64,000 nucleotides of DNA from Apostichopus japonicus (lineage: Eukaryota > Echinodermata > Holothuroidea > Aspidochirotida > Stichopodidae): the NCBI RefSeq assembly GCF_037975245.1, contig NC_092583.1:2847264-2911263 (forward strand). The letters run 5' to 3'. The position numbers were made by a program, and so were the translations under genes. The notes beneath the pieces were generated by a model, which saw only the letters and a list, made by a program, of their open reading frames with translations, had not been told where the DNA came from and did not search any database. This document shows positions 1 to 64,000 of this stretch, piece by piece. The first letter of the stretch is position 1. Every line of letters starts with the position of its first letter.

Positions 1-1310
1 TTAGGATCTACCATGGTTCCCTAGAATCTACCATGGTTCCTTTAGGATCTACCACGGTTCCCTGGAAACTACCATGGTTCCTTTAGGATCTACCACTGTT
101 CCCTGGAAACTACCATGTTTTCTTTAGGATCTACCACGGTCCCCTAGAATCTACCATGGTTCCTTTAGGATCTACTACGGTTCCCTAGAATCTACCATGG
201 TTCCTTTAGGATCTACCACGGTTCCATAGAATCTACCATGCTTTCATTGCGATCTACCCAGTTCCCTAGAATCTACCATGCTTTCTTTAGAATCTAACAC
301 GGTTCCCTAGAATCTACCATGGTTCCTTTAGGATCTTACCACAGTTCCCTGGAAACTACCATGCTTTCTTTAGAATCTACCACAGTTCCCTATAATCTAC
401 CATGGTTCATTTAGGATCTACCACGGTTTCCTGGAAACTACCATGCTTTCTTTAGGATCTACCACGGTTCCCTAGAATCTACCATGGTTCCTTTAGGATC
501 TACCACGGTTCCCAGGAATCTACCTTGGTTTCTTAAGGATCTACCACAGTTCCCAGGAATCTACCACGGTTCTTTTAGGATCTACCACGGTTCCCAGGAA
601 TCTACCTTGGTTTCTTTAGGATCTACCACAGTTCCCAGGAATCTACCATGGTTCCTTTAGGATATACCACGGTTCCCAGGAATCTACCATGGTTCCTTTA
701 GGATCTACCACGGTTCCCTAGAATCTACCATGCTTTCTTTAGAATCTACCACGATTCCCTGGAAACTACCATGCTTTCTTTAGGATCTACCATGGTTCCC
801 TAGAATCTACCATGGTTCCTTTAGGATCTACCACGGTTCCCTGGAAACTACCATGGTTCCTTTAGGATCTACCACTGTTCCCTGGAAACTACCATGTTTT
901 CTTTAGGATCTACCACGGTCCCCTAGAATCTACCATGGTTCCTTTAGGATCTACTACGGTTCCCTAGAATCTACCATGGTTCCTTTAGGATCTACCACGG
1001 TTCCATAGAATCTACCATGCTTTCATTGCGATCTACCCAGTTCCCTAGAATCTACCATGCTTTCTTTAGAATCTAACACGGTTCCCTAGAATCTACCATG
1101 GTTCCTTTAGGATCTTACCACAGTTCCCTGGAAACTACCATGCTTTCTTTAGAATCTACCACAGTTCCCTATAATCTACCATGGTTCATTTAGGATCTAC
1201 CACGGTTTCCTGGAAACTACCATGCTTTCTTTAGGATCTACCACGGTTCCCTAGAATCTACCATGGTTCCTTTAGGATCTACCACGGTTCCCTGGAATCT
1301 ACCATGGTTC
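1..1310. repeat. Minisatellite of about 20/41-bp units with 779-bp higher-order repeat
   Basis: Units alternate like CTAGGATCTACCACGGTTCC and CTAGAATCTACCATGGTTCC, so the basic period is about 20 bp and the dimer about 41 bp. Sequence from position 1 reappears almost unchanged from 780 (for example the variant CATTGCGATCTACCCAG at about 245 and 1024), a 779-bp higher-order period. The array is cut by the window start, so its full length is unknown. Read on the minus strand it would be the NAGS 3' UTR or 3' flank; no AATAAA poly(A) signal is visible in it. Confidence 0.95.
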
Positions 1311-1485
1311 TGCAACTTCACTGTCTTCCTTGTCATAATCTTCTTGTTCCTCAGCTTCTATAAAGGAAGTCTTATGGTTAACAGCCCAGTCTACAACACC
1401 ATAGGAGAGCTTAGGGTTTGATATACCGTACCAGAAAACCGTCCAGGTGTGATTGCTCCAGCTGCCCTCGCAGCGTTTGAAATAC
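1299..1485 (-). CDS. NAGS: NAGS coding exon 10 (terminal)
   Basis: Completes Trp-501 and runs to the TAG at 1301-1299. [20 protein letters not shown] matches the vertebrate WYFKHSDGSF...FWFG motif. It ends in a lineage-specific acidic tail ([19 protein letters not shown]). The final CCA-TGG-TAG is the minisatellite core read on the minus strand. Confidence 0.93.
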
Positions 1486-4400
1486 CTGCAGAAGTGACAA
1501 ACACACATCATAAAAAATTCAACGACACTGGTAACTGTATGGTGATATATGGCAGACTGCAAATCTGGAAGTAATACTAAGTATTTTGGTTTCACAGCGA
1601 TAGACATCATACACTGATTTACTGTCTTTGTGTAAAAAAAGTGGGTATACGACAGAAGTTCCAACTAAATCTACGGGTATCCCGAGAGAAACAAAATGGA
1701 TTTATTACCGGCAGAAATATGAAGCTGAGAATATGATAATTGCCATCAGCAGGGCCCTAGAAAATATGCTAATGAGGTTTAAACATGGCTAGCTATTTAA
1801 CAATTTACAATGTTCTCCCCCCCTCCAGTAACCTTTACTGCATACTGATAACAGGCTCAGCATGCTAACTGTTGAAGTTAATAATGATGTCTATTAAAGT
1901 GTGACTTTATTTGCAATTAAACCATTCTCAGCACAAGGACTTCATGAAACATGTGTATTGAATATCTGTTTCAATGTTATTGAAAGAGAATTGTTCAGTA
2001 GCTTGCATCATGTTGCTATGACTGGAACTCTACTTGCTCAACAAAAAAACTCATCACTTCTAATAATACCAACATAACCGATGTTAACATGATGTACATA
2101 CCATGAATTGATCTTGTTAACATTCTTAGAGCGCCAAAAGAGAGCCGGGAAGTCGCTTCTTAATTCATCCCAAAGAACATCACTAGTTCCTTCACCCTGT
2201 TAGAAATTGAATGAGAAAAAGGAAAGTAAGATTTAAAAATGTTATTATTTAAACCTCTCTCTTGCAATTCATGTTTACTGCATTTCTGTTGAAAGAAGCT
2301 TGGTTGCTTTTTTATCATATCTTCATATTACTTCAAGTCAAATTTGCTCTTCAAAGTCTTTTTTTTTTAAGAGCAATCTTTTCACAGAATTCTCCGACGT
2401 TCTTCTTTTTAACCAGACAATGCAATTAGCTGGTTATTAGCCTCCAGGGTTAATGACAATGTTGACTTCAGGGCTGAATGTTATATTCAGATCAGGCTAG
2501 GGTAGGTATCACTGCTATGACAGTAACGTAGGCTTAGGCCAAGTGTTGATATTTGTGTTGAAGAGTAACATACTTTAGACATATTGTGGCACATTCATGC
2601 AAGAAACATTAACAGTGTAAACTGTTGGTTTAGTCACTTCTTAAATCCTTTCCATTCCATCTGTACGTATTATTTATTCATACAAAGCAATTCTATTAGA
2701 GGCAGAGTGCCAAATAGAAAAGCTGCAGCAGATTCCAAACACCCTCCCCCACCCGCCCCCTATTCCCTGCAGTAGGAATGAATCAATATCAACCAATAGA
2801 GGTAATCACAACAAACAAGCAGTGCCTGTTGTGTAAAACTGCATTAGTGTTTCCATCCTATGCTACATAGATGCAGGATGCTCCTCAGTATCCTACTTTT
2901 AACACAGAGCCTAAGTGCCTTGTAATATCGATAACTGTGGAAGCCACTTCATACATATCGTTATGAAAGTTTATAGTCTGTTAGTTTTGAGAATAATATC
3001 ACACAAAAGCATGACGCTATGTACATCGACTCCATCTCTTTCACACCCATTGAAGGATAGCTTTTTTTCATCAAAAATCCCTCAATAACATAAAGTAACA
3101 TATAGAACACATCACAGGAAAAGTTGCATTTCAGAAACATACGTCTGGCAGTAACCGAGAATTTCATTGAGGTTTAGATATTCACACTTTATCAAATTTA
3201 TAATCTCTCTTATTTTCAATAATTGTAATAAAACAATTTTTATTTGCAGGGGACAGTACGCATGCAAAACAATTCCACAAACTGACGAACGTCTATAATT
3301 AACAGAGCCTGCCAGACACTTTGTTCTGAATGCCGCCAAGTAGAAATGGTAATTTAAACACTTCCGCCCGGCACTATATTTGATGATTAATTTTAATAAC
3401 TTTGACCATTACCAAAATATGGGAGAATACTTGGCACAGAAGTTAGCTCCAGAATAATTGCAAATTTATTGCAAAAATTTCCCAAAACACCCCAACCATT
3501 AGACCCCTCCCCCCAGGACGTGGATCACCTTAACGCTCAAACCCGCCCAGCACTCAAATATTACCGAGCACATTACTGCTTACAATTTCTGGAGAAGTTA
3601 CACTGCAGACCTAAACCATCTCCAGTTGATGAACAACAAACACCAAATCCTGATTGATAGTACTTAAAAAAGGAATAAAAATATGTGTATTAAAAATTTC
3701 ATATCTTTATAATAATAGTTAAAACTGAATAGAAAATAAAGATATCAGTTCAATATTTAGCTGATTTTCTTTCAGTCTGACCTGTATTTTAGTGCTGACA
3801 GCAAATTTATCCAAGTATGGCACCCCATTGACTCCTTCCTCCTTAGTCAGGATAGCCACAGCGTTGTAATTCTCCGACACGTAGATAGAGTGTAGTTTGT
3901 GTGCGATACCTTCCAAGTAGTCTGGACGCAGCAACTTGTTGAAAGACCTTGAAAAACAGAAATTAAACAAATTAAACAAACAAACAAAAACAAGTTTACT
4001 TAAAGATCACATATGTTGTGTTTCTCTTTATAAACAAGTACGGATATTTTTACTGGCAAAAACAGTGGAAAAATAATATCAGTTCTTATAAAGTCCAGCA
4101 TGTGAACCACCATTTTTAATTTTTTTTTTTAATTTATGATACTTTATTTAAATTTATTTTTTTTTTTAAATTTAAGATTATGATACCTGCTTTTCTGTTA
4201 TTGAAAGTAGCTGAATTCTTCCTTAGATAATAGAACAGATAAAAGCCAGCTGTACTATTAACAATATTCAAATCAGATATAAAATAAAAGGACTGTTTCA
4301 CTAAGTTCATTGGCATATGACACCAGTGTGATGTACGTGCTTCCGCCTCGCATCGTTTCACATGTGTTGATAATGGCGACAGACAAGCATCTAGAAGGGA

Positions 4401-7400
4401 AAGTTGAAGACTAATGACGGAACAGCAAAGTGACTTTGACGGCTTACTTTTTTATCATAGCCAGGAGACGGTCCTGATCAATGTCCTCAAGGCTCTTCGA
4501 TTTGTATATTCGCTCTGTATTCTTGAATAACGTTCCAGTTCCTAAAAGGAGAGAGAGAGACAGACAAACAGACAGCATCATATCGGTATCATGATACATG
4601 TAAAACTGGCATTTATATTTTGTGAGAAAAGATATTACAGTTTGAGAGAGTCAATATATGGACCAGTTCGAAGAGCTGATGTGCTATCATAAAATCGGGG
4701 ATAACAGTAGTCAAACTTGAATAGTTAATTATCCATCCAGTTGGGACAACTTTTCTTCTATTTGGTAAATTCATGCCATGCTTGAAGGAACTTGTACGGC
4801 CAGTTAGAACTGGCATTTATATTTTGTGAGAAAAGATATTACAGTTTGAGAGAGTTAATATATGGCCAGTTTGTAGAGCTGATGTGCTATCATTAGATCG
4901 GGGATGACAGTAGTCAAACTTGAATAATTAATTATCCATCCAGTTGGGACAACTTTTCTTCTATTTTGTCAATTCATGCCATGCTTGAAGGAACTTGTAC
5001 GGCCAGTTAGAATAATATGGATATCATGTTTCTATCAGATACGGCAGGTTAGGAGCTGTTCATACTGACAGCTTCCCTTTAACACTGTGAACAATACAAC
5101 TTTCAGTATCGTATGAGAAACAAATTCATGAAACTTCAAACTGCAATACAAAGATGTGAACACTTAATTGTCCCCCTGTCAATGACCTACTATATTATGT
5201 TCATAAAACTGAAAAGTAGCATTTTTGCCACCTTGCACCGTTATGACAAAGCTTTACATAAATATTTGCACATAATTGCTCACACTGACGGGTAATTTCT
5301 AAAATAAGAGATCTCCATAGTTACAACTGTACGGCTGCTCCTTATTGGCTAGTTATTAACTGTTTTAGTCCAAGAAGAACAGATTTATATCCCATCAAAT
5401 TGAAGGAAAAGTTCATAAGCTTTGGTTAGCCTCTGAAGAATATCCTGCTGGGATTGAAATGTCAGGCTTTCTATATTTTATTAATATACCTCCAAGGGCT
5501 TTTTGCAGTAGATTAGCAGTTTGCTAACCTTTTTTTACCTCTTTTGAAGTTCCTAACTGTTTTCATCATTGGTGGGATTTTAGGTAGACTAAAGTACCAA
5601 GTCATATTTTCAGGTAAATTTAATATCATTTTTTTAAGGGCTAGAAAATGGTACCTCTATACTGTTGAAAATAACTTATTTCATCCTTCCTGGTAAACCT
5701 TTAGGTAGACCAAAGCTTTTTTTCCCCTTTGAAGTTCCTAACTTTTTTCATCGTTGGTGGGATTTTAGGTAGACTAAAGTATCAAATCATATTTTCAGGT
5801 ACATTTAATATGATTTTTTTTGAGGGGTGGAATATGGTACCTCTCTACACTCTACGTTATCTGAATCAATTTTCAATTCAATCAATTTCTTTATTCCAGT
5901 ATAAATTACAAAATTTATAAATAGGACACATAATAATGATACACAAAAGACCTAAAACATAAAATCATGAAAACATGAAAGTTGGCAAGATAGTAGGATT
6001 TCGTAGATTGTACTTGTTGGTTCTATTGCACAGAGAGATCAACTCAGAGTGAAGTGGGAGATCTTTAGAACTATGTATATTCTTAGCTAGTCTTATGAAT
6101 GCATCAGTGCATTAAGAGATGCACATGTTTCCTCCCAGGCAATTTGACTTTTTAAGACATAAATAAATTATTTCAGAGCCTCTTTACTTCAATTATGACA
6201 TCATCATGAGCATCCATGTCCCCAGGCACTATTACTGTTGCTGAATTATTCCTACCCTTAGGCAAATACTCAATTGTTTTTCAAAGTCACGATTCTTTTG
6301 ACTGAGTATAAGAGTCTGCCAGTGTATGTAGGGAATTGCGATCAGACAAAATTCTGTGCTTCTATTGCAAAGGGTGGAATGCACATACATGTGTCATTGA
6401 GAAGACACAATGTTATATCTGAGTATAGGTTGAATATTCCTTGAACAGCCAATTTACTTTCTCATAACCACCAAAGAGTTCTGACAAAAAAAACTTCATC
6501 CAACCTACCAAATTCTGGTAATATCTTTACATTGAAGTACTGTTTGAAACCTTGGCACCAAATTTAGTGTCTTCTATAACATCATGGAGGATTTTTTTTC
6601 CTCAGAGAAATGGGATTCTGACATTCAGATACTAGGCAATAATTGATATTGTATCGTAGGATAGAAAAAAATCCAAAAGAAAGTGTTAATTGCTATACAA
6701 TTACAAAGATGTAAAGCAGTTTTTGTACAGACATATCTAGTATAATTTGTAGTATTTTATAGCAAAGAGAGATTCATAAATCTGAAAACTGGTAAACAAA
6801 ATGTCTTTACCTGGTAAAATAATTTCCCTCTATATATATTCAATTTTAATAATTTTGGGGGTATACTCTCATCTAATTATGGTAAGTTCAGAATTATCAC
6901 ATGGTTTAGCTGGGCCACAATCAAAGTATTAACCAACCTATCCTACATACATGTAACAATTAAATACGAAATGTTGTAGTCTATCCTTGAGAAATATTTA
7001 CCATGGTGAGTGAATAATTCTGCTAGGATGGTATTTGCTGAGGTGATCACAACACTTGAAAGAGGAGGGAGGACAGCTAAGAGGGCTGAGATGGACTGCA
7101 GTTTCTCCTGATACAGGGGATCGCACCACTTTTGAGAAGAGATGGCTTCCACGTCGGCTGGGACATGAACGTGTTTCATGACCTATAAAGCAGAGGGAAA
7201 TATGCATAATGCTTATGAATAAACAAATTCTTATGAATAAACAGTACATAACGATTATGCACAACCAATAACCCACATCCCATATTATGTAGGAAGTGCT
7301 TTCCTTTTGTTTTTAAAAAATGCTTGTTCTACCAGATATACCCGCACAATTGCGATGATACCCTCACAATCGGGGTGATAATCATAAGGTGTTATCAGAC

Positions 7401-10400
7401 AATGACACTGAACTTCGTCTTATATCACAGTTGGGCATAAATTCAAGGGTATATCCATGAACGAAAGAACATACTTCATTGGCAATACATTCTTCTCAAA
7501 GAAGAACCCTTTCATTTAAATATTTGTAAGCAAAGTTGTGGATCATTGGCTGTGGACTTTCAAATAAACTGCAGAACTTTACACAGTTTACAACAGAATT
7601 GCTACAATGTATTGTCAAATACAAAGTTGTACATGTATATCATGATATAATTATAACAGTGTGTTTAACATTTACCTCATTGCCTTTTCACATGTATGAA
7701 CATTTAATTGCATTCCATTTATTTCCTTCTTTGCAACATTTCATTTATTTTTTTGTTTTCTCAAAACATTCAGATGATAATCATATAATACACATAAAGT
7801 AACAAAAATTCAAAGATTTGTGAAACGTAGTGAGCCTTTATGGCATTAATGTAACATAATGTGTCATTAACGTAAGCCTTTATGGCATTAAAGTAACCTT
7901 TATGGCATTGACGAGTAGAGCACTCCCTACACTTAACTATACTTAATACATAAACAAACAGTTTGTTTTATACCAATGAGAAGATCGGATCAAGACCAAT
8001 CCATTTTCATTTTCCAAACTCAGATTACAGTTGATCAAACTAAGAAATCCTCTCTGATCGTTTGTCTTTTTTCACCAATCCACTGTGAATTAGAAAAATG
8101 ACTATCGAACGCATTCGATCAATATAAAACATTTCGTTGCCCCGATATTTTGATATTAGCCGTAGATGCGTGAGACATAAAGATGAGCAAGATTCGATAC
8201 TACTTTTGGCTTCTATTTTTTGCAATTTCTCAATGAATAATTCAGTACTACCTGGGATAGACATCATTCTTCGTTTATAGGCACTGCCATTAGTATTCAC
8301 AACAAGAACTTCACGAGGTAGGGGGGGGGTGGCCGTTCCACTTAGTTGAGCTGTTGTAGCTAGTTAGTGTATATTTTGTTTAGACTGCATTTAACTGTTG
8401 TATATTATCAATGTTTTTTTGGTTTGTATTTCTATCATTCATTGTATCAATGTTCTTTGTATTTTGTATCATTCATGGTATTGCTCACCGCAGATATGTA
8501 ATTTCCTTCTGGGATTCAATAAAGTTGACTTACTTACTTACTTCATAACAACAAGTATCACACATACCAGACAGTCTGGGTCATTTAATAAATGCTCATA
8601 CAACTGTATATAGTGCCATCATTATCATGCTTCAAAGCACTTGTAGCGATAGTGTGAACATTTCTGACAGAAATCCACACTGCTCATGTTGTTTGTGTAG
8701 GATGTTCATTGAAATTTGAAGTGACATATATATGAAAGTACAGTTTATTATTAAACCAAAAAACCTCTCCAAATTGGATGCAAAAAGACCAAAGTTAATA
8801 TTTAAAAAAAAAAAAAACAGTATTAACACAAGTTTATAAGAAACTAGGTTTCATTCTATAGCAGCTTGCTTACTGAGATAATTTTAATGATATTGTTTCA
8901 ATGTCTTTCAAAAGATTGAAGGTCATGAGCCCGACTAACCGCTTTCATTTCAAATAATGAAGCATAACCTTTGTTTTAAAAACCCATTTCATTCATGTTA
9001 AAGGATTGCTACACGTATGTTAATTTTCAAAAGATTTAAGTTAAGTCAATAATAAACGACCAACGTAGTGATGTCGTCGTACGTAGTGAAGATAAAACTA
9101 AATGGCATTTCCGTTACGACTAAATTAAAACTGGACTTACCTTGTTACTGCCATCTAGTAACCCTCCTTTGTCATTCAACAGGAGGACTTTAATTGGTTG
9201 AACAGCTTTTGCAATTTCAATGGTTGCTTGGGAAGCATCTACACAAATGAGCTGGGAACTGGTTGTTTCACCAATAGATGATACAACTGGAATGTGGCCT
9301 GACCTGAGAAGGTAGATAGATAGAGAGAGAGAAAAAGATATGATATTAAACAGTATTAAATGCTATTAAACAGTATTAAACGCTATTAAACAGTATAAAC
9401 AGAAAACAACATTTCTTGTCGTCGCTGTTAACATTTCTTGTTTCATGAAAGCTAGGATCTCATTACCGAGTTTCTGAACACAAATAAGATACAGGAACTG
9501 TATCCTTCAGTTTGTTTCGAATGCATTTATTCAGGTCAGAAACAAGCACTTTAAGAACAGTCAATGGGTGGGAGACAGTCAATGAGTGGGAGGGGGGGGG
9601 GGTATAAAAAGAAGCTCTGGGGCTTATAAGCATAGCCCTCCATTGAAAAGGAAAGAGAAAAGAAAAGGACATAGGTCTATAACAATAGGAGGACAAACAA
9701 GAAAGAAATCAGAGAAATAACTGATTTTCATTTGCTGCATAATTTTTGTAACCGTCAAATGCTCTTAAATAAACTGTAAAAGTTTGTTCAGTTTACAACA
9801 AGAGGTGCTTCAAATCTTCCAATAACCTTTTCATTCTAATAACAAAAAATAGCATTACTAGTGTACTTCATATCATTTGTAGCAACTACCTAATCCTATT
9901 TTGCATATAAGATTCAGGGCTATTAAGATGTCAATTAATTAACTACTGAGGGAATTAACTGGCTAATTTCACCGTTTTGGATAGGGAGAAACACTTCAGA
10001 GAGTATGTAGACTCCACAGCGCAAGTAAGGTGAGTGTTTCAGAGTGAAATGATATCCCAGTACTTTGTGGTTTTGGATGTTTACAAGTGACTATAAACTT
10101 ACCTGTCTCTACCCTCCTATTTCACTTTTTCATCTACCTAAATTGGTGAACATTTCAGCACCGTTTCATCAATGTCCTCTTTTGATACACAGTGTCCAGA
10201 TGACAGCTTCTCCTGTCCCCATGTTTCATCACTATCACCTCTGATGTCACAGTATCAGGGGACATTTCTCAATACTTTATTAGTGTCCACTCAGATACAC
10301 AGTGTCCAAGGAACATTTTCCTAGGCTATCCACACATTTTATCAGTATCCCCTCTCATACATAGCATCCAGGGAAGAGCCTTCCCCTCAGTCCCCACGTT

Positions 10401-13400
10401 TTATCAATCTCCTACGACTCACTGCCAGGTCAGTGCCAACTTTCCCCTCTAACCAAATCCACCAGAACAGATTTCATACGGAAGTGAAATGTGGTTATGA
10501 AATGCAGCCATCTGCTTGAAAGAAATTTTAATTAGCAGAGAGAAGGGAAAGTCTTGCCCTAAATGATTGCGTACAGCTGGTTGACCCACTTCTTACCTAT
10601 TAACCGTAGATAATAATACACACTATAACAAAAGGCATATTGTTCTGGAGTCATCACGCTATGCAGCATACTACACAATTTAGCTTGTAATTTGATTAAC
10701 GAAGACAGCTGATCAAGCACCAATGTACTACAATCCACAACTATATGTTATGATTCAAACAACTAGGCCAGTAACTAGATCACCATAGCGACACCGTCAG
10801 GCGATCATCTTCTGCTCCTCGATTAAATACCTCAATTGAGGAAGTGTTCTGTTTGTATCAATTTGGTAAACATGATATCAACAATAATCCAAGGAGTAAA
10901 CAAGAAGATACCATTGTATGTGTGTCCATGAGAAGCAGTTATATTAGCTATTCATGTAGGTCAATACTACACACAAATACAGATAGTTAAGTCAGTTCAC
11001 AGGTTCACACTGGTATTACTCGCTCAATGCATAATGGAAAACATTCAGTGTTCACAAAGCCTTGTTACAGCTTTGGGTGTTCACATCAGCTTTTAATTGC
11101 CCACTCAACACACTTGTAAATTACCCACTCAACATACTGTCGTTTTCACGGCAGTTTGATTACCCAATCAAGAAACAATACCAAAGGTTCTGTGTTCACA
11201 TTGGAATTACTCATCCAATGCATAACGGTTAATACCCAGTATTCACATTTGGGTTGAATACTCACTCAATGCGCCATTCAATGTTCACAATGGTATTACT
11301 TATTGGATGCATTATGGAAGAGATTCAGTCTTCACATTTGGCTTAATTACTCAGTCAATGCATAAACACTAGAGGTCCAGTGTTCACACATGTTTGATTA
11401 TTCGCTGAATTTACCATGTTAGAAGTACAGTGTAGTGTTCACTTCGTCTTGATTACTCACTCAATGTACCATGTTAGAGATTCTGTGTTCACATTGGTAA
11501 TACTCACTCAATGCATAAATGCTAGAGGTCTAGTGTTCACACATGTTTGATTAGTTGCTGAATACACCATGTCAGAAGTACTGTGTAGTGTTCACATTTG
11601 GCTTAATTACTCACTCAATGCACCATGTTAGAGGTTCAGTATTCACATGGACTATCCTACCAAATTACTCACTCAATGTACCACGTCAGAGATTTTGTGT
11701 TCACATTGGTAATACTCACTCATGCATAAATGCTAGAGGTCTAGTGTTCACACATGTTTGATTATTTGCTGAATACACCATGTTAGAAGAACTGTGTAGT
11801 GTTCACATTTGGCTTAATTACTCACTCAATGCACCATGTTAGAGGTTCAGTATTCACATGGACTACCCTACCTAATTACTCACTCAATGTACCACGTCAG
11901 AGATTTTGTGTTCACATTGGTAATACTCACTCAATGCATAAATGCTTGAGGTCCAGTGTTCACACATGTTTAATTATTTGCAGAATTTACCATGTTAGAA
12001 GTACAGTGTTCACATTTGACTTAATTACTCACTCAATGCACCATGTTAGAGGTTCAGTATTCACATGGACTACCCTGCCTTTAGAAGATCCAGTGTCAGC
12101 TTCAGCTCTGAAGACGTTACTTCCAGAGAACAATGGGTGAGCCTGAGCACCACTTGCCTGAAGACAATTAACCATTGTCATAGTCTCTGTTGTTACCCTT
12201 CGTCTAGTTTCCTAATGAACAAACAAAAGGAATAAAACAAAACTTAGTTGGAGAAAACATTATAATCCATTCCATATGCAAATTAATTTTGAATAAAAAA
12301 TTGTTTGTAAACAGCAACCTTCTTAAAAGCAAAAATTACATTTGAAAACTCCACTTCCAACTTCACAACTTCATACCTGTACCAAGCTGAATTAATTATG
12401 ACAATTTTGAAAACTGGGTGGTTATGTCAACCTTTGCGTGGAATTGCCAATTGGCAAGATGAAACTGGGACGCCAAAACCCTGGTTATTTAACCTTCGGA
12501 GATGCACTTTTTGTTGAATTTTTTTAAAAATCTGATGAATATAATAACTAGCAAAGTTGCTTTGTATTCCTTGCAAGTACAAGAATCAGTACTCATACTG
12601 TACAGTTTGTGTTTACAGGCTAGCACTTGTACTCATTCAATTGTACTTGTACTTCAATGCTCAACTAAAAAAATAAACTAATTCCAATGTAAAACAGCCT
12701 TTAGTTTGGTCATTCATAGGACATTCATAGGAATAGGGTTACAACTGTATGCTGTTGTCTGTGATCCCAAATAATAAATCCTAAGGTAAAACAGCCATTA
12801 GTTTGGTCATTCATAGGGCATATATAGGAATAGGGTTACAACTGTATGCTGTTGTCTGTGATCCCAAATAATAAATCCTAAGGTAAAACAGCCATTAGTT
12901 TGGTCATTCATAGGGCATATATAGGAATAGGGTTACAACTGTATGCTGTTGTCTGTGATCCCAAATAATAAATCCTAAGGTAAAACAGCCTTTAGTTTGG
13001 TCATTCATAGGGCATATATAGGAATAGGGTTACAACTGTATGCTGTTGTCTGTGATCCCAAATAATAAATCCTAAGGTAAAACAGCCTGTAGTTTGGTCA
13101 TTCCCTTATCATCGTAATACATATTCATGAAAAGAGGGGACTGCTAGGAGTTATATGTGATGCTGTTTTGGATGAGAGACATACAGGCCTGTTGACAAAG
13201 TTAAATGGGACACAATGACATAATATTAATTTTAATTTCATAGTTGAGGCAGTTTCTAATATAGGCATGTGTGAAAATATTTTCAAATATTTTACCCAGT
13301 CAAACCCCCTTGAAATAATACCCCTATTATAGGTCTTTTAAGTTGCAGGTACTGCAGTCATAGAGAAAACTGTTAAATACAAGCTTTAATCAAACTTTGG

Positions 13401-16400
13401 CTAAACTCTGTTTGAGATAGGAGTACTGAAGTGAAGATATAGAAGCCATGACAGTACATGGTTGCATATAAACAGTAACACAACAGTAGTTAAGTATAAA
13501 CTATTATTAATGGTGATTATAATTATCAACAAAATAATATTATATATATAATATATAAAATTATATAATATAATATAAAATTATGTAATATATAATATAT
13601 AACATAAAAAATTATAATATAATATAATATAATATAATATAATATTTATATATAAAATACTATAATTATAATTATTAATAAAAATAATTAAAGTATAAAC
13701 ATATATATGTAATTTTCTATCCTGGCATTTACACCGCTTGTTGGTTAAATAGTTAGACTGTTCCAAAATAGTTTAACGTCTACAAGTCTATTTGAGGATG
13801 GAGTCTATCAAGAATTTCATCTTCAAATGATATAAAGTACAAAAACAAACTGTCACATGTGACATCCACTGTAGATGTTTATCTAATTTGTGATGCAGAT
13901 GAATTTATGCTAACAACAACGTGAAAGATGTTTGGCTCCTTCGTTTGTGTTTCTTTCTTTTTCTTAATCGTCTGCAATATCATTATAATATGTATACTTA
14001 CAATCAGCACTGACATAATTTACAGATAACATGGAAAGAATCGAGGTCATGTCAGACTACAGTATTATTGGCTGTGTGTTACTAGTTCCTGGTTTCCTTT
14101 TGACTGTTTCAACCCATGTACAGGGATATTCAACCACAATTGCAAGGTAAAAAATGTGAAAAAGGAAGCCAATATGGAAGAAAATGAATACCTTGATACA
14201 TTAATTAGCATGAATTGTACCATAACTAATAAATAAGATACATAACGAATGTCAAATCAAATCAATCAAAAAATTATGTGTTTCGAGAGCTTTCAATACA
14301 ATTTACCCTGACACAGGCAGCTATCATCAAAAATAGCTAACAGTTAATAATTACAGTTGAAATGTTGTAGACTGTTTTTTTCGCTAGCAGATTTGAAACT
14401 TGGGCTAGCAGATTTGAAGCTATTGTAGGCGAAACAAATTTGCAACTTGGTCTAGCAGGTCTAGAGCTTTGGTCTAGCAGATCTAGAGATTTGGTCTAGC
14501 AAGATCTGAAGCTTTTTATAGCAGATTTGAAGCTATTATAGGAGAAACAAGTTTGCAATTTGATTTAGCAGATGAAACAATAGTTTGGAGGAGATTACAT
14601 ACTCCATCTATAATTCTAGCAATTATTCGGTCCATGATTTCATTCTCCATATGTCTTTTTGCCCCCCAAATATTCAAGCTTTTATTACTTTGATCTATAC
14701 CATTTGCTTAATGAAGAAAAACGAAAATTATTTTTCAAAATATTATTAATTTAGATATTAATATTATGAGATTTGTTGTTATTACATTATAGGTACCACA
14801 ATGGTTCTTAATATATGTGAGTCCTACATCCTCAATTTCCAAGAAGCTTGTCAATTTCATTCATTGTTCATAAGGTGTAATATATATACATAACAACAAT
14901 ATAATGATATGCATTCTGACTCCATTTGTGATAAAACTAAGTGACTAAATCACATTAACAAATTCAGCAACTTTGAACACTGTTTCTGCTTTCATTTTTT
15001 TAACAAAATTCCTGGTTTCATATGAGCAGCTTTCCAGCCTTTGATCTAATACCAGCATCTTTGCTCAATACTGGTCATAAAACAAACTTCCAATCAAAAG
15101 ATGTGTATCACCTCCATCCGGGTGTGATAAAACATTTGGCAATATCCGTTGAACACAAGAGCTCCTACCAGTATATTCCTTACATTTTGCCTTTCGTCTG
15201 TGTTAAATTTGGTTTTGATTTAATACCCAATGCTGTTAAGTCTCAGTATGATAAATCAGTTAGATCAAGCTTTTAAATTTAGTGTCTTCCGAATTTGAGG
15301 ATGCTAACAATTGCTAGATGTTTCTGAAAGTATGCCTACATACTGGATGTGAAAACCTCAAACTGTATCTCAGATACTTGGGATTATCAAATTTTACAAT
15401 TAAATGTCCCAGTGAGTTTAAACAAGGCTCTGAAAGTGGCAGTGAAAGAAGTCTAAACAGTTTGATCATAGGTGACCATTATTTCACATTCTAGCTTATT
15501 TGGGGGCTTGTTGGAGACTTGGAGAGGAGTGGGGGAGGGTGGGGGTGGGGGGAGGAGGAGAGCTGACATGCTGTCTGCTGTTAAGCATCTTCTGTAACAC
15601 ATGTAACATAGCAATAAAACATGTGCTGCTACATATTGGCTTCTCTTGTAGCAATATTAAAATTTGACTGGCATGTTAATTGCAACAGCTGGACCCATTG
15701 TATGGCTTCCCCAGTATCACACAACATACTGTTGAAGTCTCTCTACACTACTTCCCAGGTCTAACCTAATATCCACTCAGATCATTCTATAGTTTCCAGA
15801 GATATTTTTGATGAGAGAGTTAAATAAGAAAACCTACTTAAATTGAATTGTTGGTAGCTCGACAAAACCTCCAAACATACTGTACTGATTTGGGTATTTA
15901 CTTCAAATGCAAATTTCTGTATACCCTTGAAGCCTCTTGCTAGATTAAAAACCGTCAGTAGATACAATCTTGTCAAGAATCTTATAATTTACAGTTTTAT
16001 GATACCCTTGCTGAAAGTCTAATTCTGCTCATCAGATGTTTATAGTTGAGACAGCTTTCTTCAGATGGAGAAAGCTATTTTGCTACATCTTTTTGTCAAC
16101 TTTGGTGACCCACTTTCGGGTCATGCCCCATCAGTTGTGGACCATTGCTTAAAATGATCATGCAGAAAAAATATTTAATTGAAATTTGGGAATGAAAGCC
16201 TAAATTCTGCATTAACTTCAATTACAAAAAAAGCCACATTCCCCAAAACTAACTGGTTTGGGTATATTTTACAGGCAACAATACTTACCTATCTCATTTC
16301 TCATATAACATTTCGGCACTGCGACCCCTACGCGCCACTTTGCGGCCACCTCCCCCTTCCGATAAGATCTACCATTTAGTAAGATCTACCATTCAGATAC

Positions 16401-19400
16401 TAGACCATGCTTTTTCAAGAATATCATACTGGGTTTGATTTGCTTTGCTTTCACTTTGGAGGCAGACTAAAGAAAAGGATGAAAAAAAAAACACTATCAC
16501 GTACAATCCTTTGAGACAGCCAAAAATTCAATCAGGATAGTGAGAAGATTATGTTCAAAGCGTCTAGCACTGGAAGAGGAAATTCAAGACGATCAAGAGG
16601 AGGGGCGATCATGACGTTCAAGACAATTGATGCATCTTACAAAAGAAGTTAGAAGATACGTGCTGTAATTCCTGCAGTATGCGTACTACCAAGACGAGAC
16701 GAAGAACAAATACTGTATCACCCTTTATGACGTCTATTACGTATATAATAATACTGGAATGTTTATTAGGCTGGCTACACAGTATTTATATCCTGAATCA
16801 GACAGCCAGTCTAAACGATCTAACATCATCGGGATGATCGAGAGATGAAGAGAGTGATCGGAGGAAGTTGATGCTGACACCTTTATTGATTTAAAACCAT
16901 AAATTAAAACTGTATAAATAACAATGAAGCTGCACATGTTCTTAGAGCTCTGAATGATTCAATGTGTGAAAGATACTTTAGCACAGTCTGCGAGTGTCTG
17001 CCATTTGAAGTCAAAGCAGCCATGATCTATGTCAAACATAAACCCCAATATAACTCCAAACTTATTGGCTTGGATATAAAAACAAATTACATGCGGGTCT
17101 TCATCTTCATGCAATACTTGTAGCACTTGTAGGTGGCAGTACACAAACTACAATGCAGAGTCCTTCTAAATTGGGAAACTTCATGAATGATTTTAAATAA
17201 ACAGGATTCTAACAGCTATGAGAACATTTCACCTGTAATAATCATGTTGTGAGCTTCTGCATGGTAAATTAGGAGGGTAGAGGGTATTGGCAGGTCAGTC
17301 GGGTGCAGTGCAAAAGTGTAACCGATTATTGTGTGTGTATAGAAGACAGGGACAGTAAGAGAGGAACCAGGACAAGCACCTGTCCCTGACATATCACTCT
17401 CCCATTCCATCACCAAGTAGAACTTCTCTAACATGAGAGAACTCTGTGACACATTTCTAAAATGGCAAATGTTGAGGTACAGCCATGTGCTTTCAACAAT
17501 TTGCACCATTTTAAGTTTACTTCAAACAGTGCTCATCATAGTGCCAATGTACAGTATCTTGTATGTATGAAAATATTTAAGCACAAGATTGCATTTTTTG
17601 AAATTTTAAGAACTCTTGAGCTATTCCAACCAGTATGATCATTCACAAATGATTGCAATCTCACTCATGCGGGCATGCCGGGGGGGGGGGGGGGGGGGAG
17701 GACGGCTTCTGTATTGTACAGTACGCGTAAATTTGAGCGTACAAGAAAGTAATGGAAAACAAAAACATAATAAAAAAAACCACAATCAGTGCTCATACTC
17801 CATGAAGAAAAGGCGACACAAGATCATGCTGATACCAGTAGCAAATTTGAAAGAGTGCGAAACCAAATCAATTCTTTTTGCTGCTGTATAATTTGTCAGC
17901 GAACTCATGCATTTGACTTTAGAATGATAATTTCAGAGAGATATGGGAAGCAACCAGTGACTGAGTCAGTACAGGCAAACTGTTATAACATGTTACCTAA
18001 GATCTTTGCAGGTTAAGGCACACCAGAAAGTAATTTAATATTCTAATATTGCAAGCTTTTCATAGCTCTAAACTTTGTGTCTGAAATAAATACTTATGGT
18101 AACCCCAAAACAGCCCAAAATCCCTCCCTATACAAGAAAAGGATACTTATCAGGCTGGGAGTGACTCCTAAGATAAGTGGAGGAAAACGGTGGAAGAAAA
18201 AAACTCCCAACTCCTCAGCTACCGTAAGGACGAAATCCGAAAGAAAAGTGCCAATCGAAAAAACGTGTGCAAGCACATTCTAAGCAAGGTAAACAGGGTG
18301 CTATGGTTGTGAGGAGACAAGTAAGCGAGGAGTGAAGTAAATTATGTGTCAAAAAACTGGCTATGCATTTTTGCACTTGTATCACAGATGTATAACAACC
18401 CATGGAATCCTTCAATGGGATGCCTGATAAATTAATCCCTACACACTGCTAATAGTGACCTAATGTTTGCAGTACGTTTGGAATGGGCAGGTTTGATGGA
18501 AGACAAGTAAGGAGCAGTGAAGCTAAGTGAAGGAATATGCAGTACTGCTGTGTATGTGTGTTGTTTTCTTTGGGTATGGAGAAGAGGGTTGGTGTGGGGG
18601 GGGGGTGGGGAGTACTGAACAGGGTACTGACATGCGTGTGATTTCTCTTCGGGATGGCAGAAGGAAGGCAGGTCTCTAAAAAGTGTGGATTTAATTAGTG
18701 TGGATTTGATTAAATGTTACATTAACTGAACCAAAACCTCAAATTGGCACAATTAAGTATCATAAAATGGTCTAGAAAATATATGGAACATGCTGCAATT
18801 AGGATTTAAAATACTTTTGGAGGCATAGGCCTCCCATGCCTCCTAGATTTATGACGTCTTCTTAAGTAAGGGTTCCTGGGAAGGAAAACAAAATCTGTCA
18901 AAATCATCTTCAGAGGACTTCCCAAGGAAAAAGATTCTCTTCTCACATTCTGCTGGTGAAAAGTAGCAAAACAAGAAATGATAGCTAGGATGAAAAGGAA
19001 AAAACCTGAATCCTGAATACTGTAGCTTCGTAACACCTTGATTTTATACAGCAAGTATATAGTATGAGACATCTGATCTTTGGTTTCATTAAAACTCCCT
19101 CCTGAAGGTGAGATGCTCTGATGACAAACATATCCACTTATAAAAGTAATTCTACTTCAGAAAGGATCCACAGTAGAGTAAAGAGTGATGCTGTTATATT
19201 GAATAAACATGTACCACCTTGTATACAAAATAGAACAATGTTTTAAATCCAAAATTTGATGACATCACAATCATTTATCCAAAGTTACACGAAGTTGATC
19301 AAAAGTTGGACAATTTTGAATTTGGAAAACATCATAGGCAAAGATGGACATTGATATCTCATGCTGGAAAATGTTACATCCAAAAAAAGCTGGGTGACAT

Positions 19401-22400
19401 CACAAAAATCATGTCCAAAAATGTTACTGGTTTAGTGCACACAGGTCTCTCAACTCCTCTCCTTTACCGAGTTACTTCTTTGTTCTAGAGACAAGGTACA
19501 GTAGATGGACATTGCAGTTGTTTTGAGAGGACAGGTAAGTCATTTCTACAGCCATTTTAAGTGACAATCATTAAAACAAGACAAGGGACAAAGTATAAAA
19601 GAACTTCATAACGTAAGACATCAGTTACAGGGTCCATGTAAAAAAAAAAGAAAAAATTTTTTTTTAAATAATTTCAGGTTTATTCAACAGCACTCTACAG
19701 TAAAGAACACAAAATTATAAATATATGCTAAATTAGCTGGTGTCCACACTTGTCATTAACACACATTAACTCAACACATACTGTATACTGTATAATGATC
19801 AAAGTGTTGGGTGCATTTCACTAAAAGGCACAGATTAGTTCATAATTTGTATATCCACTGAAAAGAAATTTGAATTTAAAGGCAGCTTTTAAAGTTTAAT
19901 CAAATCATTTTACTAAAACCTGCTGTATATTTCACAATATATTAGAGACAATTAATCAAACAATGACATGCTAAAATGTTTTTATCCTTCACCAAATGTA
20001 TAATGAGTTAACAATAATCCACCTGGTTATTAAGATTTTGTCAACAAGAGTAGCTTTGAATGATGTATGGGAATTTTATTAACTTTTGCAAGTAGTTAGC
20101 AATACGTTTTAATTGCATCCTACAATACCAACATTAACAGGCTCTTCCATACCAGTTCAAAATTATCAACAAGAAGTTTGAAGTTTATTAAATTATAAAA
20201 TGATTACGCTGCAGATGTCATGTTAAAATAGACATCAAAATTAGTTTGATAAATAAATAACCTCACAGCGGCGGAAACACTACCAGATATTAAATGCATG
20301 GAATGTACAGGTACCATCTGGGAGCAAATGCATATCTCTTGTTAAAGGAGTAGTTTGCTGATTGATAAATGTAATCAACAACTGTAGTCAGTAGTCATCT
20401 ACTGTTGTAGACTGTGTACTTCATACATGTTGTTGACAAAGCAAGGAAGTATATTGCTAAAAAGAATGCAAAATGGTACCAACTTTGGTAGGTTAGGTAC
20501 TAGATGGCATCTGAGTGAATATGTTAATTTGAAGATATACATATTAAGACACATGCAGAGTAAAGTTATTAATGATAACAAACCCAAGTGGCTAACAGAA
20601 GTGCAATGCTAATGACTGTAAAATGTTACCTACATTTGTAGGCTAGATAGATCTTTATCAGTGGCATGCATGCAAACATTTCTGCATTATAAGAGATAGG
20701 AATGCTCCTTTCTGACAAACTCTGCATGAGGGCAGTTATATGACATCACACTTCCTCCACTGATACCAATATGCACGTCATCTAACTGAACAGGAGTTCA
20801 TAAACATCTTGCATATATATATATATATTCATCTCAACCGGATGTACACATGCTGTTAAGAAATTTTCAATGCTCTACAAGAACAAATCATCGAACCACA
20901 GATACTGCTCGCTGAGGGGTGAATAGAGTCCTGACTAATTTACTTTATGACAAAGGTTCAGAAATTCCTGTTAGGATGGTCAGCATATTTGTTTTATATA
21001 ACAGTTGTAATGGAAGCATGACACTGGATGAGTTAATACCATGCTGAGGGGGCATGGCCTTTAGTCAGAAGGTGTAGCTTTTGATTACTGGGCTGTGAAA
21101 ATTGGATGTAAGAACGTATTTTCTCTTGACAGGACTGTGATGAACATATCCCAAACTAAGGAAATATAGCTTGGTGCATCATACTGTATAGTAAACTCTT
21201 ATACAAATATGGACAGTTTAACTACACAAAGGCAAACATGTACTGCAATTTTTGTATAGTAACTGTGACATTTTTTGAATTGAAACATTTTCTTGGTACT
21301 ATGATATCCCATTTTCACGTTTGAAAACATAAAAGGTGCAGACTGGAGGAGGGATATAAATGAGAGATATCTTCCTTTGTTTAATGTATTGTTTGATTAT
21401 TTTTAATTGGACAATTTTACCAAATTTTTTTGTTCAGTTCTTGAAGCAGAAATATCCTGACCTCCATTTCTGATCTTGTGAAGTTTTATTTTTCCTCTCT
21501 CTCTTTGGGTGGGGGGAGGGGATGTGGAAGCTTGATACTGGATGACAAAACCCCAGTAACCTCTTTACATATCAGCACTTGCATATAGGACCAGCTCATT
21601 GAATGAAACAATAGTCATAAACTCTTTGAGTTCTTGATGTCTCCCTAAAGACCCTCTCTGCTCCTCTCCTAATAATAGAACAAGAGCATTGTCAATGATC
21701 CCAACATTGTCTGTTCCAGATCCACCATAATTTATAATATCTCTTAGCCTCTCATTACAATTTTGCACATCTAATTGAACACAGTCTTCACAATCAGTGC
21801 AAACTGAGAGGTAAACATGGCAGGAATGTCTTCTCCCTTGGATACCAACATGAGGCAACATTACATTGACATTACAACCTACATTACTGAATTATTCAAC
21901 ATCCCATTACAGTCAGTGTTGTCTGGATGACCTTTAGTCCACATACTGTAGTCCAGGCAATTTAGAAATAAATAAAGAAAAGATTCCAATTTGCCAAAAC
22001 CTTACATTCAAAGGGAAGCATCTATCTTTAATAAAGGTCATGACCAGTACTGGTCCCAGCTATATATGTTAGAATGTCAAATAATGTTCACTCATGCCCA
22101 GGGGGTGGGAGCTGGGGCACATGCCCCCCCCCCCACTTTTTTTCAAAAAAGGAAACGTGCCCTACTGGCAAATAAAATGTGCCCCTTTAATGAAGAACTG
22201 TCTTTTGGATATCTTAAGCCTTTGTTAATTTTAATATTCTATTTTAATTATTCATGTGCACCATAATAGTCTTGATAGCATACTAACACATCATATATAT
22301 TAAAGTGATATGGCCGGTGTGTATCGGTTTATAGCATAATGAGTGGTGGTTGTGGAATAAGAAAGTGCCCCTCTGATGTTGTGCCCCCCCACCACTTTTT

Positions 22401-25400
22401 GGAGCTTCCTACCCCCCTGCTCATACTCCAATCTTGATGAGCAAGTTGCTCTACCCCTGTTGCATTTTCATGTCACTGAGACACTGAATATTCTAAAGTT
22501 ACTAAAAACAGGAAAATAATTTGGTGAATCGGTACCCCCAGGAATGTGCGTTTGAAAACTCTTAACAACTTATAGCATGCTTAAAATTGAGCCCGATATG
22601 CTAAACCTTTAAAGCAGACATGTAATCGCCTTCATTTCCCATCGGAATATCTTGTGAAGTCTATTTCAGCTCTCTCTCTCACCTTGCTAAAACTATTTCA
22701 GCATCATATTACAACCCTTCATCACACTCTGAGTGGGCGAGAGCAGTGTGAAGACTGCATCCCAGCTACCTAAGCTCACCGCTTTTTATTTTTGTTATCT
22801 GTTTATTTCATTATTATTTGTTTACGTTGGGAGAAAGCCCATAGTCAGGCCAATGGATGGGCTGGACCGGCTGGCTTTTTAAAGTCTTGATGTGACTGAC
22901 AGGATATTTTTGTTTGTCCCCTTTGGTAGATGAGGCAGTGCAAGCAGTAGTAAGCACTGTCAAGAGGGAGTAAGTACTGCAAAGCTCTGCAAGATGCCTT
23001 TCTCTTCATGACACTTGTACACTATTGGATGCTTCCTCACAGGTCAATGGCCTGCGAAAAATTACTCTCTCGAAAGACTTCTTAAGACTTCAAAGCAAAG
23101 TGACAGGTTGTAAATTGATCGCAATGGATGAAGATTGCCAGTAGTCACGTTGTCCACCATTACAGCAGTTAGTAACAGATCGAGTAGGTAGAATGTCAGC
23201 ATAAATCGGTAGTTAAACTTACAATATGTATTCACAATAGTACAATACTTGTTGCTGCTGGCAGAGTTGAAAGCAATCAACAATCAAGATTAGATCATAT
23301 TATGTGTGTATATTAGGAAGCTATATACATGGACAATACTTTAGAAATCTCTCCAAACACAGACTCACTGACGGTTGCTTGCTGTTTGAACTTGGAATGT
23401 ATGTTCACAAAAGCACTTGTTAAAACTGCTGGTAAAGTTGCGAGACAATTGCAATCATAATGAGATTGTGAGGATAAATAATTGTGAGGGTATATGATGG
23501 AGCTACAGTCAACACTTCAGAAAACTCTCCAAACACAAATTCACTGAACGGTATTGACGATTGTTTGTTCTTCAGTGGCATAATCAGTGCTGCATATCAG
23601 TATGTAATCATGTCAAAATTAGAGAGCTGAGGGGGCTGCAGCATCCTGTAGACAGGCTGTGTAGGACAATCTTTTGGGAAGCTACAGTATAGACCACACT
23701 GTAGAAAACACTCCAAACACAACGCATCGAATGGTATTGCCGGTGGTCTGTTCTTCAGTGGCATAATCAGTGCTGCATAACAGTATGTAATCATGTCAAT
23801 AGTAGGAAGCTAAGGGGGCTGCAGCACCCTGTAGTCAGGCTGTGTAGGACATGATCTTTTGGGAAGCTACAGTATAGACCACACTTTAGAAAACACTCCA
23901 AACACAACTCACTGAACGGTATTGATTGTTGTTCAACCTGTTGTTTCAACCTGAGGGGGCTGCAGCATCCTGCAGCCAGGCTGTGTACAGTAGGACATAA
24001 TCGTTTGTGAGCACTCCACAGTTCATTACAATTGATACAGCTGGTCTGCAGAGATAATCCCAGTTAATAGGCATTGTTGGTCTGCTAACATAATCTCTTT
24101 TGCTTGATACTGATACAGCCTTGCTGCAGGGGTATTTTGCAGCTGCTGCAGCTATTTGTGTTGACACAAACTTAAATGAAAGATACTGTTTCTGGTATTA
24201 CAAGTACAGTATAGAGACCTGCCTTAGATCAACAGGCTGACAATTACAATGGCTGTGCTTTACAAGATATGCCATTAAACAGTCAGACAAATTTATGTAA
24301 CAAATCAGCAACCAATCTTGAAAGAAAGGCAGCGATCTTTTAAGAGAGTAACAGGTTATGATCAAAATGTCAGATGATTCATTTGATAACACTCATAACA
24401 GTGACTTAGTATGTAATCTTTTGTGTTCCAGATTCCACACTCAAGGCAATGCTCCTCTGCATATATGCAATCTCTATTGCCGTACCTTGATATTGATACC
24501 GTTGAATTTTGTAACTGCACTATAGCATTTCTTTTAGACACTGTGCCTTAACAAAATTCAACAACAAAGGGATAATAATCATAAAAATATAATACATAAC
24601 AAACATAACAAAATATTCATCAATGTATTTACTGTACAGCAACAAAAAAATTATGTTAGCTACAAAGCATCCTTAGATTCAACCTTGCATCAACCACTCT
24701 CGGCTTTAATTACAACTTTATCACCATCTTGGAACCTCTTGTGTATTACAAACCTTACACAGACAAAAGTTGCACAGGCAATTATCTGAAGTGAAACATC
24801 TGTGTAACCGCGTAATGAGGAGATGTCATATACTGTAGCTTGGAGCAGAGAGTTCTAGCTTGCAGCAAAACAGATGGCTAAAAAAATTTGTTAAAATAAA
24901 TCCTTAGGCTCTTTGAAGAGAAATACACAGGCTACACAGCACCAGACAGTCATGGCAGATCTGATTTACGTTCTATTCATAGATATCTGTCTGGGTTTTA
25001 CAACAGTGTCGCTTAAATTATAAAATTGGTAAAATTATGATTTTTTTCTTTTTGGCTACACCCTACCCTCCCTTAAGGCATGCCACAGCACAAACTCAAT
25101 AGGAAGTGACTGTCTCTGTTGAAATATATCCAAATTAGTAGTAACACCGTCATGACCCCAGAGTTTGAATACAGTTTAGAAATACTTCACCTGTGAGCCT
25201 TTGAGTTAAACTTCTTGTCTACTTCAAGTTTGTATTGGAATACAACTGCGGTACAATACAAAACATATAGTCTAGATGGAGGACAACATGGCTGACTCAC
25301 AATCCGAGGTAATGATTAACAATACTGATGTCATAGTAACTGTCTAGTAAGCGTTAGCCCCTACGGCTACTATTGAGGTTTTAGCAATGCAAAAAAAAAA

Positions 25401-28400
25401 TGGTACTTTTTGAGAAAAGTCACCTAAGTCAGACCCTGGACACAAGAACCAAAAAACTTGATCCATTCTCAAGCCCATGTTCCTTATATGGAGACTGGCA
25501 TAGTGTGATCATGATGTTATGTCAAGACGTTACGTCCAAAGAAACTCTTTTTCAAAGGGAATCTCTTTTATGAGAAATCAGTCACTAACACATCTCTGGT
25601 ACAACAGTAGAAAGAGTGGCCAAGTACATTAATGTCAGAACTGCTGAGCCTTCCAATTACTCCTTCACAATTGTCTAATATCAGCAGCTTTCCAAGAGTT
25701 TGAGGTAACCACTGAGCTGGTTAAAATGAACTAATTTCCATTACATTGACTAACTAATCTTGTTGTACTGTATGTGTCTAGACCTCAAAGGTTAAAGGAG
25801 ATCGAAAATGGAACACAAAAAAGCAGCTCTTGATAGTAGAAAAAGCTAAAAGTAAATAATGTCTTTATTATTTCATGCCACCATGTAAATATACTTAAGG
25901 ACAAATTCTGACAAATTCACACGATTGTGTATATCATGCAAACATATACATATTTCAATACTTCAATAAACAAGAGCCCAAGGGCACTGTGGTTCCTTGC
26001 TTGGGGTATATGACAATACACATCATATTATCAAGCAAGATTGGGCTGAAATAGTCCAAGTAATTGTCCTACATGTTCCCATAAAGTAACCAACACTATA
26101 GCCAACACTTTTGTGATCACAAAATGTGATCGGATTTTTTTATCAAAAGGCACTTTTGAGATCTAAATATGGCGTCGAAAATGTAAGAAATATAAGAGAC
26201 CTACAAGCGTGTCAACAGATATGATAACAATGGTGACCTCAGATGACATGACCTTTAAGTTTCAAAATGTTCCACCACCCCATTCACAACTTGTCCCAAA
26301 ATATCAACCATGTCACACATTGGCATTGAGATTTAATTGCATTAAATGTCCAAAAGTTAACTTTTGAACTTGTATGTAACTTCACACACAAAGGTCACCC
26401 GGAGGTCAACCAATTGACATTTTTGATCGGTGAGACCTAAATAGAGCATGACTGTAAAAATTCAAACATTTTTTCTTTGCCCATTTTCTCCCCCCATAAT
26501 ACTACTTTTTTAACATTAGCTGACCTTTGGTGATCTTGGATCACATGACCGTTAAGTTTGAAAATATTCCCCTATACCATTTGCAACTTGTCCAAAAAAA
26601 TCAACCTTGTCACACCTTGGCACTGGGACTTATTGCATTAAATGTGTGAAAATTAACTTTGACCTCAAATAACTTCGCACACGAAGGTCAAATGGGGGTC
26701 AACCCATTGACATTTATGATCAGAAGGTACCTTTAACATCTGAAAATAGCATCGAAACTGTAAAAATCCACAAAACACGAAAAGGTCACCAGAGGTCAAA
26801 TTGAGGTCAAGGGTCACCCAGATGCGGGTCGACAATTGGATTACATTGAAGCAACTCCCAACCCTAACGGACAATTTGTTCTCAAGTTGTCGCAAAAATA
26901 CTAGTTTTTTATCATTAATTGACCTTTGGTGACCTTGTATCACATGACCGTTAAGTTTGAAAATATTCCCCTATACCATTTGCAACTTGTCTCAAAATAT
27001 CAACTGTGTAACACCTTGGCACTGGGAGTTATTACACTAAATGTCTGAAAATTAACTTTGACCTCATATAACTTAACATACAAAGGTCACCTTGGGTCAA
27101 CTTATTGACATTTTTGATTGATGAGACCTAAATTAGAGCATCAAACTATAAAAATTCAAACATTTTTTTCTTTGCCCATTTTCTACCCCCAAAATACTAG
27201 TTTTTTGACATTAATTGACCTTTGGTGACCTCTGATCACATGACCGTTAAGTTTGAAAATATTCCCCTATACCATTTGCAACTTGTCCAAAAATATCAAC
27301 CATGTCACACCTTGGAACTGGGAGTTGTTGCATTAAATGTGTGAAAATTAACTTTGACCTCGTATAACTTCGCACACGAAGATCACACGGGTGTCAACCA
27401 ATTGACATTTTTGATCGGAAGGTACCTTTGATATCCAAATCTAGCATCAAAACCAAACATTTTCTTTTTTGCTCGTTTCCTCCCAAAATAAGCACATTTT
27501 TTCTAATGTGACCTTTGACCTTTTGACCTTGGTTTCAGATGTAGTTTAATCTCCTGATTCCAAAAAACAAAACGAAAAGTCTGTACAACCATCCTAACTC
27601 CGATCGAAAAACTTTGACCCCATATAACTTCGCACATAAAGGTCACACGGGCCAACCTATTGACATTTATGATCAGAAGGTACCTTTGACATCTGAAAAT
27701 AGCATCGAAACTGTAAAAATCCCAAAAACACGAAAAGGTCACCAGAGGTCAAATTGAGGTCAAGGGTCACCCAGATGCGGGTCGACAATTGGATTACATT
27801 GAGGCAACTCCCAACCCTAACAGACATTTCGTTCTCAAGTTATTGCAAAAATACTAGTTTTTTATCATTAATTGACCTTTGATGACCTCGGATCACATGA
27901 CCGTTAAGTTTGAAAATGCTCCCCTAACCAGTTCACAACTTGTCCCAAAATATCAATCTTGTCGCACATTGGCACTGGGAGTTATTGCAGTTTTAATATT
28001 TTCGGTTTTTGGACCATAACTGACCTTTGGTGACCTTTGTGGGCACCAAAAACAATAGGGCACACCTTCACCATATGGCGGATCTATAGTCCAAGTTTGG
28101 CCTCAATCCAACATTCCCTTATTGAGATAGAGCGTACCCAAGCAAGTGTCACAGACACACACACACACACACATACATACATACATACACGCATACATAC
28201 ATACATACATACACACACACACGCCAACCTGACTGCATAGGTTCCTTTTGCTAAAGCAAGGAACCAAAAAATGCTTAAACTTGTGATTGTAGGATTCTCA
28301 AACTTTGTGACCAATTTAGCATATCAAGTTCTTTTTGTCTCACAATATACATCCCTCTATACAAAATACATCCCTCTAATTTAGAAAGTATATTGCACAG

Positions 28401-31400
28401 TTCAAGCTGAGATTGTTCTATGAGATATCATTGTGATGGACAATGCACTTTGAGTGTTGTGTAGACTGTTACAAACGTTTGGAATGAATCCTCTTCTTTG
28501 CTTACAATTTTATTATGAAAATGGTTTGGATTTACAAGTTTCCACAGGCAACACCCAGACTTTTAACAATTTCGGTCAAAGAGTAACCCTTTTTTTGTGT
28601 GTTACTTTGCGGAAGTCCCTTTTTAACCTAATCTTAATTTTTTCATTAAATAGTGAACTCAACCTTAATTCTACATTGGGTAAACAATGCTTCATTCGGT
28701 AAACATACACACATACAGTAACGAATTGTTGCTAGGTAAAAAAAAGAATGACTTTCAATAAAACGATAATTTAAGATATCTCTGGGCGAGGAGGAAGCAA
28801 ACTCTTGAATTGGATAGCTTGTGTTTTGTTCATTAAAATGGTAGATTGAGCAGGCATCATAATGCATCCAGAGCTAAAGACCTGACCAAAGGGGTGTGCA
28901 TTGGCAGAGGAGACAGGTAAGTGAGGGAAGAAGTAAATGGGTGATCTTCACCTTTAACAGTCTCTGAAAAGCTGAGCATACTGAAGGGCTCTTAAACTTA
29001 TTCAACAGTCCTTGTAAAGGCCAAGCTGTAATGAAGCTGCAATATATTATGTTGCACATTGGATTTTAAAATTAAGTTCTGTAAATCGATGTTGAAAAAA
29101 AAATTATTAATTATACAGAAATGAAATTTTTTTGGAACAAGAAATATAATAAATCACATAGATTTGGAATTTGAATTTACTCACCTGAAGTTCTTTGTTT
29201 GATAGTTTAGCATTGGGTGGGATCTCTGCTCCGTGTACCACCAGAATTTTCATATCGTTACGATGCAGGAAGGCTAGATTAGAACTGAGAGCCTCTAACT
29301 ACAAACAGAGAAACAAGTTAGAGGAAGTTAAACAAATCACTTTAATGCTTTATATTTACATAAACCTGATGCAAGCTTATGCGATGTATTGCGAAAAGAG
29401 TAATCTATGTCAGATATGAATAAGAGTATGTAACACACTGAAGAAGATCAAACCCTATCAAATGTTGGCTTATTTAAAAAATTTAGAAAACACAAAATGT
29501 TTTTTATAACATTTCACAAACTACAGGTTGAAATAGCCATTACTAATGCATTGTGTGAACTATAAAAATTATATTGTCTATAAATAATTAACATCACAGA
29601 AGTGAAATTGGATAGAAATTATGCCAATTCCTAATCTTAGGACATCTAATTTATTGAATTTGTAAAGAGAATAGCAGTGTGATCAGTTCTTCCAAACATG
29701 TCTTTTAGCCTTCTCTATCACCAGATAGGTTGCATTCAAAGCCAAGTGTGTTCTCAAAACTTCCCTGTACTGTACAAGTCTCTTACAGTACTTCAATGGA
29801 ATGAATTTGTAGGAGATGAGGGTGGTGGTCTGAGGGCTAGGCCCAACTTTTTTTTCTGAAATTGCTTCCCATTCTTTTTATTTCTCTTTCTGTAATCTTA
29901 CAGGTGGGGCTACGGTATACAAGTAACAAACCCAAAAAGGTTTCATCGTATTGGGGTTATATCTACTGTACGTTAGTCCCTCATCCTTTTCTTCACTGAT
30001 AGGTATGACAAATAAACGGCAGAAACGAAAAGAAAACAATTGCGTTTTTCGTCAAACCTCTGGATTTTTTTACTTTAATATCTGTACAGTACCTTAACAC
30101 CTATCCTTTAATATATATGAGTATGGCACTACCACAGTGCAACAACATGCACAATCTTTCATACTTGCTGTTCTAAGTTCTGAATATTTCTTCAGTCAAA
30201 ACTTTATTTGATAACAATCCAAGAGGACGAAAAAAAGTCAGATTTGATCTCCTAAGATATTTGTTTGGATCTGCCCTAAAATGTCAAGTATTTACGATCC
30301 ATTAATTCCCATTAACTCATTCCAGGGTCTTTTTCTCAAATAGGAAGTATATACTATATTTGATCCTCTGAGAAACTATTAGTATAAAGACAGTGATGTT
30401 CCCAAAAGGACCCCTAATTTATGGAATAACTGATTTCCTCCCTAGAGGTGAAATTTCTCATCTAATATAAGGATACTTCAAGAGGCAGTGTACGGTTCAA
30501 GAATGGTACTTGGCAAAGAATCAAGTTAATATAGTTGAGAGAGAGGCTAACGAAAACATATGGAGTCCAATGACATGTGCCTGACTTCTGTTAGGTAGTC
30601 CCAAGGAGATTTCACTAGGTTCATGTTGAGATATCTGGGCAGGGCCATATCACATCAATCATTCCATGTATGAAATTCAACATTACAGTAACATTCTGAC
30701 ATTAAAAAGTTAACACAGAGTCCAACAACACGCTCACCGTCTATAAATGTAAACAGGGCCTTACATTCCAGAAATTGCTAATTTCCTAACTCCTTATATA
30801 TTATCTCAGGTTGCTCTCTGCCTATAATAGGACTAACTTTGCAGAAACAATGAAAAAAATAACTTCCATCTTGAAATCATAGATTTAGTATAGATGGTAC
30901 TAAAGTACTTACAACATTTAACTAAAGGGAACCATTTTATATGCATGTATGTACTGTAGCCCTGAATGACTTCAGGTATATACTGTGTACACTAAATTAT
31001 AACTGGCCATGGATTCAATGAAGAGAGATGCAGCGAAACAAGTAACGTCTCTGTGACAGATAGCGTTTAATGCTTACTGCTCCAACTTGGGGCTATTGGC
31101 ATGCAGAAGCAATGGGCATCTAATTACAAACATTTCTCAGATGTCATTTACTCCACAGCAGTAATCATCAATGCCAAGTTACGATGAAACTATTACACCT
31201 AGGAATATTATCCTTGTGTAGTTCAATCTACAGTTCAAAATAGATAGATCTGTGTGCTCAACATCACTATACTTGTTCTTTCTTAATTTCCCTAGGTACT
31301 CCAGTAGGTCATGTCACGTTTAATCATGAACATGAATGTAAAAGTTACTAACTAAAGGCCCAGTCACATCTCACCGGATTGCACGAACGGACAAGAGTAC

Positions 31401-34400
31401 GCGCGAAAAACAGTCATCCGGTTATTTCCGTTGGCAAAAGTTGTCGCGCATGCATCTGGGGGTTGCAACGTACCGGACGTTCAACGTTGAAAACGGATTA
31501 CAAACGTACAAAGGACGGACAGCAACTGACGAACAACGGATGAACAACGGAATAACAACGAACGAACTAACGAACACCAACGGATAGTAACGAATTTACA
31601 ACGGACAATTAACGGATAAAGAACATACAAAACGTAGGAGTACCGGAAAAGTAACGGACATATACCGGACTAGCAACGGAGAAGAAACGGTCTAAACCCT
31701 GGGCCTCCGGAGTGCCTCAAATCAGGGGACATCCTCATGAAGTTGATTATAGATTTTGGTCTTCCATTCGCAGCTCCTGCATTAGTTGGTCATAAAGACC
31801 ACACTGCCGTCTTCTCTGTGGACCTATAGCAAGGCCATAGACCAGCATTTACGCCGAGCACGTCTCTTCCTTCTCTTCTTGACTTGTTCATTGGTCTTGA
31901 TGTTGGCTTCAATGACAAGCATCTGTGCTTGTTAAGCTGACACTGTGGTCTGAATGTTTCCGAAGGGTCCATGATGTAGGTGTTGACGGTAGAGGTTATA
32001 GGAGCAGAATGAGGCGTGGGACGCTTGGAGTGGACAAGGTGGAGGTACGCTTCATCTCCGTTCTATGTCCGTCTGTTATACTTTCCTGGCCTGAGTTCTT
32101 CCGTTTCTTCCGTGTAACGTCCGTTACCTATCTGTTCATTGTCAGTTCTATTCTTTTGCACTTCCGTTATTTCTACGTTAGCGTCCGTCGAATATACGGT
32201 ATAGGTACTGTACTTCTACGTTTCATCCGTTCTTTGTCCGTTAATGATCCGGTGAGCAATAGCAATAACCAGAGGCGAACGGAGAAATACAGTATGCCAA
32301 ACGCATACAGAACGAACAAAACGCATGAGAAACTGATAAAACGGAAGCTTATCGGATTAGTAACGAATAAATAACAGAGACATTTTTCGGTGGATGTCCG
32401 TTCCAAGTTTTGTGCATGTTCAAAATCGACACCAGACAAACCGGACCCTCCCGGTAATGAAACGTAGACGGACGGAGGGAGAACCGCATACTAAACGGAC
32501 ACTAACGTACGTCAACGGAGTGCCATTTTTTGACCTCGTTCCCTCTCCGTTATTGCAATCCGGTGAGATGTGACTGGGCTTTAAGAGAATAAAATCTGAA
32601 ATTTTCTCTGATAGGGACAGCTGATAAGAGACGAGTAAGAGAGGAGACAAGAACATTGTAAAGGCTCTTTACTTCTTCCCATCTACCTCACATACACTAC
32701 AAAACATTAAGCTGTTGAAATCTTGGGATGTGAATGATAAATTGAGTGAATTACTACACATATACAGTACATATACATATACAGTATGTAGCAACTCACC
32801 ATGTCTGGATTTTGGAAAATGTTTTGGTCCACTAGGACCACAGCGAATGGTTTTGATGGAATGCTACTCAGTCGCTGGAACTGCTTCAGCCAATAGCGAG
32901 CCTCTTTTGGGTCAGTTCCGACCTGGATAGAAAGCAAAAGAAAATGGTCATGGACGTTATATTGATAATCATGCACACCTTTTCAGAGCAAAGGACACTA
33001 AAGAACAATATACATGATAATAGTTCTGGACAACTGAACATGGAAATGTAATCTACACAACACTAGTTTGAGTACAAAGTCACAAATGTCACCATGTTGC
33101 AGTAATTTCAGAAAAGAAGCTTCAAAATGTTGTAATTTCAACCCCACCACAACCACATGACCTCCGCTCAAGAAATTGCTCTTGCACCACACCTCATCTC
33201 CTCATTAAAGCAGGTACACAAATCGGCTTGTCAAACCCACTTGTCATCTTTGGTCTATACATGTGACAGAGATATACAGTAACTGTTATGAACAACTTCC
33301 CTATTTCACTAAGAATATAAGTAATCATCCCATTTCGAGAGATCTATATCACATGCTAAACGTTCCTGTACACACAATGACTCAAAGACTTGAGCAAGTC
33401 TAAATATGCCATTTTTATGCCCCATGTGCTTCAATTTATTCAAAATTTTCTGTATATACAGTATGTACAGTAAAGCTTCTTTCTGTCATGGACATGGATA
33501 TATATGAAAATACTTGACATCGTAAAATATTGAAGCTCTTTAAATATATATCATGACTAACAATGCTTACAAATATTGCAAGAAAAACAAAGAGAAAGTG
33601 AAAGGTTTTAGATGACAGCACAGAACTTGCAAAATGACAGCTCACAGATTTGTTTTTTCGTAAACAAGAATATCTCTCAAAAAGGAGTAAGGATTTCTCC
33701 TACAGTAGCTAGTAGTTGGAGGAGTAGAAAGATCTAGAGATATCATATTGATCTAAAGATGAAGGTTGGGTTTGTGTCTCCTTTTAGTAAACATCGCCTG
33801 ACATATAAAATAAGAGATATACAATGGGTAAACAAACATAGGGAAAGTTATTCCCTCTCTCAGTTCATCTTCAAAATATGACAAAGGAAAAGCCATTGGA
33901 TATCCAGGAGCGTAGTTCAAGAGGTACCCTCTTTGGTAGATTTTAATACCTTTGCCCCCTTTTCTTTAAAACAAAATTGCAGAAATATTCCTGAACTGAA
34001 GACCAACAAAGAGGAGATTTGCATTTGCAATAATTCAACCTTAAAATGTAATGATTACTATCACCAAACTTGCTTTCCTTTCTTATCAAGATCATCCTAT
34101 TGCTGTTCCATTCCAACTTGATTGAAAATGGAAGATATTGCAATGTGTAAGTGTAATAATTTACTTTATTACTGACCAAGAACAACTCTCAAGGTACCTC
34201 TCAAATTAAAAAATCGGCAGCTCATATTGTTAAAAGTGAAAATCGACAAGGATGCATTAATTGATTTGATTTTCAAGATAGTGAAGCTAAAACATCGTAC
34301 AAAAACCCAAAACAAAAATTATTGGCTGATTTAATTACATCTCGTTCTTTTAGTTGTTCAAACTGAGGTATAATAGAGACCATATACCCTTGGAAAAAAA

Positions 34401-37400
34401 TTAATTTTAATATTTAATATTGAATGTGGATGTCAGGATAATGAACACAGTCAACGCCTGTTAACGATGAAAAGATGCACAACAAATTCATTTATATAGT
34501 AGTCAATAGTCATAAAGTATATTACTTAGTTAAAGTGATCTAGTTGTAAAAAAAGGTACAGAAATATTACACTGAAGTAGGGTTGGGCGATATATCGAAA
34601 ATTATTATTATCGCGATAAATTTTTTTCAAGACGATATTTTTTGAGGATTGAACAAATGACGATAATTTCTTGTGAAAGAAATTTGAAATAACTGTGGAT
34701 AAAAATGCGATTATATTTTCTCCGTTTTATGTGTAAATGTTATTCTAGCATTCCATGGTTAAGAAAGTTGAAAAAAAAAAGTTTATCAACTTCATTCACT
34801 GACTTTTGAACTTCGTAGGAAAACCGTCCTTTACATCATTAACTGTATAGAGAAAAAACCTCGAAAATCAGTAGAGAAATTACCAATTGTGTACGAACAG
34901 TAAGTTGGTACACCTTTCAAATTTTACGAAAGATCAAGGAAAAAAAACTTTCGAAAAATTCACGCGAAACTGGCATATCGTCCTAAATGCAACAAATGTC
35001 ATGTAAACAAGGCTCTAGTACACCCATTTATGAATAAACCATACGACCACATCTGCTGTTAAGCGGGGGAAAAAGAAAGTATTTTCTAGAATTTCCACAA
35101 AAAAAGGAAAAATAATTATCCTACCATAGTTAAGAGTAGTACATAGCCTAACCACTTCGTCGGTTACGGATCTCACGTAACAACAACAAAAACACAACTA
35201 ATTGTATTTCGCAAAGTTGACGTTTTCTACAAGGACATGGAAACAATATTTAACATTTAGTTAATCATGCCAAGTGGCCTATAACATGGGATTGCAAGGT
35301 TTACTTCATAAAGATGGCCATACTGTAGCTGTTGGGGCCTTGATATCGTGCTATGTCTGTATGGTATAGACTGTGCCTCGTGTATCATGGGGAACACATT
35401 GTTTTGTTCATGCGGATGAGTCGGTTGGCTTGAGGTGTGTTTTTACCTCCATGGTTTTACTTACCTTAATGTTACGGGGATATAAATTTTCTTGAACGTC
35501 TAAGATAATATTTCGCATAACTTTACCGATCCTTTACTGACTGACCTAATTAATTCTAGAGTGGAGTCAAAATAGTTTACTCCATGAAAAGTTTTTTTGG
35601 AAACGTGCCAAAAATGTTAACAAACAGGTGTTAGACAGGGGGTTGTTTGGCAAGCCTTCCCTGGGAAAATCCGCAGCACATGTAAAGTAGCCTACTGTGA
35701 TATTTAAGTAGGGGTAAACACTGCAGTTAACTTGTAAGCTGATGTACGTATAGTGCACGCTGTTCATTGTTAGCCAGTCTAGAAACGGGGCTTTGCCGAA
35801 CGTAGTTTGTTTCATAATATCGTCAGTTTTGTAAGTTAAACTTTTTAAAGATTGTAAGACAGGTTAAATCTCTTTTCATTTTATCACATAGTATAGCTAC
35901 TCTAACTTGTCATTTTCAAATTTTCATCAGTTTCGTGACAATTTATATTCAAAAAGTTGTTAGTATTTTGAATCCTCAACTGCGAGTTTGTTATCGCCAG
36001 ACACGCAAAAATACTAAAATTTTCCGGGGGCCTTCGCCCCTGGACCCCACGCAAGGGGTTCCATCCCTTGACCCCACTGGGGCCCTAAGGCGGGTCCCTT
36101 GACCCCACGCCATTAAGCTCGCACGCAACAGGGGTTGGTGTGTTCACTGTGCGAAAACACCGGTGGTAAATCGGCAGTTGTTTTTAGTGTGTTTGTGAAC
36201 ACACTAAAAACAACAAGGAAAAATTATCGTAATTATCGAAATATCGCGATAATTTTTTAACTATTTATCGTGAAGTTAAAAAGCAAATATCGCCCAACCC
36301 TACACTGAAGTGTGAATTTAGAATTTCATTGCATCAGTTACTGTGATGCATTGCACTTACTCGTGTATTAAAAATTAAACACTTCATGACTCTGAACATC
36401 AACTCTATTTACACCTCTGAATAATCCCTTCCCTCGACTCAGTAAAACTAAAATCATATATTATATTCAAGATGATAGTAAACGCCATTTCAAATCAATA
36501 CCTAAAAACTTGCCCAACCCTTTTAAAAAATGAGTAGTTACAATCATGTGATAAAACTCAGAAATAATTCGAAATAGTTGCAATAAACTATTCTACAAGT
36601 CTCAGCTTGTAAATATTTGACTAGTGTGTAACTTGCAATAACTTGAATAGTACGTGTATCCTAACATAGGCCCACACATAAAGTGAAAACCTCAGCCTAA
36701 CCTTGGGCTAACAACAATATACAATCAGATCATAATAAACGTTACAAAAATGTATGATCATTCAACATTTGTGAAATATTGCAGAACGGATAACTTCATT
36801 TTCACGGACATGCCATAATGCTAATTTGGTTGTGTCTTAACCACAGTATATCATAGGTTCGCTGTCACTTGTTCACAAGCATCAGACTTGCCAAAGTTGT
36901 AAACATGCTTGTGGTTGTATATATAAACATATATATAATATCTTGTATCAGCCATTATCTCTCTCAATGATAATTCTCACAAACTCGGTAGCATTGTTGA
37001 TACAAATCAATCCAGTGACATCACCATTTTCCCTTTGTGAAATATTTGATGTTTAGCTATATAGTACAGTGTATGTAAGGTTTAATTTGATAAAATGTTC
37101 ATACACCAAAGTTTTGGAAAATACGGCAGTACCATAAGGACCGACTGTAGCCTCAGACCAAGATTTACGAAGGATACGTTTCCAAAGTAACTGTACCAGT
37201 AAATTTGTGAGCCATAATGTACTCTCTGATGTCCTCATTCAGTTCTCTGTTTGATCTGTACTGAACCAATACAGCCTATACAACAGTATGGAGGCAGACT
37301 TTGATTCCAAACTAATTTTTGAGCTTTCAGCAAGTTGCATTAGATTCCATGATAGCCAATTGGCCATCAAGCTAGTATTTCGCAGTGAAAACCATAGCTG

Positions 37401-40400
37401 CTGGAGTGCTGGGATGTATGTGATGCAGCACCCCACAAATTGGTGGAGAACAGCACTGTTCTCATGATGACACTCCTCTATCTATATATTTAATTTGCTT
37501 TCTTCTTATTTCTTTTAAGCAAACAACTAATAAAAAATACTCATCAATAAAAACAGGTTAAGATATCCTTAATACAAGTACAAGTGACTTACATCATCAT
37601 CTTTTACCCCAAAAAAACTCCCCCCACCAAAAAAAAAATTAAATACATAAAATGCTTCCTATAATACGTCCTAAAATGCTTCCTATTATAAGTCCTACAG
37701 TACAGGTACATCCTAAAATACTCCCCAAATTATGACCTCTACTACTAATAATCTCTTTCATGGAAAATCAAAAGCAAATGCGAGAGAATATAATATTAAT
37801 TAAACAATGTTTCTACGTAATTGACCACGCTATTGATCATGTCAACACTTGCTGTAAATATACTGCAAGTCTGTAACCAATGATTCTATTTACATAACAG
37901 ACAATGATATCACAAACACAATGAATGTATATGTACATCTAAATTCAATAAATGAGATGTAATATAAAAAATCATCTTTCCATTCAGCAATTATAAATAC
38001 TTGACATCTAACTTCAAGAAACTCCAACAAACAACAAGAAATTTTAATCTGATCATGTTCAATATTACCCTTGACACATGTATGTAAGTACTGCTTTGTA
38101 ATGTTAAATTACATTAGTTTAGATTTCCCATCAGATCTCTGTAATTTGAGCATCCTAAGTTGATAAATATTATGTTTGGGTCTCAACATTCAAGTTATCA
38201 AAGGAAGGCGCTTGCTTCAGAGAATCGCAACACATGTCAATTGCGAGTAGCAAGGACGTCATGTTAGTGCATAGTGCAGTTGTTACATGGAGTAAATAAT
38301 GGAAACATTTGTCAAATGAGGGCAGGCCTAACAGTATTACACCTGAGTCAACTGGAAATAAGAAAAGCTGCATCTAAATATTAAACAGTTATAATACAGT
38401 GAATATGAATAAATGTACAGTCAAATACAAATAGTCACAAGCTTCATGAGACCATTGTTTTTAACGTCTGTATGTCAAATAATGGTAAATTTAAAATCAA
38501 ATTTCAACCAGCAGTTTACACCCATTATCGAATCACTTTTTCCTCTTCATTTTGACTTAATTTAATTCATCTTTTTGAAAGGTCAGACTGCTGGGCTTCA
38601 CTATTTTCATTGTCTGAACAAAATGCCAGCACTCAATAAAGAATGATCTTCAAACAACTGTGACGCAGATCATGTTAGCTCACTTACTGTTATTTAATGA
38701 TATTAATTTTATTTACATTATAACCAACTGTAACTCTGCAAGGAGTTATCTGTAAGTATATATGTAATATTTCTATAAATACTTCTTGAATAGCATGCCA
38801 CTGACCCTCATTTGGAAGTTGGAATGACAACAGACAGGAAATACTCTTATTCAGTGTTCACATTTTCTCTAGCAGTTTGAGGTCAAAAAAATGTGTTTAT
38901 TGAAACATACTGAGAATAGGTACAGTGATCTCTGTACAAAATCTGCTATCTTTTTATGTTTATAACCATTTTGCTATACAATACCAGATCAATTGTTATC
39001 TACAGGACAGTATTATACCAAAGGTCATTTTCTTGAGATTCTAAGGTTTTAAACTCCCACATCACCTCAATATCCAAGAACTACCATTGGTCTTTGTCCT
39101 TTTATGTTACTAAGATTCTTTTCCCACTATTTTATGCTCTTAAACTGTATGCAGAGATCATGCATGCACCCATTTATGGATTCATTCATTCATTTTGTAG
39201 CTGTTTAAATATATCTGCTCTGAGAGTAACAAACCAAACATGATTGCTCTCAGAACACTTTATTTAATGTGAAAAGCACTTTGTTGTAATGGTTTGCATT
39301 GTCCCTGGGATAACATAGCGAAGAACCTTCACTTGCCAAAGGGTTTTACAGTAATTAACTACTTATTTTTCACTGAAATAAATAAGTTACTGTCCTTTGC
39401 TTATGTACTGTAGTTATGAACTTGATACAGTATGCCAATGCTAATGATGTTGCATTTAATTGTGCTGAAATAACTGTGACATGCACTTAACAGTAACAGA
39501 CAGTTCACATACAGTAAATCCCAATAATGAATTATGTATGCAACACTGGAGGTGCATTAGCAGAGGCATCTTAGTTGCATAAGAAGTCTTCTACAGCTTT
39601 TAGAACAATTGGCAATCTTTTGTATTGTTCACAATAAGCTCATTCTATGGTGAATCAAGATCAATAATAGAACCTGGTGGAGGAAAAGGGGAACTGTATT
39701 GAAGAGACTTATAACAATAGGCCTAGTGACCATAGTCCAAGCACCTCAGTGCATCATACACCATGAAAGGTCACAATGAAAGTTACAGTGTTGTGTAATG
39801 TACACCAGACTTAACCTTAGCCACACCGACTCCAAAATACTTTATTGCCCCTGTGGGAACCAACAGTGTTAGTAACACAATTCTTTTATAGTACATGGAA
39901 TGATATATCTGGAATCACATCACAAAATGCGACATGTATGCAAAATTGTCAAATGCAGAGATGTATAGTAGTATTGCACATGGGAACCATATAGTGTACT
40001 GTAATATATTAAAGAGACAAAGGTCAGAACCTTCAAATTTGCCACATCAAATTTGAAGACTAAACAAACTAAATAGTGGAGTTTGATACTGTTTCTATTG
40101 AACCACTATCCATGCATGGAGGAAATATCTCCCCCCCCACCCCTCCCTTGGTGTTTGTTCACCCTATCAATACAGAATGTGCAGACAGGAACACTACTCC
40201 TGTCCAAAAACTGAAGTCAGTCAGTGCTGCCTTTCTCACACAACTCCTCCCTGCATGTACAGTGATTACATAGAATCATTATCAAAGTTCATTATTTTTA
40301 GTCTGTTATTTTGATTGTTCTTCAAATGTATGCAATTGGAACAGGCTGTTAACCAATCGAAATCATCTTTAATGTGATTTGAGGATACATACACAGATAT

Positions 40401-41677
40401 CATTTCCCAATTCACAAAACTTATTCAAATTATATACATAATAGGACTTGTTTGCTTTATGACATCACAAACACAGGTTATTGTGCAATTTATTCTTCCA
40501 AAACAAAATAATTCAATAATTTTAAGTTATTTCAGTAGTTGACCGAAATATAAAGACATCTGGAAAACATTCATGGGCAGTGTAAATTTTGTAGATTTTG
40601 ACCACCTTTTTAAACATTGCGTCTTCTATCAACATGTTTTCCTTTGATAATTGGTCAATTTTGATATTACAAGCACATTCATAATGCCATGTATGTAAAG
40701 TATGCTAAATTTTGATACAAAATTACAATGTTGTTCTGCTGTACCATTTGCCTATTAAATTATAGAGATATATTTTAATACAATTACAGAAGATTCTTTG
40801 CTACCCCTCTTGTTTGAGTATGTCACTAACATATCTGCATGACTACCCACAGTGCCAAGCTTTGATACCCAGTATTCTAAAGTAAAAACTCTCAAATTTT
40901 CAAACATTCATTGTCTGGAATTTCAAAGAATTGTTTGTAGTTTGAGAATATCCATCCTTAACTGATAATAATTAGTAACAAAAGTAACTCAACAACGTGA
41001 ATTATTTGTCACAACATATGAAAAATATTGAAGAACAAAAGGGAAGCTTTACGTAGACAGGACTGCTTTTCTAGAAGATTGCTGAACTTGGCATTCTCTA
41101 AATATTGTCTGAACAACAAAATCGAGTGACCAACAAGATCATGGATCATATTTAACTGTTGTTGTAGTCGCTGCCAATCAAACAATGTATAAGGTTTGGC
41201 TTTCAAAGAAAGATTTTTTGTCTCCCAGATGGTTGGACAACCATGCAAGAGCAGTCCTATTATGATAACAGTATATATATATCAACCTACCTCTTCTAAG
41301 AATCGTCGCAAATCATGGTTTAATCCAGGCAAGAAGTGGCTGCTCCAGCGGTACTGGGAACTAGCCATCTTCAAATAGTCACTTTTGTATTGCTGCCATT
41401 GTAGCATGTAGCCGTTCTGGCTACCGTGATTCTTTGGCACCTTGATAGGGTTCCACAACGCACCCAGTTTATCCCCCAGGACGGATCGTGGTGATAACCA
41501 GCTGCCAGTGGAATGGTTCTGCTGATGGCAAACTGTGTAAAATTTCCAGGCAGGTCTCAAAAGGTTGGAGGTATGCCCAGTCTTACAACTGCAAAAACCT
41601 AAACATCTCCCTGATGTACACAACTTGCATATATGCCCCGAGAAGGCATTCCGAGTGTGGAGCAGGAGTTGAGCCAT
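1299..41677 (-). CDS. NAGS: N-acetylglutamate synthase, mitochondrial (complete, 10 coding exons)
   Basis: Joined minus-strand exons: 41677-41291, 32922-32800, 29298-29185, 12211-12033, 9303-9141, 7182-7002, 4541-4448, 3947-3782, 2196-2102, 1485-1299. They give 1689 nt, 562 codons plus TAG, against 534 aa for the human enzyme. The family transfers acetyl from acetyl-CoA to glutamate in the mitochondrial matrix, making the allosteric activator of carbamoyl-phosphate synthetase (urea cycle). Seen: a Ser/Cys/Arg-containing, acid-poor leader (about 1-60), an amino-acid-kinase fold (about 149-390), and a GNAT domain (about 395-545) with [17 protein letters not shown] at 432-448, PYLDKF at 457-462 and a QGEGTS acetyl-CoA loop at 469-474. 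The ATG at 41677 sits in a GCCATGG context with an in-frame TGA upstream. All intron phases match and every junction is GT-AG. Odd: the stop codon and an exon-4 splice donor lie in minisatellites. Identification is from remembered family similarity, not a search. Confidence 0.93.
1486..2101 (-). other. NAGS intron 9
   Basis: GT-AG intron between exons 9 and 10. Apart from the splice sites I see no gene, RNA or repeat. Confidence 0.85.
2102..2196 (-). CDS. NAGS: NAGS coding exon 9, acetyl-CoA loop
   Basis: Codons 470-500 plus two bases. [12 protein letters not shown] with the preceding Gln forms the Q-G-x-G-T/S acetyl-CoA pyrophosphate loop, followed by FPALFWRSK (LFWRSR in human). Too short for an ORF scan but both splice sites fit: CTAACAG|GGT and TCATG|GTATGT. 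Confidence 0.92.
2197..3781 (-). other. NAGS intron 8
   Basis: GT-AG intron of 1.6 kb. It contains only short chance ORFs and low-complexity C-rich patches (about 2743-2763, 3505-3515). Confidence 0.8.
3782..3947 (-). CDS. NAGS: NAGS coding exon 8, GNAT core
   Basis: Completes codon 414, then codons 415-469. [17 protein letters not shown] and PYLDKFAVS are near-invariant in animal NAGS and contribute to the glutamate/acetyl-CoA site. Acceptor is TTCAAG|GTC and donor is ATACAG|GTCAGA. Confidence 0.95.
4448..4541 (-). CDS. NAGS: NAGS coding exon 7
   Basis: Completes codon 383, then codons 384-413 plus two bases: [20 protein letters not shown], the conserved linker GSGTLFKN into the acetyltransferase domain. 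Acceptor is TTTTAG|GA and donor is AAAA|GTAAGC. Confidence 0.93.
4604..5010. repeat. Tandem duplication, two copies of about 204 bp
   Basis: The segment beginning AACTGGCATTTATATTTTG at 4604 recurs at 4808 and runs again to the GTACGGCCAGTTAGAA end near 5010. There are few mismatches, suggesting a recent duplication inside NAGS intron 6. Confidence 0.9.
5541..5850. repeat. Imperfect tandem duplication of about 185 bp
   Basis: TTTGAAGTTCCTAAC ... GGTGGGATTTTAGGTAGAC occurs at about 5543 and again at about 5728, followed in both by an ATTTTCAGGTA(A/C)ATTTAATAT block and a GGTACCTCT block. Located in NAGS intron 6 (4542-7001), which otherwise holds no gene. Confidence 0.8.
7002..7182 (-). CDS. 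NAGS: NAGS coding exon 6
   Basis: Codons 323-382 plus one base. Contains VHVPADVEA and [20 protein letters not shown], the end of the amino-acid-kinase fold ([20 protein letters not shown] in human). Acceptor is TTATAG|GTC and donor is CCATG|GTAAAT. Confidence 0.93.
7183..9140 (-). other. NAGS intron 5
   Basis: GT-AG intron. It holds small redundancies around 7840-7915 (TTTATGGCATTAA repeated) and a TACTTACTTACTT run at about 8529. No gene seen. Confidence 0.75.
9141..9303 (-). CDS. NAGS: NAGS coding exon 5
   Basis: Completes codon 268, then codons 269-322: [14 protein letters not shown], then [13 protein letters not shown], the conserved kinase-fold strand and Gly-rich turn of NAGS (LNNTGGLRD in human). 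Acceptor is TCTCAG|GTCAGG and donor is AACAAG|GTAAGT. Confidence 0.93.
9340..9402. repeat. Short tandem repeat, CTATTAAACAGTATTAAA type
   Basis: About three copies of an 18-20 bp unit in NAGS intron 4. Confidence 0.8.
11000..12060. repeat. Degenerate 50-bp minisatellite with 211-bp higher order, derived from NAGS exon 4 end
   Basis: Repeated cores resemble ATTACTCACTCAATGCACCA plus TGTTAGAGGTTCAGTGTTCAC. Higher-order copies start with GTGTTCACACATGTTT at 11533, 11744 and 11956 (periods 211 and 212). On the minus strand the core spells the last codons of NAGS exon 4 and its donor (ATTGA|GTGAGTAAT). Copies at about 11609-11665 and 11819-11875 match the functional exon end almost base for base. 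Decay increases toward 11000. Confidence 0.88.
12033..12211 (-). CDS. NAGS: NAGS coding exon 4, 3' end inside a minisatellite
   Basis: Codons 209-267 plus two bases of 268. It carries the region equivalent to VPFFGGGSVLRA (here [12 protein letters not shown]) and ends [13 protein letters not shown] with the split Glu codon, matching SVETDLLQWCLE of vertebrates. Donor is TTGA|GTGAGTAA. The last about 50 nt and the donor are the same sequence that is repeated in tandem in the intron just downstream (about 11000-12032). Confidence 0.9.
12689..13092. repeat. 97-bp tandem array, about 4.2 copies
   Basis: GTAAAACAGCC starts at 12689, 12786, 12883, 12980 and 13077, an exact 97-bp period. Units are nearly identical, with only single differences such as CCTTTAG versus CCATTAG, so it is a recent expansion. 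Each unit contains GGGTTACAACTGTATGCTG. Confidence 0.97.
13530..13700. repeat. AT-rich microsatellite
   Basis: ATATATAT and TATAATATAA units over about 170 bp, with uninterrupted A/T for long stretches. Confidence 0.95.
14385..14575. repeat. Degenerate repeat with CTAGCAGAT(T/C)TGAAGCT units
   Basis: TAGCAGATTTGAAGCTATT plus a TAGG(C/A)GAAACAA(A/G)TTTGCAA block occurs at about 14404 and 14520. Several shorter TCTAGCAG units lie between. Confidence 0.75.
22099..22419. mobile_element. hAT-like non-autonomous element (321 bp)
   Basis: It begins CAGGGGGTGGGAGCT and ends, read inverted, CAGGGGGGTAGGAAGCT. Flanks are CTCATGCC (22091-22098) and CTCATACT (22420-22427), an 8-bp target duplication with two mismatches. 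Inside are GTGCCCC and a poly-C/CACTTTTT motif near both ends. No coding capacity. CA...TG ends with an 8-bp duplication are typical of hAT; the family assignment is inference. Confidence 0.7.
23200..24000. repeat. Satellite-like tandem array, period about 183 bp
   Basis: CTCCAAACACA occurs at 23351, 23527, 23711 and 23895 (spacings 176, 184, 184). GTTCTTCAGTGGCATAATC occurs at 23567 and 23750. A GGGGGCTGCAGCA(T/C)CCTG block recurs in the last three units. Confidence 0.88.
26783..26816. promoter_or_regulatory. Cluster of four nuclear-receptor-like half-sites
   Basis: AGGTCA occurs at 26783, 26793 and 26804, followed by GGGTCA at 26811, with spacers of 4, 5 and 1 bases (DR4, DR5, DR1). An identical cluster lies at 27736-27769. 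The sequence match is direct; any binding is inference. Confidence 0.45.
28152..28221. repeat. (AC)n / (ATAC)n microsatellite
   Basis: About 70 bp of CA dinucleotide and ATAC tetranucleotide repeats near the right end of the AGGTCA-rich element. Confidence 0.97.
29185..29298 (-). CDS. NAGS: NAGS coding exon 3
   Basis: Codons 171-208, including [16 protein letters not shown], matching the LAFLQRMDMKPLVV region of the vertebrate kinase-like domain. Acceptor is TTTGTAG|TTA and donor is CTTCAG|GTGAGT; phase 0 both sides. Confidence 0.93.
31356..32581. mobile_element. PIF/Harbinger-type DNA transposon, decayed (1226 bp)
   Basis: Terminal inverted repeats of 28 bp (31356-31383 and 32554-32581), starting AGGCCCAGTCACATC and, at the other end, AAGCCCAGTCACATC: one mismatch. 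Flanked on both sides by TAA (31353-31355, 32582-32584), the 3-bp TWA target typical of PIF/Harbinger. Internally there are dozens of AACGGA or TCCGTT subterminal motifs in opposite orientations. A minus-strand transposase remnant supports the class. Plus-strand ORFs inside it are not genes. Confidence 0.85.
31718..31882 (-). pseudogene. PIF/Harbinger transposase N-terminal fragment, broken
   Basis: Minus-strand reading gives [12 protein letters not shown]..., then after a [21 protein letters not shown], then in another frame [10 protein letters not shown]. This order (basic stretch, RRxxGxYDxLMxELRxED, NFxRM) is that of Harbinger nuclease N-termini. At least one stop and one frameshift break it and the catalytic part is absent, so it is not functional. 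Confidence 0.65.
32800..32922 (-). CDS. NAGS: NAGS coding exon 2
   Basis: Codons 130-170, starting [16 protein letters not shown], a segment strongly like vertebrate NAGS (EARxWLxQFQ), then KPFAVV, the first strand of the amino-acid-kinase fold. Acceptor is ATCCAG|GTC and donor is ATG|GTGAGT; phase 0 on both sides. Confidence 0.93.
34578..36302. mobile_element. hAT-like element with perfect 8-bp target duplication (1725 bp)
   Basis: Starts TAGGGTTGGGCGATAT and ends ATATCGCCCAACCCTA. Flanked by CACTGAAG on both sides (34570-34577 and 36303-36310). Both ends carry ATCGCGATAA motifs. A GC-rich patch at about 36015-36120 (GGCCTTCGCCCCTGGACCCC and similar) and a hairpin at 36177-36214 are internal. 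No intact transposase ORF, so it is non-autonomous or decayed. The hAT assignment rests on the end sequence and duplication length. Confidence 0.85.
36177..36214. other. Perfect 17-bp stem hairpin
   Basis: GTTGTTTTTAGTGTGTT, then loop TGTG, then the exact inverse complement. It lies 90 bp inside the right end of the hAT-like element. Confidence 0.9.
41291..41677 (-). CDS. NAGS: NAGS coding exon 1 (start, targeting leader)
   Basis: Codons 1-129. It begins [14 protein letters not shown] and is poor in acidic residues for the first 60 positions, as expected of a mitochondrial presequence. It ends DLRRFLEEV across the junction, matching the vertebrate helix before the kinase fold. Donor is GAG|GTAGGT, phase 0. 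An in-frame TGA lies 12 codons before the ATG, so the start is well defined. Confidence 0.88.
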
Positions 41678-42375
41678 GGCTAGGATCTTACAGGAATACC
41701 AACAGCAGATTCAAGCTTGTTACAACTTGGATAAAAGTTTATGTGGAACTGCCACTGAGTACCATTTATCTGTCACTGTTGGCATGTTCAGGATGCTAGT
41801 AGTTCCAAGGTGAGAAACAGTGATTGGCCAAGCCATCACCTGAAAAAGACAAAAATGTACAGGTAGTACTGAGATTTTCATGCTAAAATTAGTTAATTTG
41901 TTACAAATGCATGATTCTGCGTGCAGGACACAATGTTTCAGCCAGGGATGCAAAATCTTCAAAATGCTTGCCTCTGGGCGGATGCCAAACTTTTTATTTC
42001 AGAACAAACCCCAAGTACACACACTCACAACTATGCCTGTTCAAACCATAAAACAAATACATTTTGAATGAATGAATGTCTTTCTTTCTTCTTTTCAAAA
42101 ACCACAACTTCTTCAGAAAAGATCCAAAATTTCTTCAAATTGCAGTACTTATATACACTGCAAAATGACTGTCAATTGTGCAACTCTTGATCTAATTTTC
42201 ATAATTGCCAAAAGTACCAATTGAAGCTGGAGTGTAGGTAGGGGTTGGGTCAACTTGCCTAGGCTATAGTATATGCTAATGAATGCAGAAAGGGGAAATT
42301 TACTCCACTAAGTAATGAATAAATTTCCATAGGAAAGTGATAAAGGTAATACACAAACTTTTCAACAACATTTAA

Positions 42376-42737
42376 CCTTCAAGTGCTAAGACTTGCGCAA
42401 AAAGAAACGTCTAATGCCGGTAATCTGACCTAGTTTCGAATGAGGTGTAACAGCAGTGTTAGACACCACCAATAATCCCAGAAATACACACACAGCTTGC
42501 TACCATCGGTAATTAGACACTAGTGTTCAGTCAGTACATACAGCTGCAGTCAATACCCACAGCACAGTGTATAAACGATACAGCGATGGACATCTCAGGT
42601 CCAGCTAAAGATAACAAGGTATCACGTTTCATTACTGTCTGCATTTTGTAGCGACACGAACAAAACGTCACTTGCAAGCAACAGAAAGTTAACTTTTTCA
42701 GATGGCCGCACGCGGTTTGGGCGAGTCTTCAATGCCT
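42376..42737 (-). mobile_element. TTAA-flanked MITE, copy A (inverted)
   Basis: Same about 360-bp sequence as copies B and C but in reverse orientation, with AAAGTTAACTTT next to the CGAGTCTTC end. TTAA flanks one side (42372-42375); the other flank is TTCA, probably mutated. No ORF. Confidence 0.85.
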
Positions 42738-43762
42738 TTCAGTGATGTCATTCGAAAATGGTTACTAAGTTAGTCTATGACCATACTACCTGCATCACAA
42801 TTAGAGTCATTTTGTTGTTGTACTGAAGGCCTTAGTTATTGGTTACATCATTTTTATTTTTATGCTCCAACTTATAGTCATAGTATTACTATATGTAAAC
42901 TTGTCCAAAACCATTGACAGAAACACACACCAGCTCATGATATCTAGTACTCAGTAGTAGTATTTCATGCCCAACCAAATAAAAAGTTTGCCTGATACTT
43001 GATAGAACGTTACATACGCCAGCTTAGGTCTAGCCTATGCTATTGTACTGTAGTGGTCTACGTGACGAACAACATTCAGCTTCAAACTTTAACAAGAGAA
43101 AGTTTTCAAACCTGTGCAAAGAAGGCCTTTACGGATAAGAAACGTTTATAACAAGCTGCATGTCTTATAGCGGTGAATTTGTCCAATTTCAAGTAGATCG
43201 CCTGTCAGGTTTCTTGTCACTGAGGTTAACAACAGTATGTCATACTCATACCCAACACACAAAATCCTGTTAGCAACAGCTCGCCGCCGAATAAGACCGG
43301 GGATGTAATTACGCAACGTGTGTGATAATGTGGAAAATAAGCATTGACTGAACTGCCATTTGCAGACGACCAGACACAAGTGAGTGATTTCGTCAGACAG
43401 CATGTTCTTGAGGGCCAGAGTTCAAATCCTAGAACTGAATAATTACGCGCCAACCGGATCACAGGAGACAAACCAATACGGAGAGAAATATCACTAAATC
43501 CTGGAAATACTTAACGTAAATACATAATTGCTATAAAGATGCGGTGTAGAGAATGAACAGAGAAGAAGGAAGACTATCGGAATAATCTGCAATATAATTA
43601 TTTTAACATTACTAGTCAGTTTGTAATGAAATATCGAACACTTTTTTAAAGATATTTGTGATTACTTGAAATAATTTATCACATGCGCTCCATACATGGA
43701 CAAGTAAACTTGATGACATGCAAATCCCACACCTGTGCTTTTATGACTTAATCCTTAACTAT

Positions 43763-44417
43763 CAAGGGCGGCGGAACCGGGGGGCACAGGGGGCACGTGC
43801 CCCCCACTTTTCCTCAGGTTAAAAATGTGCCCTTTTTCTCCATAAAAATTGAGGTGTCTCAAGTTAGCAAGAGGCCAGGGAACCAGAATGAACACTCGGG
43901 AAGGGCCGTTTCCGGCCATCTGAGGGGTTTGTAAAACCAAAAATTTTCTTGTACGCTCCGCGCCAACCGATGGTGGCGCTCCGCTCAGATAGTCGTGCAT
44001 ACAACTTTGCAAATCCTGGCTACGCCCCTGACTTTTAATGAATTTCTGTGGGTCAAACTCAAAGCTACTTCGAATGGAAAAAAATTGGTTAAGATATTAA
44101 CAAGAAATAAACTCTAATTCGGAAAATTCCTACATTAGCAACTAGCATGATTTCACCTCATTTTGTCTCAAAAGAAAACTTGTTCCTTGTTTCCCAATTT
44201 GCACATTGGATATTGCAGTTCTAGTATGCGTATTTTCCTTGAAGGGGGGGGGGGGGGCGGGACGTTGATCGAGTGATGTGTATACGCAAATAAGTTAATA
44301 CAATAAGAGTTACCAAAGGTACTAAATATAAGGCTGCATCAGTCCAATCGAATTTCTGCAAAGTGCCCTTTGATGTCGGTGACCCCAGATTAAAAATGCT
44401 TCCGCCGCCCTTAATTG
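43763..44417. mobile_element. hAT-like non-autonomous element (655 bp), possibly composite
   Basis: Begins CAAGGGCGGCGGAA and ends CCGCCGCCCTTAATTG, inverse except for a small gap. Flanked by exact 8-bp TTAACTAT (43755-43762 and 44418-44425). The interior shares a module with the 44810 element (CTTGTACGCTCCGCGCCAACC-like, then TGGTGGCGCTCCGCT). It also holds an internal GGCTACGCCCCTG that looks like another element's end, so one element may have inserted in another. Confidence 0.82.
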
Positions 44418-44809
44418 TTAACTATCATATGTTCTTTCTATTAAGCCTGAATTCAGCTTACATTTGCGAGCCAGCTATGTTAATACCAACTAGTGAGTGA
44501 ATTATGCGTGTAGCGCTTGGAGTGTCTACTATATAGTAACCTCAGATCACCGTGATCAAACCCTTGCAAATTGGAAGAGGCCGAATTTTCTAGACAAAGT
44601 TCAAAACTGATGTTGTACAGTGTAATTTTTGTGCCTTCCGTGCATATAGATTTCTGATTTTCGAGTTCAAAATGGAGATGAGAGAAGGGGTGGAGTGGAC
44701 AACGATAGCTCAGTGGACGCACTGACCTGCACTTCACCTCCGTCAGTATTTTAGAAAACGAAAAACTTGACATGGGCGAATATTCTTAGGTAAAATACAA
44801 ATACCTAAC

Positions 44810-45112
44810 CAGACACGTAGCCAAGGGCCGGGGGGGGGGCGAAGGGGGCAGATGCCCCTTCCCCCTCTTGAGCATATTTTTAAATTTTTTTTAAAAATGA
44901 TTTTATGATATCGCTAGTATTTTCAAAAGAGAAAATGCTAAGATGCAACTTACAAGGCCTGGGAAGTGCCATTTACAGCGATCTGGGAGGCATTTACAGC
45001 CAAAATTTTCTTGTACGCTTCGCGCCAACCATGGTGGCGCTCCGCTTAGATAGTTTGCCATGCGAATCTACAGTTTCGCCCCTCCCTTGGAAAATTCCTG
45101 GCTACGCACCTG
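44810..45112. mobile_element. hAT-like non-autonomous element (303 bp)
   Basis: Begins CAGACACGTAGCCA and ends TGGCTACGCACCTG (inverse with a few mismatches). Flanks TACCTAAC (44802-44809) and TTCCTAAC (45113-45120) match 7 of 8. Carries the same TGGTGGCGCTCCGCT module as the 43763 element. Confidence 0.8.
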
Positions 45113-45288
45113 TTCCTAACTGACAGAGCCCTCATGTCATTTTGGATTAGTGTTTACAAGATACAAGTGAGTCCCTGACGCTGTCCTTGAAACTCAGATA
45201 CTAATCCATTTTTGGGGAAACTCACTTCTCGTTTCTTACACGTTTGGCGTTCGTTCGTAATGTTAGTTGATATGAATATTCATATTTG

Positions 45289-45302
45289 TATGCCTTAGCA
45301 AC
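45289..45302 (+). promoter_or_regulatory. X-box-like (RFX) site
   Basis: TATGCCTTAGCAAC fits 12 of 14 positions of the ciliary X-box consensus, with a perfect 3' half (TTAGCAAC). A second weak site (GTTGCCTCGCAA, from 45470) and CCAAT boxes in both orientations (ATTGG at 45482, CCAAT at 45517) lie within 230 bp. This is plausible for a ciliary gene promoter but 2.7 kb from the CFAP65 ATG; functional role is inferred. Confidence 0.3.
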
Positions 45303-46680
45303 CTTTCCGTCCAAACAACCGCAAAATGGTAGATACTGTTCAACGCTATTTGTAAAATTGTGAGTAAACTTGATATGTATTTGAATCTAATTTCAAATTT
45401 GTCTCTGGATAAAAGTATATCTTTCTTTGCAATATAAAAGATTAATTCAAATGAAGCACTTTTTGGGCTGTTGCCTCGCAAATTGGTTTTGACCTGACTG
45501 TAATTGAACTGTTGCGCCAATCAAACCTTACACTATTCTAGTATTGCATTGGTACCGTATTCGCGAAAGAACTTACTTGAAACTTCGAAATTTAGGCTAC
45601 ACAAACTCCTACTTCCTAGTCTTGTTGTTCGTCTGGCTGCCTACAAATAACTTATGACCTACTCTTTATCCTTATTCACTGAAGCAGCTGGATATAAGGT
45701 GAAATCACAATCCCACATTGAAAGCCACCTAGCTGGAGCGTGGTTTGGTGCTTTAGGCCTAGGCTAAGGTTACACACAAATTAGCCTAATGTTTACGCCC
45801 ATTAAGACTAGGATAAACAACCCCATGACTCAGTGCCATTCAGAAAAAAATCTTGTGGGTGTTGTGACAAGAAAATTCAACATGTTTTCCGATTTTTGTG
45901 TTGAATGTCTTATCTTACCCTTAGTAAATATGTTATTTTGCCTAACTTCTAATTGTGTGTTTCCAAGGGGACAAACTAAAACGAATGACAGCGAATGAGG
46001 GAATGACAATTGACTTTGTACAGGGTTAATTATCATTCCCGAATAACAGTGTTGAGTGGAGATAGAATGATTAACGGAGTGGAGTAAATGCGGTTACTGG
46101 TTTTTTGCGCCAAAGATTTGAGGAAAATCGCATGTTACGTGGTTGCAGGGTTTTGGTGTAATTTACGGATAGAAACCACAGGGAAAGTTTTTGTGTGAGA
46201 ATGGGCTTGAGTGCTGTGCTTTTTACCTCTGTAGATTTATATAGAAAGATAACTGAAGCCGTTTCAAGATGATAGTATTCCGGATAGTTTCTAACAATTA
46301 ATATCGGAAAAATGATGTTAAATTTACTTTTTAAAATCAGACTTACAGTTTCGCTTACTCTAAGGTGCGTTTGTATCTTGTCCGTACTTTACTAGATCTA
46401 GATACCCAGGAAGTCTGAACTGTGATATCCGGTTGAAGCAAATGTCTGTGCTGTCATTACTGTCATTCGTTTTAGTCAACGCAATTTTTTAGTGTGTACA
46501 ACATATTGTCATTCGTTATGTGTAACGCAATTGTCATTCGTTTTAGCAACACCCGTTTCCAAGCACCTACTGTTATGCCTTATTTATGGACTGCCTTAAA
46601 GTAGGCTAAAGTTAGGCTTAGGCCTATAGTATTCAAGTATTTAATGATAAATTGTTTAATGTGATGAGAAGGGGGCCAAG

Positions 46681-47290
46681 TCATTCCGCCATGGGTTTCC
46701 GCCATCGGTACGTTCCGTCATGGAAAATGTGCTCTTTCCGCCATAGAAAAAGTGCCATTTCGCCATGTTACCGCCATGGCAGTAACGCACTTTTGTATGG
46801 CGGAAAGAGCTCATTATTGTGGGTGCACTGTATTTGCACTGCATATTGCTTCGCTTCACTCTATCTAGGCCCGCAAAGTCCAAAAAATTGTTCTTTTAAG
46901 TCGACAATCAGAATCGGTCTTTTTAATAAACAATCAGCCAAATTTAATTTGATTTATTCAACCACCTATTATAAATTTGAAGACAGTGCATCAACTCTTA
47001 CAAAATTACAATGAAAACTATTCAATCAACCTGTACATTAAAAACTGTATCAATTCCACAATCTTGTCTTAACTACACAATTCAGTCTATCCAGCGAATT
47101 GTCACATTTGAAAACGATACGTGTGCCTATCCTTCCACGGGATTCAAAGAAAGTTTCACCGATACATTCATGTATACCACTGTAACATCTATTCCTAAAA
47201 TGTACCTTTCTGCCATAGGTTTCAAGCCTTTCTGCCATGGTGGAAAGGATCAAAACTTATGGCGGAAAGGTATGGCAGTATGTACCTATG
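46681..47290. repeat. Cluster of TTCCGCCAT / ATGGCGGAA motifs
   Basis: TTCCGCCAT-like motifs occur at about 46684, 46696 and 46735, with relatives at 46761 and 46771 and the inverse ATGGCGGAAAG at 46797. Another group lies at 47205-47275. The two groups flank AT-rich sequence, so it may be a degenerate palindromic element; the core also resembles YY1 sites. Confidence 0.55.
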
Positions 47291-48018
47291 ACAGAATGGC
47301 ATTAGATCCTGATTTGAAGGATGTTCAATGTCTGGTTTGGAGACTTTAAATTGTTTAATCAATATAAACAAATTAAAATTATTTCCCACAAGCTATTTTC
47401 AGTTACAGGGATTTTTTTTTCAAATTAATGAATGATAAATCTCAGCCTGAGGTATATATGTTATTTCTGTTGGTTTTGTATCCAGCACAGTTAGCTGAAG
47501 CAACAGTTAGAAAAACTTCAGAATGGGGCCTTTTGTTGGGCCTGTTAAATTTTGGGAGAATCATCAGAGGTTAAATTTGTGTTACTGGAAAAAGGCGCAT
47601 TCCAAGTTGTGTTATACATGAATTATTTTGTATATTGTAAAGATCGTTAGTGGTGTTGTAATATTAATGTGATAGATATACATGCAGAATAGCCATGTTT
47701 GTTTTTTTAAATTCTGACATTCTTGCCCTTGTCCCCACATAACAGTTTGCAATTAAATTTAATAAATCGTTGTGATTTGCAGCCAGAAGCCAGGCATAAC
47801 TTCGCACAATGCTACTATCTAACATTATTTTATATTTTCCTCTGGATATTGATTGAAATTTCAGGAAATTTTAGTCAAGAACATAGTTTATTTATTTGTA
47901 TGTGAAGTTATAGGTTATTTGATATCCTTACAGTAGCTGCTCATTGAGTGGACAAATTTAATAGACCTAACTGATTAATTGCATTGATCTCTCTGTTACC
48001 TTGCAGCCATGAATCACC

Positions 48019-48215
48019 ATGCCAGTTGCTGTGGCACAAAGAACACATGCAAGCAGATTTAAAGACCGTAAGGTCAAACAACACCCCAAACAAACACATT
48101 TTGGCATTGAAGTTGCCAAAGGTTTGGTCTGGAAAGAATGGGAACCTGGTGGAGAGTATACCAAGCATGTTATCCTTAAAAATGTTAATGTGAAAACCCA
48201 GAAGTTTAAGTACAG
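48019..48215 (+). CDS. CFAP65: CFAP65 coding exon 1
   Basis: Codons 1-65 plus two bases. It starts MPVAVAQRTHASRF and contains [16 protein letters not shown] and LKNVNVKTQKFKY. The exon seems to begin at 48007 after TTGCAG. An out-of-frame ATG at 48009 would start a 17-codon uORF. Donor is ACAG|GTAAGT. Confidence 0.85.
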
Positions 48216-51200
48216 GTAAGTGATGAACTAGGTAATCTTTTGGTTTAAGTTGGAGAAAAACCCTCAAAGGATCCTTGCAACAAGAGAGTTCTCTGCACAG
48301 AATGTGGCTAAATTCGAAAAATAATAAGCAAATTGTGCATGGTAATATTGAGGTCTTTATTGAGGCATTTAAGTCTGAAGTTTGGACAGATTTGATTTTT
48401 TTTTCTTTCTAAGCCACAAAACTCAAGTTGCATTTGGTGACACATTAACAAAGATGTCACTGTCATGGATTTTGGCACTTTTTGTGTTGTATGAGAATGC
48501 TTGCATATAGATGACATTTACTAAAGATGGAGTATTCCACACCCACATAGGCCACAACTAATAAAACCATACAGACTACTTCCAGTGAAGATAAGCAGAC
48601 TCCTTCTATGAGAGGCATGCTGGGAAAAAGTGGGTGAACAATCCTGAAACTTCTGAAGAAAATATATCATTAGAAGACATTCCATTGGGTCTCAAGTTTG
48701 CTTCTTTAGTATCAATCAATCGGAGCGAAAGATTTCAGTCTTTTCCCGGGAAAATGCAAAACAAGATAGGACTCACAATCTTTCACTAATCAGGATATGT
48801 GGATCCTTTAGGCTTAAAGGCATCCAAGACTCGCCCCAACCCTGTGCGGCCATCTGAAAAAGTTAACTTTCTGTTGCTTGCAAGTGACGTATTGTTCGTG
48901 TCGCTACAAAATGCAGACAGTAATGAAACGTGATACCTTGTTATCTTTTATCTAGACCTGAGATGTCCATCGCTGCTATGTACATTGTGTTGTGGGTATT
49001 GACCTTAGCTGTATGTATTGACTGTACACTGTGTCTAATTACCGACGGTAGCAAGTTGTGTGTGTATATTCTGGGATCGATGGTGGTGTCTAACACTTCT
49101 GTTACACCTCATTCAAAACTAGGTCAGATTAGGGGCATTAGACGTTTCTTTGTTTGCGAGTCTTCACACCCTTTAAACACCATAACAGCTTACCTTACCT
49201 GGGTATTGAGTGAGATTTTGATTCTGTCTGGCCCTTTGCTCCAACCAACGATTTTTCTTCTCTGGCCCTCGTAGAAAATTGATTGCAAACCTCCGCAAAG
49301 CATGATAATGTTAATTCAAGATAATTACAGTGTTTCACTTTGATTTAATATCAGTCTATAGATCTGTTCCTGAAACCTCAAACTTGAGTGATACTTTCCT
49401 ACTTCCTACTATTTGGTTTCATTTTGTTTTGTAGCTCTCCCAACTCTAGGTTTTTCTCCACTCTCTATCCGGAGCCCATCGTTCTGAGTGCTGGAACAAG
49501 TTTCAAATTACCAGTGACTTTCAGACCGCTGGAGAAGAATATTTACGAAGACAGTATAGAATTCTATACACAGGTTGGTAAAAAGATTTGTGCCGGGATT
49601 GCCTAAGGCATTTATGCATCGAAAATAATGTACGTTTTCACTGAAATCCTTACTATGTAAAAGTATGCACTCGAAACCAACAATTGCTTTTGCAACCTTT
49701 GAAATTTACAAACCGGCCCATCCAAGAAGGTATACCAATATATTGAATATAACTTGTTTGAACTTCATTTTCAGTAACTTTCAAACAGATTTACCTCTAA
49801 AAATATCTTGATACATAATTGTGCGTTTCTCACATATATTTCCTTCGCATGCACATGAGATAGAGATCTTTCCCTGAGAAGTGATATTTCCACTGCAGTT
49901 TGAAAGTCAGTGGGATACCTCAAAACAGAGATATTTCACTCTAATAATAACAGAATACCATTTAAATCAAAACATTAAAGACTTCTGTTTTAACTTAACC
50001 CATAAGCAGTATTATGATGGAGGTTTTTTAAATCTATGTTCAACATCTTTGAACAATAGCAATGAAAGAGTCCACTTTTGTATTTTATAAGCACGGTGTT
50101 GTGTATACATGATACTTAAGCACACTGTTTAATATACACTCTACCTGTTGTGTATGTCATTTCCATTCAGGACGGCTCCTTCAATGTTCCCATCGTGGCA
50201 GTGCTGCCGAGATACGTGTTATCTTTACCAGAACATCTGAATTTTGGGATGTGCGCTTCACAGTACCATGTGGATAGGACATTTGAACTCAAGAATGTTA
50301 GGTGAGTATTTTGTTTCTTTTATTTCTGCCATTACATCACAATGATGTACATTGTTAATACATAGTTATATCAATGAGGCAGTGGGACCAGAAGTAAGAT
50401 AAATTCTTGACTCTGGTCCCTTTCAAAGTGAAACAAGAAAATTTAAATGTTATATTGAGAAAAAGAAGAAAAGTGTTTGTAATGTCAGTCATAATGGAGT
50501 CATCAACATGCTGTACCATTTGGACTATTTGTTAACAATTATCGAGAAAGTGCACATGTTCAGTTCTTCTACGCATTCGTCTAGTCCTGCAAGGCCCAGG
50601 TGCCACTTTTCTGCTTTGGAGCACGATTTCCTTTGTCATGCTGCGTTTGTTTAATGTCAACATGGTTGTAACCAGTCATTTCGCCATATGTTATATCTGA
50701 TTTCAAGAATCCATGCTAGTGATGATACGTTTGTCTTGACCAGATGTAAATGGTGTGTCTTTGGTTGGAAAGCCAGAAAATTTAGTCTTACTTTGTGAGG
50801 ACTACACAGTTAACCGTGAAAGTTCATAACCATTTGAAGTGAAAATAGATTAATATGAACACAATAGTTGTATACAGTGGCGGTTTTCAGCCTTATATGT
50901 CAGTCAGTCTGTTTGTGTCTGTTTGTTTCTTAAACTATATACCAATTCAGTTTCCATGGGTGTAACACTAGGCTATGTTAGGTTGTGATTGTAATGCCAT
51001 CAAACTATATACCAATTGAGTTTTCATTGGTGTAACACTAGGCTATGTTAGGTTGTGATTGTAATACCATCAAGGTCATTAAGAACACTTTGTTGCTGTT
51101 AAACAAAAATTTGACAAAGTTTGTATTTCGCTGGAATATATCAGAATTTGCATAGTATTGGAACTCAGGAATGACTGATTTATGACACCTGGTGAATTAA

Positions 51201-54200
51201 GTTTTGTAAAGCAGTCAAATCAAGCATTCCTTTGACTGTAATATTCCTATTACTTTAGCTACTGGGGAGCTGGTGGCAGAAAACAATAGTGGCTCTTGTC
51301 ATCTAAGGATTTGTAGGTTGGAGTCCTGGCCAGTTGTGTCCTTGGGCAAGGCACTTTACCTCCATTGTCTCTCTTCAACTAGGTGTATAAATGGGGACTT
51401 GTGAGATAAATTGTCAGTTGGGCACTGTTTAGCTTCTGCCCTGTAGAGGGATTGTCTCTGTGTTTGACAGGTTATTCGTTGACCAGGGTAATATTGTGAT
51501 GGCGCCTTGAGCTCTGTTTTCAATATAATTATTAATTAATTAAGGTAGGTTGAGAAAGAAATATTATACAAGGAGAAGAAGTAAGTCAATTTTTCTTTTC
51601 CTTCTGTGTTTATCGCATGGAAACGAACATGTATATTATCGATGTCATTTAACAATCCATTAGCAACTTTTTGTGCCAAGCATTTCACTTGGTTGGTCTT
51701 TTTTTTTGCTTTTCTTTAAAGTGAGCTCAAGACTGAATTCCAGTGGCTTGTTGGGTTGCCTTTTACCCTGGAACCATCAAGTGGATGCCTGGAACCCAAA
51801 TCAAAGTGCACCATCATCGCTACTTTCAGGCCCACCGCATCCCTGGTGTATGAGACTGTGGCAGAATGTTTATTTGGAGACAAATTAGCATGCAAAAAAA
51901 CACTTAACCTTGAAGGCATAGGTAAGACACCTTCATAAAGATTGCCTTTTGCCTCTTGAGATGAGAGAGAAATAGGGGAAAGGGGGGTATGGAGGGAGGA
52001 GGAGGAGGGTGATGTTAGCATTTGCAGTATAGCTAGTTTTTGTGATATTTTCAGTTTAATATAAATTGTAAACTTTTTTGCTTTTTGAATTACTTTAAAT
52101 ATTGCTCAATTTAAATTCACTGTGAAGTGGAATATAATTAACAAAGGTAACATTAATTTGACATGATGTACATGACAAGTTTCTAGTAATGTTGTTAATC
52201 TACCAACAAGCTTTTCTGAAAGCCACCAGTTAACATGGTGGTGGTGGAGGGGGGAGGCTGGGGTGTCGGGGGGGAGGGGTTGGTTGGACTTGTTCTGTAG
52301 CAAACAGTATAAGTGATTATGACATGTCAGAGTTGAAATAACATATATATGAACATACATCTGGACATGTAAAATATATGAACATATAACATAAACATAT
52401 CTGAACATATGTAAAATATATGAACATACAACATAAACATATCAGAACATATGTAAGCATATATAACATATCAAATAGTATATCAGAAACAATGGTAACA
52501 TCTTTCGAAACTTGTCTTCTAGCTTAATCTGGGGGGGGGGGAGTTGGAGGGGGATGATTTATATTCTGTGTTAGGTATTTTCCTTTCTTTTTGTTTTACC
52601 TATAATTTCAAGAAATTTATACAACCTGCTATTTCTAATCTCTTTCAGGAAAGTTTCCACATTTGCTCGTTAGTCCCGACGGCAAGATTCCCAACGCATC
52701 GGACAGTCTAGGACTCGAAAGCATCATTTCATTCGGAGAAGTTGCAATCGGTGCAACAGGGAGTAGATGCATCGAACTTCATAATTTGTCGCCTGTAAGT
52801 TTACAATTATGAAACTGTTCAACATGGAAATTGAGTAAAAGTTTTACAATGGGCATATCCTTTTTGTAGAAATAAGCAAACCAGGCAGGTAGTCACCTCT
52901 GAATAAAGATTGCATTTCAGCACTGTGTTTCAGAGCATTTGTGAAACAGTAAAATGATATTGCAACGATATGACTGTATAAAACATCAAGATATACAAAG
53001 GGTGAAAAAAGTAGTTTTAATTTTACTTAAATCTTTATTAAATTGAGAGTTTAACTGGACGGTATGTATATTATGAGTTTAAACATGAAAGACTTGAAAG
53101 CCGGTGTTTCCCAAAGACCCTCGGAAGTCAGAAATTGAAGACAACGGACAATAAACAAGTACATGTGAAAAAAATGCATGAAACAGAATACAACCAACTC
53201 TTAAACTAACAGTTAACCATGAAATATGATAAAAGCTGAAAACTATACTCAACTATATTTATCATTTTTTCCGGTATTTTGAATTTAGCAGTGTCAAAAT
53301 GTCTGACAAAGTACTACTGTGATTTGTACAATATTGCTCTGCTATGAGATCCCACAAGTAGCTTGCGATAACTATTATTTTTTTCATTAGTCTAGCGATT
53401 TGTGTAAGGGTGAGAGTTTCTATGTACAAGAATATCCATCTTCATAATTTAGTTCAGTATTTTTTTTGGTTACATTTAATATTTGGACCTATCTTTTGAT
53501 TTTAAGGTAAATGCACCTTTTACCATCAAACATCCTTCAGCCAAGATTCGAATGGATACCGTCTTCCAGTGCACTGAACAGGATGGCATAGCACCAGCTC
53601 AGAGTATCTGTAAGATACCGGTAAGAATACAAGACTCCTCCTCGATACATTTGTTAAAGGCATTGAAGACTCGCCCCAAACCGCGTGCCGCGCTCTGAAA
53701 AAGTTAACTTTCCGTTGCTTGCAAATGACGTTTTCTTGTCGCTACAAAATGCAGACAGCAATGAAACGTGATACCTTGTTATCTTTTATCTATACCTGAG
53801 ATGTCCATCGCTGAAATGTACACTGTGTTGTGGGTATTGACCGTAGCTGTATGTATTGACTGTACACTAGTGTCTAATTACCGACGGTAGCAAGCTGTGT
53901 GTGTATTTCCTGGGATCGATGGTGGTGTCTAACACTTCTGTTACACCTCATTCGAAACTAAGTCAGATTACCAGCATGAGACATTTCTTTGTGGGCGAGT
54001 CTTCACACCTTTAATCTTTCATACTGTAATACCCATGCCAAGTTCAGAGCAAGTCGACGCCATGTAAATCAAAAACATAAAATGTCACATCTGTAATGTT
54101 TCATTTGTTTGGGAAAGCCTATTAAGTGACACTACTTGAAATTAAAATAAAGTTTAGAAAGTCAATGAATAGACAAGCTCCTTCGAAATAGTTTGATGAT

Positions 54201-57200
54201 TCTAAAAATTTGAATTTATAAAAATAAATGTCATAATGATAATTAACATTTCATAAGTTTAGCAGATTTATTTTAGCTTGTGGCTGTTGATTGAAAATAA
54301 GGAAAGAACCTGTCAAAAATTTGGAAATGTTTTCTTTCTAGATGGTTTTTCATTTTTTTTCTTTACTTTTCGTGTCCCTTCCTTTACGTGATGTGTACAG
54401 TACATGGGATGGATGTGATGGGTACATGTTTTAATTGTTTTCCTTTCATTCATTCGTAACTAAGGTAACCTTTACTCCCAACAATGTCTTGGAGGAGAGT
54501 GTCGATTACTTGGAAGTTCATGCCATCAGCAGCGTTAGCAAGATGACTGTAAAACTGACCGGAAAATGCAAAGGTAAGAACCATGTACCCATTATTGTCT
54601 AAAGCTTTAAAAGCTTTTAAAGCTCATGACCAGAATTACTTACATGTATTACTTTTAGCAACCGAACAGCCTGAAGCTTATCTGAGATGAAAACACATTT
54701 TATTTCTCACTTCTTATGCAAAGACACACCAAATGTTATTTAAGGCTAGAGGTGTCACACAGGGGTGTCACATGGGTGTCACTTTAGAAAATGGAAGCAG
54801 AGAGCAAAAAAAATTGCAATGGGTTGAACCTGTACAGGTAAAGACAGAACTGAAACTCATTACATGGGTCACCACTTCCACAGATGTTTTCTTGGTATAT
54901 CTCTTCTGAAAGACAAAAAAAAAACCAACAGTCCCACATTAGCTCTGTCCAAAGGGGTCACCATTAACAGACAGACAGATTAAAATAACTTCTTATGCAA
55001 ATGTGTGCCTTTTTCACTCATAGCTGATTAAAAATAGGCCAAAACTCATTTTAAATAATTTAAAAGACTAAACCTAGACCTCTTACATTCATATTCATGT
55101 TCTATCAATTTTCCTCTTATTTTCATTTATTTATTTACTAGCTTTCATTCCCCCCCCCCCCCCCTCTTTTCCTTGTAGATTCCTGTCTAAATATCTTTTC
55201 ATCGTATCATATATTTATATAGGTTTTATTTTAATTATTATTATTATTGATTGATTAATTTCTCATTAATGACTCTAAGCTTTTCTCTTCTGTTTAGTAT
55301 ACTATGTACTTCTGTATTCCCACAAAAGTTTGAAGTAGTACTGAAACTTTGATATTTTACACAAAATTCCAATTTGATTTCTTTCTATCTAATAAGTGAC
55401 AACACTGTTTTTTTAAATTATTAATAAAAATTAGACAGTCAAAAAATGTTTTGCTCTTTTTTTCCAATGGCTTAAATTTCCCAAATTCATTTGCTTATAA
55501 GTAAATAGACCTTCTTCAAGTCATTTTTAATCTGCTATATCATTTAGATTTTAATTTTGGCAAAAGTGAGCTAAAAATATCTTCCATATTATAATCTGAA
55601 TTTCTAAAACATGTTTTTTTTTTCAAGGTTAACACAAGTCTTTCACTGAATTTCCCAAATGAAATGTTTATGTAGATCAATTTAAAGTTTCACAGGAAGT
55701 TCTCATCCCACATTTTTCATTATGCATGTTTTAAACACCTGGTAGCATTCAGCAAACATATGAAGGCCCTTAGGCTTCTTACAATTTTTTCAAATATTGT
55801 TATATAGTAATATCTTTATTAGTTCTTGCCAAGGACCAATATGTAAACTCATTTTCTGGGTCAGCTTGCTCAATTGAAATGATTAAGAACTATGAAAACC
55901 AAAGAAGTTTTTCCCCTGAGCAGGATATGCCGCTGTAGGGGAGAATGATTATCAAAATAAAGTTGTGTTTAGTAATTTTGGAGAAGAAAGATAGAGTAAG
56001 AAATGAGATTTTATTGGTATATTTATTTATTTACTTCTCAGGAGTTTTAAAGTAACCTTTTCCTTTTGATTTTTGTCTGTTATTGCCCGATGCATTTTAC
56101 AAATATCCCCAGATTTGAAAAAAGAAATAATATCTCTCTGATACAAAATGCTAATACAAATACAATACAAATACAAAATGCTTAATGTAGTTTGGGACCT
56201 AAAGATGCAGACAATTCTCTCCAATTTTGCTAAGCAATCAACTTAAGCCAAATAGAAACTCTTTAAGAAGTGAGGAATCATCCCAACTTTCCTTTAAATG
56301 ATCACTAATTAGCGAACAATTCAACACTCCAGTTAATCGTGACAAACTTGTATTCCAGATAGTTCTTGTACTGAGTTATTGTTATGTACTAACGCAAGTG
56401 AATTCTGCCTTGATAATATATATGAGAATTGACTGCAGTGTCACCATCTCCCACCCAACCCCCATTCCTTTAGTGAGATTATAATTTGATGAATATTTGC
56501 AGATTCAAAACAAAAGCAAAAGTGCTAGATAAGACCCAAACTAAGTTTTTCGTTGAGTGGAAATGTCTCAGCAAAAACATACAAAGTAATAGATTAGAAT
56601 CGTAAACAAAGTCAGTGGGTTTCATTCTTTGGGTGTATCCACCACACATTGTAAGAAACAGTGCAGTGTTTTAAAGTAAGTAAATGCCTTACATTGAATT
56701 CCTGAATTATTTATTAGGCCTATATTTATTAAACCTATTTATTTTATAATATTTTTTATTTAATATTTAGTATTATTCCTTAGGCCTATAGAAAAGCTCC
56801 TCAGTTTCATAAAAGTCTTTTGTATTTGAGTTTGTCTTAAAATTAAACATTTCAATTTGTATGTTTTTCCCTAAGTTTTTTTTTTTTTTTTAATTTTGTT
56901 AAACTTTTGTCTTCATCAGGACCTAAAGTGTCCCTTGGTAACCGTGTCCTTGACTTTGGACGTATTAACTCTGGGGATACGTCTACTTGCCCCTTGAAGA
57001 TAATTAACAATTCGGATGTCGCCGCAGCTTTCCAGGTATGTCACTGTTTGACCTCTGACCTTTGCGTGTTATTAAATTTATATTTTTATATATACATTAA
57101 GTGGAGGCTTACAAGGATATAAAAAAACATTAAAAACGTTTTTTTTTTCTTTTCTTTTTTTCTGGTTTGATAATTTAAATAACTGTTGAGAAGTTAATGG

Positions 57201-60200
57201 ATATATGTGGTTTTATAACTTTTTATATATGTATATATATATATGTAAATGTATGGATCACGATAATAGATGGTGTTGTCTACAGTGTCAGACAGACTGT
57301 TGCAATACCAACTTAAGGTTCTACGTCACTGCACTCAGTAAATATTTGTTTTAGTGTCTGCCTAAAGCCATTCATTTGTTTCGTTTGTTCAGAGTGCACA
57401 GGCCTGGCTTCAGTAGAATATAATACTTTTCGGCTGTACACAATTTGCGTTTTTTTGTTGTGGGGTTGTTGAACTGGCTTTTGTGATAATCCTCCACTTG
57501 ATGTTGTAGTCTGTATTGTCATTCTTCAATTCCCAGATGTGTTTGCTATATGTAAATATACATATATATGATTTAATGTGAGAGATTATAAGAATATTAT
57601 GTTTTAAAGCACCTTGATTTCATGATTTGATAATTGCTGATGAGTTTATGGTATGATTTTGGTGTTTTCTGCTCACATCAGTTAATAATTTTGTATCAAT
57701 TAGGATATTTCAATTAATTCCTGTTCCTTCTTTTCTTTCCGCCCTTCAGTTCATGACTGACGGCAGTGAGAGCGTTTTCAAGTTCGGCGTCGATTTAGAC
57801 GTTATTCAGCCAAACACCACCCAGACAGTCATTATCCACTTTAAACCCATTCATCCCATCAACTACTTCAGACGAGTAGCATGTCTTGTCCAAAACCAGG
57901 TATTTGTCCAACAAATCGTTAAGGATTTATCCAACTTAAACTGTTGTTCACCAAAGATTTATGTCACCAAAAGTTCATATTAGGTAAACGGTACAACGTT
58001 ACATTATGTTACTATAATATCTTATCCGTCGACGTAAACCAAGGCATAGGCATTCCTTGTATTTGTGAAATTAAAAACTAAAAAATTTGATGTGACTGTC
58101 TCATAGGCCTTATACAATGAACTCACAAAAATAGAATATTGTGAATACTTTAAATATTACTGTATTGAGGCCTATTTGTTTTTTAATGTATTTCTGGCTA
58201 TGTTTATTAGTTAGTAAAAGGAAATTTTGTGACCAAATGTTTTCTGTTTGAAATTGTTGACTATAGCTACCAAGGTTGTCTGGGCATGTTTATATACCAT
58301 ATAGATTATTTAGGATTGAACCATAGTACTATAGTTGAGTAGGGGCCAGTGGGGGGGGGGGGAGGGATTCATAATTAATCCACATTCTATAAATGCAGTT
58401 AACTGTAACAGGTGATGGATAAAGAAAAAAAAAATAGTTTTAGCAAAAAAATGATAAGATGGCTGCCCATAATGATTTACTATTTAGATTTATAATATTG
58501 GTATTATACTTTTGTTGTTATTTTCAAAGGATCCGTTGTTTGTAGATTTGATTGGAACTTGCCACACAGAGTTGGCTAAGCCAGCTATTTTACAACCAAA
58601 GCATCTGGATAAATACAGAATCCATGAAGCCAGGGGATTTTCAGTGTTTCCTCCTGAGGTGAGTGGACAGTTACATTATTAAGTTGGTGGATGTACCATA
58701 GGTGTACTGTTGAAATATTATTCCTTAAAAGTACCTTTTTTTTAGCATTTGTCTTTTGTATATGAACTAGCTTCTATTCTTCAACTCCCCAGTAATCATT
58801 TCATAAAGAAAGACAGAAATTGAATTATTCTTTGGAAGCTTTTATCTGGGAGGGTATGACATATTGATAGCCCCTAGGTACATCTGTTGTAATAATGTTT
58901 CTTGGCATAGGGTAAGTGTAATGTTTGCTTTGAAATTTCAGCAGACTATTGTAATATGTGGTATGTTTCTTGGTGGTATGTGGTATGTTTCTGACATGAA
59001 ATGCAAGGAGCTAATTCCAGCACACAATTTTTTCTCAGGTCTTCTTTATAATGTGAGGTGTTGCATTCTACATATAACCTTTACTCTTAATGGTTTGTAC
59101 CATTTAAAGGTTTTAAGTGGTTTTTATCCCCTTCTTTTTGCTTTTTTTCCCTCAGCAATTGAATGAGATGTTAAAGGAAGGAAAGTTACAACAAGACCCC
59201 AAGGGGGCACTGATGCACCCACAAGCAGAGAGTTTGGAGGAATATTTACTACCTCCAGAACCACTGCCTCCCATGAAGGAGTTCTTCTCAAATCCCTTCT
59301 CAAAGACAAGTGATGTAAACATGAATTGTTCTACTTTTGATCAAATTTTAGTAGTTAATTTAAAAGTTACATAATCAGTTTCAAGTCTTTTATTCAAATT
59401 TTAACTTTTTGAAAAAGATTGCATGAACACAAGAACAAATATTATAAGATTAATATGATGTTTAATATTTAGTTCCATGAAGATGAAGATTTGATTATGT
59501 TACAGAATATTATTTTGTTATGTTTGTTATTTTTTGTTATGTTGGTTTCCATCTCCTCTTGGTATAGCTTCCTCTCCACGTGAGCATGGACGTCGAGGAA
59601 GTCGATTTCGGATGCTGTGTGAATCTCCAACACGTCGAACAGAGGACGATCAACGTCACCAACCACACCAAAGGTAAAATCACTGTGGTCTGGATGGGCG
59701 AATCCGATCACATCTTCTCGGTCACTCCAACGTCCAGCGATGTTCCTCCATTGAAGATGACCTCATTCCGGGTGTCCTTCAAGCCTGTGAGTTGTCACTG
59801 AATTTAAAAAAGGTTCTCTGATAAGGTCCAGCTCTGCTAATAGTTACAGTTGTGTTTTGACTGCGAAATTTGGTGGGGGGGGGGGTGGGGGTCTTCAGTG
59901 AGATATGATCTTGTGTAATTACAGGCCTGACAAATGGTAAGGAATAATAATCGCAAGGTCAGGGTATCTAGACCAGTATTTTTAAAATCTTATGAAACTT
60001 TGAATTTGCTGAAACATGAAGCAAATACGGATGATTTTCAAATGACAGAAATAAAATTTCTTTATCTAGAAATACTTCAGTCATTCAGATTTTACAGAAT
60101 TATAGCCAGACCAAGGGGTTCATGCATCTAACTATAAATTATTGTGTTCTTACTGTTTTACTTACTAAATATTCATAATGTGCATAATTTTTACATACCT

Positions 60201-63200
60201 GCGATAAGTTTTCTAGGTGTGGGGGGAATAGGGGGTGGGGGTTAAGAAACAAAATCATTTTACATGTTATCTACATAGTAAATTCTCCTGTTTGATTCCA
60301 TTTTAATGTCCATATTTATTGTCATATTTTCAGGATGCTCCAAATCAGTTTTATGGCTCTGAATTAGAAGGATATGCATTCTACAAGGTAAAAATATTTT
60401 CTTTCATTCCTTGACGACTTTCCCAGTCGAGAAAGTTATGTTCTGTTTAATGTATCATTGCTCGCCGGTAGATGGGTAACCTTATAGAGACAAATCAAAC
60501 CATCAGCATTGGTCCTTGTGACAGAGATACCTGTCTCGAACAACTGACCAGACCCTCCTCACCCCTCCCTCCAAAGCTTGGAGACACCCGCTCATCAGCA
60601 GTGGTCCATGTGATAGAGATACCTGTGACAGAACTAACCCCCCCCACCCCAACATACCCTTCACCCCACTGTCCACCCCACCACCCTCCATAATATAGGA
60701 TAGCTGTTTTGCATTCATGGATTTTGAAGTGAACTTATCTGTTTCATGTTGTTTTGAGGTATTATGCAAACATTTAAGAAACAAACACACTGTGTACCAA
60801 AGATCATGAAGTTAGCAGAATTTTTTGCAGAAAAATTCCTTTTAATCAAATGAAATATCCATTATGTATGATATAAGATATTTAATATAACTCATTTCGA
60901 TGGAGATGACATCACAGCCAGTCTTTCATGTTCTTACCATCTTTGACCCTTTCTTTTTTGTTTTTTTGTAGAGTATGAGGGATTATCGTCTTGTACAAGA
61001 TGAGACGTTTGCCCCTCCCTGGTGTCTTACGGTGTCAGCAGTGGGAAGCACATTCCAGCCTGGTCATGAGACGTTCCTGCCGGGATACACTATGGATAAC
61101 ACTAGACTGGTAAAATAGTGTGAAATTAATTAAATGCTAAAAGCTTGGTGTTGTTCTCTAGAGGGGTGTGTTATACTGATATCATTATTTCATTAGTGTA
61201 TGTATGTTTGTAGGCTGGTGATGATTAATTATTAATATATTATTGAATATTTGAGATAATTTTATTTTTTTATTTTTTATAAAGCTTCACATCAATCATT
61301 TGAATGGAAAGTATTTTACTTCATGGAAATATTTTATTTTGTGGAAATATTTGTCTAAACTTCCTTCTGTAAGTAATAATTTGACAGAATTATTCCTGCA
61401 CTGGAACCCCTTTTTAATCTTGGATATGGATTTATTAGTCATATCTTGATAATTATACCCAAGTTTTGCTTATAATGACAATTTTGGCATCAGTGGTAGT
61501 AGCGGCATCTTTGTCGACAAAGAAAGATTGTCACAATTTTAATTTCAACCCTGTGACATTTCATTTAAGAAAAGAATGGGGAAAAATAATCATTTCTAAT
61601 GAGTTGATCAGCAATAATAAGTTAGGAACCATTATGTATTGATTTCAGGTTAATCATCATTTCCTAACACAACTGTTTTCGGATTGACATTCTCACATCA
61701 CTCTTTCCTTTCCTTGGTGAAGGTGTTTCCAGCAGTAGATGTTGGGGATTCCATCTATAAGACGCTACTTTTAAACAAAACTGGTGACACCCCCATACAT
61801 TACAGGGTACCAGATGATCCCAATAAGTATGTCATTATTTATCCCATCATTTTCTACGTTATATTCCTTATGTTTGTATTAAAAACCATTTCCATTAATT
61901 ATAGCTAGCGTAATTATAGCTAGCATTTACAGTTTATTATAAAATGATATCCTTGGCATCTCTGTCTAGGGTTGCAATACTTTAATATTCAAGCAGGTTT
62001 GACCATAGAGAGTTGGATATATATAAACCTACAATATTTACTGTGCTGCCAATGGAGAGCCATCCATCCACCTTTAGCAAAACCGAGCAAGAATTCTCAT
62101 GGATTGCATGCATGTGCTGGAATACCTATAACCTAACTTTTATTAACCTTTGGTGTCAATTATTTTTACCCAAAAATACCCAAAACAATAAATAGTCAGA
62201 AGTTTTCTTAGAAACCTCAGAAGAATTTGTTTTTCCAGGTAGTTATCTCCTTTTAAAAGAAAACAAGTCTCATAAAAATTAAAAAACTGTTTTTGAGCAT
62301 AAATTTATGCACAGTGGCAACATGCATGTTTACGTATTTGATATAAACGACCAATTCTGTTCCTTTCAGATTGTAAGTGAACGCAATACAGGTTTTAAAA
62401 ACCGATATCCCAAACAGCACTCGATGATTATTTCGTGGAAAATATTTCTCATCTTTTCCGACATTTTTTTTTCCAGAATTTTCCAAGTAAAACCCAGGTT
62501 GGGACTTATCCAGGCCAAACATCAGTTATTTGCAGTGAGGAAGTCGCCACGGGAGTTGAATACCAAACTCAATCACAGTTTCAGATGGTTATTGAACGAA
62601 TCAGAGAAGCACACCTTGGATATTCTGGTCCAAGGCTCCTCAGAGCAACCAGCTGTCCTCTTAGATTCTCAGGTCAGCCACTGTCCTTTGTTCCTATTTT
62701 TCCTTTCTTCTCCGCGATTCATAAAGCTAAGAAACCATATTGTTTTTATTTAATGCAAAGTTTGAGTGGGGGTATAAGAAACTCAACTTTATGTGAAGTA
62801 GCACAAAAATGTATTGACAAAAGCCATGTAAATCATATTATGTAGACTCAATCAAGCCCTGCAGAAAGCCCAGTGTGTTGTTTATCATTACAAAGGGTTC
62901 CCCCCCCCACCTACCCCCAAAAATATGCCTAGTACATGTATTGTCCATTAGCCAGTATATCTTCCCCTGTGAGTGAACCAGTGCCCTGAACATATGTTTT
63001 TGCACATCTCCACTCCCTGTTGTGGCTAGATACAACTATTGATATGGAAGCTCAAACAGTTTCTTTGAATTGGTAGGCTTATTCAAAACCAGCTGCCAAA
63101 AGATATAGTGCAGATAAAATATAAGCATTCCAGACTATGGTGTTACTCTTCAATATGTATGCATTGTATGTATTGTTAGATCCTCCTGCAAGCAGGAACT

Positions 63201-63656
63201 TGAAAGAAGCCATCATTGGCTTATCAAAGCTGCAAGCTGACTGAAGTCAGTCTCTTAGATTCATATTTAACATCCATGATTATTTAACATCCATGATTTA
63301 ACATCCATGAATTGTCAATTTTCAACAACTCTGTAACTTGACGACATACATTAATCTTGGAGTGACTCAAACTCAGAACCTTATGATTGAAAGGCACCGC
63401 GTTAAACACTGAGCTAACACTCCTAAGATATGTTAATGAATATCTTCATGATACTGTTTTTTTTTTTGTTTTTTTTTATTAATAGGGGGTGTTATACTTC
63501 AAACCAACCTGTGTGGGAACGTCTTCATCGAGGACATACAAAGTCAAAAACATATCCCGAGTTCCTTTAAGGTTCGAGTGGATATTTGCTCATGCAGATA
63601 AGAGGTACTTGAAGGTAGAGCCGAGGTCCGGCATCATACAACCGAACGAATCACAG
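48019..63656 (+). CDS. CFAP65: Cilia- and flagella-associated protein 65 (5' part; continues past window)
   Basis: Joined exons: 48019-48215, 49435-49573, 50171-50301, 51722-51921, 52649-52794, 53507-53620, 54465-54573, 56920-57035, 57750-57899, 58530-58658, 59156-59314, 59568-59786, 60334-60387, 60972-61109, 61723-61826, 62477-62672, 63486-63656. They give 824 codons, all phases consistent, GT-AG throughout. CFAP65 (CCDC108) is an axonemal, central-apparatus-associated protein of motile cilia and sperm flagella, built of repeated ASH/MSP-like beta-sandwiches. Diagnostic segments seen: [58 protein letters not shown], AMLK-like NEMLKEGKL, NHTKGKITVVW, LYFKPTCVG. The human protein is about 1925 aa, so somewhat under half is here. 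The N-terminus before GIEV is only about 28 aa; an in-frame TGA at 48010 precedes the ATG. Confidence 0.93.
48216..49434 (+). other. CFAP65 intron 1
   Basis: GT-AG intron carrying MITE copy B (48818-49172); otherwise no gene seen. Confidence 0.8.
48818..49172 (+). mobile_element. TTAA-flanked MITE, copy B
   Basis: 355 bp with TTAA on both sides (48814-48817, 49173-49176). Ends are imperfect inverted repeats around AAGACTCGCC and GCGAGTCTT. High identity to copies A and C, including ATGAAACGTGATACCTTGTT and CTAATTACCGACGGTAGCAA. The ORF over it is fortuitous. Confidence 0.9.
49435..49573 (+). CDS. CFAP65: CFAP65 coding exon 2
   Basis: Completes codon 66, then 67-112: RFFSTLYPEPIVLSAG and LPVTFRPLE, the first ASH-like strand set. 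Acceptor is TTGTAG|C; donor is ACACAG|GTTGGT. Confidence 0.92.
50171..50301 (+). CDS. CFAP65: CFAP65 coding exon 3
   Basis: Codons 113-155 plus two bases: VPIVAVLPRYVLSLPEHLNFG, then DRTFELKNV. Acceptor is ATTCAG|GAC; donor is TTAG|GTGAGT. Confidence 0.92.
50932..51071. repeat. 70-bp tandem duplication
   Basis: AAACTATATACCAATT at 50932 recurs at 51002; both copies run through GTAACACTAGGCTATGTTAGG with only a few differences. Confidence 0.95.
51249..51545 (+). mobile_element. tRNA-derived SINE-like sequence
   Basis: It has a B-box-like GGTTGGAGTCCTGG (51319 region), followed by CCTTGGGCAAGGCACTTTAC and GTGTATAAATGGGGACTT, a body common to many invertebrate tRNA-SINEs, ending in an ATTAATTAATTAA tail. 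Family named from memory only. Confidence 0.5.
51722..51921 (+). CDS. CFAP65: CFAP65 coding exon 4
   Basis: Completes codon 156, then 157-222 plus one base: FQWLVGLPFTLEPSSGCLEP, then TIIATFRPTASLVYE, a typical ASH repeat. Acceptor is TAAAG|T; donor is ATAG|GTAAGA. Confidence 0.93.
51922..52648 (+). other. CFAP65 intron 4, G-rich
   Basis: Holds a run of G blocks at about 52229-52282 and 52529-52555 that could form G-quadruplexes on the coding strand, and an ATGAACATA tandem at about 52340-52480. No gene. Confidence 0.75.
52340..52480. repeat. Tandem ATATGAACATA(C/T) repeat
   Basis: About 2.5 copies of an about 47-bp unit containing GTAAAATATATGAACATA and ACATAAACATATC. Confidence 0.8.
52649..52794 (+). 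CDS. CFAP65: CFAP65 coding exon 5
   Basis: Completes codon 223, then 224-271: ISFGEVAIGATGSRCIELHN, the start of the next ASH unit. Acceptor is TTTCAG|GA; donor is CGCCT|GTAAGT. Confidence 0.92.
53507..53620 (+). CDS. CFAP65: CFAP65 coding exon 6
   Basis: Codons 272-309: VNAPFTIKHPSAKI ... APAQSICKIP. Acceptor is TTTAAG|GTA; donor is TACCG|GTAAGA. A MITE begins 37 bp after the donor. Confidence 0.9.
53658..54010 (+). mobile_element. TTAA-flanked MITE, copy C
   Basis: 353 bp, TTAA at 53654-53657 and 54011-54014. Starts AGGCATTGAAGACTCGCC and ends GCGAGTCTTCACACCT. Sits in CFAP65 intron 6 just after the donor. Confidence 0.92.
54465..54573 (+). CDS. CFAP65: CFAP65 coding exon 7
   Basis: Codons 310-345 plus one base: VTFTPNNVLEESVDYLEVHA ... 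KLTGKCK. Too short for the ORF threshold but in phase with both neighbours. Acceptor is CTAAG|GTA; donor is AAAG|GTAAGA. Confidence 0.9.
54574..56919 (+). other. CFAP65 intron 7 (2.3 kb)
   Basis: AT-rich GT-AG intron with a poly-C run at about 55150 and a T run before the acceptor; no gene or defined repeat seen. Confidence 0.75.
56920..57035 (+). CDS. CFAP65: CFAP65 coding exon 8
   Basis: Completes codon 346, then 347-384: PKVSLGNRVLDFGRINSGD ... NNSDVAAAFQ. Acceptor is CATCAG|GA; donor is TTCCAG|GTATGT. Confidence 0.92.
57750..57899 (+). CDS. CFAP65: CFAP65 coding exon 9
   Basis: Codons 385-434: VFKFGVDLDVIQPNTTQTV, then [18 protein letters not shown], closely matching PTHPIICFRRVACLIHHQ of human CFAP65. 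Acceptor is CTTCAG|TTC; donor is ACCAG|GTATTT. Confidence 0.95.
58530..58658 (+). CDS. CFAP65: CFAP65 coding exon 10
   Basis: Codons 435-477: [20 protein letters not shown], then LQPKHLDKY, near-identical in order to DPLFLDLMGTCH...KPAILKPQHL of human. Acceptor is CAAAG|GAT; donor is CTGAG|GTGAGT. Confidence 0.95.
59156..59314 (+). CDS. CFAP65: CFAP65 coding exon 11
   Basis: Codons 478-530: QLNEMLKEGKLQQDPKGALM ... PPMKEFFSNPFSKTSD. Acceptor is CTCAG|CAA; donor is GTGAT|GTAAAC (weak but phase-consistent). Confidence 0.9.
59568..59786 (+). CDS. CFAP65: CFAP65 coding exon 12
   Basis: Codons 531-603: VSMDVEEVDFGCCVN, NHTKGKITVVWMG, SDVPPLKMTSFRVSFKP. Matches VEPVEVDFGAC, NHTKGKIMVVW and CDVPPLKSMAM of human. 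Acceptor is TATAG|CTT; donor is AGCCT|GTGAGT. GC content is higher than the surroundings. Confidence 0.95.
60334..60387 (+). CDS. CFAP65: CFAP65 coding exon 13 (54 nt)
   Basis: Codons 604-621: DAPNQFYGSELEGYAFYK, matching the human NCLYTVELEAFAIYK segment. Acceptor is TTTCAG|GAT; donor is ACAAG|GTAAAA. Confidence 0.88.
60972..61109 (+). CDS. CFAP65: CFAP65 coding exon 14
   Basis: Codons 622-667: DYRLVQDETFAPPWCLTVSA, matching NIEEDCTMCPSWCLTVRA, then FLPGYTMDNTRL. Acceptor is TTGTAG|AGT; donor is GACTG|GTAAAA. Confidence 0.9.
61723..61826 (+). CDS. CFAP65: CFAP65 coding exon 15
   Basis: Codons 668-701 plus two bases: VFPAVDVGDSIYKTLLLNKT (human LFPAVSSGEPTYRSLLLVNK). Acceptor is TGAAG|GTG; donor is AATAA|GTATGT. 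Confidence 0.9.
62477..62672 (+). CDS. CFAP65: CFAP65 coding exon 16
   Basis: Completes codon 702, then 703-767: VKPRLGLIQAKHQLFAVR, then LDILVQGSSEQPAVLLDSQ. A longer ORF in another frame over the same bases (62435-62845) is a shadow. Acceptor is TTCCAG|A; donor is CTCAG|GTCAGC. Confidence 0.9.
63359..63423 (-). pseudogene. tRNA-like relic or SINE head
   Basis: The minus strand begins GGAGTGTTAGCTCAGTG and ends GAGTCACTCC, a 6-bp acceptor-like pairing, with a TAGCTCAGTG A-box and a degenerate B-box (GTTTGAGTC). The anticodon arm has an 8-base loop, so a working tRNA is unlikely. Confidence 0.4.
63486..63656 (+). CDS. CFAP65: CFAP65 coding exon 17 (last in window)
   Basis: Codons 768-824: GVLYFKPTCVGTSSSRTYK, RVPLRFEWIF, VEPRSGIIQPNESQ, matching SLYFKPTWVGCSS and RGLIQPNE of human. 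Acceptor is AATAG|GGG; donor is CACAG|GTAAGG, so the gene continues beyond 64000. Confidence 0.95.
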
Positions 63657-64000
63657 GTAAGGAGAAATCAAATGTGAAAACCCTTCATCTGAGATAACAG
63701 TCTGGAATCAGATGAAAGATTGTGTTAATTGTAATGTTATTGAATATTCATAAGATGTCTGTGTGCAGACGATGCACTACATTGTAGAATCTCCATATGT
63801 TTGTTAATGAGCTGTGCATTTGCATATTGATATATAAGTTAAAGCATGCTGTCTGCTCGTCCTTGTTTCACCCTGTCTCTCCATCTGTCAACATGTAACC
63901 TTGGACATGTCGTCCTGTATCTGTCCTGCACAGCATGACTATGTTACGCAATAAAATATAACATGTTAATACTCAACGTCGACTGTGTTCTACTTGATTG

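Follow-up and report, generated by a model that had tools for sequence, protein, structure and literature searches.

The end of one coding exon of the NAGS gene of Apostichopus japonicus, together with its splice donor, constitutes the first unit of a tandem array that continues into the downstream intron as 23 head-to-tail units of ~51 nt (minus strand, ~12079-10985). All coordinates refer to the window, that is, the whole 64,000-nt stretch of DNA that was analysed. We consider that the array was most probably formed by local tandem duplication seeded at the exon/intron boundary, that the first donor wins by its position, and that the copied donors, or decoys, are by-products; we would assign this reading as a whole a probability of roughly 0.78. 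The original prediction had proposed that the exon end and its donor are repeated downstream in the same intron, and both the TRF periods and the matches of the boundary segment (see below) bear this out. The extent it gave for the repeat (11400-12060) proved too narrow.

The NAGS gene and the array-bearing intron

The joined translation of eight minus-strand exons matches the Pfam domains NAT (E=1.3e-47) and AA_kinase (E=1.1e-10). The order of these domains, AA_kinase followed by NAT, identifies the gene as NAGS (N-acetylglutamate synthase), a gene of the urea cycle. Among the PDB relatives of the translation are bacterial NAGS/NAGK, yeast Arg5,6 and, for the NAT domain, human NAGS (4k30). 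No second copy of NAGS was found when the assembly was searched with the protein of two exons: this search gave 4 matches (a lower bound), all of them on C23, and two of the 4 are weak matches to the exon's own intron copies. The relevant parts of the gene are as follows, a slash marking the splice junction:

29277-29185, minus strand: upstream NAGS exon, placeable
12211-12033, minus strand: putative founder exon of NAGS (exon 4 of the original prediction), 179 nt, phase 0 in, phase 2 out; acceptor TTTGTTTGTTCATTAG/GAAACT, donor TTGA/GTGAGTAAT
9304..12032, minus strand: array-bearing NAGS intron, 2,729 nt
9141..9303, minus strand: next NAGS exon, its protein ending in DGSNK; acceptor at 9303 CTACCTTCTCAG/GTCAGG, also written CTTCTCAG/GTCAGG; donor AAG/GTAAGT

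The open frame of the exon at 12211-12033 reads ETRRRV...LTWCI-E, and the exon-exon junction GA/G TCA GGC CAC ATT CCA encodes E-S-G-H-I-P.

Architecture of the array

Individual units measure 25-58 nt, and 18 of the 23 fall between 47 and 58 nt, which makes the array a minisatellite. They were cut at chosen start words from 12065, the start of the basic unit U00 on the minus strand, to 10985, so the first bases of the units are conserved by construction. TRF detected periods of 51, 153 and 211 nt, with a score of 1103 for the 211-nt array, and the boundary segment matched the two intron blocks with E values of 2.7e-88 and 4.7e-78. The first twelve units are organized as three A-B-C-D blocks:

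12015..12079, minus strand: putative founder unit A, composed of 47 nt of exon end, GTGAGT and 12 nt of intron
11873..12079, minus strand: block 1 (A-B-C-D, 207 nt), starting within the exon; decoy donors 11931 and 11884
11662..11872, minus strand: block 2 (211 nt); decoy donors 11826 (A unit), 11720 and 11673
11451..11661, minus strand: block 3 (211 nt); decoy donors 11615 (A unit), 11508 and 11461
10985..11450, minus strand: presumably older units U12-U22, with exact GTGAGT in 1/11 (donor 11266)

Blocks 1 and 2 differ at 10 of 206 positions, blocks 1 and 3 at 15 of 206, and blocks 2 and 3 at 8 of 210. The upstream edge of the blocks (GGCAGGGTAGTCCATG...) lies 47 nt inside the exon, and the basic unit takes 33 nt of it. 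Thus, the repetition of the exon end stands as first described, and the ~50 nt then given for it should be corrected to 47 nt in the 211-nt blocks and 33 nt in the basic unit.

The exon end itself recurs in the type A units (U00, U04 and U08). Type D is represented by U03, U07 and U11 and type C by U02, U06 and U10, to which U13 is related; the type B units (U01, U05, U09 and U12) are devoid of GTGAGT. Following the typed units, U14-U22 appear as older single units. U04 and U08 are 98% identical to U00. The C and D units that belong to blocks reach 76-86%, and identity is 68-70% in the B units and 60-83% in U12-U22. The full 13-residue peptide of the exon end is encoded by three of the 23 units, namely the exon's own and the two A copies whose donors lie at 11826 and 11615. 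These are the copies that had been placed near 11609 and 11819 and said to keep the coding sense: the peptide is indeed intact letter for letter, and the last exon-like bases of their donors are 11615 and 11826 instead of ~11608 and ~11818.

Such nesting suggests that the array grew in three or more stages (monomer, trimer and tetramer), the youngest of which would adjoin the exon. We also observed that U01 (12014-11965), the B unit of block 1, groups with the older U12 (11443-11389) with a support of 0.92 and does not group with the B units of blocks 2 and 3. Thus, the blocks do not represent a simple triplication, and exchange or conversion between units of the array is likely. Another observation concerns the branch-point-like word CTAAC, which occurs a short distance ahead of the donor word, intact or decayed, in 7/23 units (U00, U01, U04, U05, U08, U11 and U12), probably by chance.

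It is well known that assemblies can collapse or expand at tandem repeats, and one might ask whether the array is a false tandem expansion at this locus. We hold this to be extremely improbable, given that the copies differ by substitutions and indels arranged in an ordered hierarchy. Furthermore, if the assembly is the one of PMC10344927, it was made with HiFi long reads, and a stretch of 1.1 kb normally fits within one such read.

Nested growth of the type seen here at 51, 153 and 211 nt is shared with ordinary intronic minisatellites that have a higher-order structure. The polarity of the array is shared as well, in that the blocks resemble each other more closely at one end and the units are degenerate at the other. 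Unlike such minisatellites, however, the NAGS array has one unit that is conserved coding sequence.

The copied donors and their predicted strength

The exact word GTGAGT is present ten times on the sense strand of the array, as the real donor and as nine copies at the decoy positions listed above. Nine of the 22 units beyond U00 carry it; the authentic donor thus stands at the start of the array and is repeated along it. Across the whole intron, GTGAGT was counted 11 times (1 true, 9 in the array and 1 at 10423) versus ~1.4 expected, and of 2,000 sequences generated from the dinucleotides of the intron itself, none had more than 7, the maximum reached. A ladder of decoy 5' splice sites therefore exists, as the original prediction had it, and it is longer than stated, with nine exact GTGAGT decoys and not two.

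How strong these sites might be was estimated with a donor PWM and with U1 duplexes computed in ViennaRNA. The PWM score is 1.17 for all ten sites, and the U1 duplex energy is -7.3 kcal/mol for six of them and -7.6 kcal/mol for four, which agrees with the nearly equal strength claimed earlier for the copies. The description of the donor as strong fares worse. In a comparison of seven NAGS donors placed by homology and eye, the true donor has the lowest PWM score (1.17 vs 1.19-9.16) and ranks third in U1 energy (-7.3 kcal/mol vs -4.5 to -13.8 kcal/mol for the other six); a PWM cut-off of 3.5 reveals no site of the ladder at all, because the donor scores just 1.17. By these predictions, the true donor is moderate, and the sites of the ladder are equal to it but not strong. 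Donor-like sites (PWM >=1.17) are nevertheless crowded in the 1.1-kb array, which contains 14 of them with the true one counted (12.7 per kb), compared with 84 across the remaining 26.9 kb of this gene region (3.1 per kb).

This crowding, the near-equal predicted U1 strength of the ten sites, four of the nine decoys being slightly better than the true donor, and the last place of the true donor by PWM might all be taken to mean that the ladder is functional. The copied donors would then bind U1 and compete with the moderate true donor, so that part of the NAGS pre-mRNA would end up NMD-bound or intron-retained, or else the intron would be shielded from premature polyadenylation, and the number of copies would tune NAGS output. 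We regard this as unlikely. One feature that speaks against a functional ladder is a far better site elsewhere in this intron, beyond the limits of the array:

10097..10105, minus strand: unrelated pseudo-donor CAG/GTAAGT, last exon-like base 10103; PWM 8.58, U1 -12.1

Since this unrelated site is much better than those of the ladder, the presence of a decoy is in itself nothing unusual in the intron.

Pseudo-exons within the array were also considered and seem unlikely, as no convincing acceptor was found among its 19 YAG sites. The best pyrimidine fraction among these YAG sites, a crude measure, was 0.56 vs 0.81 for the two true acceptors.

Predicted consequence of decoy use

Splicing through any of the nine decoys is predicted to give the same frame, LTWCIE* (LTWCI-GAG-TGA). 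The in-frame TGA is the first codon after the junction and is built into the donor itself (GA/G TGA). A decoy junction would lengthen the exon by 102-767 nt, with the stop falling 98-763 nt short of its new end. With these distances, all nine decoy products are predicted to be NMD-prone according to the usual 50-55-nt rule. A protein derived from a decoy would lack both the NAT domain and the remainder of the kinase-like domain. As the stop is immediate at every decoy, no productive, full-length isoform can form via the decoy donors, and any effect of alternative donors, which the original prediction had suggested as a possibility, would be limited to the amount of mRNA or to a truncated protein.

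That all nine decoys stop at once, and far enough upstream of the exon end for NMD, is also what a functional ladder would call for. It is tempting to extend the idea to a rheostat, in which alleles carrying a greater number of copied donors would divert more NAGS pre-mRNA to the NMD-bound form via U1 competition. If true, an unstable exon-seeded minisatellite would set the output of an enzyme of nitrogen metabolism, and all of its rungs would be equivalent because of the same built-in stop. Nevertheless, we judge such a rheostat improbable, even more so than a functional ladder in general.

Conservation of the copies

On a unit tree of 19/23 units (U18, U19, U20 and U22 were dropped as too short or gappy), parsimony gave 2.0 changes per column for the donor hexamer, 1.58 for the exon-like part and 2.08 for the tail. 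No excess conservation of the hexamer was seen on this 19-unit tree, where 31 of 46 six-column windows were as low or lower. Selection on the donor copies was consequently rejected: the donor bases decay like their surroundings, which fits drift, and no trace of donors being maintained or purged was seen. The exact GTGAGT is missing from the four B units and from 10/11 older units, although U18 and U19 retain GT. Both the ordinary conservation of the donor columns and this loss of the exact word weigh against a functional ladder.

Two observations in the blocks count against the preferred reading. The exact GTGAGT is kept in 9/12 units of the three blocks. In addition, block positions 8-60, a run of 53 nt spanning the boundary, show no difference among the three blocks, and 16 substituted columns are found outside it; this would also favour a functional ladder. 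The chance of such an invariant stretch would be ~0.009 if its limits had been fixed beforehand, but in fact the stretch was chosen after seeing the data. Furthermore, no excess conservation was evident for the coding part in the intron copies: the 47 bases that stem from the exon contain two of the 16 substituted columns, and 3.7 would be expected. We read the invariant 53 nt as probable noise or local gene conversion, constraint being possible as well.

Exon first or repeat first

The NAGS exon end was very probably the founder of the array, judging from searches of the assembly and from protein homology. In the 671.6-Mb assembly, a 221-nt boundary segment gave 6 matches, all within the array, and 491 nt of the older array part gave 4 matches, all at the array locus; such match counts are lower bounds, as weak or masked copies can escape. 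With 6/6 and 4/4 matches being local, the array DNA lacks the copies elsewhere that a dispersed satellite or mobile element would have, and the exon-seeded minisatellite is apparently private to this locus.

A shorter probe, a 19-mer across the donor with <=2 mismatches allowed, gave 28 matches in the assembly, 7 in the array and 21 elsewhere, and a reversed control of the pattern gave 7 in all. The 21 non-array matches comprise one exact match, on C21, and 20 with two mismatches. Two of the 21 were inspected, and neither belongs to a NAGS-type array: the exact match on C21 is a lone 20-mer, and the one on C20 consists of two 16-nt matches 203 nt apart.

The exon end aligns gap-free through the splice junction with yeast Arg5,6 (3zzf) and with 3s6k. 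Its last 16 residues score 23 and 22 against these two relatives, which were the ones scored among the 14 listed; the shuffle means are ~-15, and 5/100,000 shuffles reach the score in each case. In the 3s7y alignment, which is also gap-free at the splice junction, a 3-residue gap falls in the copied exon part, upstream of VHV, where there is little identity. The consensus of the non-A units, built from ten groups with one vote each and with the A units and U19, U20 and U22 omitted, differs from the exon at 2/33 coding bases, one of them silent, and so encodes nearly the NAGS peptide.

The opposite order of events, in which the repeat came first and the exon end took in an intronic minisatellite by exon extension or gene conversion, should be weighed against this evidence. 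The array, which by itself shows no direction, keeps the register of the exon end, and the gap in 3s7y, one relative, lies within the copied exon part; both points would suit such a capture. On the other hand, the exon end is homologous to distant yeast and bacterial NAGS/NAGK and gap-free in two of these relatives, the unit consensus still encodes nearly the NAGS peptide, and array DNA elsewhere without NAGS, which the original prediction had named as the sign of a captured repeat, did not appear in the assembly searches. Capture of a dispersed repeat is thus disfavoured, and we consider the repeat-first order very unlikely. The exon as founder, as first proposed, is much the simplest history, because the array DNA found no match elsewhere in the assembly searches and the exon end has homologues among distant NAGS/NAGK.

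Proposed history

Taken together, we infer the following scenario of local duplication. A tandem duplication across the boundary would have initially copied a piece of ~51 nt into the intron, in which the donor was flanked by ~33 nt from the exon end and ~12 nt of intron. Further slippage or unequal exchange might have then raised the number of units to ~22, and later rounds would have copied larger blocks of ~153 nt and subsequently 211 nt, with one breakpoint of the last block copying lying 47 nt inside the exon. The nine copied donors would be by-products of this duplication. The authentic donor is expected to win, as it comes first and its exon alone has a good acceptor here. Occasional use of a decoy would result in the extra 102-767 nt, the immediate stop and NMD-prone waste, and we suppose the decoys to be neutral and nearly silent. 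Overall, we take the array to be, in all likelihood, a by-product that is neutral, and give an effect on dosage a small chance.

Other repeats at the NAGS locus

The locus harbours further repeats, which we describe here in their own right. A second minisatellite, situated at the other end of NAGS, occupies positions 1-1310 of the window, where TRF found 32 copies of a 41-nt unit, and it extends below the window start to ~C23:2846871. The last NAGS codons and the stop, GAA CCA TGG TAG (1310-1299), are the first bases of this array on the sense strand. Since the 41-nt array starts at the last codons, NAGS has two arrays that both start at a coding edge and extend downstream from it. The 11 genome matches listed for the 41-nt array all fall at its own place. 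In the preceding NAGS intron, at 12689-13103, there is a 97-nt x 4.3 array with 98% matches, and both genome matches listed for it are at its own locus. Finally, the NAGS exon with its start near 4541 is preceded, at a distance of ~60 nt, by a 203-nt tandem duplication (4604-5012, 95% matches).

Comparison with known arrays and significance

Literature searches returned no report of the NAGS array among the matches listed. The kind to which it belongs is, however, already known from human IFI6, and the NAGS array is a clean example that brings no new principle. Turri et al. reportedly showed in 1995 that the human IFI6 minisatellite provides multiple splice donors. PMC4526556 describes two downstream repeat units of human IFI6 that serve as splice donors, leading to isoforms. 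What the two loci share is a tandem array at an exon end that multiplies the 5' splice site downstream of the authentic donor. They differ in the unit, which is ~12 nt in IFI6 and which in NAGS is ~51 nt with 33-47 nt coding, grouped in 211-nt blocks. They also differ in outcome: the use of copied donors gives protein isoforms in frame in IFI6, while each of the nine copied donors in NAGS predicts an immediate stop.

Another group of relatives comes from arrays that make introns. Zhuo et al. are said to have described in 2007 the origin of introns from tandem arrays. Similarly, in human segmental duplications, tandem repeats at exon-intron boundaries may cause novel introns, according to PMC2812944. 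These cases likewise involve minisatellite expansion over an exon-intron boundary with splice signals, and the outcome described there is novel introns or longer exons. In NAGS, unlike those cases, the exon and its donor are intact, the array lies inside an existing intron, and no good acceptor was found in it.

As the unit is still coding sequence, the founding unit of a minisatellite can, on the preferred reading of local duplication from the exon end, be pointed to. The array also represents a natural test of how the spliceosome chooses among ten near-identical 5' splice sites within 770 nt, and decoy use would be readable directly as loss of function, because all but the first site are predicted to give the same truncated product.
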